Assembly: GCF_001874525.1 (NCBI RefSeq)
Contig: NZ_LKAQ01000004.1
Span: 1,044,937-1,108,936 of the forward strand
From: Pseudodesulfovibrio hydrargyri
Lineage (GTDB): Bacteria > Desulfobacterota > Desulfovibrionia > Desulfovibrionales > Desulfovibrionaceae
Length of the DNA: 64,000 nucleotides
Reading direction: 5' to 3'
The stretch's first letter is position 1. Every line of letters starts with the position of its first letter. The position numbers and the translations under genes are program-made. Positions 1-64,000 of this stretch are shown here, in pieces. The notes beneath the pieces were generated by a model. It ran no database searches. It was not told the origin of the DNA and saw nothing but the letters and a program-made list of their open reading frames with translations.

Positions 1-1
1 T

Positions 2-439
2 TTCAATCTAAAGCGACTGGGGTTCACGTTCTACGGAGATGCCTATAATGTTTCATTCTGGGGAATTTTGCTTCTCAGTTTCATTGTCGGCATAGTAGGG
101 GGAATCTACGGGATAGGGGGAGGATCAATAATTGCCCCGTTTTTTATAACTTTTTTCGAACTTCCCGTCTATGTCGTCGCAGGGGCCGCACTGATGGGTA
201 CTTTTGTCACATCAGTGGCTGGCGTCGTTTTTTATCAGGCCATCGCCCCATTCTATCCGAATCTTTCCGTGGCCCCCGACTGGCTGTTGGGAATTCTTTT
301 CGGAGTAGGTGGAATGGCGGGAATGTATCTTGGGGCTCGATGTCAAAAGTTTGTGTCAGCCAAGGCCATCAAGTGGATGCTGGCGGGTGTCATGGTGTTT
401 ACTGCAATCAAATACATCCTTAATTTCTTTGAATATTGA
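2..439 (+). CDS. TauE/SafE family sulfite/organosulfur exporter, C-terminal part (5' end outside window)
   Basis: The frame is open from the left window edge, so this is the C-terminal 145 residues of a longer membrane protein. It shows hydrophobic segments and the glycine-rich GGIYGIGGGSIIAPF motif typical of the second TauE/SafE repeat. Family members (about 250-300 residues) export sulfite, sulfoacetate or related sulfur anions across the inner membrane; the substrate here is unknown. A TTG at 68 is an in-frame candidate start, but the coding signal runs through it. A small Cys-rich gene follows 43 bp downstream. The DNA is AT-richer than the backbone, consistent with its place on an integrated island. 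Confidence 0.8.
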   Translation, partial: FNLKRLGFTFYGDAYNVSFWGILLLSFIVGIVGGIYGIGGGSIIAPFFITFFELPVYVVAGAALMGTFVTSVAGVVFYQAIAPFYPNLSVAPDWLLGILFGVGGMAGMYLGARCQKFVSAKAIKWMLAGVMVFTAIKYILNFFEY

Positions 440-482
440 AGAACAGCAGCCGACAATCCGCTCCCCTTCAGGAGGCGATGCT

Positions 483-698
483 ATGTGTACGAAGAGAGAT
501 ATTGAAGACATTCTCAAGCAAATTGGAGAAAGCCACGATCCCGATCATATTCGGCGACTCCTTGAAGAGATTAATGCATGCAGCAAATGTCCGGAGAATC
601 TTCAGTACCAGGATGACCAGGATTCAGTTTGCCGTTGTCGTCTAAATTTTCATATTGAACTCAAGAATCACATCTATGCGATTACAAACAAAAAATAG
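483..698 (+). CDS. small Cys-rich hypothetical protein (71 aa)
   Basis: The ATG at 483 has a strong AGGAGG ribosome site at 470-475. The 71-residue product is charged and helical at its N-terminus and carries CSKC (C33, C36) and CRC (C50, C52) plus C2. Such spacing could bind zinc or an iron-sulfur centre, or take part in thiol chemistry. No family was recognised. It lies just behind a TauE permease and faces the DsrE-like gene tail to tail, so a role in the same sulfur-related gene group is possible but is only inference. Confidence 0.55.
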   Translation: MCTKRDIEDILKQIGESHDPDHIRRLLEEINACSKCPENLQYQDDQDSVCRCRLNFHIELKNHIYAITNKK

Positions 699-776
699 TG
701 TATCCTTTTTGGCAGAGGGTCTTGCGGTTGCGTGCCCACCTCATTTGCAAATGTGATCGACAATGTTTCTCCGAAG

Positions 777-812
777 ACGTGGAAGGCACCTTTCCCAAGG
801 TGCCTGCCACGT
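777..812. terminator. inverted repeat between convergent genes
   Basis: Fourteen-base arms (777-790 and 799-812) pair with one mismatch around an 8-base loop, between the ends of the Cys-rich gene and the minus-strand DsrE-like gene. There is no clear T-run, so a Rho-independent terminator is possible but not classical. Confidence 0.4.
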
Positions 813-817
813 ATCAT

Positions 818-1138
818 CTAGTAGTTGAGAATCCTGTCCGCCTTGATCATTTCCGCATACAGGAATTTCATGCTGGACAACTTGACGTATTCGCTTTCAT
901 CCACCCCGTGGATGCTCAGGCACTTCCCTCAGGCTACCAGCACGCCCTCGCTCAGGGCGAACATCTTCGCCTGTTCGGCGATCGGGAATGCTTCCGAATC
1001 GCCCGCATACAAATCAACGGCACCGGCGTTCAGGAACAACGTGACGTCCTCGCCCTCGTTCAACAGGAAGTTACCGAAACGGACAGCGTTCCATTTCACT
1101 TCCGGGTCGTTGCTGGAAAGAATGATCAAGACCTGCAT
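818..1138 (-). CDS. DsrE/DsrF-family protein, probable selenoprotein with in-frame TGA (Sec70)
   Basis: Starting at the ATG complementary to 1136-1138 (AAGGAG ribosome site upstream), the frame reads MQVLIILSSNDPE to SEGVLVA, meets TGA at 931-929, then continues in frame for 36 residues as GKCLSIHGVDES to ADRILNY before TAG at 820-818. The total of 106 residues is a normal DsrE-domain length, and related proteins carry Cys (ACGxC) exactly where the TGA lies. A perfect 7-bp hairpin with a GGG loop begins 14 nt after the TGA, fitting a bacterial SECIS element. DsrE-fold proteins carry or transfer sulfane sulfur on a Cys; here selenocysteine would replace it in a U-G-K-C motif. If UGA is not decoded, the product is a 69-residue truncation. 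It is divergent from an ArsR regulator (151 bp apart). Confidence 0.8.
898..914 (-). promoter_or_regulatory. candidate bacterial SECIS hairpin
   Basis: On the minus strand CATCCAC and GTGGATG form a perfect 7-bp stem closed by GGG. The stem starts 14 nt and the loop 21 nt after the in-frame TGA at 931-929. Bacterial SECIS elements sit just downstream of the UGA, with a small apical loop containing G near its start. The hairpin lies inside the coding sequence of the DsrE-like gene. Confidence 0.7.
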
Positions 1139-1254
1139 AGAGGCTCCTTCTATTTGACATTGCCTAAGCATAGATTATTTCCATGCGAAGTTGAACAAAA
1201 ACCTCGGCAAGGCCATTGTTGGAAATGGGGGACTTTACGCCATTTTTAAATAAG

Positions 1255-1264
1255 TATATGCATA
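1255..1264. promoter_or_regulatory. AT-rich promoter/operator region of ArsR-like gene
   Basis: TATATGCATA at 1255-1264 lies in an AT-rich stretch 25 bp before the arsR-like start, in the divergent interval 1139-1289 shared with the DsrE-like gene. ArsR proteins usually bind AT-rich dyads over their own promoter. This assignment is a weak inference. Confidence 0.25.
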
Positions 1265-1289
1265 GACTCTTAAACAGATCGAGGTACGT

Positions 1290-1577
1290 ATGGTCAATTA
1301 TGAGAAACAAGCCAGAATATTCAAAGTCCTCTCGGTCGACACCCGCATCCGGATGCTGGAGTTGCTGAAAGGCGGGCCTTTGTGCGTGAACGCCTTGTCA
1401 AAAAGGTTGGGCATCACTCCGTCGGCTGTGTCCCAGAACCTGCGCATCCTGAGGGATGCGGACCTCGTGGTCGCGGACAAGCAGGGCTATTTCGTGCATT
1501 ACGGGATTAACCGGCAGACCATGACGGAATTGCGGTCCCTCGCGAACGGGGTGTTCAGCATGCCAAATTTGTTGTGA
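1290..1577 (+). CDS. ArsR-family winged-helix transcriptional regulator
   Basis: This 95-residue protein has the ArsR fold. It has an N-terminal helix with FKVLSVDTRIRMLELL, a recognition helix around residues 38-58 (LSKRLGITPSAVSQNL) and a wing ending in YFVHYGIN. It carries one Cys (LCVNAL) and lacks the ELCVCDL metal box, so persulfide, redox or another signal is as likely as arsenic. It is divergent from the DsrE-like gene and sits upstream of a TauE permease, suggesting sulfur-responsive control of both. GAGGT at 1281-1285 supports the ATG. Confidence 0.85.
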   Translation: MVNYEKQARIFKVLSVDTRIRMLELLKGGPLCVNALSKRLGITPSAVSQNLRILRDADLVVADKQGYFVHYGINRQTMTELRSLANGVFSMPNLL

Positions 1578-1583
1578 AATGGT

Positions 1584-1724
1584 ATGAATAGACAACCTGT
1601 GGAGAAACCCGCAACTCGTGCCGAAAGATTGCCTGGGGAGCAATTCGGTCGGTACGGCAGAAATGCCGAAGCGGTCGCGATGCGACTTTTTCCGATCAAC
1701 AGATTGAAACGGTACACCATCTAG
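1584..1724 (+). CDS. possible small ORF (46 aa), unknown
   Basis: A 46-codon frame (MNRQPVEKPATRAERLP, ending LKRYTI) starts 6 bp after the arsR-like stop and ends 61 bp before the TauE start. It has a basic, codon-plausible composition but no recognised domain and no strong ribosome site. It could be a small accessory protein or chance. Confidence 0.25.
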   Translation: MNRQPVEKPATRAERLPGEQFGRYGRNAEAVAMRLFPINRLKRYTI

Positions 1725-1785
1725 GTGGGCACGAGTCCCCGACCTGCCGCAAACAATCACCTGAACACATCGTCAAGGATCGCAT

Positions 1786-2547
1786 ATGACTGTTCCCGTT
1801 GTCCTGCTTGCGAGCATATTTCTCATCTCACTCCTACTGACCATGGTCGGCCTCGGCGGCGGGCTTGTCTTCTCGCCGCTGTTCGTGCTCCTGGGTATGG
1901 CGAAAGCCCAGGCGGCTGCGGCATCCTTGTTCCTGAACCTCACGGCGGCGGGGTCGGCGGCGTACGCCTATTCGCGAAAGGGGATGGTCGATTTCTCCCT
2001 TTCGATCCCGCTGATCCTATTTTCCGCAGCGGCCGCGCCGCTCGGCGCTTACCTGAACACCCGAATCGAGACGAAACCGTTCCTGATGATCATGGCCGTC
2101 ATTCTCTTTCTGGCGGCGATACGCATGCTATTTTCACCCAAAGGCGACAACCGAACGGTTGAACGGGCAAAAGCAACAAAAATCATCGGCGGGGCGACCA
2201 TCGGCGCGGTCACCGGCTTGATGGCCGGGCTGCTTGGAGTCGGCGGCGGGGTTTTCATCGTTCCCCTGCTGATCTTCGCCCTGAAGACGCCGACCAAGAC
2301 CGCTGCCGCTTCATCCACCTTCATCGTCTGCTTCTCCTCGCTCACCGGGTTCATGGGATACGCTTCCATGGGGGAGGTCGATTGGTATTTCCTTTTGCCT
2401 GCGGCGGTGGTCGCCTTTATCGCCGGTCAGGCCGGGGCGCGGCTCATGAATGCCCGGCTGACGGGCCGGACGGTCAGGCTGCTGTTTAGCCTGCTCCTGT
2501 TCGGGTTGTGCGCCAAACTGTTGCATCAGTGGTTTTCGGGGGTTTGA
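1786..2547 (+). CDS. TauE/SafE family sulfite exporter-like permease
   Basis: This 253-residue integral membrane protein has two related halves, each opening with a glycine motif: MVGLGGGLVFSPLF near residue 20 and LLGVGGGVFIVPLL near residue 150. About eight hydrophobic segments are visible, the usual layout and length for the family. Members move sulfite, sulfonates or similar anions; the substrate cannot be read from sequence. Its stop overlaps a potential start (TGATG at 2545-2549) of the following ABC ATPase, so it likely leads the long downstream operon. It is the second TauE homologue in 2.5 kb. Confidence 0.88.
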   Translation: MTVPVVLLASIFLISLLLTMVGLGGGLVFSPLFVLLGMAKAQAAAASLFLNLTAAGSAAYAYSRKGMVDFSLSIPLILFSAAAAPLGAYLNTRIETKPFLMIMAVILFLAAIRMLFSPKGDNRTVERAKATKIIGGATIGAVTGLMAGLLGVGGGVFIVPLLIFALKTPTKTAAASSTFIVCFSSLTGFMGYASMGEVDWYFLLPAAVVAFIAGQAGARLMNARLTGRTVRLLFSLLLFGLCAKLLHQWFSGV

Positions 2548-2603
2548 TGAATACGGTAAAGAGCAGATTGAAACAAGAATTAGTTCGGGGGGGGGCCATC
2601 CTG

Positions 2604-3584
2604 ATGAAGAATGAAGCAGTAGCGGTCGAAGACCTGAGCAAACGGTTCGATGGCGTGCAGGCCGTGGACGGCGTGTCGTTCGCCGTGGAGCGGGGGGAGT
2701 TGTTCGGATTCCTCGGGCCGAACGGGGCAGGAAAGACCACGACCATCAACATGCTGACCGGGTTGGCCCGCCCGGACTCGGGGGTAATTCGCCTGTGCGG
2801 CGTCGATTGCACCACAACCCCTAGGACCGCCCAGCACCTGATAGGGGTGGTCCCTGACGAAAGCAACCTCTACCCCGAGCTGACCGGATTCGAGAACCTG
2901 TGTTTCTGCGCATCGCTGTACGGCATCCGGAAGGACGAGCGCCGGGCGCGGGCAAGGGCGCTGCTGCGCGACTTCGACCTCGCCAAGGCGGCTGACCGAA
3001 AGTTCGGCGGGTACTCCAAGGGGATGAAGCGGAAGCTCACCATCGCGGCGGGCATCATCCACCGTCCGGACATCCTGTTCCTCGACGAACCCACCACGGG
3101 CATCGACGTGGCCAGCGGACGCCAGATACGCCAGCTCGTGGCCGACCTGCACCACGCCGGGACGACCATCTTCCTGACCACCCACTACATCGAGGAGGCC
3201 GAGCGGCTTTGCAACCGCATCGCCTTCATCGTTGCCGGGCGCATCGTAGGCATCGACTCGGTGGAACACCTGATTCAGCCCCTGCAAGGACGGCATGTCC
3301 TCGAAATCACCTGTCAGGAGGCCTTGACGGAAACGGTTCGTGAAGGATTGAGCCAGGCCTTCCCCCCGCTGGTCATCTCGCCCCCCGAGCAACATTCGAT
3401 CCGTGTGGAATCGGACTCCCCCGTGCACGTGGGGCCGTTGGTGCGCCGAATCGAGGAACAGGGATTCACGGTCACGGAGGCGCGGCGGGTGCGCCTCTCT
3501 CTTGAAGATGTTTTCGTGCAGATAACGGGCATAGAATCCGGCACCATGCATCACGAGAAAGAGATGAAGGGGGGAAAGAAATGA
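2604..3584 (+). CDS. ABC transporter ATP-binding protein (ABC-2 exporter type)
   Basis: The 326-residue ATPase shows Walker A GPNGAGKTT (residues 38-46), signature YSKGMKRKL, Walker B ILFLDEPTTGID and the H-loop TTHYIEEAE. A C-terminal extension of about 90 residues is typical of DrrA/CcmA/NodI exporters. ATG 2604 places the start just before the conserved domain after a G-run. ATG 2547, overlapping the TauE stop, is an alternative adding 19 residues. It overlaps the permease gene by ATGA at 3581-3584, so the two are translationally coupled. Substrate is unknown. Confidence 0.9.
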   Translation: MKNEAVAVEDLSKRFDGVQAVDGVSFAVERGELFGFLGPNGAGKTTTINMLTGLARPDSGVIRLCGVDCTTTPRTAQHLIGVVPDESNLYPELTGFENLCFCASLYGIRKDERRARARALLRDFDLAKAADRKFGGYSKGMKRKLTIAAGIIHRPDILFLDEPTTGIDVASGRQIRQLVADLHHAGTTIFLTTHYIEEAERLCNRIAFIVAGRIVGIDSVEHLIQPLQGRHVLEITCQEALTETVREGLSQAFPPLVISPPEQHSIRVESDSPVHVGPLVRRIEEQGFTVTEARRVRLSLEDVFVQITGIESGTMHHEKEMKGGKK

Positions 3585-4318
3585 ACAAGCTGATCGCCTT
3601 CTGGAACATATTGGCAAAAGACATGCGAACCTACTATCTGAAACCGCCGAACGTGAGCTGGGGCATCATCTTCCCCCTGGCGTGGACGGCCATGTTCTTC
3701 ATCCGCTCCGGGAGCGGGCTGGAAAGTATTCCGCAACTGCTTCCCGGCGTGGTGGCCATCTCCATTCTGTTCGGCACCACCTCCATGCTCGCGGTCACGG
3801 TGACCTTCGAGAAGAAAAACCGCTCCTTCGAACGGCTGTTGCTGGCCCCCATGTCCTTTGAGCTGCTCATGCTTGCCAAGACGAGCGGAGCGATCTTTTT
3901 CGGCGTGTGCAATGCCTTTGTACCCGTGATCATGGCTCTGTTCCTGACCGACCTCGCCGGGATCGCCTGGGCGCAGTTCATCCCCGCAGTGATCCTCATC
4001 GCGGTGGCCTCCACGTTCCAGGGACTGTTCATCGCAGTGGCCGTCAGCGAGGTGTTCGAGGCGCAGACCTTTTCCAACTTCTTCCGTTTCCCCATGATCT
4101 TCCTGTGCGGGCTCTTCTTTCCCATCGAGAGGCTGCCCGCCCTGCTCCAACCCGTGTCCTACGTCCTGCCCCTGACTTACGGGGCCGACGTCCTGCATGG
4201 TGCTGTCCATGGCGGCCACATCCTGCCATGGTACCTGGACTTGCCTGTACTCGGCCTGTTCTGTGCGGCGCTGTTCTGGGCGAGCCTTCGAAACATCAGG
4301 AGGCGGTGGATTGCCTGA
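3581..4318 (+). CDS. ABC-2 type permease (NodJ/DrrB-like)
   Basis: The 245-residue inner-membrane protein has six hydrophobic segments and the ABC-2 signature FRFPMIFLCGLFFPIERLP near residues 168-186. It pairs with the preceding ATPase (4-bp overlap) to make an exporter. The C-terminus overlaps the start of the ECF sigma gene by 8 bp. Together with the sigma/anti-sigma pair and the downstream LolCDE/MacB-like system it suggests an envelope-directed export module. Confidence 0.9.
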   Translation: MNKLIAFWNILAKDMRTYYLKPPNVSWGIIFPLAWTAMFFIRSGSGLESIPQLLPGVVAISILFGTTSMLAVTVTFEKKNRSFERLLLAPMSFELLMLAKTSGAIFFGVCNAFVPVIMALFLTDLAGIAWAQFIPAVILIAVASTFQGLFIAVAVSEVFEAQTFSNFFRFPMIFLCGLFFPIERLPALLQPVSYVLPLTYGADVLHGAVHGGHILPWYLDLPVLGLFCAALFWASLRNIRRRWIA

Positions 4319-4859
4319 TCGGTCCCGATCGCAACTTCCGGACGAAGCCCTGCTGGAAGCCTCGGGCAACGGGGACCGGCAGGCCTTCGGCGAACTCGTC
4401 CGACGGCACCAGTCCTGGGCCTGGGGCGTGGCCTATCGTTTCATTGGATCCAGGGACGAGGCCGAAGATATTGTTCAGGCCGCCTTCATCAAGTTGCTTG
4501 TCGCGTCGGGCCGCTATCGCCGTACCGCACGCTTCAAGACGTTCTTCCACGTCATCATATCCCGGCTCTGCCTGGATCATGCCAAAAGGGAGAAGCCCGT
4601 ACAGGCGGACGACTATCCGGAATTGGCCGACTCGTCTCCCGGACAGGAGGAGGCGCTGATGACGAGCCAGAACGCGGCCCGCGTGCGCCGGGCATTGGAC
4701 TCCCTTCCCCCCAGACCTCGCATGGCCGTCGTGCTTCGATACTACGAAGGGCTCGGTTATGATGAAATGGCCGTGGTTCTTGAAACGTCGCGGAAGGGTG
4801 TCGAGCGGCTGCTGTCCAGGGGACGCGAGGCGTTGCGGGAGAAACTGGGATCACGCTGA
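4311..4859 (+). CDS. ECF-type RNA polymerase sigma factor (RpoE-like)
   Basis: The 182-residue product has sigma-70 region 2 (AFGELVRRHQSWAWGVAYRF, then EAEDIVQAAFIKL) and region 4 (LPPRPRMAVVLRYYEGLGYD to VERLLSRGREALREKLG), with no region 3: an ECF factor. TTG at 4311 is chosen because AGGAGG (4298-4303) precedes it by 7 nt and the conserved domain starts soon after. The next gene encodes a zinc-finger anti-sigma, so the pair probably controls this operon or other envelope genes. Confidence 0.88.
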   Translation: MPDRSRSQLPDEALLEASGNGDRQAFGELVRRHQSWAWGVAYRFIGSRDEAEDIVQAAFIKLLVASGRYRRTARFKTFFHVIISRLCLDHAKREKPVQADDYPELADSSPGQEEALMTSQNAARVRRALDSLPPRPRMAVVLRYYEGLGYDEMAVVLETSRKGVERLLSRGREALREKLGSR

Positions 4860-4926
4860 ACTTTTTTCGATCGAAGGCGGGGGTTTTCCGAACTTGGATC
4901 GTTTAATAAAAATGAGGTCGACACAC

Positions 4927-5400
4927 ATGCTTTGCCGAAACTGCCATACACGTCTTTCTGCCTACCTGGACGGTGAACTGTCCGGGCGGGAGCTGTGGGA
5001 CATGAAACGCCATCTCGACGGTTGCGCGTCCTGCCGCGCCCACCTTGCCGAGTTGGAGGCGTTGGACGCACCGCTTGCCTCTCCGGGCACCCCGGAGATG
5101 CCGGGCGACCTGGAATACCGGATCATGGCCCGGGCTTCACGAGAGTATTTCGATGCCCGTGACACGAGCCGCTTCCGGGCGATTGCCCGTAGGTGGCTGG
5201 GGCCGACCGCCACGGCATCCGCCTTGGCGATCGGTCTGCTTCTGGGAGGATTGCTCGGGTGGAACAGCCATGGCGGACCAATTTCGGAACAGTCCACCCT
5301 GCGGACGGAAAATGCGGTCTTCGCATCCCTGAGCGCGGCCCCCGGCGGATCGATCGAGGCCGCGGTGCTGGCCGGATTCGACGGCGGAGGGAGGTTGTAA
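4927..5400 (+). CDS. zinc-finger (zf-HC2) anti-sigma factor, membrane anchored
   Basis: The 157-residue protein starts MLCRNCHTRLSAYLDGEL and carries the HxxxCxxC box HLDGCASC, the mark of ZAS-type anti-sigma factors that bind ECF sigmas. A single membrane helix follows (TASALAIGLLLGGLLGW, near residues 95-111), leaving a short periplasmic tail. ATG 4927 follows GAGG at 4914-4917; ATG 4912 is an alternative. It lies directly behind the sigma gene and before a Spy/CpxP-like periplasmic protein, a usual envelope-stress arrangement. Confidence 0.85.
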   Translation: MLCRNCHTRLSAYLDGELSGRELWDMKRHLDGCASCRAHLAELEALDAPLASPGTPEMPGDLEYRIMARASREYFDARDTSRFRAIARRWLGPTATASALAIGLLLGGLLGWNSHGGPISEQSTLRTENAVFASLSAAPGGSIEAAVLAGFDGGGRL

Positions 5401-5403
5401 TCC

Positions 5404-5901
5404 ATGCATTATCTGAAACGGTCGTTGCTGGCCTTGTCTGTGGGATTGAACATCGCCTTTGTCCTGTTCTGGGGCATGCAGTATTTTCAAGGACAAGATC
5501 CGGCGCCGTCAGGAGCGCCCCGCCGTTCGGGAGATCAACTTCTTACGGCGCGGTATGAAGGGGTCCAGGTGACTCCCGAACAATGGAAGGCGCTGGAGCC
5601 CAACGTGCTGGCCTTCAAGACCAACACCGATCGTATTCGCCGGGAAACGGTGCAGTTGCGAGAGCGGGTGCTGGAGTTGCTGGCCGAACCCGTTGCCGAT
5701 GAAGAGGCGATCCAGGCTATCCAGCAAAGAATTCTTTCGAATCAGGGCGGCATGAAAGACGAAGTGCTTCGACTTCTGCTCCGTGAAAAGGACGTGTTGC
5801 GGCCGGATCAGTTCTCCGTGCTGATACAGGCGATTCAGAATTACGGAGGCCGTGGTCCCGGATTTGGTGTAATGACCGGCGGGAAACCGGAACGCAATTA
5901 A
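5404..5901 (+). CDS. Spy/CpxP/ZraP-like periplasmic heavy-metal/stress sensor
   Basis: The 165-residue protein has an N-terminal signal-anchor (LLALSVGLNIAFVLFWGMQYF) and a helical, charged periplasmic region with LTxxQ-type elements (VTPEQW, LRPDQF), matching the periplasmic chaperone/metal-sensing family. It starts 3 bp after the anti-sigma stop. Such proteins buffer misfolded proteins or metals and often feed back on an envelope-stress sigma system. The ligand is not evident: Cys is absent and Met/His are few. Confidence 0.7.
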   Translation: MHYLKRSLLALSVGLNIAFVLFWGMQYFQGQDPAPSGAPRRSGDQLLTARYEGVQVTPEQWKALEPNVLAFKTNTDRIRRETVQLRERVLELLAEPVADEEAIQAIQQRILSNQGGMKDEVLRLLLREKDVLRPDQFSVLIQAIQNYGGRGPGFGVMTGGKPERN

Positions 5902-5948
5902 CGGCACGACCGGGGGATGCCCCTGAGTCATGCGTACAGGAGAAAATC

Positions 5949-6659
5949 ATGTCGCTGATCGAGCTGAACAGCATTTCGAAAAAATACCTGACGGGTCAGG
6001 TCGAAACCGAAGCCTTGAAACAGGTTACCGTGTCCATCGAAAAAGGGAAACTCGTCACGTTCGTGGGACCTTCGGGAAGCGGCAAGACAACGCTGCTCAA
6101 CATCATCGGTTGCATGGACAAGCCGTCTTCCGGGGAGGTCCGCGTGACCGACACCAGGGTGGACACCCTGGACAAGAAGGCGGCGGCGAATTTTCGCGGC
6201 AAGCATCTCGGTTTCATCTTCCAGTCGTTCAATCTCATCCCGGTCCTGAGCGTGTATGAGAATATCGAATACCCCTTGCTCATGATCTCCCGGACCCCCG
6301 CAGGCGAGCGGCGGGAACGCGTGATGGCCGTGCTGGAGGCCGTAGGCATGGCCGACCAGAAGGACAAGCGGCCGGACCAGATATCGGGCGGACAGAAACA
6401 GCGCGTGGCCGTGGCCCGGGCGCTGGTGACCAACCCGGACGTGGTGCTTGCCGATGAACCCACCGCGAACCTCGATCACGACACGGCCCACAAGATAATA
6501 GATTTGATGAAAAAGATGCGGGACACCTACGGGACCACCTTCGTCTTCTCCACCCACGACCCGCGCATCGTCGAACACGCCGACGTGGTGCACGGCATTG
6601 AGGACGGCAGGCTGCTGAACGGAAACCCGCTGTACCAGGGAGGAAAAGACCATGCGTAA
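5949..6659 (+). CDS. ABC transporter ATP-binding protein (LolD/MacB-like)
   Basis: The 236-residue ATPase has Walker A GPSGSGKTT (residues 40-48), signature ISGGQKQRVAVARAL, Walker B VVLADEPTANLD and STHD for the H-loop. The NLDHDT and LLNIIGCMD features are typical of the MacB/LolD/FtsE group, which drive mechanotransmission rather than solute passage. It overlaps the permease gene by 8 bp. With a FtsX-type permease, LolA-like protein and beta-barrel downstream, it may extract or shuttle a lipid or lipoprotein to the outer membrane. Confidence 0.92.
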   Translation: MSLIELNSISKKYLTGQVETEALKQVTVSIEKGKLVTFVGPSGSGKTTLLNIIGCMDKPSSGEVRVTDTRVDTLDKKAAANFRGKHLGFIFQSFNLIPVLSVYENIEYPLLMISRTPAGERRERVMAVLEAVGMADQKDKRPDQISGGQKQRVAVARALVTNPDVVLADEPTANLDHDTAHKIIDLMKKMRDTYGTTFVFSTHDPRIVEHADVVHGIEDGRLLNGNPLYQGGKDHA

Positions 6660-7905
6660 CATATTCAAGATCGCCCTGCGCAACCTTACTCGCTACAAAC
6701 GGCGTACCGCCCTCACCTCTCTGCTCATCGTCATCGGCGTGTGCATGGTGGTCATGTTCTCAGGCCTGGCCGGGTCGTTCAAGTCCATGATGATCGGCAT
6801 CATCACAGATTCAAGCATCGGCCACCTGCAAATCCATCGAAAGGGGTACTTCTCGTCCATCGACACGATGCCCCTCAACCTGAACATGAAAGGGCCGGCA
6901 TACCAAAAAATATCGGAAATGCTCGAAGCGACACCCGGTGTGACAGCCTATGCGCCCAGACTGAAATTCGGTGCGGTCCTCAGCAATTACATGGAAAGCA
7001 CCAACGTCAGGCTTTCGGCTGTCGATCCGAAACGGGAGCTGGCTGTCTGCACGGCCTTGGCTGACAGGATGAAGCAGGGAGCCCCCGGTCCCGGCGAGGG
7101 ACTGCTCGAAAAGGGCCAGGTCGTGGTTCCCGAAAAGGTGGCCAAGAGCCTGGGGATGAAGCCCGACGACTCCGTGGTGCTGGTTGCCACCAACAAGGAC
7201 GGCTCCGTCAACGGCATGGAATTCCAGATTGCCGGAATCATCGAGGACCTCATGGGACCGGGCGGCAAGGACGCCTACATGCACATCGAAGACGCCCGCA
7301 GCCTCCTGCGCACCGAACCGGGCGAAGTCACGGAAATCGTGGTCAGGGTGTCCGATTTCAACAAGCTGAAGCCTGTCGCAGCGTCGCTCGCGGCAACGCT
7401 CGGGGAGGTCAAGAACAAGAAGGGCCAGCCCGCCTTCGAACTGCACACCTGGGACAAGCTGTCGCCGTTCTCCAACATCGCAAACATGATTGACCTGATG
7501 CTGGTCACGGTGAAGATCGTCATGGTCGCCATCGTTCTTATCAGCGTGCTCAACGTGATGCTGATGTCGGTCTTCGAGCGCGTACGGGAAATCGGAACCA
7601 TTGCCGCCATGGGGACATCCCCCGGAACGATCATGTCGCTTTTCGTGGCCGAGGGCGTGCTCCTGGGCGTGCTGGGGACGGCGCTCGGCCTGATTCTGGG
7701 CGTGGGCGGTTTGTTGGCCTTCAAGGCGGCGGGAGTTGCCTTCTCCTTCGGACGGATGGACAACCTGATCGTGCGCCCGGACATCAATCCCGGCGAAATG
7801 CTCTTTTTGTCGGCCATCGTCCTGCTCGCCTCCGCCCTGGCGGCGCTGCAACCCGCGTGGAAGGCGAGCCGGATGGAACCCGTCGATGCGCTCGGGCACG
7901 TATAA
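6652..7905 (+). CDS. ABC transporter permease, FtsX/LolC/MacB family
   Basis: This is a 417-residue protein with one membrane helix near residues 20-42, a large periplasmic domain (about 45-270) and three C-terminal helices (NVMLMSVFERVREIGTIAAMG connects two of them). This is the MacB/LolCE four-helix layout. The C-terminus ALQPAWKASRMEPVDAL is the family-typical coupling end. It forms the transporter with the preceding ATPase. Confidence 0.92.
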   Translation: MRNIFKIALRNLTRYKRRTALTSLLIVIGVCMVVMFSGLAGSFKSMMIGIITDSSIGHLQIHRKGYFSSIDTMPLNLNMKGPAYQKISEMLEATPGVTAYAPRLKFGAVLSNYMESTNVRLSAVDPKRELAVCTALADRMKQGAPGPGEGLLEKGQVVVPEKVAKSLGMKPDDSVVLVATNKDGSVNGMEFQIAGIIEDLMGPGGKDAYMHIEDARSLLRTEPGEVTEIVVRVSDFNKLKPVAASLAATLGEVKNKKGQPAFELHTWDKLSPFSNIANMIDLMLVTVKIVMVAIVLISVLNVMLMSVFERVREIGTIAAMGTSPGTIMSLFVAEGVLLGVLGTALGLILGVGGLLAFKAAGVAFSFGRMDNLIVRPDINPGEMLFLSAIVLLASALAALQPAWKASRMEPVDALGHV

Positions 7906-7924
7906 CATCATGAGGATACCACAA

Positions 7925-8674
7925 ATGCATTACTTGAAATACGTTCTGTCCGTTGCCGCCGTCTGTCTCGTCCTTGCCGGGGGCTGGCCGGCGTCAGCCA
8001 TGGACGCCGGGGAAGTGCTCCTGGCCGTGGACCGCAACCTCGCCCCGGTCAGCTACGAATCCTACCGCAAGCTCATCAACATCGAGCCGGACGGGAGCAA
8101 AAGGGAATACGTCCTCTACACCATCAAGAAAGGCCAGGATATGGTGGCCTCCGTCTTCCTGGAGCCTTCCAGCGACAAGGGACGCGGGACCTTGCGCCTG
8201 GGCGACAACATGTGGCTCCACATTCCGAGCGTGGCCAAGCCGGTCAGGATAACCAGCCTCCAATCGGTAACGGGTGGCATCTTCAACAATGCCGATATCA
8301 TGCGCCTAGACTACAGCGCCGAATATACGCCCGAATCCTTGGAGGAAAGCGGTGACGCCTATTTGCTTCGCCTGAAGGCGAAGACCAACGAGGTTGCCTA
8401 CGACAGGCTGGAGATGCTGGTGGCCAAGGACCGGTTGGTTCCGACGGAGATCAAGTGTCTCGCGGCGTCCGGGATGCTGATCAAGACCCTGCATTTCAAG
8501 AAGATGACCGATTTCGGCGGCGGGTTCGTCCGCCCGGCCATTGTCGAGACGGACAGCCCGCTCCACAAGGGGTACCTCTCGGTGATGATCTTCGCCCGGA
8601 TGAAGGCCAGGGATTTCTCGGATGAAGTCTTCACCCTCAACTACCTGCCGCGGATTGAAACCCTTCGTCAGTGA
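7925..8674 (+). CDS. LolA-like outer-membrane lipoprotein-sorting protein
   Basis: The 249-residue protein has a signal peptide (VLSVAAVCLVLAGGWPASA, cleavage near residue 25) and a beta-rich periplasmic domain with LWxHIPSVAKPVRI and YDRLEMLVAKDRLVPTEI strands, typical of the LolA-like outer-membrane lipoprotein-sorting family. Such proteins accompany MacB/LolE-type ABC pairs and carry a lipid-like cargo. ATG 7925 is preferred (TGAGGA 9-10 nt upstream) over ATG 7910. It joins the next gene by TGATG overlap. Confidence 0.8.
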   Translation: MHYLKYVLSVAAVCLVLAGGWPASAMDAGEVLLAVDRNLAPVSYESYRKLINIEPDGSKREYVLYTIKKGQDMVASVFLEPSSDKGRGTLRLGDNMWLHIPSVAKPVRITSLQSVTGGIFNNADIMRLDYSAEYTPESLEESGDAYLLRLKAKTNEVAYDRLEMLVAKDRLVPTEIKCLAASGMLIKTLHFKKMTDFGGGFVRPAIVETDSPLHKGYLSVMIFARMKARDFSDEVFTLNYLPRIETLRQ

Positions 8675-10071
8675 TGGCGGGAAACGGAATGACGAAAGCA
8701 GGTACATGGCTCGGGCCGTTCTTCTGCATGGCGCTCATCCTGGCTGCCTCGGCTTCGGCCCTTGCCCAGGATGAGCCCCTGTATGATGCGGATTTTGATA
8801 TTTCCGCGACGGAAGAAAAGCACTTCGAGTTCTGGGGGCAGGCCGAGCTTCGGATGTACGAACGTCTTCTGAACAGGGATTCTGCGGTGTACGAGCAACG
8901 CTTCTTCGATTCCCCGAAGGACGAACTCCAGGCGGACCTGCTGTTCCAGCTCAAGCCCGAACTATCCCTGAAGTACGAGACGTTCGGGTTCTATGCCCGC
9001 CCGCGCGCCGACGTCGGATGGAGCCAGTTGCCCCTGTCGGCGGCCAGTGAACCGGACGAACCGTCGGAACGGTTTTTCAAGGACGACAAGCATTGGGCCG
9101 GGGAGGTCATGCTTGAGGAAGGCGTGGCCGCCTGGAGGCCGGACCCGAGATTCACGCTGGAAGCCGGGAAAAAGGTCCTCAAATGGGGCAAGGGATATGC
9201 CTGGAACCCCGTGAGCTTCGCCAGCCGTCCCAAGGACGTGGACGACCCGGACCAGAGCCGCGAGGGCTACGTCATGAGCGTCGCCGACGCCATCTTCAGT
9301 TTTGACGGTCCACTGAAGACGTTTGCGTTCACTCCGGTAGTTGTTCCCGTATGGGAGCGGGTAAACACGGGGCTGGCCTCGGATGACAGCGTTCTCTACG
9401 GGGGGAAGCTCTACTTCCTGCTTTCCGATGTGGACCTAGACGTCATGGTCATGGCCGGAGACTATTATGATACGTCCCTCGGCTTCGACTTTGCTATGAA
9501 CCTCACCGACAATTTCGCCATCCACGGCGAAACGGCGGTCCGGTTGGGCTACGAGAAGACGGTGTTCCACGATGACGGAACCCGCAGCGTTGACAAATAC
9601 GACGCTTGGAGCTTTCTTCTTGGTGCCCGATACCTGACCGAGGACGAAACGACCTATCTCCTTGAATATTACCACAACGGAGAGGGGTACACCGCTTCGC
9701 AACTAGAAACCTACTACGACTATGTCCACACGGCGTACGACACGTATCAGGCCACGGGGAACGCCGCCGACCTGAATAAAAGCAAAAAGGTATCGTCCGA
9801 TTACAACCGGAGCAGCGTCGGGCAGGACTATCTATATTTCCGCGTGTCCCAAAAAGAACCTTTCGACATCCTCTACCTGAACACGACAGCGACCGTGATC
9901 ATGAACCTCGGGGATCGAAGCCTCTCCCTCAACCCCGAAGCGTCCTACATGCTCACGTCCGACATCGAGTTGAGGCCCCGCCTCATCCTGCCGATCGGGG
10001 GCTCCGACACCGAGTTCGGCAACAAGCTCAACGCAGCCAAGGGCGAACTCCGGTGCGTGTACTATTTTTGA
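8674..10071 (+). CDS. outer-membrane beta-barrel protein of the LolA-like/ABC module
   Basis: The 465-residue protein has a cleavable signal peptide (ending SASALAQ) and many alternating hydrophobic/aromatic strands, ending in aromatic YYF, the usual C-terminal outer-membrane beta-signal. Conserved-looking W/K/G motifs (AGKKVLKWGKGYAWNPVSF) resemble barrels that partner LolA-like proteins in other proteobacteria. It is the last gene of the envelope operon and could be the exit or acceptor for the exported substrate. ATG 8674 overlaps the preceding stop; ATG 8689 is an alternative. Confidence 0.72.
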   Translation: MAGNGMTKAGTWLGPFFCMALILAASASALAQDEPLYDADFDISATEEKHFEFWGQAELRMYERLLNRDSAVYEQRFFDSPKDELQADLLFQLKPELSLKYETFGFYARPRADVGWSQLPLSAASEPDEPSERFFKDDKHWAGEVMLEEGVAAWRPDPRFTLEAGKKVLKWGKGYAWNPVSFASRPKDVDDPDQSREGYVMSVADAIFSFDGPLKTFAFTPVVVPVWERVNTGLASDDSVLYGGKLYFLLSDVDLDVMVMAGDYYDTSLGFDFAMNLTDNFAIHGETAVRLGYEKTVFHDDGTRSVDKYDAWSFLLGARYLTEDETTYLLEYYHNGEGYTASQLETYYDYVHTAYDTYQATGNAADLNKSKKVSSDYNRSSVGQDYLYFRVSQKEPFDILYLNTTATVIMNLGDRSLSLNPEASYMLTSDIELRPRLILPIGGSDTEFGNKLNAAKGELRCVYYF

Positions 10072-10515
10072 TCCGAACACCGAATTATTGAGCTTGCACC
10101 AATTCCCCCCCCGTTTCTCTTTCCGGCAAATTTTGCGTGTCACCCAAGTGTCATTTTCAACGGCAACTATGGTTTTTGTGGTGAATATGGCGTCTTCAAC
10201 CCATTGAAATAACGTAGGTAAGCAACCTTCCGGTTGATTGTTTACGGCCTTTCACGCCGTTAACAAGAATTCAAAGTGGATCTCATCACTGGTCGACCAG
10301 CACGTTTCCATGACCGAGTGCAGCGCGCCGACTGTCCGTGAACGTGTTCTCAGCATTCTTGAGCGCAAGCGACAAGGTCTACTGCACCTGTGTCAATGAT
10401 GGAAAATTATCATTGGCACAGGGTTTGCCCGCAACAGCGTATCTGTTTGAAACCTTGAGCCAGAGGGCCGGAGGGGATACAAGAGCGCCAAGATCAACTA
10501 ATCCTTGGGGCCCAC
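10072..10515. other. gene-free AT-richer interval with a 14-bp inverted repeat
   Basis: No convincing gene is seen. The main structure is the inverted repeat 10387-10400/10409-10422. The rest is mixed composition and may hold the promoter of the nuclease gene and the terminator of the envelope operon, but no T-tract hairpin is evident. Confidence 0.4.
10387..10422. repeat. inverted repeat (operator or hairpin candidate)
   Basis: CCTGTGTCAATGAT (10387-10400) pairs with ATCATTGGCACAGG (10409-10422), one mismatch and an 8-base AT-rich spacer. It lies about 95 bp upstream of the nuclease gene. It could be a protein-binding dyad or a transcript hairpin. Confidence 0.45.
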
Positions 10516-11193
10516 ATGGCTAATAGATTTCTCTCGATCCTACTCCTAATCCTTCTTTTTTTCACCGGCCTGTCTCACGCTTTCATGGGCAAAGTCGTCG
10601 GGGTAGCTGATGGCGATACCATCACGGTGTTGGCCGAAGGGAATACGACCATCAAGGTTCGGCTCTACGGCATCGATGCCCCCGAGAGCAGGCAGGACTT
10701 CGGCAACAAAGCCAAGCAGAATCTTACATCGCTGGTATTCGGTAAGATCGTTGACATGGAGCCCATGGCCCAGGACAGGTACGGTCGGACCGTCGCCCAC
10801 ATCTTCGTTGATGACCAAGACGTGTGTGAAGCCCTTGTGCGAGCGGGCATGGCCTGGGTTTACCTCATTTACTGCCGAGAAAAGCCCACATGTGACAACT
10901 GGCTTATGTTTGAGCAAAAGGCCAGAGTTGCGGGCGTGGGCCTGTGGGCCAGTCCGTCACCGCAAGCACCTTGGGAGTGGCGACGGGGAGGTGGGGTTAA
11001 GGGTGACGCGCTTGCTCCTGCACCCAAATACCAAGCCGCCTCGGGCACTGTGTATCATGGAAACATCAGCAGTCACGTTTTTCACCGGCCTGGATGTCGC
11101 CACTACGACTGCAAGAACTGCGTTGAAAACTTCGAGAAGCGCAAGGATGCGATTCGGGCTGGGTACAAACCCTGCCAGATATGCAGCCCCTGA
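10516..11193 (+). CDS. secreted thermonuclease (SNase)-like protein with Cys-rich tail
   Basis: The 225-residue protein has a signal peptide (LSILLLILLFFTGLSHAF) and the SNase OB-fold with VRLYGIDAPES, DRYGR and EALVRAGMAWVY, covering the usual catalytic Arg/Asp/Glu set. After a short linker comes a C-terminal block HRPGCRHYDCKNC to YKPCQICSP, resembling small zinc-binding Ada-type modules found at the end of many such nucleases. It should act in the periplasm or outside on DNA/RNA. It lies on the island near the recombinase. Confidence 0.85.
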   Translation: MANRFLSILLLILLFFTGLSHAFMGKVVGVADGDTITVLAEGNTTIKVRLYGIDAPESRQDFGNKAKQNLTSLVFGKIVDMEPMAQDRYGRTVAHIFVDDQDVCEALVRAGMAWVYLIYCREKPTCDNWLMFEQKARVAGVGLWASPSPQAPWEWRRGGGVKGDALAPAPKYQAASGTVYHGNISSHVFHRPGCRHYDCKNCVENFEKRKDAIRAGYKPCQICSP

Positions 11194-11270
11194 CCCCTAG
11201 AGTGGCTTCCTTCATCAGGGCAAGGGCATCAGGTACAGCATTGTGCGGGGATGAGCATGAAGAAGAAATT

Positions 11271-11483
11271 ATGCAAGACCAACGAACGTCGGCCATGGGA
11301 TGTGCTCAACTGCTCAAAATCATGCTACCTGGCAGCGCCCCGTGGAAGCAGGCCAAGATGAAACGCCACGAATTCGAGGCACTCCTCCTTGAGATGCCCG
11401 ACGGGTTCACGGAATATGTCTCCAAGGAAGCCGAGGTCGAGAGGCTGCTTGAGGCCGTGTTCGGCAAGGACAGATTGAAGTGA
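11271..11483 (+). CDS. hypothetical protein (70 aa)
   Basis: The reading frame is open from 11181, but the coding-like portion begins at ATG 11271 after a purine-rich GAAGAAGAA stretch. The product (MQDQRTSAMGCAQLLKIMLP to LEAVFGKDRLK) is small, helical and charged, with no recognised family. It sits between the nuclease and the convergent recombinase on the island. Confidence 0.45.
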   Translation: MQDQRTSAMGCAQLLKIMLPGSAPWKQAKMKRHEFEALLLEMPDGFTEYVSKEAEVERLLEAVFGKDRLK

Positions 11484-11608
11484 GGAGTGGCGGTTACCAT
11501 GCGGCAACCTCCTGAATTGCCCAAAGAAGACCCAAAAAGCCATTTCCAGCACAGGGCAAGGAGAATTGAACGCCTCAAGGGTCTTTCTGTGGAAAATGTA
11601 GCCGGTTT

Positions 11609-13393
11609 TTACAGTTGCTTTGATCGAGTAGCTATCCACTTTTGCAAGTCCTCAAGATCCCAGTCATAGTGTGTCTGCTCCGGTGGAGCGGGAGTTCCAT
11701 CTAGCTTAACAAATGGACCACCTGCTACAATGGATTCAGGCGGTACGGATTTTTTATAAATGAATCTTTGCCAGACGACCTTTTCATTTACTCTTCGTGG
11801 CGGTGGACAGAAACATGCATAATATAGGGTCCTGTCAGGCATATCTGTATGTTCGCCACCGATTTCAAAAACAGCTACCCGATCTGGGAAAAAAGTAATT
11901 TTGCGGACAACCCGTCTCAACTCGGCGGTCAACTCCCCGCGAAGTCTTGACGCTTCTTCTTCATCTGCATTTTTCAACTTTTCGGCCAAGGCCGTGATGT
12001 TGGACTGCCTTTTTTTGATAGACGGCTTTACCTGGCTTTCTGCAAGTCGATCTTCAAGGTCTAGGATTCTTTCCTTACAACCCCTAACGTCCTCGTGCAT
12101 GTCCCGGATGCGTTGCTCGACTTGCGGGATGGAGTCGGCCCCGAAAGACTCGACTAGCTTGTCCAAGGTTCTCGTGCTTTCCGCTAGTTCGGCTTGCGCC
12201 TTTTTCAGTTCCTCCTGAAGGTCCGGCTTATGGATTGTCTTTTCCTCGCCGATGGAGTCCAGGTCGATTTCTCGCAGGAGGCCATCAAGGAGCGCTTGTT
12301 CAATCCGGGCATACTGGTGGAATGAGGCGTGTTCACAGTTCGTCCCGCGACTCCGGCCATCACAAACGAGATATTTGTCTTTGGGACGGGCAGTGCGCAA
12401 ACGCATGGCACACCCACACAATCCGCAACGAGCGACTTTCCTGAAAATATTGGTCACAAACCCCTTTTTCCCCTTCCCTCCCGTGTCGGGCTTCAATTTC
12501 CTCCGCTTGGAAGCAGCCCTTGCCCTAAGCCATGTCTCCTCGTCAATCACCCGGGGCCAGTAGCCATGTACGGGGTCGCCGAACGGAACCCGCTTCCCCC
12601 CTTGGCGTTTACCACCAGTGTACGGCTGGTATTCACCTAAAACCGATCTTTCATCGACGATTTTGCCAACGTATGAAGCCGACCAACCATTCTTGGAACG
12701 GCCCCAAGTCGGAATCTTCTCTTCGTTAAAACGCATGGCGATCATGCGTCTTCCGTACCCGGTGATCGTCTCCGCGAACATCCGCTTGATTAACTCAGCC
12801 CTTTCCGGGATCAGGATGTATTTGCCCTGGTCAGCGGAATACTCGACCCACGCCGGATGGAGACCGCCGATCGGGACCCCCCTTTTAGCCAAACGGTGCT
12901 TGTTGTCCCACATCGCACCGAGCCGTTCGGATTTCCGCTCGGACTCCTCGTTCGCCCTCGCCATGATCCCGAGGCAAATTAGCAGATCACTGAAATTGTC
13001 GTTGATGTTCTCGTGAGTGTATGTTTTCCCGTTTTCAAGAGTATGGATTTTTATGCCCGCGCGGACGATCTCACGGAAAACGTCGAAAGCGTCCAGAACC
13101 TTGGCGCGGGAAATTCGGTCCAACGACTCGACGACTAGGACCGAACCGCATGGGATTTTGCTTTCGCGAACAAGAGACAGAAACTGTCCCAGCGCCCCTT
13201 CGGTGACGTTGGCCGAGGTGTATGCCGAAACACCAAGGTCCCGCAGATCATCATCGAGAACAAGCCCGTTGGCTTTCACGTATCTATGTGTCGCCTCAAG
13301 TTGCCTTCGCAAGCTGTCGCCATGAAGCTGTTTTTTTGACGACATCCTTATATAGCTGTATGCCTTTGTTTTTTTCTTGTTTGATTTTGACAT
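11609..13393 (-). CDS. large serine recombinase/integrase
   Basis: The 594-residue protein begins with a serine-resolvase domain: YSYIRMSS with catalytic Ser18, EATHRYVKANG, VESLDRISR. It is followed by a recombinase domain (PIGGLHPAWVEY to GKIVDERSVLGEYQPY), a zinc ribbon (CGLCGC and CDGRSRGTNCEH) and a coiled coil (LQEELKKAQAELAESTRTL). This is the large serine integrase plan used by phages and integrative elements. Starts at 13402 or TTG 13429 are alternatives. The gene begins about 40 bp from the point where comM sequence resumes, marking the right end of an integrated island. Confidence 0.93.
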   Translation of the reverse strand: MSKSNKKKTKAYSYIRMSSKKQLHGDSLRRQLEATHRYVKANGLVLDDDLRDLGVSAYTSANVTEGALGQFLSLVRESKIPCGSVLVVESLDRISRAKVLDAFDVFREIVRAGIKIHTLENGKTYTHENINDNFSDLLICLGIMARANEESERKSERLGAMWDNKHRLAKRGVPIGGLHPAWVEYSADQGKYILIPERAELIKRMFAETITGYGRRMIAMRFNEEKIPTWGRSKNGWSASYVGKIVDERSVLGEYQPYTGGKRQGGKRVPFGDPVHGYWPRVIDEETWLRARAASKRRKLKPDTGGKGKKGFVTNIFRKVARCGLCGCAMRLRTARPKDKYLVCDGRSRGTNCEHASFHQYARIEQALLDGLLREIDLDSIGEEKTIHKPDLQEELKKAQAELAESTRTLDKLVESFGADSIPQVEQRIRDMHEDVRGCKERILDLEDRLAESQVKPSIKKRQSNITALAEKLKNADEEEASRLRGELTAELRRVVRKITFFPDRVAVFEIGGEHTDMPDRTLYYACFCPPPRRVNEKVVWQRFIYKKSVPPESIVAGGPFVKLDGTPAPPEQTHYDWDLEDLQKWIATRSKQL

Positions 13394-13424
13394 GTCTAGC
13401 ATGTTAATATGTTGTCCAAATAAA

Positions 13425-13440
13425 AACAAGTCCCTGCCCC
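13425..13440. other. probable right attachment junction (island/comM)
   Basis: Similarity to ComM starts at 13432 with codons for PCPCGYLSDATHPC; the preceding codon is AGT where Asn is expected. The recombinase start lies just to the left. The crossover should therefore be in or next to CCCTGCCCCTGCGG. The matching left junction is outside the window. Confidence 0.55.
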
Positions 13441-13914
13441 TGCGGCTACCTGTCCGACGCGACCCACCCCTGCTCCTGCTCGCCGCTGGCCGTGCAGCGC
13501 TATCGAAGCAAGATATCCGGCCCGCTCCTGGACCGCATCGACCTGCACGTGGACGTGCCCGCCGTACCCTACGAAGACCTGCGCCAGACCCGCTCCGAAA
13601 TGGACTCCACCACCATGCGCGCTCGCATCCTTCAGGCCCGGCAAATCCAGGCCGATCGTTTCGCAGGCCGCCACTTCTCCCTCAACGCCGAACTCGACGG
13701 CGCGGCTCTGGAGGAATTCTGCGCCCTGGGCGAGGCCGAACACCGCTTCCTGCGCCAGGCCGTCGAAACCCTGGGCCTGTCCGCCCGCGCCTACACCCGC
13801 ATCCTGCGCATCAGCAGGACCATCGCCGACCTCGCCCAAGCCGACAGCATCGGGCCCGACCACCTGGCCGAAGCCATCAACTACCGCAGCATGGACAGGG
13901 AAGGCGCGAGCTAG
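13432..13914 (+). pseudogene. comM: comM/yifB (Mg-chelatase-like AAA ATPase) 3' fragment interrupted by the island
   Basis: The frame encodes about 160 residues from PCPCGYLSD through GPLLDRIDLHVDVPAV to the C-terminal Mg-chelatase helical domain (AYTRILRISRTIADL). Intact ComM/YifB is about 500 residues, so the N-terminal two thirds, including Walker A, are missing here and presumably lie at the other end of the island. ComM is a hexameric helicase aiding branch migration in natural transformation. There is a start-like ATG at 13492, but a product without Walker A would not be an active ATPase. Confidence 0.88.
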
Positions 13915-14573
13915 ACTGGGCCGGGGAGGCCTCCGGCGGGCCCTCGCCGGGCGGGCGTCTCCGACGGCCGGGGCGCTGCCCCGGACCCCGCCAGGGGGAA
14001 CCCTTTGAAAAGGGTTGCCCCCTGGACCCCCTCCCAAACTTTTTGGGTGCCTTCGGCAAGTGCGTGCGGTCGCGGGGATGGGGGGATTGTGTTGTGGGAG
14101 GGCGTTCTTTGTATGGGGGAGGCTGAGCGCGGCTGTGCGGTGTCCCGAAGGGATCGCGCCGGACGTCCACGGGGTCTGGAGGGCCGCCCGGCGCGATCCC
14201 TTCGGGACGGTTGCCAACGCCGCAGGCGGGCGTGGACGGAACTCGATAAAATGGTTTTGCGGCGTTTTCGGGCGGCGTATTTCTTAACGGGCTAGTCCCT
14301 TCCCCAATAGAAAAATCCGCGATTCCGGGCAGAAAAAACGGCGCGCTTCTTTTGGTGAAGAAGCACGCCGTTTCATCCGTTTTTTCTGGCCGAAATCGCA
14401 CACCGGCACGGCGGAAGGCGTCCAGAGCCAGCCTTCCGCGCTCGCACGTCTCTGAGCGAAGCGAACATGGGATTCTTAAGGCCCTCGGCCTTAAGCGGGT
14501 CCAGGGCAGCGCCCTGGTCTCCCCGAAGGGGCCGCCGGAGGCCTCCCCTTAACGACCAATATGGAGCAACCGC
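13915..14573. repeat. intergenic composite repeat block
   Basis: This gene-free block holds a repeat copy at about 13922-14062: a GC-rich palindromic CCTCCGGCGGGCCCTCGCC section, an AACCCTTTGAAAAGGGTT hairpin and a CTCCCAAACTTTTTGGG box. A second repeat type follows at about 14137-14275, with CCGAAGGGATCGCGCC paired to GGCGCGATCCCTTCGG and then the TTGCCAACGCCGCAGGCGGG motif. A third GC palindrome lies at about 14480-14550. Close copies occur elsewhere in the window. Confidence 0.75.
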
Positions 14574-15212
14574 CTAGCTGACGGGGTCGGACATGGCCAG
14601 GCGGATGCCGAGGCCGATGAACAGGGTGCCGGCGGCGCGTTTGGCCCAGGTGCCGAAGGAGCCGCCTTTGCCGAGGCGGGCGGAGACGTGGGCGGCGGAC
14701 CATGCGTAGGCGAGGTTGACCAGGGTGCCGTTGATGGTGAAGACCACGCCGAGGAGCAGGAAGGCGAGCGGTTTGTTGGGCGCGTCCGTGGCCACGAACT
14801 GGGGCAGGAAGGCCATGAAGAACAGGGCGACCTTGGGGTTGAGGGCGTTGGTCCAGAACCCCTGGGAGTAGATTTTGCGCACGTTGACGCGGAAGAACTC
14901 GTTGTTGTCGGCGTCGTGGCCATCGCCGTTTTTGCGCCACATGGTCAGGCCGACCCAGATGAGGTAGGCCGCGCCCGCGTATTTGACCACGGAGAAGGCC
15001 ATGGCCGAGGTGGCCAGGATGGCGGACAGGCCGAGCGCGGCGGCGAAGACGTGGACGAAGCAGCCGGTGCCCACGCCCAGCGCGGCCACGGAGCCGATCC
15101 TCCAGCCGTGGGACGCGCCCCGGCTGACGATGTAGAAGACGTCCTGGCCCGGGGTGATGTTCAGGAGCAGGCCGGACAGGACGAAGAGGACGAAGTCGTG
15201 GACGCCGAACAT
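14574..15212 (-). CDS. LysE/RhtB family amino-acid exporter
   Basis: The 212-residue protein has six hydrophobic segments and the family signature near the start (SGLLLNITPGQDVFYIVSRG), GVGTGCFVHV in helix 2 and NPKVALFFMAFLPQF mid-protein. Members export amino acids or related metabolites, driven by proton motive force. A GGAG site precedes the ATG. It follows a PACE transporter gene in the same direction with almost no gap, suggesting a two-gene efflux unit. Confidence 0.9.
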   Translation of the reverse strand: MFGVHDFVLFVLSGLLLNITPGQDVFYIVSRGASHGWRIGSVAALGVGTGCFVHVFAAALGLSAILATSAMAFSVVKYAGAAYLIWVGLTMWRKNGDGHDADNNEFFRVNVRKIYSQGFWTNALNPKVALFFMAFLPQFVATDAPNKPLAFLLLGVVFTINGTLVNLAYAWSAAHVSARLGKGGSFGTWAKRAAGTLFIGLGIRLAMSDPVS

Positions 15213-15214
15213 GG

Positions 15215-15658
15215 CTAGTCTCCAGCGGTTTCCGTTGCGGGCGTGGCGGGCATGGGGAAGACCGCGTCATAGGCCCAGTTGTAGAGATAGGTATAGACCA
15301 GGAAGAAGCCGGTATAGCCGATGTCGGTGAGCAGGGCGGCCCACGGGGAGAGGTCGAGCCACCACATGATCAACGGCACGGTCAGCAGGGTCAGGGAGAC
15401 CTCGAAGCTGAGGGCATGCAAGGCGCGCAGCCAGGGCGGGCGCACGTTCAGCGGTCGGCCCAGGCGCAGCAGCAGGTGGTCGAAGGCCAGGTTGAACAGG
15501 TAGTTGCAGATCATGGCCGCGGCGGACATGGACACGGACAGCAGCCCCACGCGCAGCAGGTCGCGGCCCAGCGCCCAGGACGCCAGGGGCGTGCACAGGA
15601 TGAGCCCGAAGAGCTCGTAGAGCAGGGTGTGGCGGAGCCGGTCCGCATGGGTGCGCAT
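15215..15658 (-). CDS. PACE-family efflux transporter
   Basis: The 147-residue protein has four membrane helices made of two bacterial transmembrane pair units. It shows the early YELFGL with the conserved Glu and LSVSMSAAAMICNYLFNLAFD, then a second unit ending FLVYTYLYNWAYDAVFP. PACE proteins (AceI type) expel biocides and polyamines. It is adjacent to the LysE-family gene. Confidence 0.88.
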   Translation of the reverse strand: MRTHADRLRHTLLYELFGLILCTPLASWALGRDLLRVGLLSVSMSAAAMICNYLFNLAFDHLLLRLGRPLNVRPPWLRALHALSFEVSLTLLTVPLIMWWLDLSPWAALLTDIGYTGFFLVYTYLYNWAYDAVFPMPATPATETAGD

Positions 15659-15733
15659 GGCCCTGGTGATTACACCCGCCCGGCGCGGTTGTCCACGGTG
15701 CAGGGGAGGGGCGGGGATGGGGGCAGGCGGAGG

Positions 15734-16573
15734 TCAGTAGCTGTCGAAGTCGGGATAGGTGTGGCCCCATTTCTCGTAGATGGGCCTCAGCGCGTCCCGT
15801 TCATGCAGGGTGCGCATGCCGTCGTCGTACATCCTGACGACCCGGTTGGAGCGCGGGGTGGTGTTGAGCATGGGGTGGTAGGAGCGGCGGCCCGCCTTGC
15901 GGATGTCGAAGGCGCCGCGGTCGAACGCGGCCTCCTTGGCGAGGGAGTCCCGGATGAAGGCCATGTCGTCCACGTAGAAGTCCGAGCGCCCGAGCAGGAC
16001 CATTTCCAGACACTTGACCCCGGAGGCCATCTCGCGAATGCGCACGGGCACCGGGAAATCCCAGTCGTGATAAAACCCCTTCTGGGCGGCGATCTCCTTG
16101 CCGCGCAGGGACTCGGCCCCCTTCCACGGGCCGATCCGCTCCTTGTTGAAGAAGACGTGGTAGTCGTTGACGTACAGGGGGTATCGGGCCAGGCGCAGGG
16201 GCGGGTCGGCCCGGTCGTCGCAGAGCATCATGTCGGCCCAGCCCAGCCGGACCAACTCGTCGGCCCGTTCCGAGGGCACGTACTCGTGCCGCACCGTGAC
16301 CCCGTACAGGGCGAAGACCGCGTCCAGGACCTCGTGGTACAGCCCGGTGCCGTCCCTGTTGGTGAAGGTTTCCCAGGACGGACCGGCGGATACGACCTCG
16401 GTGATCCGTTCGGCGGGCTCCACGCCACGGGCGGAAGCGGGAAGCAGCAGCATCGCGAGCAGCGCAATGACGAGCGTTGGGATTCTCACCCGTCGAAGCT
16501 GGCTCGGAATCGTTCGGCGAGTCAATGATTTTTGGAGGGGTCTATATGGCCTCGGTGAAGTTTTTTTGGGCAT
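15734..16573 (-). CDS. periplasmic solute-binding protein (SBP family 3-like)
   Basis: The 279-residue product has a basic N-terminus and signal peptide (VIALLAMLLLPASARG), then two-lobed binding-protein elements: DGTGLYHEVLDAVFALYG, DMMLCDDRAD and SLRGKEIAAQKGFY. No ABC permease is adjacent. In this genus such stand-alone proteins are common and of unknown ligand. ATG 16573 is chosen; an upstream in-frame start at 16636 would overlap the divergent promoter. Confidence 0.75.
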   Translation of the reverse strand: MPKKTSPRPYRPLQKSLTRRTIPSQLRRVRIPTLVIALLAMLLLPASARGVEPAERITEVVSAGPSWETFTNRDGTGLYHEVLDAVFALYGVTVRHEYVPSERADELVRLGWADMMLCDDRADPPLRLARYPLYVNDYHVFFNKERIGPWKGAESLRGKEIAAQKGFYHDWDFPVPVRIREMASGVKCLEMVLLGRSDFYVDDMAFIRDSLAKEAAFDRGAFDIRKAGRRSYHPMLNTTPRSNRVVRMYDDGMRTLHERDALRPIYEKWGHTYPDFDSY

Positions 16574-16589
16574 ATGCTCATTTTTATCC

Positions 16590-16617
16590 TTGACTCCGGA
16601 AAACCTGAGCGTATCTT
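16590..16617 (+). promoter_or_regulatory. candidate sigma-70 promoter for the DUF134/NifX cluster
   Basis: TTGACT at 16590-16595, a 16-bp spacer and TATCTT at 16612-16617 lie 34 bp before the ATG at 16651, in the divergent interval with the binding-protein gene. Confidence 0.4.
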
Positions 16618-16650
16618 CATCTGTGTAAACGTTCATACAAGAGAGGGCCG

Positions 16651-17592
16651 ATGGGAAGGCGAAAGATCAGGCGGACCGTGCAGCGGGAACCCGGGGCGAG
16701 ATATTACAAGCCGCAGGGCATCCCCATGCGCGAATTGCAAAACGCGACCCTGACCCTGGAGGAGCTTGAGGCGCTTCGGCTGGCCGACGCCCAGGGGCTG
16801 ACCCAGGAGGAGGGCGCGCAGGCCATGGGTGTTTCCCGGGCCACGTTCGGCAGGGTGCTCGGCGCAGCCAGACGCATCGTGGCCACGGCCCTGGCGGAGG
16901 GGCAGGCCATCCGCATCGAGGGTGGCCATTACGCCTTTGCCGAGGACGCCTGGGAGTGCCCCAAGTTGTCACCGGACCGAGTGTCCGAAACCATCGGAGA
17001 TGAAAGTATGCCCGGAATGGACGGAACCGGACCGCGCGGCGCGGGCGGCGGCGGACGGTGCATGGGCGGACGCGGCCGTGGAATGGGCCGCGGCCGAGGC
17101 GTGGGAGGCCAGGGTCGCGGCATGGGCGGCCAGAATATGGGCCAGGGCGCGGGAACGGGCCAGGGCCGGGGAGCCGGACAACGGTCCGGCGAACAACAGC
17201 AAATCAAGGATACAGCCATGAGCAGGATAGCAGTGACCACCGAGGGACCGACCCTGGACGACCGCGTCGACCCCCGTTTCGGACGGGCGGCCGGTTTCGC
17301 CATCGTGGACCCGCAGACCATGGCCGTGGTCCAGTACGTGGACAACGGCGGCTCCCAGGCAATGGCCCAGGGGGCCGGAATCCAGGCCGCCGAGAACGTG
17401 GCCAACGCGGGCGCCTCGGTCCTGCTGACCGGCTACGTCGGGCCCAAGGCCTTTGCGGCCCTGGAAGCGGCGGGCATCGCCGTGGGCCAGGACGTGGACA
17501 ACCTGACCGTGCGCCAGGCCGTGGAAAAGTACGTGGCGGGCGAGGTCGACATGGCCGCCAACGCCAACGCCCCGGCCGGAGGCAACAAGTGA
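16651..17592 (+). CDS. DUF134 DNA-binding domain fused to NifX/NifB-type cofactor domain
   Basis: Residues 1-105 match DUF134 (MGRRKIRRTV, PQGIPMRELQ, LTLEELEALRLADAQGLTQE, MGVSRATFGRVL), a helix-turn-helix-like family. Residues 118-185 are a Gly/Arg/Met-rich linker. Residues 189-300 are a dinitrogenase iron-molybdenum cofactor biosynthesis fold (MSRIAVTTEGPTLDDRVDPR, GAGIQAAENVANAGASVLL), related to orange protein. The fusion suggests a regulator reading a metal-sulfur cofactor or cluster status. It overlaps the MinD gene by GTGA. Confidence 0.88.
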   Translation: MGRRKIRRTVQREPGARYYKPQGIPMRELQNATLTLEELEALRLADAQGLTQEEGAQAMGVSRATFGRVLGAARRIVATALAEGQAIRIEGGHYAFAEDAWECPKLSPDRVSETIGDESMPGMDGTGPRGAGGGGRCMGGRGRGMGRGRGVGGQGRGMGGQNMGQGAGTGQGRGAGQRSGEQQQIKDTAMSRIAVTTEGPTLDDRVDPRFGRAAGFAIVDPQTMAVVQYVDNGGSQAMAQGAGIQAAENVANAGASVLLTGYVGPKAFAALEAAGIAVGQDVDNLTVRQAVEKYVAGEVDMAANANAPAGGNK

Positions 17593-18455
17593 TCTACGCC
17601 GTTGCCAGCGGCAAGGGCGGCACGGGCAAGACTACGGTGTCCTCGTCCCTGGCCGCCCTGTGGGACGGACCGGCCACCCTGGTGGATCTGGACGTGGAGG
17701 AGCCCAACCTGCACCTCTTTCTCAAGCCCGAGCTGACCGACGTCGGCAAGGCCTGGATCGAGGTCCCGGAGGCGGACGAGTCCAAGTGCACCCGCTGCCG
17801 CGCCTGCGCGGACATCTGTCAGTTCAAGGCCATCACGGTCATGGCCGACACCCTGCTCGTGTTCGCGGACATGTGCCACGGCTGCGGCGGCTGCCTGGCG
17901 GTCTGCCCGGAGGGCGCGCTCTTTCCGGGCCGCCGCGAGCTGGGCGAGATCTGCCGGGGCACGGCCGGGCGGCACGATTTCGTCATGGGCCGCCTGCGCG
18001 TGGGCGAGGCCATGAGCCCGCCGCTCATGCGCCAAGTGCGCCGCCTCTTCCCCGAGTTCTCGGAAAAGGGCGACATCCTCATCGACGCCCCTCCGGGCGT
18101 GAGCTGTCCGGCCATCGCGGCCGTGACCGACGCGGACTGCATCGTCCTGGTCACCGAGCCCACGCCCTTCGGGTTTCACGACTTCAAGCTCGCCTGGGAG
18201 GCGTTCACGCCGCTGGGCAAACCCATGGGCGCGGTCATCAACCGGGCCGACCTGGGCGACACCGCCGTGCGCGACTTCTGCCGTGAGAACGACATTCCGG
18301 TCTGGGCCGAGATTCCCTATTCCAGGGAGGTGGCCGAGGCCTACTCGCGCGGCGAGGTGGTGGCCGAGGCCCTCAAGGAGCTGGAGGGAACATTCACCGG
18401 CCTGCGCGAACATATGCGCGCCGCCGTCGCCGGAGGTGACCCATGCGCGAGATAG
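17589..18455 (+). CDS. MinD/Mrp-type P-loop ATPase with 2x[4Fe-4S] ferredoxin insert (ORP-cluster type)
   Basis: From GTG 17589 the 288-residue protein has P-loop GKGGTGKTT (residues 8-16) and LVDLDVEEPN. An inserted ferredoxin domain carries CTRCRACADIC and CHGCGGCLAVCPEG, and the switch region is DILIDAPPGVSCP. Such ATPases pair with NifX-type proteins in the orange-protein (ORP) system of Desulfovibrio and are thought to build or deliver metal-sulfur cofactors. The start overlaps the preceding stop, and the 3' end overlaps the next MinD gene by 13 bp. Confidence 0.92.
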   Translation: MIYAVASGKGGTGKTTVSSSLAALWDGPATLVDLDVEEPNLHLFLKPELTDVGKAWIEVPEADESKCTRCRACADICQFKAITVMADTLLVFADMCHGCGGCLAVCPEGALFPGRRELGEICRGTAGRHDFVMGRLRVGEAMSPPLMRQVRRLFPEFSEKGDILIDAPPGVSCPAIAAVTDADCIVLVTEPTPFGFHDFKLAWEAFTPLGKPMGAVINRADLGDTAVRDFCRENDIPVWAEIPYSREVAEAYSRGEVVAEALKELEGTFTGLREHMRAAVAGGDPCAR

Positions 18456-19321
18456 TGGTCATCAGCGGCAAAGGCGGCGCGGGCAAGACCTCCATGGCCG
18501 GGGCGTTCGCCCACCTCGCACAAAACGCCATTCTCTGCGACCTGGACGTGGACGCCCCGGACCTTCACCTGCTCCTGGCCCCGCAGGTGCGCAGCGAGGA
18601 GCCGTTCCACTCCGGCCACGAGGCGGTCATCGACCCGGCCCGCTGCGTGGGCTGCGGCCAGTGCGCGGAACTGTGCCGGTTTGACGCCGTCCGCGAGGAC
18701 GGCGACGCCTACCGCGTGGACTCCCTGGCCTGCGAGGGGTGCAAGGTCTGCGTGGCCCTGTGCCCGGAGCAGGCCATCGACTTCCCGGAAAAGCACTGCG
18801 GCCAGTGGTATGTGTCCGACACCCGGTTCGGTCCCATGGTCCACGCCCAGCTCTTCCCCGGCGAGGAGAACTCCGGCCGCCTGGTCACCCTGCTCAAGCA
18901 GAAGGGGCGGGCCATGGCCGAGGAGCGGGGGCTCGACCTGGTCCTGTGCGACGGCACGCCCGGCATCGGCTGCCCGGTGATCAGCTCCATGGCCGGGACC
19001 GACCTGGCCGTGATCGTCACCGAGCCCACGCCCTCGGGGCTGCACGATCTCAAGCGCGTGGCCGAGCTGTGCGGCCGGTTCCGGACCAAGGTGGCCGTGC
19101 TGGTCAACAAGTGGGACGTGAACCCGGCCATGACCGAGGAGATCGAGACGTGGAGTTCGGCCCAGGGGTACACCCTGGCCGGGCGGTTCCCCCATGACCG
19201 GGCCGTGGTCGACGCCATGCTCGAACGCAAGGTCCTGACCGAGACGGACAATGCGGAGCTCGCGGCCATACTCAACGCTTCCTGGGCCGGAATCCTGGCC
19301 CTGTTGGATACATGCAACTAA
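18443..19321 (+). CDS. second MinD/Mrp-type P-loop ATPase with ferredoxin insert
   Basis: The 292-residue paralogue of the preceding gene has P-loop GKGGAGKTS (residues 9-17), DLDVDAPDLHLLL, ferredoxin Cys sets CVGCGQCAELC and CEGCKVCVALCPE, and DGTPGIGCPVISSM. Two tandem copies probably form a heterodimer, as in the Desulfovibrio ORP locus. The 13-bp overlap upstream and 22-bp gap to the NifX gene show a tight operon. Confidence 0.92.
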   Translation: MREIVVISGKGGAGKTSMAGAFAHLAQNAILCDLDVDAPDLHLLLAPQVRSEEPFHSGHEAVIDPARCVGCGQCAELCRFDAVREDGDAYRVDSLACEGCKVCVALCPEQAIDFPEKHCGQWYVSDTRFGPMVHAQLFPGEENSGRLVTLLKQKGRAMAEERGLDLVLCDGTPGIGCPVISSMAGTDLAVIVTEPTPSGLHDLKRVAELCGRFRTKVAVLVNKWDVNPAMTEEIETWSSAQGYTLAGRFPHDRAVVDAMLERKVLTETDNAELAAILNASWAGILALLDTCN

Positions 19322-19343
19322 ACTATTTAAAAGGAGTTTTACA

Positions 19344-19718
19344 ATGAATACACGTATTGCGATCCCGTCCGCCGCACCCGGCGGCATGGACGCCCCCATC
19401 GACGCCCATTTCGGGCACTGCGCCATGTACACCCTGGTGGACGTGGAGGACGGGGCCGTGAAAGAGGTCTCCGTGGTCCCGAGCTGCCCGCACGTGCAGG
19501 GCGGCTGCATGGCCCCGGTCAACTACCTGGCCGACAACAAGGTCCAGGCCCTGATCTCCGGCGGCATGGGCATGCGCCCGCTCATGGGCTTCAACCAGGT
19601 CGGCATCCAGGTCTACCACGGCTCGGGCGCGCCCACCGTGAACGTGGCCGTGGAGGCGTTTTTGCGCGACTCCCTGCCCGAGTTCACCGTGGACCAGACC
19701 TGCGGCGGCGGTCACTAA
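19344..19718 (+). CDS. NifX/NifB-family protein (orange-protein-like)
   Basis: The 124-residue single-domain protein (MNTRIAIPSAAPGGMDAPID, AHFGHCAMYTLVDVEDG, NKVQALISGGMGMRPLMGF) belongs to the dinitrogenase iron-molybdenum cofactor group, related to ORP, which binds a Mo-Cu-S cluster. The ribosome site AAGGAG at 19331-19336 is strong. His/Cys residues near the start (HFGHC) and the QTCGGGH tail could bind metal. It sits behind the two MinD ATPases. Confidence 0.9.
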   Translation: MNTRIAIPSAAPGGMDAPIDAHFGHCAMYTLVDVEDGAVKEVSVVPSCPHVQGGCMAPVNYLADNKVQALISGGMGMRPLMGFNQVGIQVYHGSGAPTVNVAVEAFLRDSLPEFTVDQTCGGGH

Positions 19719-20077
19719 TGGCCATCGTGCTGGCAACGGCCCGGCCCGAAGCCCTGACCGGCTTTGCGGAAGGACTGGCCAAGGAAAGCGGGCAGGACGT
19801 GGCCGTGGCCCCCGACGGGAAAACGGCCCTGGACCGGGTGGCCTCCAAGGCCCCGGCCCTGGTGGTCATCGACGAGGGACTGCCCGACCACAAGCCGCTC
19901 GATCTGGTGCGCGAGATCATGATGGTCTCGGCCATGACCCTGACCGCCGTGGTCACCTCCATGAGCGAGGAGCAGTTCCACGAGGAAGCCGAGGGCTACG
20001 GCGTGCTCATGCCCCTGCCCACGACTCCCGGCGCACAAGACGGCGTGGAGCTCGCCAAGAGGATGTCCGGTATCTAG
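19718..20077 (+). CDS. receiver-like (CheY-type) protein, divergent
   Basis: The 119-residue product has a Rossmann-like receiver fold with DVAVAPDGKTALDRV, the acceptor-region LVVIDEGLPDHKP and TAVVTSMSEEQFHEE. The phospho-acceptor Asp appears present in VVIDEGL, but the switch Lys (usually in KP) is replaced by LPLPTTPG, so phosphorylation is doubtful. It starts in the stop of the NifX gene (TAATG). A link to the ORP-like proteins is inferred from context. Confidence 0.65.
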   Translation: MAIVLATARPEALTGFAEGLAKESGQDVAVAPDGKTALDRVASKAPALVVIDEGLPDHKPLDLVREIMMVSAMTLTAVVTSMSEEQFHEEAEGYGVLMPLPTTPGAQDGVELAKRMSGI

Positions 20078-20100
20078 ATTTGCGGACGAATGAATTGAAG

Positions 20101-20134
20101 AGGCCCTCCCGGAACATCCCGGGAGGGCCTTTTG
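20101..20134 (+). terminator. Rho-independent terminator of the ORP-like operon
   Basis: AGGCCCTCCCGG pairs with CCGGGAGGGCCT around AACATC, ending in TTTT. Confidence 0.85.
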
Positions 20135-20187
20135 CCGTATTCGTCGCCGGGCAAAGGGCGAGCCCTTTACACTCCCATTGTCACCTT

Positions 20188-20234
20188 TGGCCGTCGGAGA
20201 CGCCTGCCCGGCGAGGGCCCGCCGGAGGCGAAGT
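20188..20234. repeat. partial composite repeat (reverse orientation)
   Basis: GGCCGTCGGAGACGCCTGCC followed by CGGCGAGGGCCCGCCGGAGGC is the reverse complement of the GC-rich half of the repeats at 13925, 42485 and 45720. The CCCAAACTTTTT box is absent. Confidence 0.6.
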
Positions 20235-20247
20235 CACCCGATAAGTA

Positions 20248-20284
20248 GAAGCCCCGGTCTCGGGGGCATGAGACCGGGGACTTC
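20248..20284 (-). terminator. hairpin terminator for the small winged-helix gene
   Basis: GAAG(T)CCCCGGTCTC arms (20248-20262/20270-20284) pair almost perfectly between convergent genes. Confidence 0.6.
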
Positions 20285-20323
20285 ATTATGGAGGAGGTAA
20301 GGTAGGGTGTGACGTTTGGTTAT

Positions 20324-20494
20324 CTAGGCGGGTTCGTAGTAGCACCGTTTGGGCGAGACCACGCATCCCTCTTCTTTCAGGGCCTTGATGGCCTTGGAAA
20401 CTTCCTTGCTGTCCACGCCGAGCTCCTTGGCGATGTCGCCCGGGCGCACGGGCTTGCCGGCCGCCCGCATGGCTTTGAGAACCGTATCTTTCAT
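20324..20494 (-). CDS. small winged-helix DNA-binding protein (56 aa)
   Basis: The 56-residue product reads MKDTVLKAMRAAGKPVRPGD, then IAKELGVDSKEVSKAIKALK, a compact helix-turn-helix wing, and ends SPKRCYYEPA. GGGAG upstream supports the ATG at 20494. It resembles stand-alone MarR/Rrf2-like mini-regulators of Desulfovibrio. Target is unknown. Confidence 0.78.
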   Translation of the reverse strand: MKDTVLKAMRAAGKPVRPGDIAKELGVDSKEVSKAIKALKEEGCVVSPKRCYYEPA

Positions 20495-20528
20495 CAAAAA
20501 ACTCCCGTTGTTTGTGTTGGTAATAGGA

Positions 20529-20557
20529 ATCATTCCCGACAAAAGGGTCTTTGTCAA
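20529..20557 (-). promoter_or_regulatory. candidate sigma-70 promoter of the small winged-helix gene
   Basis: On the minus strand TTGACA (20557-20552), a 17-bp spacer and AATGAT (20534-20529) precede the start by about 35 bp. Confidence 0.5.
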
Positions 20558-20658
20558 CACAAAATCGGCACTGTTGCCAACCGGGGACTGAAAAGGTAGA
20601 AATACGGCATGGCCCCGGCCTCCGCCGGACATATTCCATCCCATTGCCCAGGAGTCCC

Positions 20659-22314
20659 ATGGCCGAACCCGCCACCATGTCCCCACAGGAGTTGCTCGAC
20701 GAGATCGAGCGCCTGCGCGCCGAACTTGCGCGATGCCACGAACGCGATGCCGCCCAGCGGGCCGCGGACGAGGGCGCATGCGGCGCGGCGCTGGAAATGG
20801 AGATCGAGCAGCTGCGCGAGGCCCGCGAGACCGTGGGCGTGGTCAACGTCATTGTCGAGAACTCTCCGGCCGTGGTCTTCCGGCGGCTGGCCGACGACAC
20901 TCACCGGTTGGTCTACATCTCTGAAAACCTGAGCCAATGGGGCTTTTCCGCCGCCGACTTCCTGTCCGGGCGCAAGGGATTCGACGACCTTCTTCATCCG
21001 GACGACCGGGAGCGGGTGATCGCCGAGATCGACCAGTGCCGGCTGGAGGAAATCGAGGAGTATGCCCAAGAGTACCGGATCATCACGGCGGACGGCGAGG
21101 TCCGCTGGGTCTCGGACGAGACTTCGGTGGTCACGGACGCGGACGGACGGCGGATTTACAATCAGGGCGTGCTGGTGGACGTCACCGCGAGCAAGCGGGC
21201 CCGGGAGGCCCTGGAGGCCAGTGAATTCAAGTTCCGCCGGACCATCGAGGGCGCGGCCGAGGGCTATCTGCTCATGGACCGCGACCTGGTCATCCGCGAG
21301 GTAAACGACGCATACTGCCGCATGCTCGGCTACGAACGCGAGGAACTGGTCGGGCGGCGGCCCCACGACTTCGCCACCCTGGACTACCAGCGCTTTCTCG
21401 AGTCCGGCGCCGAACGGCTGCGCGGCAAGGCCGTCCGGCGCTTCGAGGGCACCATGGTCCACCGCGACGGGCACGAGGTCCCGGTGTTGGTCAACGCCAA
21501 CACCCTGCTCGACGAGAGCGGCGGGTTTTTGGGCAACGTGGCCTTCGTGGCCGACCTGACCGAGCAGAAAAAGGCCCTGAACCTGGCCGCCGAGGTCCAG
21601 AAGAGCCTGCTGCCGCGCCGGGCGCCGCGCATCCCCGGCCTGGATGTGGCCGGACGGTCCGTGCCCAGCGAACTCACGGGCGGCGACTATTTCGACTATT
21701 TCGAGCCAGTGGATCCGGACCGCCCGGTCCTGTCCGTGGCCGTGGGCGACATCTCGGGCCACGGCGTGGACGCGGCCCTGCTCATGACCACGGCCCGGGG
21801 CTTTTTACGCATGCGCGCGGGTCAGCCGGGCAGTCCCGGCCAGATCGTCACCGAGATGAACCGCCACCTGGCCGAGGACCTGTACGGCTCGGGCCGGTTC
21901 ATGACCCTGTTCTACCTGAGCCTGGACGCGACCGCGGGCAAGGCCGCCTGGGTCCGCGCGGGCCACGATCCGGCCCTGATCTATTGCCCGGTGCACGACA
22001 CCTTCACCGAGCTGGGTGTCGACGCCGGGCTGCCCCTCGGGGTGGAGCGCGAGCGGTGCTACAACGAGGAATACGGCGACCTGCTGTCCGGCCAGCTGGT
22101 CGCCATCGGCACGGACGGCATCTGGGAGGCGCGGCGTCCGGGCGGCGAGATGTTCGGCAAGGAGCGGTTCAAGACGGTCCTGCGCCGACACGCCATGGCT
22201 TCGGCCCGGGAGGTCGTGGACGCGGTTTTCGACGCGGTCCGGGAGCACTCGGGCGGGGCCAAGCTCGAGGACGACGTCACCCTGGTGGTCATCAAGTTCG
22301 GAGCCGATGCATGA
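20659..22314 (+). CDS. PAS-PAS-SpoIIE (PP2C) serine phosphatase
   Basis: The 551-residue protein starts at ATG 20659 behind AGGAG. It has a short coiled coil (residues 8-55), PAS domain 1 with PAC (VFRRLADDTHRLVYISENLS to YAQEYRIITADGEVRW), and PAS domain 2 (FRRTIEGAAEGYLLMDRDLV). The C-terminal SpoIIE/PP2C phosphatase has LLPRRAPRIPGLDVAGRS, GGDYFDYF, VGDISGHGVDAALLM and GTDGIWEARRPGGEMFG with the metal Asp/Gly motifs. Such proteins convert a small-molecule or redox signal into dephosphorylation of an anti-sigma antagonist. The 3' end overlaps the next gene by ATGA. Confidence 0.92.
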   Translation: MAEPATMSPQELLDEIERLRAELARCHERDAAQRAADEGACGAALEMEIEQLREARETVGVVNVIVENSPAVVFRRLADDTHRLVYISENLSQWGFSAADFLSGRKGFDDLLHPDDRERVIAEIDQCRLEEIEEYAQEYRIITADGEVRWVSDETSVVTDADGRRIYNQGVLVDVTASKRAREALEASEFKFRRTIEGAAEGYLLMDRDLVIREVNDAYCRMLGYEREELVGRRPHDFATLDYQRFLESGAERLRGKAVRRFEGTMVHRDGHEVPVLVNANTLLDESGGFLGNVAFVADLTEQKKALNLAAEVQKSLLPRRAPRIPGLDVAGRSVPSELTGGDYFDYFEPVDPDRPVLSVAVGDISGHGVDAALLMTTARGFLRMRAGQPGSPGQIVTEMNRHLAEDLYGSGRFMTLFYLSLDATAGKAAWVRAGHDPALIYCPVHDTFTELGVDAGLPLGVERERCYNEEYGDLLSGQLVAIGTDGIWEARRPGGEMFGKERFKTVLRRHAMASAREVVDAVFDAVREHSGGAKLEDDVTLVVIKFGADA

Positions 22315-23717
22315 GGCTGGCGCGCGCGGCCCTGCTGGCCTGCCTGATCGCGGCCGCGTCCCTGGCCCCGGTCCGCGCGGCCGAGCTGGCGCGGGTCCAG
22401 AAACCGTGGAAGGGCGACCTGCCCGAGATCATCGCGGACCACCGGCCCATCCGCGTGCTGGTGGTCTACAACCGGACCAATTTCTTCATGAAGGAAGGAG
22501 CCATGCGCGGGCTAGAGGCGGACATGATGAGCGCCTACGAGAAGCACCTGGCCACGGTCTACGACAAGGAGCTTGTCCGGCTGGTGTTCGTGCCCGTGAC
22601 GGTCAAGGAACTGTTTCCGGCCCTGCTCGACGGGCGGGGAGACATCGCGGCCGCGGCCCTGACCGTGACCGAGGAGCGCAGCCGCCAGGCGGCCTTCGCC
22701 GATCCCTACCGCACCGGAATCAGCGAGATCGTGGTCGGCGGGCCAGGGAGTCCGGCCCTGGCCTCGGCCGAAGACCTGTCGGGCCGCAAGGCGTCCGTGC
22801 TGGCCGGTTCTAGCTACGCCGAGCACCTGGCCGACCTGAACGCGCGGCTCAAAAAGCAGCGGCGAAAACAGGTGCGCATCGTCAACGCGGACCCGTATCT
22901 GGCCACCGAGGACCTGCTGGAAATGGCCGCTCGGGGCATGGTTCCCTACACCGTGGCCGACCGGTTCCTGGCCGAGCTGTGGCAAAAGGTCTATCCGAAT
23001 CTTCGGCTCTACCCGGACGCGGCCGTGCATACGGACGGCAAGCTGGCCTGGGCCGTACGCAAGGACTGCCCCGAACTGCGCAAGAGCCTGTCCGGGTTCG
23101 CGGCCACCGTGCGCCAGGGCACCCTGCTCGGGAACATGTTCTTCAAACGCTACTACGAGAACGACGACTTCGTCTCCGACCCGACCACCCGGGTGGAGAT
23201 CGGCAAGCTCAGGCCCATGGCCAGGCTTTTTCAAAAATACGCCGGGATGTACGACTTCGACTGGCTGAAGATCGCGGCCATGGCCTACCAGGAGTCGCGC
23301 TTCGACATGAACCGCAAGAGCTCCGCGGGCGCGGTGGGGGTCATGCAGATCAAACCGTCCACCGCGGCCGGGCCGCAGGTGGGCATCGAGGACGTCGCGA
23401 CCCTGGACGGGAACATCCATGCCGGGGTCAAATATCTGCGCTACCTGGTGGACAACTATTTCTCCGACGTGGACCCGACGGCCAGGATGGACTTCGCCCT
23501 GGCCGCCTACAACGCGGGTCCGAACCGGATCATCCAGGTGCGCAGGCGGGCCGAAGAAATGGGCCTCGATCCCAGGCGGTGGTTCGGTAACTGCGAGTGG
23601 GCCGCGTTCGACCTTATCGGCCGGGAGACCACGGGATACGTGGCCCACGTGCAGATGTACTACGCCGCCTACAAGGGGACGGAGGAGATCCTGCTCAAGC
23701 GGCGCGAAGCCATGTGA
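22311..23717 (+). CDS. MltF-like membrane-bound lytic transglycosylase (SBP_bac_3 + SLT)
   Basis: The 468-residue product has a signal peptide (LLACLIAAASLAPVRA) and an N-terminal solute-binding domain (IRVLVVYNRTNFF to YENDDFVSDP). The C-terminal lytic-transglycosylase domain has catalytic Glu in MAYQESRFD, then SSAGAVGVMQIKPSTA and ALAAYNAGPNRI. MltF-type enzymes cut peptidoglycan under control of the binding domain. ATGA overlap with the phosphatase gene suggests co-expression. Confidence 0.93.
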   Translation: MRLARAALLACLIAAASLAPVRAAELARVQKPWKGDLPEIIADHRPIRVLVVYNRTNFFMKEGAMRGLEADMMSAYEKHLATVYDKELVRLVFVPVTVKELFPALLDGRGDIAAAALTVTEERSRQAAFADPYRTGISEIVVGGPGSPALASAEDLSGRKASVLAGSSYAEHLADLNARLKKQRRKQVRIVNADPYLATEDLLEMAARGMVPYTVADRFLAELWQKVYPNLRLYPDAAVHTDGKLAWAVRKDCPELRKSLSGFAATVRQGTLLGNMFFKRYYENDDFVSDPTTRVEIGKLRPMARLFQKYAGMYDFDWLKIAAMAYQESRFDMNRKSSAGAVGVMQIKPSTAAGPQVGIEDVATLDGNIHAGVKYLRYLVDNYFSDVDPTARMDFALAAYNAGPNRIIQVRRRAEEMGLDPRRWFGNCEWAAFDLIGRETTGYVAHVQMYYAAYKGTEEILLKRREAM

Positions 23718-23782
23718 CGGGGCGCGACCCCAGACCCTGGGCGGCCGGGCCGTCCGGGAGCGGGAACATCGTCCGAACCGGA

Positions 23783-24043
23783 TCAGTGCCTGGGGCGGGG
23801 AGCGCGCGGCTTGGCTTCGTTGACCTTCAGAGGCCGCCCGGACATCTCGTAGCCGTCCAGGGCCTCGATGGCCGCAGCCGCGTCCGCGTCCTCCATTTCC
23901 ACGAAGCCGAACCCTCGGAAGCGTCCGGTCTCATGGTCCTGGATGAGTTTCACGGCCGAGACGTTGCCGTATTCTCCGAACAGGTCGCGCATGTCGTTTT
24001 CGGATGCGCTGAAGGGGATGTTGCCGACGTAGATACTTTTCAT
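23783..24043 (-). CDS. RNA-recognition-motif (RRM) protein
   Basis: The 86-residue single RRM has RNP-2 SIYVGNIPF and RNP-1 RGFGFVEM, then ALDGYEMSGRPLKVNEA. The family (cold-shock-like Rbp proteins) binds RNA. It is preceded by GGAG and followed by no partner gene, with an initiator tRNA gene just upstream. Confidence 0.95.
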   Translation of the reverse strand: MKSIYVGNIPFSASENDMRDLFGEYGNVSAVKLIQDHETGRFRGFGFVEMEDADAAAAIEALDGYEMSGRPLKVNEAKPRAPRPRH

Positions 24044-24071
24044 GGCGATGAGGCTCCAACAAGATTGATCC

Positions 24072-24148
24072 TGGTAGCGGGGGAAGGATTTGAACCTCCG
24101 ACCTTCGGGTTATGAGCCCGACGAGCTGCCTGACTGCTCCACCCCGCG
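24072..24148 (-). tRNA. tRNA-Met (initiator, anticodon CAT)
   Basis: The 77-nt cloverleaf folds fully with anticodon CAU in CUCAUAA, the GGG/CCC anticodon stem diagnostic of the initiator, D-stem GAGC/GCUC and T-loop UUCAAAU. Position 1 is C and 72 is U, a mismatch as initiator tRNAs need, though the common pair is C/A. CCA is encoded. Confidence 0.95.
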
Positions 24149-24371
24149 CCACTTCCGACACCCGCTCGCTGCGCGCGCCCACACCACCGAAGGCGAACAC
24201 GCGGTTACAGGATTACTCAAACCATTATAACGTGTTGCACTTTTCGTCAACAGGGGGTCGACGATTTGTTTCGCCCGGGACGGGCTCGGGTCGGAAAGCC
24301 TGTCGGGACGGGGCTCGGCGGGCCGGGAGCCACGGTCGGAACCGGACCGGCGTCCGGTGCGGAGGGCTCGC

Positions 24372-25880
24372 TTACGGGGTGCTTGCCGATGCCGGTTCAT
24401 CGCTTTCTCCGGCGCAGATGTCGATTATCCTGATCGTCGGGTTGGAAAAGGCGAAGGTCTTGTATTTGGGGTGGATCTCCACATACGGATACCGAAACAG
24501 CCTTTCATACGCCCGATGCCTTCGGTATACCGCCTCGTTCCGGTCCTTGTCGCATTGCAGCCCGTAATAATATCTGTCGTACTCCATGCTGCTGGTGACG
24601 ATATGGCAAATGCCGTTGTTTCTTGCTTCGGTTATGTCGATATCCGCTGCGGATTCGATGAACTCCTCATCGTCATAGCGGGGCAAGGCGTATGTTTCAT
24701 AAACATATCCGCCGTCGAGCCTTTTTATGTACTCACTCGCCACAAGGCGGGTGTCGTCAACGAGGTTGGCGACAAGGCGTGCGCTTTCGTAGGCGGGAAT
24801 CAGGCAGAGGAAGAACGCGGCGACAAGCAGCAAGGCGTAGCCCGGCAGTGTGCCCGTGGAAGGGGAGAGCAGGCGGTACGCTCTTTCTATGCCGAGCCAT
24901 CCCATGATGATGAGCATCGGCACGATCGGGATCATGTAGCGCATGAAATCCGGGGCCGGTTTCAGCGGGGATATCTCGTGGGCGGCATAGAAGATGATAA
25001 TGCACAACAGCAGCAGTTTTTCCATCAGGGATGATCTGTTCCATCCATACATCGAAACAAGGAGTCCCAAAGTGCAAATGGCCGTTGCGGCAAGCGTCAT
25101 CCCGGGTGTCAGGCTGTTCTTGAAATGGAACAGGAACATGAAATCCCATGGATAAAAATGGATGCTGTGGCCGGTCTGGATATGGGCCATCTCGTGCGAA
25201 ATGCCTTTGTATGCCTTCGCCGCATTGATGAAGATGTTGTAGTTGATCACCAGAAACGTCATGGCCGAGATGGCCAGGGATGCGGCGATCTTCTTCGCGT
25301 ACCAACTCTTTTGGATGCTTCTGTCGATAAAGGGAATGAGTAAAAGCACAATAAGAAAGAGCGCTGATTTGTATTGCGAGGAAAGCGCCAGCCCATAAGA
25401 CAGGCCGAATAACATTGCTGGCAGGCCCTTTTTTGTCTCCACCGCCTTGATAAGAAAAACCAATGAAAACAAAAACGGCGCCGTGAAGTACACATCCTCT
25501 TTAAGATAATGGGAATGGACCACGAGTATGGGCGAAACGGATACGGAAAGGCTTGCCGGCAGGGCGAATGAGACCGGCAACAGAGTCCGCGCAATGAAAA
25601 AGGCGGCGAGCACGATGCACGCGCCCATGAAGGCCGATACGGTTCTCCCGGTGACCGCAAGCTCTTGCTCGTTGTCGCATTTCGTTATCTTTTTAATGGC
25701 CTTGGACAGTTTCAGCATGAACGTCGGATGCATGAAATCCTGGGTGCCGATCTTTATGAATCTGACTTTCTTGGGCTCGTCGCGGTGGAGGTGATAGTCA
25801 AAATCGTTGTTGTACAGATTCAGAGCGAGGCTGAATATAAATAGCGAGATGACAAGGAATACCGTCGTTGTCTTGTTCAT
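24372..25880 (-). CDS. GT-C membrane glycosyltransferase (ArnT/GT39-like)
   Basis: The 502-residue protein has about ten membrane helices. An early periplasmic loop has HLHRDEPKKVRF, in which the acidic pair fits the GT-C catalytic Asp-Glu. There are LSSQYKSALFLIVLLLIPF and HEISPLKPAPDFMRYMIPIV loops. Such enzymes use polyprenyl-phosphate sugars to decorate lipids or proteins. Base composition is distinctly AT-richer than its neighbours and it stands alone between an initiator tRNA and purD, suggesting horizontal origin. Confidence 0.75.
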   Translation of the reverse strand: MNKTTTVFLVISLFIFSLALNLYNNDFDYHLHRDEPKKVRFIKIGTQDFMHPTFMLKLSKAIKKITKCDNEQELAVTGRTVSAFMGACIVLAAFFIARTLLPVSFALPASLSVSVSPILVVHSHYLKEDVYFTAPFLFSLVFLIKAVETKKGLPAMLFGLSYGLALSSQYKSALFLIVLLLIPFIDRSIQKSWYAKKIAASLAISAMTFLVINYNIFINAAKAYKGISHEMAHIQTGHSIHFYPWDFMFLFHFKNSLTPGMTLAATAICTLGLLVSMYGWNRSSLMEKLLLLCIIIFYAAHEISPLKPAPDFMRYMIPIVPMLIIMGWLGIERAYRLLSPSTGTLPGYALLLVAAFFLCLIPAYESARLVANLVDDTRLVASEYIKRLDGGYVYETYALPRYDDEEFIESAADIDITEARNNGICHIVTSSMEYDRYYYGLQCDKDRNEAVYRRHRAYERLFRYPYVEIHPKYKTFAFSNPTIRIIDICAGESDEPASASTP

Positions 25881-26326
25881 GGCCTACTGCCGTCAATGGT
25901 ATAATGCATTGCTATAGGAACTGTATTGTTTTGATTGTGCCGCGCATAATTCGAATTTGCATCCGTGAATGCCGGGCATTTCACATCCATAAATATGATT
26001 CATGTACGCATATCTATCGTGCTATCTGGAATGGCATGGTTTTCCCAATGCGGATATCGTTGCCGTGGATTAGCATGGCGGTAAGTATTCGTCTATGTTT
26101 TGTTGGGAAAAGGTGAGTGCCCGGTGAGGGGTTTGGGCCGTCGGCCACCGGGTTGGGGCAGGGCGGACCACCTGACGCGCCCCTTCGCTTCCGACTCGCG
26201 TCCCGCGCTCGAGAAGCCTCCCGGAAAGCGGCCCGCCGAGCCGGGAGGCAGGGGCCATAGTTCTTGAAAAAAGGCGTGAATTTCCTTACACCGTGTACAT
26301 CCCGAAAACAGATTGGAGGGGAACTC
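25881..26326. other. gene-free interval before purD
   Basis: The left half (to about 26080) is AT-rich and probably the promoter side of the GT-C gene. The right half is GC-rich and ends with GCCTCCCGG (26216-26224) paired to CCGGGAGGC (26241-26249), a hairpin about 80 bp before purD. No gene seen. Confidence 0.4.
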
Positions 26327-27604
26327 ATGAAGATACTTGTTGTCGGTTCCGGAGGCCGGGAGCACGCCCTGTGCTGGAAGCTCGCCCAGAACCCGAATGT
26401 GGAGACCATCCTGTGCGCCCCGGGCAACGGCGGCACCGCCCAGGTGGGCACGAATATACCGGTCAAGGACGACGACATCCCGGGCCTGGTCGCCCTGGCC
26501 CGGTCCGAGGAAGTGGACCTGGTGGTGGCCGGACCCGAGCTGCCCCTGGTGCTCGGCCTGGAAAACGCGCTGCGCCAGGAGGGCATCCCCTGCTTCGGGC
26601 CCAACGCGTTCGCCGCCAATCTCGAAGGATCCAAGGCGTTCTCCAAGAACGTCATGGCCGAGGCGGGCGTGCCCACCGCGCCGTTTCGGGTCTTCGACGA
26701 GTACGAGGACGCCGTGGCCTTCATCAAGGAGAAGGGCGCGCCCCTCGTGGTCAAGGCCGACGGCCTGGCCGCGGGCAAGGGCGTGGTTGTGGCCGCCACC
26801 GAAGAGGAGGCGCTCGAGGCCGTGGAGCAGATGATGGTCAAGAAGGCCTTCGGCTCGGCCGGGGACCGCGTGGTCGTCGAGGAGACACTCAAGGGCGAGG
26901 AAGCCTCGTTCTTGTGCTTCTGCGACGGCGTCAACTACGCCATGCTCCCGTCCAGTCAGGACCACAAGGCCGCCTTTGATGGCGACACCGGCCCCAACAC
27001 CGGCGGCATGGGCGCCTATTCCCCGGCCCCGATCCTGCCCAAGGAAAAATACGCCGAGACCGCCGAGCTGTGCATCAAGCCGATCCTGCGCCACCTGGCC
27101 GCCAAGGGCGAGCCGTTCAAGGGCGTGCTCTACGCCGGGCTGATGTACACCGAAAACGGTCCCAGCGTGCTCGAATACAACGTCCGCTTCGGCGACCCCG
27201 AATGCCAGCCCCTGCTCATGCGCCTGGAAACCGACCTGCTGGAGATCATGTTCGCCTGCATCGACGGCAAGCTCGACCAGATCGAGGTCGTCTCCACCCC
27301 GCAGACCGCCTGCGGCGTGGTCATGGCCGCCAAGGGCTACCCTGGTTCCTACCCCAAGGGCATGGAGATCACCGGGCTCGACGAGGCCGACGCCATGGAA
27401 GGGATCAAGGTCTTCCAGGCGGGCACCAAGGTCGAGGACGGCAAGATCGTTTCCTCGGGCGGCCGCGTGCTCTGCGTCACCGCGCTGGGCGACGACCTCG
27501 CCGAGGCCCGCAAGAAAGCCTACGCGGCCGTGGACAAGGTCCATTTCGAAAACAGCTTCTACCGCCGCGACATCGCCGACAAGGGCCTCAAGCGGAGCAA
27601 ATAG
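26327..27604 (+). CDS. purD: phosphoribosylamine-glycine ligase
   Basis: The 425-residue ATP-grasp enzyme starts MKILVVGSGGREHALCWKL with GGAGGGG just upstream. It has SKNVMAEAGVPTAPF, LVVKADGLAAGKGV and EYNVRFGDPECQPLL motifs. It ligates glycine to phosphoribosylamine in purine synthesis. purE follows after a repeat block. Confidence 0.97.
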   Translation: MKILVVGSGGREHALCWKLAQNPNVETILCAPGNGGTAQVGTNIPVKDDDIPGLVALARSEEVDLVVAGPELPLVLGLENALRQEGIPCFGPNAFAANLEGSKAFSKNVMAEAGVPTAPFRVFDEYEDAVAFIKEKGAPLVVKADGLAAGKGVVVAATEEEALEAVEQMMVKKAFGSAGDRVVVEETLKGEEASFLCFCDGVNYAMLPSSQDHKAAFDGDTGPNTGGMGAYSPAPILPKEKYAETAELCIKPILRHLAAKGEPFKGVLYAGLMYTENGPSVLEYNVRFGDPECQPLLMRLETDLLEIMFACIDGKLDQIEVVSTPQTACGVVMAAKGYPGSYPKGMEITGLDEADAMEGIKVFQAGTKVEDGKIVSSGGRVLCVTALGDDLAEARKKAYAAVDKVHFENSFYRRDIADKGLKRSK

Positions 27605-27920
27605 TTTGCCTTCGGCGACCAGGGGGAAACCTTTTGAAAAAGGTTTCCCCCTGGACCCCCTTCCCAAACTTTTTGGCGCTGCACCGCCAGGGAAGGAGGA
27701 GCGAAGCGGATGTCCATCAGGGCGGCGCAGAGGTGCGAGCCCGGTAATATTTCTATTTAACAAGACGCCTTCCGGCCACCAACCTCTCACGAAGCGACTC
27801 AAAAAGTTTAGGAAGGGAGAGGGGATGGGGGGTCCGGGGGAAGGGGAGAGGGGAAGCCCTTTTCAAAGGGTTCCCCTCTCCCCTTCCCCGGCCGCCGGAG
27901 GCGCACCCAAGGAGCGCGTA
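27605..27920. repeat. two opposed composite repeat copies between purD and purE
   Basis: The first copy (about 27610-27680) holds CCAGGGGGAAACCTTTT/AAAGGTTTCCCCCTGG followed by TTCCCAAACTTTTTGGC. The second (about 27798-27905) is inverted: CAAAAAGTTTAGGAAGGG, then GGGAAGCCCTTTT/CAAAGGGTTCCCC and GGCCGCCGGAGGCG. Between them is about 100 bp with no gene. Confidence 0.75.
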
Positions 27921-28403
27921 ATGCCGCAGGTTGTGATTTTCATGGGGTCCCTTTCGGACGAGGAGAAGATGCGTCCGTGTTCGGACCTGCTCAAGGAATT
28001 GGGCGTGGACCACGTGTTCACGGTTTCGTCCGCCCACCGCACGCCGGAGCGCACGGCGCGGTTGGTGGAGGAGTACGAGGCCGACGGGGCCCAGGTGTTC
28101 ATCTGCGCGGCGGGCCTGGCCGCGCATCTGGCCGGGGCCGTGGCTGCCAAGACCATCCGGCCGGTGCTGGGCGTGCCGCTGACCGCCTCGCCCCTGGGCG
28201 GCATGGACGCGCTCCTGGCCACATTGCAGATGCCTCCGGGCTTTCCGGTGGGCACCCTGGCCCTGGACAAGGTCGGGGCCAAGAACGCGGCCTGGCTGGC
28301 GGCGCAGATCATCGCCCTGCACGATGAGGCGGTGGCCGAAAAGATCAGAGCCGCACGCCAGGGCTTCAAGGACTCGGTGGAAAAGGCCGCGGCCAGCCTG
28401 TAG
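27921..28403 (+). CDS. purE: N5-carboxyaminoimidazole ribonucleotide mutase
   Basis: The 160-residue PurE begins at ATG 27921 behind AAGGAG. It has VIFMGSLSDEEKM (phosphate loop), SAHRTPERT with the catalytic His, and AAGLAAHLAGAVAAKT. PurE rearranges N5-CAIR to CAIR in purine synthesis. A repeat hairpin directly upstream separates it from purD. Confidence 0.96.
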   Translation: MPQVVIFMGSLSDEEKMRPCSDLLKELGVDHVFTVSSAHRTPERTARLVEEYEADGAQVFICAAGLAAHLAGAVAAKTIRPVLGVPLTASPLGGMDALLATLQMPPGFPVGTLALDKVGAKNAAWLAAQIIALHDEAVAEKIRAARQGFKDSVEKAAASL

Positions 28404-28556
28404 CCGGATTTCCGGGCCGTTTTTCGTGCCCCGCAGAGGGGACCGCGCCGGAGATTGCGCGGTTTTGCCGCACGGATCGTCCGGGGATTACCGGTGCAGG
28501 GCGGCCCGCGTCTTGCCCGGTCTCGGGCTTTCGCGTAATTATCCGGATCAGGTACC

Positions 28557-29084
28557 ATGACGACACCCACGAAACAGAGCAGCGCCGGAAACGGGGCGCC
28601 CGAATTCCGGTCCGGCAAGGCCTCCAGGCGGTTTGTCCGCAACCTGGTCTGGGTCCTGGTCATCGGCGGCCTGTTCCTGGGCGGCCAGGGTGTGCGTTAT
28701 TACCTGAATTACCTGCAGCTTAAGACTATCCGGGCGCAGACCGAGAAGCTGTACCATTCGGTGCTCGGCCCGGACATCGGCGGCTCGCCCTTTGGACGGT
28801 TGCAGTTCGAGCACGGCAAGCTGATGGCGACCCGGCGCATCGGCCTGGACCCGCTGGGCGTGCTGGCGGCCTTGAGCAAGCCGGCCGGGGAGAGGGTGCG
28901 CGTGGACGGGGTCGGCCTGACCGGGACTTCTGGCCGGGTGCGCGGCTATTTCAGCGGCGACGAGGCCGGGTTCACGCAGTACATGGAGAAGCTGTCCGAC
29001 GACGACCGCTACCTCTTTTCGGTCTACAAGGCCGACGAACTGGGCGGGGGCGTGTCCTTCAGCCTGAACGTGGAGCCGAAGTAG
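28557..29084 (+). CDS. GspL C-terminal-like/PilN-type inner-membrane protein
   Basis: The 175-residue protein has a cytoplasmic tail, one helix (NLVWVLVIGGLFLGGQGVRY, about 30-49) and a small periplasmic domain. Position before a GspM-like and a GspN-like gene, with 1-3 bp spacing, suggests the L-M-N end of a type II secretion operon. Domain evidence for GspL is weak because the usual actin-like cytoplasmic part is absent. No other gsp gene is seen nearby. Confidence 0.5.
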   Translation: MTTPTKQSSAGNGAPEFRSGKASRRFVRNLVWVLVIGGLFLGGQGVRYYLNYLQLKTIRAQTEKLYHSVLGPDIGGSPFGRLQFEHGKLMATRRIGLDPLGVLAALSKPAGERVRVDGVGLTGTSGRVRGYFSGDEAGFTQYMEKLSDDDRYLFSVYKADELGGGVSFSLNVEPK

Positions 29085-29085
29085 C

Positions 29086-29583
29086 ATGGCCCGCAAGCAC
29101 TGCACATATCCGTGGACCTGCTGGCCGCCCGCCTCGCAGCAGCGGCTGTTCAAGTTCATCCTGCTCGGCACGGCCGGACTGTGCTTCGCGGTCTTCGTGG
29201 GCGCGACCCTGTTCACCGGGGCGCTCGGCCAGGATATCGCGGCCGAGAAGGAGCAGTACGGCCTGGTGGTGCCGCTGGTCCGGGAGATCACCACCCTGCG
29301 GGCCGCCCAAGGGGATCTGGTCCAGTTCAGCCCGGAGGAGGCGGTCCGGCGCATTCTCGACGACCGCTCCCTGAACGACTACGTGGCCTCCCTGCGCGCC
29401 ACGCGTATCGCGGAAGACCAGGATGGCGTGCAGGTGACCCTGAACGGCCTGACCCTGATCATGCTCACGGATTTTCTGCAGGACGTGCGCGACCGGGCCA
29501 GCCTGCAGGCCCCGGAGTTCGCCCTGACCCGCAACCCCGAGGAGCCTCGTCTGGCGGACGTGCACCTCGTGCTGGCGAGGTAG
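29086..29583 (+). CDS. GspM-like inner-membrane protein
   Basis: The 165-residue product has one N-terminal helix (KFILLGTAGLCFAVFVGATLF) and a periplasmic ferredoxin-like domain (DYVASLRATRIAEDQDGVQV, then LTLIMLTDFLQDV), the plan and length of GspM. It starts one base after the preceding stop. Confidence 0.55.
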   Translation: MARKHCTYPWTCWPPASQQRLFKFILLGTAGLCFAVFVGATLFTGALGQDIAAEKEQYGLVVPLVREITTLRAAQGDLVQFSPEEAVRRILDDRSLNDYVASLRATRIAEDQDGVQVTLNGLTLIMLTDFLQDVRDRASLQAPEFALTRNPEEPRLADVHLVLAR

Positions 29584-29586
29584 GGC

Positions 29587-30333
29587 ATGGGCGCGCAACG
29601 CACCAGGTTCTCGTCCCTGCCCGGCCGCATCCTGGCCCGGATGGTGCTGATGATGCTTGGCCTGGCCATCGGCGTGGTCCTGTTCATGCCGTGGGACAAG
29701 ATCTGGGCTTCGGCCCTGACCCGGCTGGACGAGAGCCTGCCAGGAGTGGGGTTGAGCTGGTCCGCCATCGACCGCGACGGACCGCTCGGCTTCCGGGTGC
29801 TCGACTTCAGGATATCCGTGGCCCAGACCCCGGGACGGCTCCATTTCGAGCACGCCTACGTGACCATGGGCTTCTCGCCCCTGGCCTCGGTCCGGCTGGA
29901 CACGGGCGGGCCGCAGTGCCGCCTGGAGCTGTTCTCCAACGGGGTCTTCGACTTCGAGGGCGACATGGACCTGACCTACCTGCTCGGCAACAGCGACCTC
30001 AAGGGCGTGCTCCACGCCTCGGGCAGCCTGTTTCTGCCCGACGGGGCGCGGCTGCCCAAGAACGGCTGGGTGGACGTGCGCTCGGCCCAGCTGGTCCTGC
30101 CCGGCGACAAGGTGGTCGAGGACCTGGCCTTCACCGCCGAGATAGAGAACCGGGACATGGCCGTGCGCGACTTTTCCATGCGCCTGCCCCTGGCCTACAA
30201 GTCCACGGGCACAGCGGTCATCGATCCGGACGACCTCTTCCGCACCCGGTTCGACCTCAAGGGCGACATGACCGTGGGGCGGGACACGTTCCCCTACGAG
30301 CTGCACGGCACCCTGGCCGACGCCGTCTGGTAG
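29587..30333 (+). CDS. GspN-like protein
   Basis: The 248-residue product has an N-terminal helix (MVLMMLGLAIGVVLFMPWDKI) and a beta-rich exported domain with repeated LxG and FDFEGDMDLTYLLG strands, as in type II secretion GspN/AsmA-like domains. It follows the GspM-like gene by 3 bp. GspN is a non-essential T2SS accessory of uncertain role. Confidence 0.6.
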   Translation: MGAQRTRFSSLPGRILARMVLMMLGLAIGVVLFMPWDKIWASALTRLDESLPGVGLSWSAIDRDGPLGFRVLDFRISVAQTPGRLHFEHAYVTMGFSPLASVRLDTGGPQCRLELFSNGVFDFEGDMDLTYLLGNSDLKGVLHASGSLFLPDGARLPKNGWVDVRSAQLVLPGDKVVEDLAFTAEIENRDMAVRDFSMRLPLAYKSTGTAVIDPDDLFRTRFDLKGDMTVGRDTFPYELHGTLADAVW

Positions 30334-30373
30334 GGAGCCGATCCCGTCGCAAACCGTCCGCCGGAGCATCGAC

Positions 30374-30976
30374 ATGAAGATCGCCGTCATCCACGAGAGC
30401 GCCGAAACCCTGCTGGCCGAATACGGCTCCCTTTTGACGGCCATGGTGTCCATGGGCCACGCGGTCAACGCGCTGGCCCCGGGCAGCGGCCCGGACGCGG
30501 CGGCCGGGTTCGAGGCGTTGGGCGCGGAATACGCCATGTATCCGCTGTCTTCGCGCGGCCTGACGCCTGTGGGCGACCTGGGCACGCTGCTCCATTTGAA
30601 ACAGGTCCTGTACCGCGTCCGCCCGGACCTCATCCTGTCCATGGCCTCCAAGCCGGTAATCTACGGCTCTCTGGCCGCGCGCATGGCCTGGGTGGGCGAG
30701 GAGAAGACGGTCTTCGCCCTGGTGGACGGGCCGGGTTTCGCCTTCGGGGGAAACGGGCTCAAGGGGCGGCTGCTCGCCCGGCTGGCCAGGCCCATGTTCC
30801 GGGCCGGGTTCAGGTCCTGTGACGGCATCTGTTTCCGCTCGGCCGAGGCCGAGACCTTTTTCCGCGAGCTCGGCGTGCTCGGGCCCGAGGCCAGAACCGG
30901 GATCGTGGACCAGGCCGATACGGACGCGCGGGACCGGGCCGTTCTCGCCTTCTTGGGAATGATTCCGGCCGATTGA
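30374..30976 (+). CDS. GT4-type glycosyltransferase N-terminal domain only
   Basis: The 200-residue protein (MKIAVIHESAETLLAEYGSL, DLILSMASKPVIYGSLAARM, FALVDGPGFAF) matches the acceptor-binding N-terminal Rossmann domain of GT4 glycosyltransferases such as WbpL/PglA-like enzymes. The sugar-nucleotide-binding C-terminal half (normally to about 380 residues) is missing: a stop follows IPAD. It may be a decayed gene or an unusual stand-alone domain. Confidence 0.6.
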   Translation: MKIAVIHESAETLLAEYGSLLTAMVSMGHAVNALAPGSGPDAAAGFEALGAEYAMYPLSSRGLTPVGDLGTLLHLKQVLYRVRPDLILSMASKPVIYGSLAARMAWVGEEKTVFALVDGPGFAFGGNGLKGRLLARLARPMFRAGFRSCDGICFRSAEAETFFRELGVLGPEARTGIVDQADTDARDRAVLAFLGMIPAD

Positions 30977-31021
30977 TTATACAATCGGGTTGGCAGCGCC
31001 GCGCTCCATGGTGTATGCTTG

Positions 31022-31050
31022 AATCGCGTTCCCGCTTAAAGGACGCGATT
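31022..31050 (+). promoter_or_regulatory. 5' leader hairpin of the universal stress gene
   Basis: AATCGCGT (31022-31029) pairs perfectly with ACGCGATT (31043-31050), 28 bp before the start codon. It could be an mRNA-stability hairpin or a dyad operator. A TTGGCA/TATGCT promoter lies just upstream. Confidence 0.4.
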
Positions 31051-31078
31051 TGACAGTGAAACACAAAGGAGCGGACTC

Positions 31079-31498
31079 ATGAACATCTCCCGAATTCTCC
31101 TCCCCGTTGACGGGTCCCGACTGTCCGACGCCGCCGCCGACATGGCCATCGACCTGGCCGGAAGCGAGGCGACCGTCATCCTGCTGACCGTGCGCAGGAC
31201 CGTGCCCACCGGTCTGGGCCAGCCCAACGCGGGCGAACTGCTCGAATACCTGAACCGGGGGGCCGAGGGGGTCATGACCCACTACCGGGCCAAGCTGACC
31301 AACGCCAACGTGGACTTCCTGGAACTGGTCGTCGGCGGCGACGTGGCCGAGGTCATCAGCAACGTGGCCGACAACGAGAAGTGCGACGTCATCATCATGG
31401 GCTCCAAGGGCAAGTCCGATCTCGAAGGGCTGTTCCTCGGCTCGGTCACCCACAAGGTCCTCCAGACCACGACCAAGCCCGTGCTGGTGGTCAAGTAG
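31079..31498 (+). CDS. universal stress protein (UspA family)
   Basis: The 139-residue Usp fold has ILLPVDGSRLS at the N-terminus and the ATP-binding G-x2-G-x9-G-S motif (GSKGKSDLEGLFLGS) at residues 107-121, so it probably binds ATP. AAAGGAG precedes the ATG. It likely aids survival under stress; the exact role is unknown. Confidence 0.93.
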   Translation: MNISRILLPVDGSRLSDAAADMAIDLAGSEATVILLTVRRTVPTGLGQPNAGELLEYLNRGAEGVMTHYRAKLTNANVDFLELVVGGDVAEVISNVADNEKCDVIIMGSKGKSDLEGLFLGSVTHKVLQTTTKPVLVVK

Positions 31499-31538
31499 CC
31501 CCTGCCGGGGCCCTTGCCGCACCAGCCGACCGCAACCG

Positions 31539-32390
31539 ATGCCGACCATGGAGACCGAAACCGTCCCCTTTTTCCGGGCCCGGGCAGGACGCCTGGCCCG
31601 GTGTCTGGCCCTGTGCCTGCTGGCCCTGGCCGCGGCCGGGCCGGTTGCGGCCCAGGAGCGCGTGGTCGTGGTCTCGGACACCTGGATGCCGTACAACGGC
31701 GCGCCGGGTTCCGCCCGCGAGGGGTATGCGGTGGAGATGCTGCGGGCCGTGTTCGAGCGGCGCGGGTTCGCGGTGGAGTACCGCAGGCTGCCACGCAAGC
31801 GGGCGGTCAGCGATGTGCGCTCGGGCCAGGCCGACATCCTCATCGGCGTGACCCGGGACGAGCTGCCCGACTTCGTCTTCCCCGAGACCTCCCTGGGGCA
31901 AAGCGAACTGTGCTTCTTCACCCTGGACCCCGGCTGGCGCTTCACCGGGCCGGAGTCCCTGAGCGGCGTGGTCACCGGCTACGTCCAGGGACACGACTAC
32001 CCCCGATGGTTCTTGGACGACGTCAGGCGCCACCCGGAGCGGTTCCATGGCCTGCACGGCGAAGACGCCAGCGTGCGCCTGCTGGCCATGCTCGCCGAAG
32101 GGCGGGTCCAGGCCATCCCGGGCAGCCGGGCCGTGATCGGCTACTACGCGCAGCGGGCGGACCTGCTGGACCGGGTCCTTCTGGCCGGGTGCAGCAAGGC
32201 GGACGCCCGCGAGCTGTTCTTCGGCCTGTCCCCGGCCAACACGGACCGGTCCAGGATCCTGGCCGATATCCTGGACAAGGGCATGTATACCCTGCGCAAC
32301 ACCGGCCAGCTCAACCACCTGCTCATCAAGTACGGGCTCAAGGACTGGGCCGGGGGCGGCCCGGGGCCGACCGGGCCGAGCCGCGATTGA
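31539..32390 (+). CDS. periplasmic solute-binding protein (SBP family 3-like)
   Basis: The 283-residue product has a signal peptide (LCLLALAAAGPVAAQ) and the family plan (SDTWMPYNGAPGSAREGYAV, ADILIGVTRDELP, AIPGSRAVIGYYA). Aromatic/acidic contact residues suit an amino-acid-like or small-acid ligand. No permease lies next to it; it is a distant relative of the protein at 15734-16573. Confidence 0.75.
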   Translation: MPTMETETVPFFRARAGRLARCLALCLLALAAAGPVAAQERVVVVSDTWMPYNGAPGSAREGYAVEMLRAVFERRGFAVEYRRLPRKRAVSDVRSGQADILIGVTRDELPDFVFPETSLGQSELCFFTLDPGWRFTGPESLSGVVTGYVQGHDYPRWFLDDVRRHPERFHGLHGEDASVRLLAMLAEGRVQAIPGSRAVIGYYAQRADLLDRVLLAGCSKADARELFFGLSPANTDRSRILADILDKGMYTLRNTGQLNHLLIKYGLKDWAGGGPGPTGPSRD

Positions 32391-32486
32391 CAACGCCCGG
32401 ATATGGCAATACTTCCCTGAATTATTCCAGGTGGTTTTTCGGCCGCCGGAAGTGAATTCAATCCTGTATCCTTTCGCGAGTCCGCC

Positions 32487-33332
32487 ATGTCCGTCACGGT
32501 AATGTTCGTCGTCCTCTGCGCGGCCCTGCTGCACGCCACCTGGAATTTCTTCGTCAAGAGCACGGCGGACAAGCACGCGGGCATGACCGGCGTGGTCCTC
32601 GGCCACGTGCCCTTCGGCGTGGCGGCGGTGATCCTCTCCCCGCTGCCTGATCCGGCCTGTCTGTCGTACATCCTGATCGGCGCGCTACTCCACGTGGGCT
32701 ACCAGCTCTTTCTGCTCAACTCCTATCGCTTCGGCGACCTGAGCCACGTCTACCCGCTGGCGCGCGGGTTCGCGCCCCTGGCCGTGGCCGGTGTCTCGGC
32801 CGCGTTTCTTGGTGAATCCCTGTCCGGGGTGGAGCTGGTCGCCGTGCTGGCCATCGCGGCCGGGATCATGAGCCTGGCCCTGACCCGGCGCACCGACGGC
32901 ATGCGCAACGGCCGGGCCGCGCTTCTGGCGCTCGGCACCGGCGCGTTCATCGCGGCCTACTCCCTGGTGGACGGCCACGGCGCGCGGCTGGCGGGCACCG
33001 CGCTCGGCTTCTACGGCTCCCTGACCATCCTCAACGGCCTGGTCCTGGCCGGATACATGCGCCTGACCCGGCCCGGCCTGGTGACCGCCTCCCTGACCCG
33101 GAACCTGCGCTTCACCCTGGCGGGCGGGGCGGCCTCGTTCACGGCCTACGCCCTGGTCACCTGGGCCTTCACCATGGCCCCCATCCCGCTGGTCACGGCC
33201 CTGCGCGAAACCAGTATCATCTTCGCCCTGCTTTTCGGCGTGTTCGGCCTCAAGGAGGGCCTCAACCTGACCAAGGTTCTGGCCACGGGCTGCACTCTGT
33301 TCGGGGCCTGCCTGCTGCGTTTCGGCCGGTAG
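32487..33332 (+). CDS. EamA/DMT-family transporter
   Basis: The 281-residue, ten-helix protein has two EamA repeats (SHVYPLARGFAPLAVAGVSA in the first, ETSIIFALLFGVFGLKEGLN in the second). DMT members export small metabolites or amino acids; the substrate is unknown. Confidence 0.88.
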   Translation: MSVTVMFVVLCAALLHATWNFFVKSTADKHAGMTGVVLGHVPFGVAAVILSPLPDPACLSYILIGALLHVGYQLFLLNSYRFGDLSHVYPLARGFAPLAVAGVSAAFLGESLSGVELVAVLAIAAGIMSLALTRRTDGMRNGRAALLALGTGAFIAAYSLVDGHGARLAGTALGFYGSLTILNGLVLAGYMRLTRPGLVTASLTRNLRFTLAGGAASFTAYALVTWAFTMAPIPLVTALRETSIIFALLFGVFGLKEGLNLTKVLATGCTLFGACLLRFGR

Positions 33333-33536
33333 CCGCCCGAAGCCGGTTTTTCACCCGAAAATGGCGTCTTTTCCCTCGTCCGTAACAAATTGAGGGACAT
33401 TTTTATTGATAGCGGGCCCGGAAAGCGGGTAAACATCTAGGCATATCATCTCGAAAGCACCGGCATGGCCGTTTCGGCCCGAGGCCGCGCCCAGGAGGAC
33501 GGCCCGTTGCTCCAACATCATAACCGGAGGAGTCTT

Positions 33537-34880
33537 ATGAGTATCCCTGTTTTCAACTGCAAAAACGCGGACGACGTGATGAAGGCGGTCAAGGACTATA
33601 ACGTCAGCTTCATCCAGTACTGGTTCGTGGACATCCTCGGCACCCTGAAGAGCTTCCAGATCACCCCGAGCGAGCTCGAGGCCTCCTTTGAGGAGGGCAT
33701 GGGCTTCGACGGCTCGTCCATCCTCGGCTTCTGCCGCATCGACGAATCCGACATGGTCGCCATGCCCGATCCGACCACCTTCCAGATCTGCTCCTGGCGA
33801 CCCTCGGAAAAGCCCGTGGCCCGCATGTTCTGCGACGTGGTCAACCCGGACGGCTCCCCGTTCGAGGCCGACTCCCGCTTCGTGCTCAAGAAGGTCATGG
33901 CCCAGGCCGCTGAGAAGGGCTATACCTTCTATGTCGGCCCCGAACTTGAATTTTTCCTGTTCGCCGATGACCAGGACACCGAGACCCTGGACGCGGGCGG
34001 CTATTTCGACGCGCCGCCGCTGGACCTGGGCAACAACATCCGCCGCGACATCATCTTCGCCCTGGGCGCCATGGGCATCCAGGTGGAGTACTCCCACCAC
34101 GAGGTCGCCCCGTCCCAGCACGAGATCGACCTGCGCTACCAGGAAGGCATGAAGATGGCCGACACGGCCATGACCTACCGCGTGGTGGTCAAGGAGACCG
34201 CCCGCAAGTTCGGCTGCTACGCCACGTTCATGCCCAAGCCCATCTTCGGCGAGAACGGCTCGGGCATGCACGTCCACCAGTCCCTGTTCAAGAACGGGCG
34301 CAACGTCTTCTACGACGCCAACGACGAGTACCATCTGTCCAGCGAGGGCAAGGCCTACATCGCGGGCATCCTCAAGCACGCCCCGGAGTTCGTCTGCGTG
34401 ACCAACCAGTGGGTCAACTCCTACAAGCGGCTGGTGCCCGGCTACGAGGCCCCGGTGTACATCGCCTGGGCGCGGCGCAACCGCTCGGCCCTGGTGCGCG
34501 TGCCCATGTACAAGCCCGGCAAGGAGAACGCCACCCGCATGGAGCTGCGCTGCCCGGACCCGGCCGCCAACCCCTACCTGGCCTTCGCTGTCCAGTTGGC
34601 CGCCGGCCTCAAGGGCATCGAGGAAAACTACACCCTGGCCGATCCGATCGAAGAGGATATCTTCGCCATGAACGACCGCCAGCTCAAGCGCAACCGGATC
34701 AAGGCGTTGCCCGGCTCCCTGTACGAGGCGGCCATGAACCTGCAGAAGTCCACCTTCATGAGGGATGTCCTGGGCGAGCACCTGCACACCGCCCTGGTCG
34801 AGAACAAGATCGCCGAGTGGGACGAATACCGCACCCAGGTCACCGAGTATGAATTGGACAAGTATCTGCCGATACTTTAG
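33537..34880 (+). CDS. glnA: glutamine synthetase type I (alpha subtype)
   Basis: The 447-residue enzyme has GFDGSSILGF, VGPELEFFLF, EYSHHEVAPSQHEIDLRY, ENGSGMHVHQS and NPYLAFAVQLAAGL. It makes glutamine from glutamate, ammonia and ATP. The length and the lack of the insert and adenylylation segment of the beta type point to GSI-alpha. ATG 33537 follows GGAGGAG. A strong terminator follows. Confidence 0.97.
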   Translation: MSIPVFNCKNADDVMKAVKDYNVSFIQYWFVDILGTLKSFQITPSELEASFEEGMGFDGSSILGFCRIDESDMVAMPDPTTFQICSWRPSEKPVARMFCDVVNPDGSPFEADSRFVLKKVMAQAAEKGYTFYVGPELEFFLFADDQDTETLDAGGYFDAPPLDLGNNIRRDIIFALGAMGIQVEYSHHEVAPSQHEIDLRYQEGMKMADTAMTYRVVVKETARKFGCYATFMPKPIFGENGSGMHVHQSLFKNGRNVFYDANDEYHLSSEGKAYIAGILKHAPEFVCVTNQWVNSYKRLVPGYEAPVYIAWARRNRSALVRVPMYKPGKENATRMELRCPDPAANPYLAFAVQLAAGLKGIEENYTLADPIEEDIFAMNDRQLKRNRIKALPGSLYEAAMNLQKSTFMRDVLGEHLHTALVENKIAEWDEYRTQVTEYELDKYLPIL

Positions 34881-34892
34881 GGCGCTCAAGCA

Positions 34893-34939
34893 ACAACAAA
34901 AAGGGCCCGCTGCCGATGCAGCGGGCCCTTTTTTGTTGT
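34893..34939 (+). terminator. Rho-independent terminator after glnA
   Basis: AAAAAGGGCCCGCTGC and GCAGCGGGCCCTTTTTT pair perfectly around CGAT; the A-tract and T-tract make it bidirectional. Confidence 0.95.
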
Positions 34940-34978
34940 GCTTTCGCGCAGGGGGGGCGGCTTGCGATAGCGGGCCAT

Positions 34979-35059
34979 CTGCACATTTTCCGAGGGCCCG
35001 CCTGATCCTCACGTACAGGGGGTACGCTGCGGTCAGGCGAACCCTCGAAAAATGCACAG
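34979..35059. repeat. long imperfect inverted repeat
   Basis: CTGCACATTTTCCGAGGGCC through CCTGA (34979-35005) pairs with TCAGGCGAACCCTCGAAAAA through GCACAG (35033-35059), enclosing a small GTAC palindrome. It forms a stem of about 27 bp. It resembles a REP-like or structured-RNA element. Confidence 0.6.
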
Positions 35060-35443
35060 CTGACCCACTCTCCCAAGCCTATCCATAGCGCGGCAAGAGA
35101 GCCGTTGTCGGGTGCTGCGCACCCGAGTCGCTCCAGGGGGAGAGGGGCGTTCGCACGGGCTTGCCGAAGGCACACAAAAAGCTTTGAAGGGGAGCCCAGA
35201 GGGGAAACTTTCTCGAAAGTTTCCCCTCTGGCCGATCGCTGCTGTCCTCATCCGTAGGGCTCGAAGACTCGCCAACGGCTGTAGGCCCGGAAGCATTCTT
35301 CCTCCCCTGTCAAGTTGCTTTTTTATGCTTATCGGGTGCTTTTGGGCGTCATTCTTGGACAAAACAGGGTGTTGGTCAAAACCGGGGGTATGCTGGTTGG
35401 GATTCCCGGGGACGGGCCTCGGGGGCGAAACCTGGAGGTTGCC

Positions 35444-36793
35444 ATGGCAGCACCATATACCTGTGACGTGAGGCGCGGCCCGGACGGGCGCATTGTGGAG
35501 AAAACCGAGACGGTCAGGGGGCGCAAGTCCACCTGGACCTATGCCTATGACGGCGGCGGGCGGCTGGCCGAGGCCAAGCTGGACGGGCGGCTGATCTGCC
35601 AGTGCTGGTACGACCGCGAGGGCCGTCGGGTGCGGGATTATCTGCCCGCCACGGCTGGGGCCAATTACCGCGACTACCAGTACACCCCGGACAACCGGCT
35701 GATGCGCGCGGGGGGCGGGCAGTATTCGCACGACGAGCGCGGGTTCCGCTCCATCTGGTCGGACAAGGGCGTGTACACCCTGTACGAGTACAGCCCGGAC
35801 TATCGGTTGCTCAAGGCCGAGGAAGAGGACCGCGACAAGGCCTTCACCTTTGCCCACGACGAGGACGGGCAACGCGTGGCCAAGTACCGGAACGGCCAAC
35901 TCGTCGAGGCCTACCAGTGGCTCGACTTCGTGCGCCTGGCCGCGTTTTATGACGGGCGGCATCAATACGAATTCGCCTACCGCGACGGGGAGCGCACGCC
36001 CTTCGCCATGCGCCGCGACGACGGCACCGTGGCCGGGCTGTTCTACGACCAGGTCGGCTCCCTGCGCGTGGTTGCCGACGTGGACGACAACGTGATAAAG
36101 GAAGTGCTGTACGACCCGTTCGGCGGCATCATCGAGGACACCAACCCGGACCTGCGCCTGCCCATCGGCTTCGCGGGCGGCCTGCACGACCGGGACCTGG
36201 GCTTTGCCCGCTTCGGCTGGCGGGATTACGACGTCAGGACCGGCAGGTGGACCGCGCCGGACCCGCTGGGCGACAAGGGCGGCGACCTGGACTGGTACGG
36301 GTACTGTCTGGATGACCCGGTGAACGGGGTTGATCCGATGGGGTTGGAAGGTGGATTTCGTTTCGGAAAGCGCGAACTGGACATGCCAGGCGGAAAGCTC
36401 TTAAGGGGCTTTGGCCCGGCACAAGCTGCGACCGCACTCGGCATGCTGAACCCGGCGACGTTTCCTTTGGCAAGGCAGATGATGAAGGGGGCAAAGCGCC
36501 TGGACGATAAGAACAACGTGGAGCTCGTTCATGAACAGGGGTTTTATGAAGATGGCACAGGGGACAACATCGGGCTGGGTCAGGATGGTAAAATGGATGG
36601 AGAAGACATCAACCGATACAAGTTGGAAGACAAAGTGTACGACGACAAAAGAATGAGGCGCGCTGAAACGAGCACTCCTCTTGGAAAGTACAATGCCTGC
36701 GGCATCGGCGGGGAGAAGAACAATTGCCAGGATTATGCGGACAGGCTTAGAGATCGATACGAATTACTCAATCGCGGAGACAAGATGCGATAA
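35444..36793 (+). CDS. Rhs-family toxin: core domain plus variable C-terminal toxin
   Basis: From ATG 35444 (GGAGG upstream) the 449-residue protein has YD/Rhs repeats (YAYDGGGRLAEAKLDGRLI, FAHDEDGQRVAKYRNG) and the Rhs-associated core ending VNGVDPMGL near residue 301. A 148-residue C-terminus of different, AT-richer composition follows, the layout of polymorphic toxins. The toxin part ends YNACGIGGEKNNCQDYADRL; its activity is unrecognised. A candidate immunity gene follows. It is short compared with full Rhs proteins. Confidence 0.88.
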   Translation: MAAPYTCDVRRGPDGRIVEKTETVRGRKSTWTYAYDGGGRLAEAKLDGRLICQCWYDREGRRVRDYLPATAGANYRDYQYTPDNRLMRAGGGQYSHDERGFRSIWSDKGVYTLYEYSPDYRLLKAEEEDRDKAFTFAHDEDGQRVAKYRNGQLVEAYQWLDFVRLAAFYDGRHQYEFAYRDGERTPFAMRRDDGTVAGLFYDQVGSLRVVADVDDNVIKEVLYDPFGGIIEDTNPDLRLPIGFAGGLHDRDLGFARFGWRDYDVRTGRWTAPDPLGDKGGDLDWYGYCLDDPVNGVDPMGLEGGFRFGKRELDMPGGKLLRGFGPAQAATALGMLNPATFPLARQMMKGAKRLDDKNNVELVHEQGFYEDGTGDNIGLGQDGKMDGEDINRYKLEDKVYDDKRMRRAETSTPLGKYNACGIGGEKNNCQDYADRLRDRYELLNRGDKMR

Positions 36794-36843
36794 CAAAGTA
36801 GTGGGCTGGAAAGAAGGCTTTCCGGCCCATTTTTGGAGATGTC

Positions 36844-37386
36844 GTGAAAAAAGTACTCGTCATATTGATGGTGTTATCCGCCGGTGGTGTCTATTTCTAT
36901 AACACCAACTGGTTTCAGGCGTTTTTTCGCAATGAAACATTTTACGAAACCATAGCGGACGTGCCGTTTGATGTCCTCAAGAAAGGGGAACGAATTTCTA
37001 TCCCCCTCAAATACAAATATGACACCTGCTATGATGTCGCGGTTGCCGTCCCTGGGCGGGAACTGTCGGATTCCAGGGCAACCGGGGAAGGCCGACTTAA
37101 GTATCAGTTCGTATCCGATGGAGAAATACTTGCCAGTGGTGTAACCCAGCCCGTCGTTCGGCGCGGGTGGGGGGGAGACGATGATGTTTCCATACGTCCG
37201 TTGATGGTGTTTGATCTGCCGTTTCCGGAAGCTCCCGGGGATGTAATCTTGCAGCTTGAAGTGGTGGAACCCTTTGGGTTCATGCAAGAATACGAGGGGC
37301 ATACCGCTATCGTCATCAACCCCGATTACACTCCGAAGTTCGACAAATGTTATCATGAGGACCTGCGGATAGATCAAGTGAAATAG
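36844..37386 (+). CDS. putative immunity protein of the Rhs toxin (membrane/periplasmic)
   Basis: The GTG start at 36844 is preceded by GGAG. The 180-residue product has an N-terminal hydrophobic segment (VLVILMVLSAGGVYFY) and a beta-rich exported domain (YDVAVAVPGRELSDS, MVFDLPFPEAPGDVILQLEV). Its position 50 bp after the toxin tip and AT-rich composition suggest immunity. No known family was recognised. A periplasmic site would imply that the toxin acts there. Confidence 0.6.
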   Translation: MKKVLVILMVLSAGGVYFYNTNWFQAFFRNETFYETIADVPFDVLKKGERISIPLKYKYDTCYDVAVAVPGRELSDSRATGEGRLKYQFVSDGEILASGVTQPVVRRGWGGDDDVSIRPLMVFDLPFPEAPGDVILQLEVVEPFGFMQEYEGHTAIVINPDYTPKFDKCYHEDLRIDQVK

Positions 37387-37387
37387 C

Positions 37388-37525
37388 CTTACCCCGAGTC
37401 TGCACCTGCCCATCGGCTTCGCGGGCGGCCTGCACGACCGGGACCTGGGCTTCGTCCGCTTCGGCTGGCGGGACTACGACATCAGGACCGGCAGATGGAC
37501 AGTCCACTTTCTCTTAGGAGGATGA
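37388..37525 (+). pseudogene. orphan Rhs-core remnant
   Basis: Codons 37400-37498 (LHLPIGFAGGLHDRDLGFVR, FGWRDYDIRTGRW) repeat the end of the Rhs core at 36158-36250 with few changes, then diverge and stop at 37523. It is a fragment left by displacement of an older toxin tip, as seen in rhs loci. Confidence 0.85.
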
Positions 37526-37556
37526 GCCCGTCCAGCAGAGCACGATTTTGACCACG

Positions 37557-37595
37557 AAAAAGCCCCCACACGTGTGCGGCGGGGGGCTTTGTTCA
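37557..37595. terminator. bidirectional terminator between Rhs remnant and DGC gene
   Basis: AAAGCCCCC (37559-37567) and GGGGGGCTTT (37581-37590) pair across the CACACGTGTGCGG loop. Confidence 0.8.
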
Positions 37596-37610
37596 CTTTA
37601 AGGCGGGTTG

Positions 37611-37985
37611 TTATTTCGAGAACGCTTCGGAAACGGACCGCACCACGGTCTGGATGTTTTCCGGGGTGGCCGGGGTCTCGCCTTTCTTGAAGCCGAGGCC
37701 GTCGAGCTGGATGTGTTCGAACCCGGTGAAGCCCGCCTCCTCCAGGGTCCTGCGGGCGCAGTTCAGGGGACAGCCGTCGATGGCCACCACCTTTTGCGCC
37801 GCCTCGGTGGACTTGACGATGCCGGACACCCGGCCGCCGATGCCGGCCAGGCAGAACATCTTGGCCGTTCCCTCCCGGGACACGGACCGGGCGGCCTGGT
37901 CCGCCACCTCGCCGACGTCCGCCGCGCCGGAGCAGGAGAACACGAATTTCGGGGCCGCCTGACACGAGCAACCGCAATCTGACAT
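37611..37985 (-). CDS. DGC-domain putative zinc-binding protein
   Basis: The 124-residue protein has the diagnostic DGC motif in KVVAIDGCPLNCARRTLEEA, plus CGCSC near the N-terminus and FVFSCSGAADVGEVADQAAR. The family is thought to bind zinc or another metal through its Cys residues. It is the last gene of an ArsR-permease-thioredoxin-DGC operon, so it may chaperone the metal(loid) that the permease moves. Confidence 0.88.
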   Translation of the reverse strand: MSDCGCSCQAAPKFVFSCSGAADVGEVADQAARSVSREGTAKMFCLAGIGGRVSGIVKSTEAAQKVVAIDGCPLNCARRTLEEAGFTGFEHIQLDGLGFKKGETPATPENIQTVVRSVSEAFSK

Positions 37986-38009
37986 GATGCCTTCCTCCTT
38001 GGTATGCGG

Positions 38010-38240
38010 CTACTTCAGCCAGCCGAGAACGTCTTTCTTGGACGGGGCCTTGCCGACCACCTTGACCTCGCCGTCGATGACCACCGCCGGGGTGGAGAAG
38101 ACGCCGTACTTGGCAATTTCCTGGAAATCCTTGACCTTTTCGATGTCCGCCGCGATGCCCGCTTCGGCAACGGCGTCGCGCACGGTCTTTTCGGCCTGTT
38201 CACACTTGGGGCAGCCGGGGCCCATGACCAGAATCTTCAT
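38010..38240 (-). CDS. small thioredoxin-like protein (CPKC)
   Basis: The 76-residue glutaredoxin/thioredoxin fold has the active site GPGCPKCEQAEKTV and cis-Pro loop YGVFSTPAVVIDG, matching the redox-active disulfide protein 2 family that travels with ArsR/permease genes. It may reduce or deliver a metal(loid) or thiol. Confidence 0.93.
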   Translation of the reverse strand: MKILVMGPGCPKCEQAEKTVRDAVAEAGIAADIEKVKDFQEIAKYGVFSTPAVVIDGEVKVVGKAPSKKDVLGWLK

Positions 38241-38261
38241 GCTAAACTCCTGTTGTATCGG

Positions 38262-39344
38262 TTAGATGATAGTGTTGAAAAGATAGCCGACGATGAGAAT
38301 GCCGCAGCCGACCACCCCGATGAAGGCGGCGATGAGCCTGGGCTTGAGGACCTTGCGCAGGATGACCATCTCCGGGAAGGACAGGGCGATGACGGACATC
38401 ATGAAGGCCAGGGTGGTGCCGAGCGCCGCGCCCTTGCCGAGCAGGGCCTCGACCACCGGGATGATCCCCGCCGCGTTGGTGTACATGGGGATGCCGAGCA
38501 GCACGGACAGGGGCACGGACCACCACGCCTCGCTGCCCATGATCACGGCCAACTGGCCTTCGGGCACGTAGCCGTGGATGGCCGCGCCCGCCGCAATGCC
38601 CAGGACCACGAACTTCCAGACCCGGCCCACGATGTCGCGCACGGATTCGAGCGCATAGATGAAACGGTCCCTCCAGGTCATGTGCGGTTCTTCGGCCGCC
38701 TCGCCCGCACGGATCTCGCGCACCCAGTCCTCGACGTACTGCTCCAGCCGCATGCGGCCCATGACCCAGCCCGCGACCACGGCGATACCGATGCCGGTGG
38801 CGAAGTACAGGGCCGCGACCTTCCAGCCGAGCAGCCCGTAGAGCAGGACCAGGGCGATCTCGTTGACCATGGGCGCGGCGATGAGGAAGGAGAAGGTCAC
38901 GCCCAGCGGGATGCCCGCGGTCATGAACCCGATGAACAGGGGCACGGCCGAGCAGGAGCAAAAGGGCGTGACCACGCCAAGCCCGGCGGCCAGCACGTTG
39001 CCCGCCGATTCCCGCTTCCCGGCCAGGAAGGCGCGGGTCCAATTGACGGTCACGAACGAGCGCAGGATGCCCACGCCGTAGACCACCAGCAGCAGGAGCA
39101 TGAGCACCTTGGGCGTGTCGTAGACGAAGAACTGCACGGCCGACCCCAGGTGGCTTGCCGGATCGAGCCCCAGCAGCCCGTAGGCGAACCACTCGGAAAA
39201 GGGCAGCAGTTGCAGGTAGAGGAAATACCAGGCGGCCACGGCCAGGGCCTGCAGGAGCAGGATGCGCCCGACCCCGGCCTCGTCTTTGACGGCCTTGGGA
39301 GCGCCGCCGTTGCAGGCGCAGGAGATGTTGTTCTGTTCAGACAT
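38262..39344 (-). CDS. PF03773-type permease (ArsP/SO_0444-like metal(loid) exporter)
   Basis: The 360-residue inner-membrane protein has Cys motif SCACNGG near the start and the family signature VVTPFCSCSAVPLFIGFMTA, then ALLGKGAALGTTLAFMM. ArsP relatives expel trivalent organoarsenicals and SO_0444-type ones copper/zinc; which metal applies here is open. ATG 39344 (GAGGT upstream) is preferred over 39398. It lies between the thioredoxin and arsR genes in one operon. Confidence 0.9.
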   Translation of the reverse strand: MSEQNNISCACNGGAPKAVKDEAGVGRILLLQALAVAAWYFLYLQLLPFSEWFAYGLLGLDPASHLGSAVQFFVYDTPKVLMLLLLVVYGVGILRSFVTVNWTRAFLAGKRESAGNVLAAGLGVVTPFCSCSAVPLFIGFMTAGIPLGVTFSFLIAAPMVNEIALVLLYGLLGWKVAALYFATGIGIAVVAGWVMGRMRLEQYVEDWVREIRAGEAAEEPHMTWRDRFIYALESVRDIVGRVWKFVVLGIAAGAAIHGYVPEGQLAVIMGSEAWWSVPLSVLLGIPMYTNAAGIIPVVEALLGKGAALGTTLAFMMSVIALSFPEMVILRKVLKPRLIAAFIGVVGCGILIVGYLFNTII

Positions 39345-39421
39345 GCTTACCTCGTTTGGCGAATCAGCCAAGTGTTTTCCCAAAAAAATATCCAACACCG
39401 CCCAGGGGATTCCCTGTTCTC

Positions 39422-39739
39422 TTACTTCCCCTTGGCCTCAATCACGGACTCGATGCAGTGGAAGAAGTTGATCACGCAGGGCACGCGCAGCCGGTAGTAG
39501 ATGTTCTTGCCGCGCCGCTCGTCCTCGACGATGCCCGCATTCTTGAGTACGGCAAGGTGCTTGGACACGGTGGACATGTCCGCCCCGACCAGGTCGCGCA
39601 GGTCGCAAACGCACCGCTCGCCGCGCGACAATTCGTCGATCATCATCAGTCTCGACGGATGGGCCATGGCCTTGACCACCTTGGCCCGCTCCTCGAAACG
39701 GTCGGCCAATACGATTTCCTGCACCACGCGTACCTCCAC
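39422..39739 (-). CDS. arsR: ArsR-family metal(loid)-sensing repressor
   Basis: The 105-residue wHTH protein has the metal box GERCVCDLRDLVGADMSTVS, HLAVLKNAGIVEDERRGKNI and an additional C-terminal Cys pair (CVINFFHC). It should release the operator on binding As(III), Cd or Zn and derepress the permease operon. The operator is seen 10-26 bp upstream. Confidence 0.93.
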   Translation of the reverse strand: MEVRVVQEIVLADRFEERAKVVKAMAHPSRLMMIDELSRGERCVCDLRDLVGADMSTVSKHLAVLKNAGIVEDERRGKNIYYRLRVPCVINFFHCIESVIEAKGK

Positions 39740-39749
39740 GGTCTACAGT

Positions 39750-39782
39750 TGGCAATATAGCCAAGCATTGGTCCAAGTCAAG
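39750..39782 (-). promoter_or_regulatory. arsR operon promoter with overlapping operator
   Basis: On the minus strand TTGACT (39782-39777), a 16-bp spacer and TATATT (39760-39755) form a promoter. The dyad TTGGC-AATATA-GCCAA (39750-39765) overlays the -10, where ArsR would repress. Confidence 0.7.
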
Positions 39783-39819
39783 TGCGGGAGGGTAAAAAAA
39801 GGGAAAAAGTCGCCCGGGC

Positions 39820-40269
39820 TCAGTCGCGGGGTTCGATGGAGGCCCGGCCGTGGCTGTAGGCCAGCCGGTGGGGTTCGTTGCGGACCACGTGGTCCAGGGC
39901 GGCGTTCATGGGCGTGAAGCTGGTGATGGCCCCGCCGTTGGTGGTCACGGTGACGAAGACCTTCTGGCCCGGCCGGGGATTGAAGTAGACCATGCCCTCG
40001 GCCCGTTTCTGCCAGCCGCCGGAAAAGGTCTTGCAGCCGCCGACAAAGGAGTCGGGCACATAGGGGGTGATGGCGTAGACCTTCTTGAAGGTCACGTTGT
40101 TGAGGGTGCCGTCGGCGTTGTGGGCCACGGCCAGAACCTTGGTCACGGTGGCGATGGCCTTGATCTCCGATTCCTGGGCCATCATGGACAGGTAGTCGGG
40201 GTCCTGCGCACGCGCGGGCAGGGCAAGAACCAGGAGCAACAGTATCGAGAGGAGGGTGCGGATTTTCAT
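39820..40269 (-). CDS. periplasmic hypothetical protein
   Basis: The 149-residue product has a clean signal peptide (LLSILLLLVLALPARA) and a beta-rich domain with TFKKVYAITPYVPDSFVGG and VTTNGGAITSFTPM. No known family was recognised. It may be a small secreted adaptor. It is divergent from the MOSC gene. Confidence 0.65.
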   Translation of the reverse strand: MKIRTLLSILLLLVLALPARAQDPDYLSMMAQESEIKAIATVTKVLAVAHNADGTLNNVTFKKVYAITPYVPDSFVGGCKTFSGGWQKRAEGMVYFNPRPGQKVFVTVTTNGGAITSFTPMNAALDHVVRNEPHRLAYSHGRASIEPRD

Positions 40270-40455
40270 GGGTATTTCTGATTTCCGGGGGTAAGCGGCG
40301 GAAACGAAAGCACCCTAGCCCAGATGGGCGGCAGGCGCAACAATGTGCAACAGGCCCGGTGCACAAGGCTGGGGAATACCCGTGGGGCTTGCCTTTCCGG
40401 TGTTTCGGGATAATTTTATACCTCACAAGTATGGAATATAACCCCGGAGGCAACC

Positions 40456-40890
40456 ATGGGAACGGTACAGGCGGTCAATATCAGCGACAGGAAAGGCGAG
40501 AAAAAGCATGAGGTCGAGGCGATCACGCTCATCGAGGATTACGGTGTGGAGTCTGATGCCCACGGCGGCAGCGGGCGGCAGGTCAGCCTGCTCGCGCTGG
40601 AGCGTATCGAGGACATGAAGAAGGCGCTCGAGACCCTCAAGGCGGGCGATTTCGCGGAGAACATCACCACCACGGGCGTGGCCGCGTCCGAGCTTGCGCC
40701 CGGCATGCGCCTGACCGTGGGCGAGGCCGAGCTCGAGATCACCCAGATCGGCAAGACCTGCCACCACGGGTGCGCCATCCGCAAGCAGGTGGGCTACTGC
40801 ATCATGCCGAAGGAGGGCGTATTCGGCCGGGTTGTCCGGGGCGGGGTCGTCAGAAAGGGCGACCGCATCGCCATCGTCCGGGGCGCGTGA
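40456..40890 (+). CDS. MOSC-domain protein
   Basis: The 144-residue single MOSC domain has DAHGGSGRQVSLLALERIED, NITTTGVAASELAPGMRLTV and Cys-containing GKTCHHGCAI. MOSC proteins handle pterin-based molybdenum cofactors or sulfur transfer to them; this stand-alone bacterial form usually lies in molybdopterin metabolism. Confidence 0.93.
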   Translation: MGTVQAVNISDRKGEKKHEVEAITLIEDYGVESDAHGGSGRQVSLLALERIEDMKKALETLKAGDFAENITTTGVAASELAPGMRLTVGEAELEITQIGKTCHHGCAIRKQVGYCIMPKEGVFGRVVRGGVVRKGDRIAIVRGA

Positions 40891-40957
40891 CCGCCGGCGG
40901 TCCGTATCGACAAACCCCGCTGAATCCGTTAGCTTTCATGGTGACCCGGGAGGTCCC

Positions 40958-41416
40958 ATGGAATACTTCGCCTCGGCGCAAAACATACAGTGGCTCATCT
41001 GGCTCGGCGTGGGCCTGGTCTTTGTCATCGCCGAACTGGCGGTGCCCGCGTTCATCGTGGTCTTTTTCGGCGTGGGCGCGTTCATCGCCGGGGGCACGGC
41101 CTTTTTCGGGGCCACGGTTCCGGTCCAGCTGGTGGTCTTCGGCGTCTCGTCCGTGGTCCTGCTCATCCTGTTCCGCAAGATGATGGCCGCCACCTTCACC
41201 GGCGAAAAGGCCGAAGACGAAAAGGAACCGAACGTCATCGGCCAGCAGGCCGAGGTCGTGGACGCCATCCGTCCTCCCCAACCCGGAAGAATCAAGTTCC
41301 AGGGCTCGTTCTGGAGCGCCCGGAGCGGCGAAGCCGTGGAGCCGGGCTCCATGGTCCGCATCGTCAAGCGTGACGAAAACGACCTGAACGCCTTTGTGGT
41401 GGAAAAGGAGCAATAG
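40958..41416 (+). CDS. NfeD-family membrane protein
   Basis: The 152-residue protein has an N-terminal pair of helices (IQWLIWLGVGLVFVIAELAV, VQLVVFGVSSVVLLILF) and a C-terminal OB-fold (VIGQQAEVVDAIRPPQPGRI to MVRIVKRDENDLNAFVVE). NfeD partners stomatin-like proteins, and the next gene is one. GGGAGG precedes ATG 40958. Confidence 0.9.
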   Translation: MEYFASAQNIQWLIWLGVGLVFVIAELAVPAFIVVFFGVGAFIAGGTAFFGATVPVQLVVFGVSSVVLLILFRKMMAATFTGEKAEDEKEPNVIGQQAEVVDAIRPPQPGRIKFQGSFWSARSGEAVEPGSMVRIVKRDENDLNAFVVEKEQ

Positions 41417-41418
41417 AT

Positions 41419-42399
41419 ATGGATCCCGCAACCATGACTTCCCTGATCACGGCCCTGGTGTTCGTCCTCCTGGTGGTCGTCCTGATCATCAAGACCGCCG
41501 TGGTCGTGCCGCAGAAAAGCCAGTTCGTGGTCGAGCGGCTGGGCAAATACGCCAAGACCATCGGCGCGGGCCTGCACATCCTCATCCCGTTCATCGACCG
41601 CATCGCCTACAAGCGGTCCCTCAAGGAAGAGGTCATGGACATCCCGGCCCAAACCTGCATCACCCGCGACAACGTGTCCGTGACCATAGACGGCGTACTC
41701 TACATCCGCGTCATGGACGCCAAGATGTCCGCCTACGGCATCGAAAACTACTACATCGCCGCCTCCCAGCTGGCCCAGACCTCCCTGCGCTCGGCCATCG
41801 GCAAGATCGACCTGGACAAGACCTTCGAGGAACGCGAGACCATCAACGCCTCCGTGGTCCAGGCCGTGGACGAGGCCGCCCAGGAATGGGGCATCAAGGT
41901 CATGCGCTACGAGATCAAGGACATCACCCCTCCGGGCACCGTCATGGCCGCCATGGAGGCCCAGATGAAGGCCGAACGCGAGAAACGCGCCGAGATCGCC
42001 ATTTCCGAAGGCGACCGCCAGTCGCGCATCAACCGCGCCGAAGGGTTGCGCCAGGAAGCCATCCACGTCTCGGAAGGCGAAAAGCAGAAACGCATCAACG
42101 AGGCCGAAGGCCAGGCCCGGGAAATCCTGCTCGTGGCCGACGCCACCGCCGAAGGCATCCGCAAGGTCGCCGAGGCCGTCAACCTGCCCGGCGGACCCGA
42201 AGCCATGAACCTCAAGGTCGCCCAGCAGTATGTCTCCGAGTTCGGCAAACTGGCCAAGACCAACAACACCATGATCATCCCCGCCGACCTCGCCGGTATG
42301 GGCGGCATGGTCGCCACCGCCACCGAAATCATCAACACCGCCATGCGCAAGGGCGGCAAGACCGCCCAGCCCGCTCAGGCCGAGTTCAAGGTGGAATAA
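41419..42399 (+). CDS. SPFH/stomatin-like protein
   Basis: The 326-residue protein has an N-terminal helix, then the SPFH domain (VERLGKYAKTIGAGLHILIP, CITRDNVSVTIDGVLYIR), a coiled coil rich in Glu/Arg and a C-terminal PGGPEAMNLKVAQQYVSEF. It forms membrane microdomain complexes with NfeD (gene immediately upstream). Confidence 0.95.
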   Translation: MDPATMTSLITALVFVLLVVVLIIKTAVVVPQKSQFVVERLGKYAKTIGAGLHILIPFIDRIAYKRSLKEEVMDIPAQTCITRDNVSVTIDGVLYIRVMDAKMSAYGIENYYIAASQLAQTSLRSAIGKIDLDKTFEERETINASVVQAVDEAAQEWGIKVMRYEIKDITPPGTVMAAMEAQMKAEREKRAEIAISEGDRQSRINRAEGLRQEAIHVSEGEKQKRINEAEGQAREILLVADATAEGIRKVAEAVNLPGGPEAMNLKVAQQYVSEFGKLAKTNNTMIIPADLAGMGGMVATATEIINTAMRKGGKTAQPAQAEFKVE

Positions 42400-42946
42400 C
42401 CGCGCTGACCGTACCCGCGAATAGGCCTCGTTCGGATCACCGGGCGGGGCCTTTTTCGCGTGCCTGGGGGAACGTGGGGAGTGCCTCCGGCGGGCACCTC
42501 GCCGGGCGGGCGTCTCCGACGGCCAGGGAACCCTTTGGGAAAAGGGTTCCCTGGACCCTCCCAAACCTTTTGTGTCGCCTGCGGCGAAGGGGGGCGCGGA
42601 ATGGCGGCTCGTTCCACGCGAGTGTGGAGTAGCTCGGCCCGGTGGTGTCCCGGAGTGTTCGCGCCGGACGTCCATGGGTTTCGGAGGGCCGCCCGGCGCG
42701 ATCACTCCGGGACGGTTGCCAACGCCGCAGGCGGGCATGGCTGAACTTGAAAAACCGGTTTTGCGGCGTTTCGAAACTACGGAGAAAAGGTAAGCTTTTC
42801 TGGCTCCTCCGCACGCGCGAATGCGCATACAAAAAGTTTAGGAGGGTGAGAGGGGATGGGGGGTCTGGGGGAAGGGGAGAGAGGGAAACCCTTTTCAAAG
42901 GGTTCCCTCTCTCCCCTTCCCCCAGCCGCCGGAGGCTTCTTCTCGT
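42400..42946. repeat. repeat-rich intergenic block
   Basis: It has a composite repeat at about 42482-42590 (GCCTCCGGCGGGCACCTCGC, AACCCTTTGGG/AAAGGGTT, CCTCCCAAACCTTTTGTG), a second-type repeat at about 42640-42785 (CCGGAGTGTTCGCGCC paired with GGCGCGATCACTCCGG, then TTGCCAACGCCGCAGGCGGG) and an inverted composite copy at about 42830-42940. No gene. Confidence 0.75.
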
Positions 42947-44773
42947 CTACGCCAGGTGGCCGCCGGAGTCGATGATGGCCTGGATCTGGTCGTTGAGGGT
43001 ATCGGCTTCGGAGCCGGTATGGAGGAAGGTGTCGAGCGCGGCGGGTTCCATGCCCACGAGGGTGACTTCGATGGAGTTGGAGCCGTCGCCGATGAGCAGG
43101 TGCAGGTCGCCGTCCGAGTAGGAGGAGCCTTGCAGTCGCAGGCCGTCGGCCAGGAAGAGGTGGTCGGCGTTGAGCGACTCGCCGTTGCTCGGGGTGAAGT
43201 TTTCCACGGTCAGTTTTTCGCCGTCCACCAGGGCTTCGCGGTTGAGGATGATGGAATCGGCCCCCTGGCCCAGGCGCACGTAGTCGTTGCCCGAGCCGGG
43301 CAGGATGTAGCTCTGGCCCACGGGTTCGTCGGTGGCGTGGGATTCCTCCAGGCCGTGGCCGAGGGGGCGGCCGGCCACGATGAAATCGTCGCCCGCGCCG
43401 CCGGAGATGACGGTCAGGAAATTCTGTCCCCCGTACAGGGCGTCGTCGCCCGCGCCGCCGTCGATGACCTCGGCGTAGGAGTAGGTGTCCCCCAGGCCGT
43501 CGACCACGGTGTGGGCCGAGCCGAAGATGGCGTCGTCGCCGTCGGTCCCGGCCAGGAACTCGGCGCGGTGAAAATCGTCCGACTCCCCGCCCACGGTCAG
43601 GGTGTCGAAATCGCGGTAGGCGGTCACGGAATCGATCAGGGTGCCGTATCCGTCGTTGTGGTCCGAGAGCTCGGAAAAGGTCAGGGCCGCGTGGTCCTGG
43701 TTGGCGGTCAGGGTGAAGCCGAGCTCGGTCCAGTCCGCGACCGAGGCATCGTTGCCTTCGCCGTGGCCCCAATTGGTGAAGTGGAAGCTGCCGGTCACGC
43801 CGCCGGTGGTGGTCACGCCCTCGCCCAGGGTGACCAGCCAGGCCCCGTCCCCGTAGGCCGCGTCCCAGGTGATCGTCGCCACGAGCTGATCGCCCAGGGA
43901 GACCTGGAAATCGTTGGTCTCCATGCCCGCGCCGTCGGGCGTGTTCCCCACGCGCGGAGCGAAGTTGAAGACGATGGTTACGTCCTCGCCCGCCCGGGTG
44001 GCTATGGCCTGGGACAGGGTGTCCTCGGAACCGGCCCGGGCGTCGAGCTCCATGAGCCGCTCACCCTCTTGCGGGTTCTGGTCCGTGCCCCAGGTCTTCA
44101 TGGAGCCGCTCCCGTCCGGGCTTGCGACCATGAGAGAACGGAACGCCAGGCCGCGTGACGGGGGAGAATCCGGCTCGCCGGACCCGCCTGTATTCTGCCA
44201 GTGGTTCACGTCGTCGAGGTAGGACCAGCGGTCGCCGTCGTAGCCCGAGGCCTCGAAGCCCGGGTTGAGCACGATCTGCACGGGGGTGGTCTCGGGGTAG
44301 ATGGTCACGCCGTCCTGGGCCGGAAGGGCTTCGCTTTCCACGGGCGCGGAGGACAGGGTTTCGGCCTGGGGCGTGGCCGTGGCCGCGAACAGGGAGCTTT
44401 GGCCGTCCAGGGCGTCCAGGCCGTCGCCCAACAGCCCGGGGTCGTCGGCGTAGGTTCCGGCCCCGGACCCGCCGGGCGCGTCGTCGGCCGCGGTCTCGAA
44501 TTCCCGGTCAAAGGCGAACAGATAGACGCCGCCCGGCACCAGCTGGCCGTCGAGCATCTCGAAGACCGGCAGGGCGTCCTCCCCGGCCAGGGTCAGGTAT
44601 CCGGCAAGGATCACGGTCCCGCCGCCGTTCGGGGTGATGACCAGATCATCCCCCGAGGCCGCGAAATCCGCTTGGGACAGGTCGAAAGCGAACCGCACCG
44701 GAACACCCGCCGCCAGTCGATACGTTGCCGTTTCGCCGGGTTCGGGAAGTTCCACTTTGATCTGTTCGACCAT
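42947..44773 (-). CDS. secreted RTX-type protein (type I secretion substrate)
   Basis: The 608-residue protein starts at ATG 44773 behind GAGGAG. Its N-terminal part (YRLAAGVPVRFAFDLSQADF, DDLVITPNGGGTVILAGYLT) matches Desulfovibrio cell-surface type I substrates. The middle has a jelly-roll-like region opening VLNPGFEASGYDGDRW, likely carbohydrate-binding. The C-terminus has Ca-binding nonapeptide-like repeats (GGAGDDALYGG, GGAGDDFIVAG) and an end IIDSGGHLA. It is short for an adhesin. No secretion ABC gene is adjacent. Confidence 0.72.
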   Translation of the reverse strand: MVEQIKVELPEPGETATYRLAAGVPVRFAFDLSQADFAASGDDLVITPNGGGTVILAGYLTLAGEDALPVFEMLDGQLVPGGVYLFAFDREFETAADDAPGGSGAGTYADDPGLLGDGLDALDGQSSLFAATATPQAETLSSAPVESEALPAQDGVTIYPETTPVQIVLNPGFEASGYDGDRWSYLDDVNHWQNTGGSGEPDSPPSRGLAFRSLMVASPDGSGSMKTWGTDQNPQEGERLMELDARAGSEDTLSQAIATRAGEDVTIVFNFAPRVGNTPDGAGMETNDFQVSLGDQLVATITWDAAYGDGAWLVTLGEGVTTTGGVTGSFHFTNWGHGEGNDASVADWTELGFTLTANQDHAALTFSELSDHNDGYGTLIDSVTAYRDFDTLTVGGESDDFHRAEFLAGTDGDDAIFGSAHTVVDGLGDTYSYAEVIDGGAGDDALYGGQNFLTVISGGAGDDFIVAGRPLGHGLEESHATDEPVGQSYILPGSGNDYVRLGQGADSIILNREALVDGEKLTVENFTPSNGESLNADHLFLADGLRLQGSSYSDGDLHLLIGDGSNSIEVTLVGMEPAALDTFLHTGSEADTLNDQIQAIIDSGGHLA

Positions 44774-45076
44774 GACCGTGCTCCTCGGAATTGACTCCAC
44801 TCGATGCCGCCGCAAGTATTCCCTACCATGAGTAGAATGGGCACTGTTTTTTGTCAACGTACGTATTGTGCATAATTCCTAATGGTTAGTTTGTGCAAAA
44901 ACCCAGGGTCAGTTTTGTGTCCTGGGTTAGAGCCGGACATGCCTATCCGAGCGGGCACCCGGTCGGGGAGAATCGGTTGGTCGCGTGGTGAAGATTCGGC
45001 CGCATGTGTTTCGCGCATCCGGCCAAGCTCGCGGCAGGGCTTTACAGGCCCGGATCGGTCCCGTAGACCGGAAAGC
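44774..45076. other. divergent promoter interval (RTX and CAT-like genes)
   Basis: It is AT-rich at 44845-44890. A minus-strand TTGACA lies at about 44854-44859 but without a good -10. No gene is seen besides weak open frames. Confidence 0.4.
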
Positions 45077-45703
45077 ATGAAGACACTCGACCTGCACGAC
45101 TGGCCCCGAAAGAGCCTGTACGACTATTTCCGGACCCTGCCCTCGCCCCATTTCTCCCTGACCGCCGACGTGGACGTGACCGCGCTCATCACCAAGGCCA
45201 AGCCGCGCGGCATCGCCCCGTTCAGCGCCGTGCTCTACGCGGTCATGCGCGCCGCCAACCGCATCCCCGAGTTCCGCCAGCGGCTCGACGGCCCGGACGT
45301 GGTCGAGTTCGACACCGTCCACCCCGCGCCCACCGTGCCCATCGACGGTGACCGCTTCGCCTTCTGCTATTTCGACTACGCCGACCGCTGGCCCGACTTC
45401 GACCACGCCTGCGCCCGGGCCATCGAAACGGGCAAGCAACAGACCGAACTCAAGGACGATGCCGCCCACCGCCTGGACCTCGTCTTCACCACCTGCCTGC
45501 CCTGGCTGCACTTCACCTCCATGCACCACCCGGTCCAGGGACCCGACGACTCCTTCCCCCGCGTCGCCTGGGGTAAATTCACCGAACAGAACGGCCGCTG
45601 GACCATGCCCGTCAACCTCCAGGTCCACCACGCCCTGGCCGACGGCCTGCACGCCGGACGGTTCTACCAGTACATGCAGGAGACCCTGGACGGGTTCGAG
45701 TAG
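45077..45703 (+). CDS. CatA-type chloramphenicol acetyltransferase-like protein
   Basis: The 208-residue protein has the acetyltransferase fold and active-site HHALADGLHAGRF (the family HHxxxDG with catalytic His), plus WLHFTSMHHPVQGPDDSFPR. It should transfer acetyl from acetyl-CoA to a hydroxyl; chloramphenicol is only the best-known acceptor. Length is close to the family's 210-220. Confidence 0.85.
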   Translation: MKTLDLHDWPRKSLYDYFRTLPSPHFSLTADVDVTALITKAKPRGIAPFSAVLYAVMRAANRIPEFRQRLDGPDVVEFDTVHPAPTVPIDGDRFAFCYFDYADRWPDFDHACARAIETGKQQTELKDDAAHRLDLVFTTCLPWLHFTSMHHPVQGPDDSFPRVAWGKFTEQNGRWTMPVNLQVHHALADGLHAGRFYQYMQETLDGFE

Positions 45704-45871
45704 GCGCGGCGGTGGCAGGCCTCCGGCGGGCCCTCGCCGGGCGGGCGTCTCCGACGGCCAAAAAACCTTTTGAAAAAGGTTCTTTGGAACCTCCCAAACT
45801 TTTTGTGTGCCTTCGGCAGGGGCGTGTGGGCAGCGCCCTGGTCTCTCCGAAGGAGCCGCCGAAGGCCTCCC
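45704..45871. repeat. composite repeat between convergent genes
   Basis: GCCTCCGGCGGGCCCTCGCC, then AAAACCTTTT/AAAAAGGTT and CTCCCAAACTTTTTGTG, then the GGAGCCGCCGAAGGCCTCC palindrome. It fills the space between the CAT-like gene and deoB stop codons. Confidence 0.75.
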
Positions 45872-47092
45872 CTAATCCAATGAAATGACCTCCCCGCTCT
45901 CAAGCGGCTCGATGCCCAGGTGCGCGGCCACGGTCTGGCCGACGTCGGCGAAGGTGTCGCGCAGGCCTGCGGAGCCGGGCAGGACCGGGGGGCCGAAGAG
46001 GAGCACGGGCACGCATTCGCGGGTGTGGTCCGTGCCTTTCCAGGTGGGATCGCAGCCGTGGTCGGCGGTGATCACGGCCAGGTCGCCGGGCTTGAGCTTG
46101 GGGATGAAGGCGGCGATGCGGGCGTCGATGTATTCCAGGGCGGCGGCGTATCCGGCCACATCGCGGCGGTGTCCCCATTCGGAATCGAACTCCACGAAAT
46201 TGGCGAAGATCAGGGATCCGTTCGGGGCGTGGGCGGCTTCGGTCTCGACGAGGTCGAAGAGGGTGGCCGAGTCCGGCCCCTTGACCGCCTTGGTGATGCC
46301 GCGATGGGCGAAGATGTCGCTGATCTTGCCGACCGAGACGACCTCGCGCCTGGCGTCCTTGAGCTTGTCCAGGAGGGTGGGCGCGGGCGGTTCCAGGGCG
46401 TAGTCGCGGCGGTTGGCGGTGCGGGTGAAGTTGCCCGGCTCGCCGACGAACGGGCGGGCGATGACCCGGCCGATGTTGTAGCCGCTCAGCAGTTCGCGTA
46501 CGAGTTCGCAGAGCCGCAGCAGCCGGTCCAGGCCGAAGGTTCGTTCGTGGGCCGCGATTTGGAAGACCGAATCGGCCGAGGTGTAGCAGATGGGCTTGTG
46601 GGAGCGCATGTGTTCCTCGCCCAGCTCCTTGAGGATTTCGGTGCCCGAGGCGGCGCGGTTGCCGAGGATACCGGGCAGATCGCCCTGTCCGATGATGGCC
46701 TCGGTCAACTCCCTGGGAAAGCTCGGGTAGTCGGGCGGGAACAGGCCCCAGTCGAAGGAGACGGGCACTCCGGCCAGTTCCCAGTGGCCGCTGGGCGTGT
46801 CCTTGCCCCGGCTGACCTCGCGGGCCGCCGCGAACCGGCCGCGCAGGACCGGCGACTTGAGGTTCGGCGGCACGGTTCCGGTGGCCAGCTGGGCGGCCAG
46901 CCCCAGGCCGAGGGAGGCCATGCAGGGCAGGGCGAGAGGGCCTGTGCGCAACCCGTCGCGATCCGCTTCGCCACGCGCGCAGGCTTCGGCGATGTGGCCC
47001 AGGGTGTCGGCCCCGGCGTCGCCGTATTGGTCGGCGTCCGGGGCCCAGCCGATGCCGAGCGAGTCGAGGACCAGGATGAAGGCGCGCGGCAT
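45872..47092 (-). CDS. deoB: phosphopentomutase
   Basis: The 406-residue alkaline-phosphatase-fold enzyme has metal ligands in [40 protein letters not shown] and [17 protein letters not shown]. It interconverts ribose/deoxyribose 1- and 5-phosphate. ATG 47092 overlaps the deoA stop. It is the last gene of the nucleoside operon. Confidence 0.96.
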
Positions 47093-48438
47093 CAGACGTT
47101 CTCCTCGGCGTTCCGGACGGTGATTCGTTCGCGGACCACCGGGCGGGGTACCGGAGGGGCGTCGCCGATGGTCACGGCCGCGCGGATGCGTTCGGCGGCC
47201 ATGTCGGCCTGGACCTCGTCGCGGGCGCGGACCGTGCACAGGGGGTTGTTGGGGCCGACCGCGTCGCCGATGCGGGCGAATCCGGTCATGCCAACACCGT
47301 GGTCGATGGCCTGGTCCGCGCGGGTGCGCCCGCCGCCCATGGCCACCAGGGCCATGCCCACTCCCCGGCTGTCCATGGCCGTGATGAAGCCCGGCCTGTC
47401 CGGATGCACGGGCCGCTTCACGGGCGCGATGTCGAGGTATTCGCCCGACCGTTCCAGAAAATCCGTAGGCCCGCCCAGCCCGGCGACCATGCGTTCGAAC
47501 CGTTCGGCCGCCGCGCCGCTGGCCAGGGCCGTCTCCATTTTGCGCGAGGCGTCGGCCATGTCTTCGGCCACGCCCGCCAACATCAGCAGTTCGCCGGTGC
47601 AGGCCAGGGTGACCTCGGCCAATCTCGGCTCGCGGCTTACGCCGGTCAGGAAACGCACGGCCTCGCAGACCTCCACCGCGTTGCCCACGGTGTCGCCCAG
47701 GACCTCGTTCATGTCCGTGAGCAGGGCCGTGGTCGGCACGCCCGCTCCCGTGGCCACGGTCACGATGGACTCGGCCAACGCCCGCGCGTCATCGAAATCC
47801 TCCATGAACGCGCCGCTGCCGAATTTCACGTCCATGATCAGCCCCTGCAATCCGGCGGCCAGCTTCTTGGACAGGATCGAGGCCGTGATCAGGTCCAGGG
47901 ACTCCACCGTGGCGGTCACGTCGCGCACCGCGTACAGCCGCCGGTCGGCCGGGGCCAGGTCCGCCGTCTGCCCGATGATGGCGCAGCCCGCTTCCCGGAC
48001 CACTTTGGCGAAGGTCTCCAGATCCGGCGCGGTGTCATACCCCGGAATGGCGTCGAATTTGTCCAGCGTGCCGCCCGTGTGCCCCAGGCCGCGCCCGGAG
48101 ATCATCGGCACGAACGCTCCGCACGCAGCCGCCAGGGGTCCCAGGATCAGGCTGACCTTGTCGCCCACGCCGCCGGTCGAGTGTTTGTCCGCCACGCCGC
48201 GCGCAATGCCAAGCGAAGGCCAGTCCAGCACCCTCCCCGAGTCGCGCATGGCCTCGGTCAGCCGGATGCGCTCGGCCAGGGTCATGCCCCGGAAAAAGAC
48301 GGCCATGGCGAACGCCGCCACCTGGCCCTCGCTCGCCGAGCCGTCCGTGACGCCCCGGACCATGGCCCGGATGTCGGACTCGGACAATTCCAGCCCGTCC
48401 CGCTTCCTGCGAATGATCTCCTGCGGTATGAACGTCAT
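47092..48438 (-). CDS. deoA: pyrimidine-nucleoside (thymidine) phosphorylase
   Basis: The 448-residue enzyme has [40 protein letters not shown] and [20 protein letters not shown] motifs of the family. It cleaves uridine/thymidine with phosphate. ATG 48438 is chosen, behind GGAGG; an upstream frame runs into a repeat. Confidence 0.95.
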
Positions 48439-48592
48439 GTGTGGTGCCTCCGGCGGCCGGGGGAAGGGGAGGAAAAACCCTTTGGAAAGGGTTCTTTCCT
48501 CCCCTTCCCCCGGACCCCCATCCCCTCCTTTTCCCAAACTTTTTGGTGCCGCTTCGCGGGGTGGGAACTCGGTGGGGTTGTCGTTTGCTCGG
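48439..48592. repeat. composite repeat between deoC and deoA
   Basis: GCCTCCGGCGGCCGGGGG, AACCCTTTGG/AAAGGGTT, then TTTCCCAAACTTTTTGGTGC. It lies inside the operon and may act as an attenuator. Confidence 0.7.
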
Positions 48593-49378
48593 TTAGAGGC
48601 CGAGGTGGTTTTTTACGTCGTTGAGCAGGCCGGACGCGCCGAAGCGCAGGGTCTGCGGGGTGGCCCAGCCCTGGCCCATGATCTGGTCCGCGAGATAGAG
48701 GTAGCCCGCCGCGTCGGCCACGCTCCTGAGGCCGCCGGACGGCTTGAAGCCGAGGGGGCGCTTGACCTTGGGGGTCATCTCGCGGATCGCCTCGAGCATG
48801 ACCGCCGCCGCGTCCAGGGTGGCCCCGCCCGGCACCTTGCCCGTGGACGTCTTGATGAAGTCCGCGCCCGCTTCGATGGCGTCCCGGCTGGCCTCGCCGA
48901 TGATCTTGAGCGACTGCAACTGGCTCGTTTCCAGGATGACCTTGAGCAGGACCGTTTCGCCGCAGACCTCCCGCACCTGTTGCAGCAGGGTGATGGCCTG
49001 GTCGCGGTGCCCCGCCTTGTACCGCTTGTAGGGCAGGACCACGTCCACCTCCTGGGCCCCGACCGCCACCTGCGCCTTGGCCTCGGCCACGGCCTTGGCC
49101 GCGTCGGGCAACCCGTGCGGGAAGTTGCAGACCGTGGCCACGCGCACCCCGGTTCCCCGGAGTTCGTTCAGGGCCAGGGGCACGAATTTGTCGTATACGC
49201 AGACCGCCGCCACATGTCCCTTGGGTGTGACCGCGCGCGAGCACAGGTCGCGGATCGTCTCGTCGGTGTCGTTCTCGCCCAGCGAGGTCAGGTCCATGGA
49301 GGTCAGGGCGCGCAGGGCGTACGCCTCGTCGGCTCGGACCTGTGCGGCCTCTTCCGTCAATGTCTTCAAATCTTTCAT
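48593..49378 (-). CDS. deoC: deoxyribose-phosphate aldolase
   Basis: The 261-residue TIM barrel has catalytic Lys in GADFIKTSTGKVPGGATL, VDVVLPYKRYKAG and LGFKPSGGLRSVADA. It splits deoxyribose-5-P to acetaldehyde and glyceraldehyde-3-P. It begins 2 bp after the cdd stop; GTG 49384 is a longer alternative. Confidence 0.95.
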   Translation of the reverse strand: MKDLKTLTEEAAQVRADEAYALRALTSMDLTSLGENDTDETIRDLCSRAVTPKGHVAAVCVYDKFVPLALNELRGTGVRVATVCNFPHGLPDAAKAVAEAKAQVAVGAQEVDVVLPYKRYKAGHRDQAITLLQQVREVCGETVLLKVILETSQLQSLKIIGEASRDAIEAGADFIKTSTGKVPGGATLDAAAVMLEAIREMTPKVKRPLGFKPSGGLRSVADAAGYLYLADQIMGQGWATPQTLRFGASGLLNDVKNHLGL

Positions 49379-49380
49379 AA

Positions 49381-49785
49381 TCACCGTTGGTTAAGGTTTT
49401 TCGGCCCGAAGGACTCGGGCAGCAGTTCGTCCAGGGTCATGGTCAGCAGGACCCCGCGTTCGTTGCAGATATGAACCTTGGTGCCCGGTCCGGCGAATTC
49501 GCGGATGCGCTGGCGGCAGCCGCCGCACGGGGTGCATGGCGTGTCGCCGGGGCCGACCACCACCAGTTCGCGGATGGTTCCGCCTCCGCCCAGGACCATG
49601 GCGGAGATGGCCGACTGCTCGGCGCAACTGCCCAGCGGATAGGCCGCGTTCTCCACGTTGCAGCCGGTGTACACCCCGCCCGCGTCCGTGACCAGGGCCG
49701 CGCCCACAGGGTGGTTGGAGTACGGGGCGTAGGCCCGGTCGCGGGCCGCGACGGCCAAACGGATGAGTTCAGGAATGTCGGGCAT
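49381..49785 (-). CDS. cdd: cytidine deaminase
   Basis: The 134-residue enzyme has zinc ligands in GSCAEQSAI and TPCGGCRQRIREF. It deaminates cytidine/deoxycytidine to uridine forms. It directly follows the permease gene (stop/start abut). Confidence 0.96.
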   Translation of the reverse strand: MPDIPELIRLAVAARDRAYAPYSNHPVGAALVTDAGGVYTGCNVENAAYPLGSCAEQSAISAMVLGGGGTIRELVVVGPGDTPCTPCGGCRQRIREFAGPGTKVHICNERGVLLTMTLDELLPESFGPKNLNQR

Positions 49786-50760
49786 CTATCGCTCCTTGAC
49801 GTAGGGTATGCCGTCCGCCTTGGGGGCCGTCACCTTGCCCACGAACCCGGCCAGCAGGATCACGGTCATGACGTAGGGCAGCATGATGATGAACTGGACG
49901 GGTATCTCGCCCACCAGGGGCAGGGACACACCCTGCAGCCGGGCCTGGAGCGCGTCGGTGAAGGCGAAGAGCAGGCAGGCGGTCACGGTCGGGCCGGGCC
50001 GCCACTTGCCGAAGATCATGGCCGCCAGGGCCAGGTACCCCTTGCCCGCGGTCATGTCGCGGATGAAGCTCGCGCCCAGCGCGGTGGACAGGGAAGCCCC
50101 GGCCACGCCGCACAGCGCGCCCGCGATGAGCACCGCCCGGTAGCGCAGCCAGGCCACCGAGATGCCCGCCGTGTCCACGGCCTCCGGGTTCTCGCCCACG
50201 GCCCGCAGCCGTAGCCCGAACCGGGTCTTGTAAAGCATGAAGGAGACGCAGGGAATCAGGGCGAAGGTCGCGTAGGTCAGCAGGGTGTGGCCGCTGACCA
50301 ACTCGGCGTAGATCGGGCCCAGCACCGGCACCCCGCGCAACGCCTCGGCGCCGGGCAGGGTCAGGGCCATGAATCGCGCCCCTTGCGGCAGGGGCGGGGT
50401 GTCTCCGTTGATGTGGAAGATGGCGTGCCCCAGCGTCGGGGCCAGCCCGGCGACCACTATGTTGATGGCCATGCCCGAGACCACTTGGTTGCCCCGGTGG
50501 GTGATACAGGCGAACCCGTGCAGCAGGGCGAGCAGAAGGCAGGCGAGGATGGCGCAGACGAGCCCGAGCCAGGCCGAGCCGGTCAGATAGCTGACAGTGG
50601 CCGCCGTGAACGCCCCGCCGAGCATCTTGCCCTCCAGGCCGATGTCGATGACCGCCGCCCGTTCCGAACACAATCCGGCCAGGGCGGCCAGGATCAGCGG
50701 CGTGCTGATGCGCAGGGTGGCGTCGGCCGTGAGCAGCAGCTGCATCCACAGGTCGGTCAT
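49786..50760 (-). CDS. ABC transporter permease for nucleosides (BMP-type system)
   Basis: The 324-residue, eight-helix-like permease (IDIGLEGKMLGGAFTAATVS, FGLRLRAVGENPEAVDTAGI) is the smaller permease of the BMP-family nucleoside importer. ATG 50760 overlaps the next permease gene by 4 bp. Confidence 0.93.
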   Translation of the reverse strand: MTDLWMQLLLTADATLRISTPLILAALAGLCSERAAVIDIGLEGKMLGGAFTAATVSYLTGSAWLGLVCAILACLLLALLHGFACITHRGNQVVSGMAINIVVAGLAPTLGHAIFHINGDTPPLPQGARFMALTLPGAEALRGVPVLGPIYAELVSGHTLLTYATFALIPCVSFMLYKTRFGLRLRAVGENPEAVDTAGISVAWLRYRAVLIAGALCGVAGASLSTALGASFIRDMTAGKGYLALAAMIFGKWRPGPTVTACLLFAFTDALQARLQGVSLPLVGEIPVQFIIMLPYVMTVILLAGFVGKVTAPKADGIPYVKER

Positions 50761-51854
50761 GCCGGGGCCTCCTTGCGCGGGAAGATGCGCTCCAGCCGGT
50801 GCCGGTACAGATGTTCCAGGGCGCCGGTGAACAGGATGACCAGCCCCTGGATGGTCCAGATCATGTCCCGGGTGATGGCCGGCATCTCGAAGGCCAGCTC
50901 GGCCCCGCCCTGAAACAGCGCGCCCATGAGCAGGGAGGCGAGCACGATGCCCGCCGGGTGGTTGCGGCCCATGAGCGCTATGGCGATGCCCACGAACCCG
51001 CATCCGTTGGTGAAGTTGATGACCACCCGGTGCTGTTCGCCCATGAGCTCGTTCACGCCCATGAGCCCGGCCAGCGCCCCGGACAGGAGCATGGAGACCA
51101 TGATCGCCCTGGCCGGGGAGATGCCGCTGTACACGGCCGCATCCGGGTTGCGGCCCACGGCCCGGATCTCGTAGCCCCAGCGGGTGTGCCAGATGAACAG
51201 CCAGACGCCCACGCAGCAGAGCAGGGCGATGACCAGGGCCAGGTTGGCGGGCGAATGGGCCATCTCGATGCCGAGCGATCCGGCCAGCTCGTGCAGCTTG
51301 GGCATCCACGCGGACTCCGGGAAGGGCGATGTCTCGGGCAGCTGGGAGCCGGGCCGCTTGAGCCAGTTCACCAGCAGGAAGGTCATGACCGACGAGCCGA
51401 TGAAGTTGAACATGATCGTGGTGATGACGATGTGCGAGCCGCGTTTGGCCTGGAGGTAGGCCGGAATGGCCGCCCAGGCCGCGCCGAACAGGGCCCCGCC
51501 GAGCACGGTCAGGGGCAGGACGGCCCAGAACGGCAGGTCGCCCAGGTACAGGCAGACCAACCCGATGCCCAGGCCGCCGAGGTATGCCTGGCCCTCGCCG
51601 CCGATGTTGAACAGGTAGCAGTGGAAGGCCACGGCCACGGCCAGGCCGGTGAAGATGAAATTGGTGGCGTAGTACAGGGTGTAGCCGATGGCCTCGCCGT
51701 AGCCGAAGGCCCCGTAGACCAGGTGGCCGAACGCCTTGACCGGGTCCTGGCCCATGGCCAGGATGACCAGGCCCGAGACCAGGAAGGCGGTCAGCAGGTT
51801 CAGCGCCGGGATCAGCCCCGCATTGACCCAGCCGGGGAGCTTGGACTGCGCCAT
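50757..51854 (-). CDS. ABC transporter permease for nucleosides (BMP-type system)
   Basis: The 365-residue permease carries the family signature YEIRAVGRNPDAAVYSGISP and RAIMVSMLLSGALAGLMGV. It is the partner of the next permease. It ends with EAPA where the ATG of the second permease overlaps. Confidence 0.93.
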   Translation of the reverse strand: MAQSKLPGWVNAGLIPALNLLTAFLVSGLVILAMGQDPVKAFGHLVYGAFGYGEAIGYTLYYATNFIFTGLAVAVAFHCYLFNIGGEGQAYLGGLGIGLVCLYLGDLPFWAVLPLTVLGGALFGAAWAAIPAYLQAKRGSHIVITTIMFNFIGSSVMTFLLVNWLKRPGSQLPETSPFPESAWMPKLHELAGSLGIEMAHSPANLALVIALLCCVGVWLFIWHTRWGYEIRAVGRNPDAAVYSGISPARAIMVSMLLSGALAGLMGVNELMGEQHRVVINFTNGCGFVGIAIALMGRNHPAGIVLASLLMGALFQGGAELAFEMPAITRDMIWTIQGLVILFTGALEHLYRHRLERIFPRKEAPA

Positions 51855-53423
51855 CTACGCCGCCTCCCCACTGTCCGGCGTCCCGGCGCAGCCCGCCATG
51901 AGCAGGCCCAGGGCGCATTCGTTTGCGCCTTTCGCGGCCATCTCGCCCACGATGCGCCCGTCGAACATGACCACGATGCGGTCGGCCAGCGACAATATCT
52001 CATCCAGCTCCACCGAGACCAGGAGCACGCCCTTGCCCCGGTCGCGCAACTCGATGAGGCGGTTGTGGATGAACTCGATGGCCCCGATGTCCACCCCGCG
52101 AGTGGGCTGGCCCACCAGCAACAGGTCCGGGTCGCGTTCCATCTCCCGGGCCAGGACGAGCTTCTGCTGGTTGCCCCCGGAAAAGCCCGTGGCCGGGAGG
52201 TCCGGGTTGGACGGGCGCACGTCGAACCGGTCCATGTACTCGCGGCACAGGTCGCGGACCTTGGCCTGGTCCATGAGTATCCTGCCGTTCACGTCGCGTC
52301 CGCTGTGGTAGCCGAGGATCATGTTCTCGGCCGCGGTGAAATCCATGATCATGGCCGTGCGGTGGCGGTCTTCGGCCACATGCCCCACGCCCAGCCGGTG
52401 CATGCCCTGCGGATCGGTGCGTTTTCCCTGCCCGGCGATGACCTCGCCCTTGAACCGGATGGTCCCGGAGGACGGCGCGGCCACCCCGGCCAGGACCTCC
52501 AGCAGCGCGGACTGGCCGTTGCCCGAGACCCCGGCCACGCCGAGGATTTCGCCCCGCCTGAGGGTCAGGGAGACGTCCTTGAGCCGGTGCACGCCCGCCG
52601 CGTTGCGGTAATTGACCTTGTCCAGTTCCAGGAGGGGGGCGCCGGGCGTGGCCTCGGTCTTGTCCACCCGGAGCAGGACCTTGCGGCCGACCATGAGCTC
52701 GGCCAGCTCCTCCTTGCTCGTCTCCGAGGTCCTGCGGTGGGCGACCATGGCTCCGCGCCGCATGATGGACACGGTGTCGGTGGCGGCCATGATCTCGCGC
52801 AGCTTGTGGGTGATCAGGATGACCGTGCGCCCCTGGCCGCGCAGGGTGTCGAGCATGGCGAACAGGCGGCTCGCCTCCTGGGGCGTGAGCACGCCCGTGG
52901 GCTCGTCCAGGATCAGGATTTCGGCCCCGCGATACAGGGCCTTGAGAATCTCCACGCGCTGTTGCAGCCCCACAGGCAGGTCGCCGACCACCGCGTCCGG
53001 GTCCACCTCCAGGCCGTACTCACGGCCGAGCCGCTCAAGTTCCCGCCGGGCGTGGCGCAGGGAGGTTTTTATCAGTCCGCCTTCCTCGGCCCCGAGGATG
53101 ACGTTTTCGAGCACCGTGAACGGTTCCACCAGCATGAAGTGCTGATGAACCATGCCGATGCCCTGGCCGATGGCCTGGGCCGGGCTGGTGATCCTCACGT
53201 CCCGGCCGTTGATGCGGATGCGTCCGCTGTCCGCCTGGTAAAAGCCGTAGAGCATGCCCATGAGCGTGGACTTGCCCGCCCCGTTCTCGCCCACGATGCC
53301 GTGGATGGTGCCCTTGGCCACGGCCATGGACACGTCCCGGTTGGCCCGTACCGGCCCGAAGGACTTGTTCAGCTCGAGGAGTTCGACCGCCGGGGGGGCC
53401 GCATGGTCGGGAGAGGAGCCCAT
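51855..53423 (-). CDS. ABC transporter ATP-binding protein, two ATPase halves (BMP-type)
   Basis: The 522-residue ATPase has the first Walker A GENGAGKST and a second-half ATPase with degenerate Walker A (VAGVSGNGQSALLE) but intact FSGGNQQKLVLAREM signature. This duplicated plan is typical of RbsA/YufO importers. The gene touches both neighbours. Confidence 0.95.
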   Translation of the reverse strand: MGSSPDHAAPPAVELLELNKSFGPVRANRDVSMAVAKGTIHGIVGENGAGKSTLMGMLYGFYQADSGRIRINGRDVRITSPAQAIGQGIGMVHQHFMLVEPFTVLENVILGAEEGGLIKTSLRHARRELERLGREYGLEVDPDAVVGDLPVGLQQRVEILKALYRGAEILILDEPTGVLTPQEASRLFAMLDTLRGQGRTVILITHKLREIMAATDTVSIMRRGAMVAHRRTSETSKEELAELMVGRKVLLRVDKTEATPGAPLLELDKVNYRNAAGVHRLKDVSLTLRRGEILGVAGVSGNGQSALLEVLAGVAAPSSGTIRFKGEVIAGQGKRTDPQGMHRLGVGHVAEDRHRTAMIMDFTAAENMILGYHSGRDVNGRILMDQAKVRDLCREYMDRFDVRPSNPDLPATGFSGGNQQKLVLAREMERDPDLLLVGQPTRGVDIGAIEFIHNRLIELRDRGKGVLLVSVELDEILSLADRIVVMFDGRIVGEMAAKGANECALGLLMAGCAGTPDSGEAA

Positions 53424-53424
53424 G

Positions 53425-54414
53425 CTACTGGTCCATTATCTCGAAATAGTTGGTCACTTTGATCCGGCCCGCGATGATATCCGCCTTGGCCCGATCCACG
53501 CGCGCCCGCATCTCGGGGGTGATCAGGGACTCGTTGTATTGATCGAGCGAGTAGTCCACCCCGCCCTCGGCCAGCCCGAGCAGGCGGGTACCCGGCTTCC
53601 AGGTGCCGTTCCCGGCGTCGCGCAGGGCCTCGAACACGGCCAGGTCCACGCGCTTGACCATGGAGGTCAGCACGCTGCCGGGATGCATGTAGTTCTGGTT
53701 CGCGTCCGTGCCGATGGAGAACCTGTGCAGGTCGGCGGCCGCCTGGAGCACACCCAGACCGGAGCTGCCCGCCGCCTGGTAGATCACGTCCGCGCCCCGG
53801 TCGAACTGGGAGCGGGCCAGCTCGCCCGCCTTGATCGGGTCGCCCCAGGCCGCCGGGGTGTTCCCGGTCATGTTCTCGAAAATTCGGATGTCCTTGTTCA
53901 CGTATTGCGCGCCCTCCTTATAGCCCAGGGCGAACTTGCGGATCAGCGGGATGTCCATGCCGCCCACGAATCCGATCTTGCCGGTCTTGGTCTTCATGGC
54001 CGCGATCATGCCCACCAGAAACGACCCCTCGTGCTCCCTGAAGACCACGGACTGCACGTTGGGTTGGTCCACGGCCATGTCCACGATGACGAACCGGGTG
54101 TCCGGGAAGCGCGGGGCGATCTGCTCCAGGACCGAGGCGTAGGAGAAGCCGACCACGATGATCGGGTCATACCCGCGCGCCGCGAAGCGCTGCATGGCCT
54201 GGGCGTACTGGGACTCGTTGGTCGGCGTGAACTCCTGGTACGAGAGGCCGGATTCCTTCTTGAATCGTTCCGCGCCTCTGAAGGCGGCCTCGTTGAACGA
54301 CCTGTCGGACTTGCCCACCTGGTCATAGAGCAGGGCGGGCTTGAAGGCCGACGCGGTGCCGGAACACAGGGCCAGGGCCAGGATCATAAGGGCGGGTATG
54401 AGCGAGCGGGGCAT
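53425..54414 (-). CDS. BMP-family nucleoside-binding protein (copy 1)
   Basis: The 329-residue protein has a signal peptide (ALMILALALCSGTASA) and the PnrA/BMP motifs YDQVGKSDRSFNEAAFRGAE, PTNESQYAQAMQRFAARGYD and FVGGMDIPLIRKFALGYKEG. It lacks a lipobox Cys at the cleavage site. It binds nucleosides for the ABC importer. One base separates it from the ATPase gene. Confidence 0.93.
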   Translation of the reverse strand: MPRSLIPALMILALALCSGTASAFKPALLYDQVGKSDRSFNEAAFRGAERFKKESGLSYQEFTPTNESQYAQAMQRFAARGYDPIIVVGFSYASVLEQIAPRFPDTRFVIVDMAVDQPNVQSVVFREHEGSFLVGMIAAMKTKTGKIGFVGGMDIPLIRKFALGYKEGAQYVNKDIRIFENMTGNTPAAWGDPIKAGELARSQFDRGADVIYQAAGSSGLGVLQAAADLHRFSIGTDANQNYMHPGSVLTSMVKRVDLAVFEALRDAGNGTWKPGTRLLGLAEGGVDYSLDQYNESLITPEMRARVDRAKADIIAGRIKVTNYFEIMDQ

Positions 54415-54584
54415 GGGTTCTCCACCTGGGGCGGAACCTGCCGGATTCCGCCGGATTGTCGAAAAAGGGCCGGGGCGCGGTGAATTATGCTACCCCATAC
54501 GCCGCGCCGAGCCAAGCGGACGCGCGGCGGGAGCCCCGGCGGCACCACCGGGCCCGCCGCCGGAAAACCGTCCGCCACGACCGG

Positions 54585-55577
54585 CTAGCGGTCCATGATG
54601 TCGAAGTAGTTGGTGACCATGATCTTGCCCGAGATGATGTCGACCTTGGCCTGGTCCACCCTGGCCTTCATCTCCGGGGTGATCAGGGCTTCATTGTATT
54701 TGTCCAGAGCGTAGCCCACTCCGCCCTCGGCCAGGCCCAGGACCTTCAGGCCGGGCTGCCAGTCGCCGTTGCGCATGTCCTGCATGGCCTGGTACACGGC
54801 CAGGTCCACGCGCTTGACCATGGAGGTCAGCACGCTACCGGGATGGATATAGTTCTGGTTGGAGTCCACGCCGATGGAGAACTTCTTGGCGTCGGCCGCG
54901 GCCTGGAGCACGCCCATGCCGGACCCGCCCGCCGCGGTGAAGACCACGTCCGCGCCCCGGTCGAACTGGGAGCGGGCCAGCTCGCCCGCCTTGATCGGGT
55001 CGCCCCAGGCCGCCGGGGTGGTCCCGGTCATGTTCTCGAAAATCCGGATGTCCTTGTTCACGTATTGCGCGCCCTCCTTGTACCCGAGGGCGAACTTGCG
55101 GATCAGCGGCACGTCCATGCCGCCCACGAAGCCTATCTTGCCGGTCCGCGTCTTCATGGCTGCGATCATGCCCACCAAAAAGGACCCCTCATGCTCCTTG
55201 AAGACCACGGACTGCACGTTGGGCTGGGTCACGACCATGTCGATGATCACGAATTTGGTGTCCGGGAACTCCGGGGCGATCTTCTCCAATGCCGAGGCGA
55301 ACGAGAACCCGACCACCACGATCAGGTCGCTGCCCTTGGTCGCGAACCGCCGCAACGCCTGCTCGTACTGGGATTCGTTGGTCGGCTCGAAGTCCCGGTA
55401 CCTGATGCCGGTCTCCTGCGAAAACTTCTCGGCCCCCATGTGCGCGGCCTGGTTGAAGGACTTGTCGAATTTGCCGCCCAGGTCGTAGATCACGGCCGGG
55501 TCCAGGGCCAGCGCGTTGCCTGTGAAAAGCGCCAGAACCAAGGCAACCACGGCGGGTATCATCAGCTTGCGGAACAT
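54585..55577 (-). CDS. BMP-family nucleoside-binding protein (copy 2, tandem paralogue)
   Basis: The 330-residue protein reads like its neighbour (YDLGGKFDKSFNQAAHMGAE, FVGGMDVPLIRKFALGYKEG) and shares a long near-identical DNA stretch with it. It likely leads the operon. The paralogues may prefer different nucleosides. Confidence 0.93.
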   Translation of the reverse strand: MFRKLMIPAVVALVLALFTGNALALDPAVIYDLGGKFDKSFNQAAHMGAEKFSQETGIRYRDFEPTNESQYEQALRRFATKGSDLIVVVGFSFASALEKIAPEFPDTKFVIIDMVVTQPNVQSVVFKEHEGSFLVGMIAAMKTRTGKIGFVGGMDVPLIRKFALGYKEGAQYVNKDIRIFENMTGTTPAAWGDPIKAGELARSQFDRGADVVFTAAGGSGMGVLQAAADAKKFSIGVDSNQNYIHPGSVLTSMVKRVDLAVYQAMQDMRNGDWQPGLKVLGLAEGGVGYALDKYNEALITPEMKARVDQAKVDIISGKIMVTNYFDIMDR

Positions 55578-55863
55578 GTATGCCTCCCAAACGGTTTCGC
55601 GGAAACTCCCCTGTCACCGCCACAACAAATCCAACCGGACCGGTTCGCCCCGCCCGCACCACACGGCGCGGGGGCATACCACGCTATACTCCATCACCCG
55701 CTGAACGCCAACCGGAACGTGGGCCAGGCTGAACTCGATAAGACGGTTTCGCGGCGTGTTGGGGCAGTGGATAAAAAGGGCGCGTTCATAAATCGGCATC
55801 ATCCGCGAAGCGGTCCAAAAAAGTTTCGGAGGGTGAGAGGGGATGGGGGAAGGGACGGCCGGG
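55578..55863. repeat. partial repeat block upstream of the nucleoside operon
   Basis: It has GGCTGAACTCGATAAGACGG, TTTCGCGGCGTGTTG (second repeat type) and a truncated composite copy (AAAAAAGTTTCGGAGGGTG) at 55812-55845. No gene is seen; it should contain the operon promoter. Confidence 0.5.
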
Positions 55864-56793
55864 CTATTCGCCGAGATTGAGGAGTTTTTTGAGGGAGCGG
55901 GAGTCGTTGAAGTCGGCGCGGTTGAGGAGGTGTTGCAGGAAGGCCTGGCCCGCCGTGCTCAAGCGGCGGGAGGCACTGACGAACGCGTTGAAGTCCATGG
56001 TGAAGTCGAACCCCTTGACGTTCAGGGTGGCGAGCCTGCCGTCCTCCACTTCCCGCTTGACGGCCGAGTAGGGCAGGGCGGTCAGGTAGCCCTCCACCTG
56101 GGCGAAGCGTTTGGCCGTGGCCACCCGGCTGACCACCACGCCCGGTTCCTGCATGGGCGTGTTCTTGAACAGTTCGCGCACGAACAGCCGGATCTGGGTG
56201 CCTTTTTCGCGCCAGACGAACTGGTAGCCGAGCATGTCCTCTGGGGTGACCTCCTCTTTCTTGCAGATGTCGCTGTCGGTGCGGGTCACGATGACCAGCC
56301 GTTCCCTGTGCACCAGGGCCCGGATAAGCTGCCGGGTCTCCACACCCGCGCCGCCGCCGAAGCCGATTTCCGCATCGCCGTTGACGACCATCTGCTTGAC
56401 CTCGTGGGTGTTGCCCGAGAGCTGCTCGATGGTCACGCCCGGGAACTGTTCGCGGAAGGACGCGATGGCCGGGGGCAGCAGGTAGGTGGCGATGGTCGCC
56501 GAGGCGGCGATGGTGATCTTGCCGCGCCTGAGTTCGACGATGTCGTTGAACAGCGATTCCACCTCGGCGTGCAGGGCGAACAGCTCCCGCGCCTTGGCCC
56601 GCAGAATCTCGCCGTTGGGCGTCAGCTCGATGCTCCGTCCCCGGCGGTCGAACAGGTCCACCCCGTAGAGATGCTCCAGGGCCTGCACGTGACGGCTGAC
56701 CGCGGGCTGGGTGATGAACAGCTCACTGGCCGCCTTGGTGAAGCTGCCGGTCTCGCAGACGGCCATGAACACTTTCAGTGAGGTTTCATTCAT
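55864..56793 (-). CDS. LysR-family transcriptional regulator
   Basis: The 309-residue protein has an N-terminal helix-turn-helix (AVCETGSFTKAASELFITQP, AVSRHVQALEHLYG) and the LysR effector domain. It is divergent from the CYTH/SLC13/Pit genes and probably controls them. A TTTA-ATCG-TAAA dyad lies at 56833-56844 in the 119-bp interval. Confidence 0.94.
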   Translation of the reverse strand: MNETSLKVFMAVCETGSFTKAASELFITQPAVSRHVQALEHLYGVDLFDRRGRSIELTPNGEILRAKARELFALHAEVESLFNDIVELRRGKITIAASATIATYLLPPAIASFREQFPGVTIEQLSGNTHEVKQMVVNGDAEIGFGGGAGVETRQLIRALVHRERLVIVTRTDSDICKKEEVTPEDMLGYQFVWREKGTQIRLFVRELFKNTPMQEPGVVVSRVATAKRFAQVEGYLTALPYSAVKREVEDGRLATLNVKGFDFTMDFNAFVSASRRLSTAGQAFLQHLLNRADFNDSRSLKKLLNLGE

Positions 56794-56832
56794 AACTTCA
56801 AGTCATATCAATTATGCTTAGATATTATTTGT

Positions 56833-56844
56833 TTTAATCGTAAA
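56833..56844. promoter_or_regulatory. candidate LysR operator (TTTA-N4-TAAA)
   Basis: TTTAATCGTAAA at 56833-56844 is a small dyad in the divergent interval. It is only suggestive. Confidence 0.3.
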
Positions 56845-56912
56845 TTGAGTCGTAAAAAAAGTCCATCGTTGCAGAACAGAACCCTGCTCGAAAACTTTTA
56901 TTGGAGAAATCA

Positions 56913-57377
56913 ATGGCTAAAGAAATCGAACGCAAGTTCCTGCTGGTCGGCGACGACTGGCGCGCGCTGGCCAAGGGCACCCACTATCGCCAGGGCTACC
57001 TGAACAGCGCCAAGGAACGCACGGTCCGCGTCCGGACCATCGACGACAAGGGATTCCTGACCATCAAGGGCATCACCACCGGCGCCACCCGCGTGGAGTA
57101 CGAATACGAGATCCCGCACGGCGAGTGCACCGAGATGCTCGATAACCTGGCCGAGAAGCCGATCATCGAAAAGGCCCGCTACAAGATCGAGTTCGGCGGG
57201 TTCGTCTGGGAGGTCGACGAGTTCTTCGGCGTGAACCGGGGCCTCGTGGTCGCCGAGATCGAACTGAAGAGCGAGGACCAGGCCTTTGAGAAGCCTTCCT
57301 GGGTCGGGGAGGAAGTGACCGGGGATCCCCGCTACTTCAACTCCAACCTTGTCGCCAACCCCTACACCACCTGGTAA
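56913..57377 (+). CDS. CYTH-domain triphosphate tunnel metalloenzyme (tripolyphosphatase-like)
   Basis: The 154-residue protein starts MAKEIERKFLL, the ExExK motif of the CYTH family. It has RQGYLNSAKERTVRVR, GFLTIKG, RVEYEYEIP and WEVDEFFGVNRGLVVAEIEL tunnel residues. Small bacterial members hydrolyse inorganic tripolyphosphate. GGAGA precedes ATG 56913. Context with phosphate transport supports a phosphate role. Confidence 0.9.
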   Translation: MAKEIERKFLLVGDDWRALAKGTHYRQGYLNSAKERTVRVRTIDDKGFLTIKGITTGATRVEYEYEIPHGECTEMLDNLAEKPIIEKARYKIEFGGFVWEVDEFFGVNRGLVVAEIELKSEDQAFEKPSWVGEEVTGDPRYFNSNLVANPYTTW

Positions 57378-57397
57378 CGCACCATCCGGAGAACACC

Positions 57398-58033
57398 ATG
57401 ACAGACGTATACGGCGCCAACACGGCCACCTCGGCCGAAGAGGCCTCCAAGATCGTACCCAGGGCCGAGTTCCGCGTATTCGGCCAGGGCATCCTCGATA
57501 TTGTGAAGAAATCCATGTGGAAGGCGCAGGCCAAGCTGTTCAAGGTCCGCGAGAGCCGCGAGACCTACTTCCTGTCCGCCCACACCAACGAAGCCAACGT
57601 CAAGGTCCGCGACGGGCTGCTCGACATCAAGACGAAAGTGGGTGAGACCGAGAACGGCTACGAGATTTTCCAGCCGCGCGGCAAGTTCCAGTTCCCCGTC
57701 GGCAGGGCGGAGGTCGCGACCATCCTCGAGAACATGAAGGCGCAGGTGGAGCTCGACAAGGACGAGTACACCCTCGACGACTTCATCGCCGTGGTGAATG
57801 CGCATCCCGGCCTGGCCGCGGTGACCGTGTTCAAGAAGCGCTTCGGCTTTTCCGTGGACAAGATCATCTGCGAATACGGCGTTATCGAGTTCAACGGGGC
57901 GGTCCTCGAGACCGCCTGCTGCGAAAGCGAGGACTATGCCGGCATGACCAAGGCCATCGAAGCGCTGGAAATCGGTTCCTTCGAGAACAGAAACTACCTC
58001 AAAGCCGCAAAGAGCGTCATCGGAATGGTCTAG
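57398..58033 (+). CDS. CYTH-like (divergent triphosphate-tunnel) or unknown protein
   Basis: The 211-residue protein has strands spaced like a CYTH tunnel (SRETYFLS, ANVKVRDGLLDIKTKVG, VFKKRFGF, IEFNGAVLETACCES) but lacks the ExExK start and reads weakly. It lies 20 bp after the CYTH gene and before the SLC13 gene. Assignment is speculative; the operon position is firm. Confidence 0.45.
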   Translation: MTDVYGANTATSAEEASKIVPRAEFRVFGQGILDIVKKSMWKAQAKLFKVRESRETYFLSAHTNEANVKVRDGLLDIKTKVGETENGYEIFQPRGKFQFPVGRAEVATILENMKAQVELDKDEYTLDDFIAVVNAHPGLAAVTVFKKRFGFSVDKIICEYGVIEFNGAVLETACCESEDYAGMTKAIEALEIGSFENRNYLKAAKSVIGMV

Positions 58034-58121
58034 ACAGCGAGACGGCGCCCCCGGCGCAGTGCGAAAGATACCGCCCGGGGCCGGTGAGGGCCCCGGGCGC
58101 CGATGATGGAAGGAGAATGAC

Positions 58122-59699
58122 ATGACTGCCCCCAAACTCACGGTTCAAGACAGTGTCTCTTTTGATCCCCTGGACATGCGCAACTACACGCTGGAGAAGC
58201 TGCCCACGCTTCCCGCGGGGCCGATCATGGAGATGGTCAAGAAGGTCGGCGTCCCGCTGGCCGTGCTGTCTTTCTGCCTGTTCCATTTCCAGTTTTTCGA
58301 GATCGAATCCTTCGCCGCCCAGACCAAGGTCCCGGCGGCCAACTGCTACACCATGCTCGGCATCTTCGTCGCGTCCATCATCCTCTGGATATCGGAAGCC
58401 ATCCCCAACTACCTGACCTCCATTTTCCTGATCATCGCCGTGGTCTTCAGCGGCATCCTCAAGGAAAAGGCCGCCTACGCGTTCTTCGGCCATCCGGTCA
58501 TGATCCTCAACGTGGCCAGCTTCATCCTGGCCAGCATGCTTGTGGCCACGGGCCTGGCCAAACGGCTGGCCCTGAAGTTCATCCTCCGGGCGGGGCACCA
58601 CGCCACGCCGGTCTTCTGGACCTTCCTGATCCTCAACCTCGTGCTCGGCGCGTTCATCAACGCCACCGCCGCCAAGGCGGCCCTGCTCATGCCCATCTTC
58701 ATGGTCATCAGCGCCATCTACGGGGCCACGGGCGGGGACTCGCGCAACAACTTCGCGCGCAACCTGGTCCTGCAGAACCTGCTCGGCATCAACGTCTCAT
58801 GCAGCGCCTACATGACCGGTTCCGCCGCCAACCTGGTGGCCGCCAGCATGCTGGCGGGCGCGGGCGCGCAGATATTCTACATGGACTGGTTCGTGGCCCT
58901 GGCTCCCCTGGCCCTGATCGTCCTCGGCCTGGGCTGGTACCTGGGCGTGAAGTTCGTCTTCCCGGTGCGGGGCGGCGAGAACCGCCCGACCATCGAAGGC
59001 GGCCTGGACCGGCTCAAGGGCGAACTGGACCGCATGGGGCCGGTCAGCGTGAACGAGATCAAGGCCGCGGTCATCTTCCTCCTGGTCCTGGGCTTCTGGG
59101 CCACGGACAAGCTGCACGGGCTGAGCGCCACGGCCGTGGCCCTGACCGGCGCGGGCATCTGCCTGCTGCCGTCCTTCTCCGGCCTGCCCAAGATCGGCGT
59201 CATCGACTGGAACAGCACCGACATCCCCTGGCACCTGCTCATGTTCAGCTTCGGCGCCTACGTCCTGGGCGGCGGCATCAAGGCCACCAACATCGTCGGC
59301 ATCGGCATCAACAACCTGTTCAACGCCATGGGCCTCAACGGCGATCCCAACAAGCTCATGATCTTCTTGATCATCGCCGTGCTGTTCAACTACTCGTCCA
59401 TCCTCAGCCAGAGCAAGACCGCGCGGACCATGATCTTCTTCCCGATCATCATCGGCATCGCCCAGAACTTCGGCTGGGACGTGCTCGGCTTCGCCCTGCC
59501 CATGGCCTTCCTGATCAACCAGGTCTACGTCCTCTACTTCAACAGCAAACCGGCGACCATCTGTTACCTCGCCAACCACTACTCCAGCTTCGAATCCTTC
59601 AAGTACGGCATCGTCATGCAGACCGTCGTGCTGCTTTGTCTGATCCCCTGGGCGCAATACGTCATGCCCCTGATGGGATTCGACAGCAAGCTCTGGTAG
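58122..59699 (+). CDS. SLC13/DASS-family sodium:anion permease
   Basis: The 525-residue, roughly 12-helix permease has NATAAKAALLMPIFMVISAI and NVSCSAYMTGSAANLVAASM in the first half and a matching ILSQSKTARTMIFFPIIIGI in the second, the two SNT-like sites. The N-terminal soluble leader (about 45 residues) is unusual. Substrates may be dicarboxylate, sulfate or phosphate. Confidence 0.88.
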   Translation: MTAPKLTVQDSVSFDPLDMRNYTLEKLPTLPAGPIMEMVKKVGVPLAVLSFCLFHFQFFEIESFAAQTKVPAANCYTMLGIFVASIILWISEAIPNYLTSIFLIIAVVFSGILKEKAAYAFFGHPVMILNVASFILASMLVATGLAKRLALKFILRAGHHATPVFWTFLILNLVLGAFINATAAKAALLMPIFMVISAIYGATGGDSRNNFARNLVLQNLLGINVSCSAYMTGSAANLVAASMLAGAGAQIFYMDWFVALAPLALIVLGLGWYLGVKFVFPVRGGENRPTIEGGLDRLKGELDRMGPVSVNEIKAAVIFLLVLGFWATDKLHGLSATAVALTGAGICLLPSFSGLPKIGVIDWNSTDIPWHLLMFSFGAYVLGGGIKATNIVGIGINNLFNAMGLNGDPNKLMIFLIIAVLFNYSSILSQSKTARTMIFFPIIIGIAQNFGWDVLGFALPMAFLINQVYVLYFNSKPATICYLANHYSSFESFKYGIVMQTVVLLCLIPWAQYVMPLMGFDSKLW

Positions 59700-59860
59700 T
59701 GCCCCCCTTCCGGCGCGGGGGAAGACACCCCGCCCCCCGCGCCGGACCTCCTTGTCAGCCAGCGGCTCCGCCCCCGGAGCCGTGAACCCTTTTCCCGGCC
59801 GGGGCCCGGCCGGGCGTGATCGGCCGCCGCCAGAACCTTCCAACTTCCGGGATCAGCATC

Positions 59861-60511
59861 ATGAGCATAAACATCCTCCGTTCCAGCATTAAAATAGAAA
59901 GACAGATCGACGAATTTCTGAACCAGATCAGCGAGGCGGGGCTGATCTTCAAGTCGGGCACCGAGGCCTACCTGGCGGGCGACGCCGAGGGATTCGAGGC
60001 CAAGCTGGCCGACATCACCCTCAAGGAACACCGGGGCGACGAGCTGCGCCGGACCATCGAGACGGCCCTGTACTCCAAGACTCTCATCCCCGAGTCGCGC
60101 GGCGACGTGCTCGAACTGCTCGAGAGCATGGATTACCTGCTGGGCGGGTTCAAGGGCGCGCTGTGGCGCATCGAGATCGAGTCCCCGGAGATCCCCGAAC
60201 CCTTTCACGCGGGCATCCTCGAGTTGAGCGACAACGTGGTCAAGACCGCCGAGGCCATCGTCCTTTCGGCGCGGGCCTTTTTCAAGGACCTGTCCACGAT
60301 CACCAACCACATGCACAAGGTCTCGTTCTGGGAGACCGAATGCGACAAGATCGTCTCCCGCCTGCAGCGGGACATCTTCCGCGACGACTCCCTGCGCCTG
60401 AGCCACAAGATGCAGTTGCGCGACTATACGGGCGGCTTGGACAAGATCGCGGACAAGGCCGAGGACGTGGCCGACAAGCTGGCCATCTACGTCATCAAGC
60501 GCTCGCTGTAG
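59861..60511 (+). CDS. DUF47/PhoU-like phosphate-transport regulator
   Basis: The 216-residue all-helical protein (KIERQIDEFLNQISEAGLIF, DITLKEHRGDELRRTIETAL, ECDKIVSRLQRDIFRDD) belongs to the TIGR00153/DUF47 family, which pairs with Pit permeases. ATG 59861 is chosen. The Pit gene starts 12 bp later. Confidence 0.93.
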   Translation: MSINILRSSIKIERQIDEFLNQISEAGLIFKSGTEAYLAGDAEGFEAKLADITLKEHRGDELRRTIETALYSKTLIPESRGDVLELLESMDYLLGGFKGALWRIEIESPEIPEPFHAGILELSDNVVKTAEAIVLSARAFFKDLSTITNHMHKVSFWETECDKIVSRLQRDIFRDDSLRLSHKMQLRDYTGGLDKIADKAEDVADKLAIYVIKRSL

Positions 60512-60523
60512 GGGGCGTCGGGC

Positions 60524-61825
60524 ATGACATCCATCTTTTTTTCGAGCGGCATATTCCTGGGCTGGTCCCTGGGCGCGAACAACATGTCCAACGTCTTCGG
60601 CACGGCCGTGGGCACCCGGATGATCCGTTTCCGTACCGCGGCCGTCTGGTGCAGCGCGTTCGTCATCCTCGGTTCGGTGGTCAGCGGCGGCGGAGCCTCG
60701 GAGACCCTGGGCAGGCTGGGCTCCATCAACGCCCTGGCCGGGGCCTTCATGGTCGCCCTGGCCTCGGCCGTGACCATGTTCGTCATGACCAAGGCGAGCT
60801 ACCCGGCCTCCACCTCCCAGACCATCGTCGGCTCCATTGTGGGTTGGAACCTTTTTTCCGGGTCGCTCATCGACTACGGGGCCCTGACGCGCATCCTGTC
60901 CACCTGGGTCTTCTGCCCCGTCCTGGCGGCGCTCTTCTCCATGCTCCTGTACGTTCTGTGCCGCAGGCTGTTGCGCTTGACCAAGCCGCACATGCTCACA
61001 CAGGACCACCTGACCCGCCTGGGGCTGCTCCTGGCCGGGATCTTCGGCTCCTACGCCCTGGGGGCCAACAACATCTCCACGGTCATGGGCGTGTTCGTGC
61101 CCATCTCCGATTTTTCGCCCATCAACCTTTTCGGCCTGGTCACCCTGAGCGCGGCGCAGCAGCTCTTCTTCCTCGGCGGCCTGGCCATCGCCGTGGGCGT
61201 GTTCACCTATTCCAAGAAGGTCATCATGACCGTGGGCGGCGGCGGGATCATGAAGCTCTCGCCCGTGGCCGCCTTCATCGTGGTCGTCTCCCACTCCCTG
61301 GTCCTGACCATCTTCTCCTCCCAGGGGCTGAGCGACGCCTTCGTCTCCCTGGGGCTGCCCGCCATTCCGCTGGTGCCCGTGTCCAGTTCCCAGGCCATCG
61401 TGGGTGCGGTGGTCGGCATCGGACTGCTCAAAGGCGGCCGCGCCATCCGCTGGCGCACGGTGGGGGCCATCTGCAGCAGCTGGGCGGTGACCCCGGTCCT
61501 GGCGGCGGGCATCTGCTTCGTCTCCCTGTTCTTCCTGCAGAACGTGTTCATGCAGCAGACCTACCGTCCGGAGCGCTACCGGCTGACCGGGGCCGAGGCG
61601 GCCCGGCTGGCTCCCGAGGTGGATACCGCCGGGCTGGACGGCCTGCTCGGGCGGACCTTTGCCAATGCCCGGGACTTCAAGGACCGGCTGGACCGGGTCC
61701 GGGAGTACTCAGAGGCCGACCTGCGGCGGATCATGGAGACCGCCAGGCTGTGTGATGCGTCGGCGGCCACGGCGCTTCAGGGAGCGGCGGACGCCGAAGG
61801 CGCGGCGCGGGGGGCGATGCCGTGA
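60524..61825 (+). CDS. Pit-family inorganic phosphate transporter
   Basis: The 433-residue, ten-helix permease has two matching halves: GWSLGANNMSNVFGTAVGTR at the start and GSYALGANNISTVMGVFVPI mid-protein, the PHO-4 motifs. It moves phosphate with H+ or Na+. A hydrophilic C-terminal tail of about 65 residues is longer than usual. Confidence 0.94.
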   Translation: MTSIFFSSGIFLGWSLGANNMSNVFGTAVGTRMIRFRTAAVWCSAFVILGSVVSGGGASETLGRLGSINALAGAFMVALASAVTMFVMTKASYPASTSQTIVGSIVGWNLFSGSLIDYGALTRILSTWVFCPVLAALFSMLLYVLCRRLLRLTKPHMLTQDHLTRLGLLLAGIFGSYALGANNISTVMGVFVPISDFSPINLFGLVTLSAAQQLFFLGGLAIAVGVFTYSKKVIMTVGGGGIMKLSPVAAFIVVVSHSLVLTIFSSQGLSDAFVSLGLPAIPLVPVSSSQAIVGAVVGIGLLKGGRAIRWRTVGAICSSWAVTPVLAAGICFVSLFFLQNVFMQQTYRPERYRLTGAEAARLAPEVDTAGLDGLLGRTFANARDFKDRLDRVREYSEADLRRIMETARLCDASAATALQGAADAEGAARGAMP

Positions 61826-62070
61826 ATCGCCATCCGCACCTGGCCGGTGCCGTGTTCCTGGCCTTGGTCCTGGCCGCTTCCCTGACCATGCCGTCCCTGG
61901 CCGGGACAGGGGGGCCGTCCCGGTCCGCCGTCGCCCGCCCGGCCGCATCCGGGGCGTTGCCGCGCGCAACGAAAGTCGGGACGAGCGGTTTCGGACCGCA
62001 AAAGACGGTTGCCAACGCGGAGCCGCCGGACTACTGGTCGTCACCGGCCCGCGTCAAGGCCGAGGTTTGA
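61822..62070 (+). CDS. possible small exported protein (82 aa)
   Basis: GTG at 61822 overlaps the Pit stop. The product has a signal-like segment (AGAVFLALVLAASLTMPSLA) and a low-complexity tail. The tail overlaps a partial second-type repeat (about 61975-62020), so it may be a chance frame. Confidence 0.35.
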   Translation: MNRHPHLAGAVFLALVLAASLTMPSLAGTGGPSRSAVARPAASGALPRATKVGTSGFGPQKTVANAEPPDYWSSPARVKAEV

Positions 62071-62136
62071 CCGGCGCCCGGGCAGGGCATCCTCGACAGC
62101 AACAACCGGCGGACAGCCGCCTTTGGGTGTGACACA

Positions 62137-62640
62137 ATGCAACAACTCGTGCATCTCGTTCTGATCATGGGGGCCGCGCTCGCCGGCGGGCTGCTCGCCA
62201 GCCGCCTGAACGTGCCCGGCAGCGTCATCATCGGCGCCATGCTCGGCGTCATCGTCCTGAAACTGTGCCTGGCGGCCCCCCTGGCCCTGCCCAGGCAGTG
62301 GTCGCTCTTCATCCAGATCGTGGTCGGGGCCACGGTCGGCTCGCGCTTCTCCCTGGACATGCTCCAGCAGCTCAGGCACTACGCGGTGCCCATCCTGCTC
62401 TCGGCGCTGCTGCTGATCCTCCTGGGCAGCGTCATGGCCGTGGTCTTCACCAAGTTCTGGGGCATCGACCCGGGCACGGCCTTCATCAGCACCAGCCCCG
62501 GGGCAATGACCGCCATGACCGGCATGGCCGGCGGCCTGAACGTGGACATCTTCCTGGTCCTGACCTTCCACATCACCCGGGTCATCCTGGTCATCCTCCT
62601 CGCCCCGGCGATCATGCGCATCAGCCGTCTGTTTCTCTAG
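62137..62640 (+). CDS. AbrB-family membrane protein, half-length
   Basis: The 167-residue protein has five or six helices and the AbrB duplication motif (NVPGSVIIGAMLGVIVLKL; FISTSPGAMTAMTGMAGGLN). Full AbrB-type proteins carry two such units (about 350 residues). This one has a single copy, so it may dimerise. Function is unknown. Confidence 0.75.
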   Translation: MQQLVHLVLIMGAALAGGLLASRLNVPGSVIIGAMLGVIVLKLCLAAPLALPRQWSLFIQIVVGATVGSRFSLDMLQQLRHYAVPILLSALLLILLGSVMAVVFTKFWGIDPGTAFISTSPGAMTAMTGMAGGLNVDIFLVLTFHITRVILVILLAPAIMRISRLFL

Positions 62641-62719
62641 CCGCCGCGAGTATGCGACACGAAGACAACGGGTTGCGGCCATGCCGCAACCCTCGCCCAA
62701 CCCTGGAATCCGCAACGGA

Positions 62720-62750
62720 AAAGGCCCCGCGAGGAATCGCAGGGCCTTTG
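62720..62750. terminator. Rho-independent terminator between convergent genes
   Basis: AAAGGCCCCGCGA and TCGCAGGGCCTTT pair across GGAA. Confidence 0.8.
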
Positions 62751-62804
62751 GCATCTGGAGTGGTGTTCGGGACAGAACTGAACTGCCGACACGGGGGCAT
62801 CAGA

Positions 62805-63416
62805 TCAATAGCCGACGGTAAAGCGCTCCCGAACATGCGCGGGCTTTTCCAGCTCATCCACCAGGGCGATGGCGAAATCCTCGAACGAGATGCTCGAGCC
62901 CGCTTCGGTGCTCAAAAGCTGGTCCTTCCCCAGCCTGAATTTGCCCGTCCGCTCGCCGGGGACAAACAGGGCCGAAGGGGAGAGGAAGGTCCAATCGAGA
63001 TCGGTGACGGATTTCAGGTAGTCCAGGAAGTCCGCGCCCTTTGACGCCTCGGGCTTGTACTCCTCCGGAAAGTCGGGCTGATCTATCAGTTTTTTCCCCG
63101 GAGCGACCTCAAGGCTTCCGGCCCCGCCGACGACGAGATAACGCTTTACGCCGGCATCCCTGACGGCCTGGACAAGGACCGCGGGATCGCTGTCGACGAA
63201 GCGTACCGCGCTGATCACGGCGTCATGCCCTTTCAAGAGGGGAGCGAGGCTCTTCCCGTCGTGAACGTCGCCTGTTAGCGGAGTGACGCCGTCAAGCCGG
63301 GCGATCTTTTCAGGGTGGCGGGCTATTCCCGTCACGGTATGATTGCGGGATGTCAATTCCTTCAGAATTCTGGTTCCGACATTACCGGATGCGCCGATCA
63401 GTACGATAGTTGCCAT
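62805..63416 (-). CDS. NAD(P)-binding oxidoreductase (NmrA-like)
   Basis: The 203-residue Rossmann protein has the GASGNVGTRIL dinucleotide site, TPLTGDVHDGKSLAPLLKGH and RYLVVGGAGSLEVAPG. It lies divergent from an HxlR regulator (137 bp apart), the usual quinone/electrophile-response pair. Confidence 0.92.
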   Translation of the reverse strand: MATIVLIGASGNVGTRILKELTSRNHTVTGIARHPEKIARLDGVTPLTGDVHDGKSLAPLLKGHDAVISAVRFVDSDPAVLVQAVRDAGVKRYLVVGGAGSLEVAPGKKLIDQPDFPEEYKPEASKGADFLDYLKSVTDLDWTFLSPSALFVPGERTGKFRLGKDQLLSTEAGSSISFEDFAIALVDELEKPAHVRERFTVGY

Positions 63417-63553
63417 AATGGCCTCCTAGGTATATTAATGAGACGTAGTATTTTTTCTAGACCATAGCCGAGCCCAAAATTTATGACAAGAAGTCAAAAT
63501 ACAATGACCAGGTCAGTGCCGGCTGACCTGCCCAACCCTTCAGGAATTGGATC

Positions 63554-63928
63554 ATGAAAGACGACCAGCTGATATCCTTTGAACAGCCGTGCCCGATACG
63601 GGATGTGCTCGACCGCATCGGCGATAAATGGAGTTTGCTTGTCCTTCATTCGTTGTCCGAGGGCACCCTGCGGTTCAACGGGCTTGTCCGGAACGTTGAA
63701 GACATCTCCAAACAGATGCTGTCCAAGACGCTCAAGCGGCTGGAAAAGGACGGCTTCATAAGGCGTACGCTCTATGCGGAAGTCCCGTTGCGGGTGGAGT
63801 ACGAACTGACCGACATCGGGAAATCCTTCCTCAAGCCCATGGCCGAACTCATCCGCTGGGCCAATGCGAATCACCGGGACATCGTCCTTGCCAGGCAGCA
63901 GTACCGACTCACCAATTCGAATCGATAA
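63554..63928 (+). CDS. HxlR-family transcriptional regulator
   Basis: The 124-residue wHTH protein has the family opening PCPIRDVLDRIGDKWSLLVL with Cys17, then GTLRFNGLVRNVEDISKQML and the wing VPLRVEYELTDIG. The single N-terminal Cys is a likely electrophile or thiol sensor. It is divergent from the oxidoreductase it probably controls. Confidence 0.93.
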   Translation: MKDDQLISFEQPCPIRDVLDRIGDKWSLLVLHSLSEGTLRFNGLVRNVEDISKQMLSKTLKRLEKDGFIRRTLYAEVPLRVEYELTDIGKSFLKPMAELIRWANANHRDIVLARQQYRLTNSNR

Positions 63929-63959
63929 CGGACCGCTTTCCCCCAGCCGAAAAAAGAAA

Positions 63960-63997
63960 AAGCCCTTGCGAAGAGTTCTTCGCAAGGGCTTGTTTTC
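63960..63997 (+). terminator. Rho-independent terminator after HxlR gene
   Basis: AAGCCCTTGCGAAGA and TCTTCGCAAGGGCTT pair perfectly around GT, followed by GTTTT. Confidence 0.93.
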
Positions 63998-64000
63998 CAG

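Follow-up and report, generated by a model that had tools for sequence, protein, structure and literature searches.

A DsrE-like selenoprotein gene on a mobile unit in Pseudodesulfovibrio hydrargyri

The stretch of DNA analysed here, 64,000 nucleotides of Pseudodesulfovibrio hydrargyri (the window), contains near its start a gene that gives a single 106-residue DsrE-domain reading on the minus strand, from an ATG at 1138 across an in-frame UGA (TGA at 931-929) to a TAG at 820-818 (Table 1), exactly at the coordinates given by an earlier sequence-only reading of the locus. The UGA is at residue 70, with 69 residues ahead of it and 36 behind, and the motif that it opens is UGKC, that is, of the UxxC type. 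Assignment to the DsrE family, also proposed by that reading, is borne out by Pfam, whose DsrE model (PF02635) covers residues 1-105 of the read-through protein (29.7 bits, cut-off 22.7). An automatic caller, it was further suggested, would report a 69-residue stub; the mechanical list of open reading frames has 80 residues, from an earlier ATG (1171) to the TGA. Searches of NCBIfam with the selenoprotein and of the PDB with its single sequence gave no match, while a PDB profile search returned, next to one chance match, Escherichia coli YchN (1jx7). This protein, the sole convincing solved relative by profile, has a Cys-x-x-Cys that aligns with the Sec-G-K-Cys of the window protein, although it is a Cys protein rather than a Sec protein and the match is weak (E 0.00023).

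The gene has TauE/SafE permease genes on both sides, and diverges from an ArsR/SmtB-family regulator gene that starts 151 bp away. The palindrome between the two divergent genes, in which one or two bases are changed in the copies that are 93% identical, is possibly the operator of this regulator. At 34.5 bits against the TsoR model (cut-off 115), the regulator is not TsoR, and it also lies far below the cut-off of the BigR model. The published Tso and SAO systems likewise have selenoprotein genes in operons, and the TsoR of NCBIfam is also of ArsR/SmtB type; the window differs from them in having one recognised selenoprotein gene and a different regulator. A small Cys-containing protein of 71 residues is encoded between the selenoprotein gene and one of the TauE genes.

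Table 1. Features of the window discussed in the text (positions are those of the window; L195 is the locus record that extends ahead of it)
Feature	Position	Strand	Remarks
Part of the ~15-kb mobile unit	1..10275		89-99% identical blocks in relatives
TauE/SafE permease, second gene, cut by window start	2..439	+	73.5 bits
71-residue Cys-containing protein	483..698	+	no Pfam or NCBIfam match
DsrE-like selenoprotein gene	818..1138	-	106 codons and TAG stop
SECIS-like hairpin, 7-bp stem, GGG loop	898..914	-	starts 14 nt 3' of UGA
Selenocysteine codon (very probable), in-frame UGA, residue 70	929..931	-	site identical in 80/80 kept loci
Ribosome binding site AGAAGGAG	1144..1151	-	5 nt ahead of ATG, read directly
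Palindrome AGTATATGCATAGACT	1253..1268		between divergent genes; 10-nt arms, 90% complementary
ArsR/SmtB-family regulator	1290..1577	+	HTH_5 49.8 bits; NF033788 77 bits, cut-off 55
TauE/SafE permease	1786..2547	+	158.2 bits
Damaged tRNA-Glu 3' repeat, right end of unit	10244..10275	+	first 22 bases kept
Large serine recombinase, at right junction of outer insertion	11609..13429	-	Resolvase, Recombinase and Zn_ribbon_recom domains
yifB/comM 3' part	13435..13914	+	5' part at L195:13823-14905 (Pfam Mg_chelatase, ChlI)

Whether this UGA is decoded can be judged from its relatives. Among 395 genomes searched across the phylum, 76 gave a DsrE match; 63 of these have a TGA within at least one match and 13 have none (the position of the TGA within the match was confirmed for the fetched loci, 61 rows). 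Of the 36 genomes of the genus, 11 match the selenoprotein, and each of the 12 matches contains a TGA. Two peptide patterns, both placed in the N-terminal half and clear of the UGA, were used to scan a collection of genomes from named species and yielded 93 confirmed loci, 80 of which were kept, and in every one of these the TGA falls at one common site (three of these Sec rows read AUQK, AUQK and AUSK around it). Such recurrence excludes a base-calling error, and the TGC that might have replaced the TGA on resequencing did not appear. Past the UGA, no stop interrupts the frame before its usual end in 79 of the 80 loci, the exception (L136) being a broken copy with a further TAG soon after the UGA, and the residues encoded there are conserved among relatives, as the sequence-only reading had supposed. 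Two other relatives (L058 and L059) are broken by further stops. A separate broken relative, L081 (in genome G196), has CGA where the UGA stands, and together with L063 (G148), a Cys form that retains six of the seven hairpin pairs described below, it possibly represents a stage in the loss of Sec.

Selection was compared on the two sides of the UGA using six chosen relatives, four of which gave a number (the ratio was saturated for L108 and L117). For the parts after and before the UGA, respectively, dN/dS was 0.07 and 0.28 against L107 (where the first value comes from only three synonymous changes and one non-synonymous), 0.12 and 0.09 against L109, 0.16 and 0.12 against L110, and 0.12 and 0.16 against L112. 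In these comparisons, the part behind the UGA is under purifying selection like the part ahead of it. A pseudogene with an accidental stop is rejected by the common site of the UGA, the open and conserved 3' frame and these dN/dS values below 1 in the four pairs.

The hairpin consists of CATCCAC (914-908), a GGG loop (907-905) and GTGGATG (904-898), as it had been described from the sequence, and has the feature reported for bacterial SECIS elements, a hairpin just 3' of the UGA with a G in a small apical loop (PMC1088965). Taken alone it is unexceptional, since 25 of 300 synonymous recodings are equally stable, and the Rfam models at their gathering threshold match a single tRNA and no SECIS in the whole window. 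The comparison across relatives is another matter. As the conserved peptide (I/L)HGV(D/E) itself produces part of the palindromic look, the null chosen was the synonymous recoding of each gene with local codon usage. In the near clade, the 27 Sec rows compared (the broken L058 and all Sec rows numbered L086 or higher are left out, whereas L059 with its further stop is included) make 185 of 189 pairs, against 137.4 under the null (sd 4.4, maximum of 2000 recodings 153). The 80 named-genome loci comprise 76 distinct sequences, which make 523 of 532 pairs where the null gives 391.0 (sd 7.0, at most 416 in 1000 recodings), and 68 of the 76 make all seven pairs. The position of the hairpin after the UGA is fixed across relatives, all but one of the 80 loci have a GGN loop, and stems exist that differ on both sides (CCTCCAC/GTGGAGG, CCTTCAC/GTGAAGG, CATCCAC/GTGGATG and CGTCCAC/GTGGACG). 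In a 12-row alignment, the proportion of paired cells is 97.6%, as compared with 27-55% in shifted registers, and the covariation score was equalled in one of 500 shuffles, while the number of pairs with a two-sided change, which is two, was equalled in 84 of 500. In a control on 10 of the 12 Cys-form rows, nine make at most four of the seven pairs; L063, which alone among the Cys forms falls on the same side of the tree as the window protein, makes six, and this could be a relic. With pairing so far above the synonymous null, a chance hairpin is rejected.

The host has the machinery that selenocysteine insertion requires, which the sequence-only reading had asked to be looked for: selA (608.6 bits) and selB (386.8 bits), less than 6 kb apart on contig C1, tRNA-Sec (79.6 bits, cut-off 47) and selD (329.2 bits), which has an in-frame TGA of its own. 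Across the phylum, selB is over its cut-off in 72 of the 76 genomes with a DsrE match, including 61 of the 63 with a TGA-holding match (the two others being G009, which is 85% complete, and G033, which is in 290 contigs). It is also found in 11 of the 13 genomes with TGA-free matches, and this co-occurrence is therefore weak evidence when taken alone. A single frame through the UGA, a conserved hairpin and the Sec machinery together make it very probable, on sequence evidence, that the UGA is read as selenocysteine. That the UGA is instead a genuine stop, with a 69-residue stub as the product and the downstream reading accidental or decayed, is highly improbable, for although a UGA can always terminate and broken copies do exist among relatives (L058, L059, L081 and L136), the frame behind it is open in nearly all loci, its dN/dS is well below 1 in each pair that gave a number, and the hairpin is conserved.

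Proteins of this kind have been known for some time. DsrE-like selenoproteins were described in 2005 in a survey of the Sargasso Sea, which lists UxxC as a redox motif, a bacterial survey of 2006 reported one for Desulfovibrio vulgaris, and the GOS survey of 2008 names 'DsrE 1' and 'DsrE 2' selenoproteins with the motif UxxC. According to a 2026 review, the DsrE-like selenoprotein (UxxC) is listed as predicted and is among those largely uncharacterised in function; the excerpts of the literature examined assign no function to the family. The window gene thus joins a family known since 2005, as a well-supported addition and not as a new family. It shares with the published proteins the domain (PF02635), Sec as the first residue of UxxC and a SECIS after the UGA, D. 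vulgaris being among the listed hosts, and it differs in lying on a mobile unit (the published proteins being compared by description only). D. vulgaris is now classified in Nitratidesulfovibrio, and the group to which the window protein belongs also holds two Nitratidesulfovibrio loci (L121 and L123) and one from Desulfovibrio sp. A2 (L130), at 58-61% identity.

The published UxxC motif does not hold across the wider family sampled here, in which the second Cys is missing from 41 of 80 loci. At the third position after Sec, the 80 loci divide into 39 with Cys, 35 with Leu, five with Ser and one with Ile, so that Sec is the fixed element of the set and the second thiol is not. The UGKC noted in the sequence-only reading is therefore present in the window protein, although its second Cys is not a family trait. 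A quick tree was built from 124 of 141 entries (left out were identical copies, rows shorter than 95 residues and those containing other stops), with the Sec and third-position columns masked, and 60 of its 121 inner forks are open. The 112 Sec and 12 Cys rows fall into this one alignment and tree, with the UGA at the place of the Cys of homologues, as had been proposed. The tree needs four changes between Sec and Cys and six changes of the second Cys, and it sets a GKC-type Sec group, which includes the window protein, apart from a VUGVC-type Sec group of 18 rows around which Cys forms lie. The counterparts of these two groups in the GOS survey may be 'DsrE 1' and 'DsrE 2'. In one genome, the full gene is followed just downstream (G391:C1:4107134-4107241) by another match, at 47%, which covers the final 36 residues of the selenoprotein and is perhaps a partial duplicate.

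The integrated, mobile element postulated around the gene is real. GC content is 0.48-0.62 over the initial 10 kb of the window, lower than in most of the preceding 80 kb and in the stretch beyond 14 kb, although other dips exist. The left end of the mobile unit is 4.9 kb ahead of the window start, and the unit is shared by four relatives: G409 (99% over 16.4 kb, flank included), G433 and G401, the latter in two places (89% over about 15.25 kb), and G432 (91% over 12 kb, the copy being apparently the same record as L107). It sits at tRNA-Glu in G433 and G401. In G433, an intact tRNA-Glu gene marks one boundary and an identical 49-bp copy of the 3' part of this gene the other, 16.9 kb away, and one of the two G401 copies is delimited in the same way (one mismatch in the repeat, 16.9 kb). 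For the other G401 copy, G409 and G432, the stretches read contain the repeat on one side only. The damaged repeat of the window was not found by a scan for the 49 bases with up to 12 mismatches. At its left end, within the shared part, the unit has a tyrosine recombinase gene (L195:15106-16062; Integrase_1 38.2 bits, cut-off 23). Four copies of the unit (both in G401, and those in G432 and G433) have ATA in place of the ATG of the selenoprotein gene and keep its ribosome binding site; they would be impaired unless translated from a rare start codon. The unit also encodes, about 1.7-0.6 kb before the window (L195:18251-19366), a tyrosine-recombinase-like domain fused to molybdate-binding TOBE/Mop domains, a protein that we take to resemble the tungstate regulator TunR of Desulfovibrio. 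Searches with the selenoprotein gave no match in phage records and five in plasmid records, all from Natrinema, Natronorubrum or Haloferax (30-37% identity).

This unit lies in turn within an 18.5-kb insertion that splits a gene presumably of the yifB/comM type, and TCCCT can be read at both junctions (L195:14905 and window 13435). Among 20 relatives examined for the 5' part of yifB, the frame is open over 512-630 codons in 15 (one with a TAA inside) and shorter in five (363 codons in G409, 362 in G411, with a TAG, and 374, 389 and 455 in three others); G409 is the only relative in which the same junction as in the window genome was seen. The gene may be a repeated insertion target in the genus. 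The large serine recombinase at the right junction was considered as the carrier of the selenoprotein gene and rejected, since the stretch in common with relatives stops short of it and it has no match in any of the five records behind named loci (a search run without a positive control). For these reasons, the tRNA-Glu unit is the better candidate. What lies here is, then, a genuine and well-supported selenoprotein gene on a genuine mobile element, a gene functional only in Sec-decoding hosts and yet carried by a mobile element, a case absent from the titles and abstract openings of the five papers that a search on selenoproteins with mobile elements and horizontal transfer brought up.

As for what the protein might do, the closest mechanistic precedent is the sulfur relay of DsrEFH/TusBCD, since in Allochromatium DsrEFH sulfur on DsrE-Cys78 is reported to be passed to DsrC-Cys111 (PMC3397948). 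The window protein has the same DsrE domain with Sec in place of the carrier Cys, but no recognised DsrF/TusC or DsrH/TusB partner adjoins it (the flanking genes scanned with Pfam being those for ArsR, TauE and the 71-residue protein), and the one DsrC gene of the genome lies elsewhere. By analogy with DsrEFH, Sec70 would stand in for the sulfur-carrying Cys of DsrE/TusD proteins. Loading with sulfane sulfur (or with selenium) would give a selenosulfide, from which the cargo would go on to DsrC, a low-molecular thiol or a similar acceptor. The divergent ArsR-type regulator would sense reactive sulfur or metal(loid) stress and control both the selenoprotein gene and the TauE/SafE permease, and the module would travel as cargo of the tRNA-Glu-integrating element. 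To this explanation as a whole, from Sec-DsrE and its carrier mechanism to ArsR control and element cargo, we give a roughly even chance.

Gene context in relatives bears on the carrier role. A DsrC-like gene is found 20-106 nt upstream in six loci (L140, L142, L143, L159, L170 and L177, from Desulfobulbus, Desulfobulbaceae or without assignment), preceded in five of them by a second one and accompanied in five by a selB-like gene close by downstream, which was confirmed by model for the genome of L142 (the DsrC-like naming comes from Pfam runs on L142 and L149 only). Further upstream in L142, L143, L159 and L177 is a rhodanese-rubrerythrin-type gene (the rhodanese model was run on L142). In L173, a NifS-like cysteine desulfurase gene overlaps the start of the selenoprotein gene (E 2e-140, below the curated cut-off of the model). 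These DsrC-like and cysteine desulfurase neighbours suggest a sulfur carrier with one selenol. Context differs elsewhere and is thus suggestive rather than uniform; in L115, L124 and L136, for instance, the gene is flanked by what we take to be ilvN-like and ilvC-like genes.

The better placed of the two alternatives, which we regard as unlikely, is that the protein is a Sec-based redox enzyme (a peroxidase or reductase). It draws on the redox reading of UxxC in the 2005 paper and on a thioredoxin-reductase-like gene (Pyr_redox_2 type) that follows the selenoprotein gene in L173 and is near it in L185 and L186 (Pfam was run on L185 only), but a fold family that takes in the sulfur carriers DsrE and TusD and the sulfur-handling neighbours just described speak against it. 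Absence of the second Cys from half of the loci likewise argues against an obligatory disulfide-type cycle at UxxC, and, with Sec present in all 80, one selenol is probably what is needed and not a thioredoxin-like pair.

Somewhat less probable again is a role of Sec as a metal(loid) ligand, for instance for mercury or arsenic, in a metalloregulated resistance protein on a mobile island. This would suit a divergent ArsR/SmtB regulator that exceeds its NCBIfam cut-off, an island that encodes ABC transporters and a protein with a 'Metal_resist' domain, and the link that the 2026 review draws between many other transport-type selenoproteins and metal resistance. However, an ArsR cluster lies within 4.5 kb in only eight of 81 loci, window included (a count in which gene picking may have missed some), and ArsR-type proteins such as BigR sense sulfur compounds too, far below the BigR cut-off as the window protein is.

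A broader and more tentative proposal, which we hold to be possible but rather less than even, is that the Sec-DsrE/ArsR/TauE module is regular cargo of a family of tRNA-Glu-integrating elements and travels between sulfate reducers already able to decode Sec, sometimes with two copies per genome, and that its selenoprotein is a sulfane-sulfur carrier with a single selenol and a dispensable second thiol. Concrete tests of function for such a protein follow from the genes that adjoin it in relatives, from the absence of the second Cys in many loci and from the regulator that the compact mobile module brings along. As a separate observation, the window encodes at 44882-45703 a protein of the chloramphenicol-acetyltransferase family (Pfam CAT, 105.7 bits).
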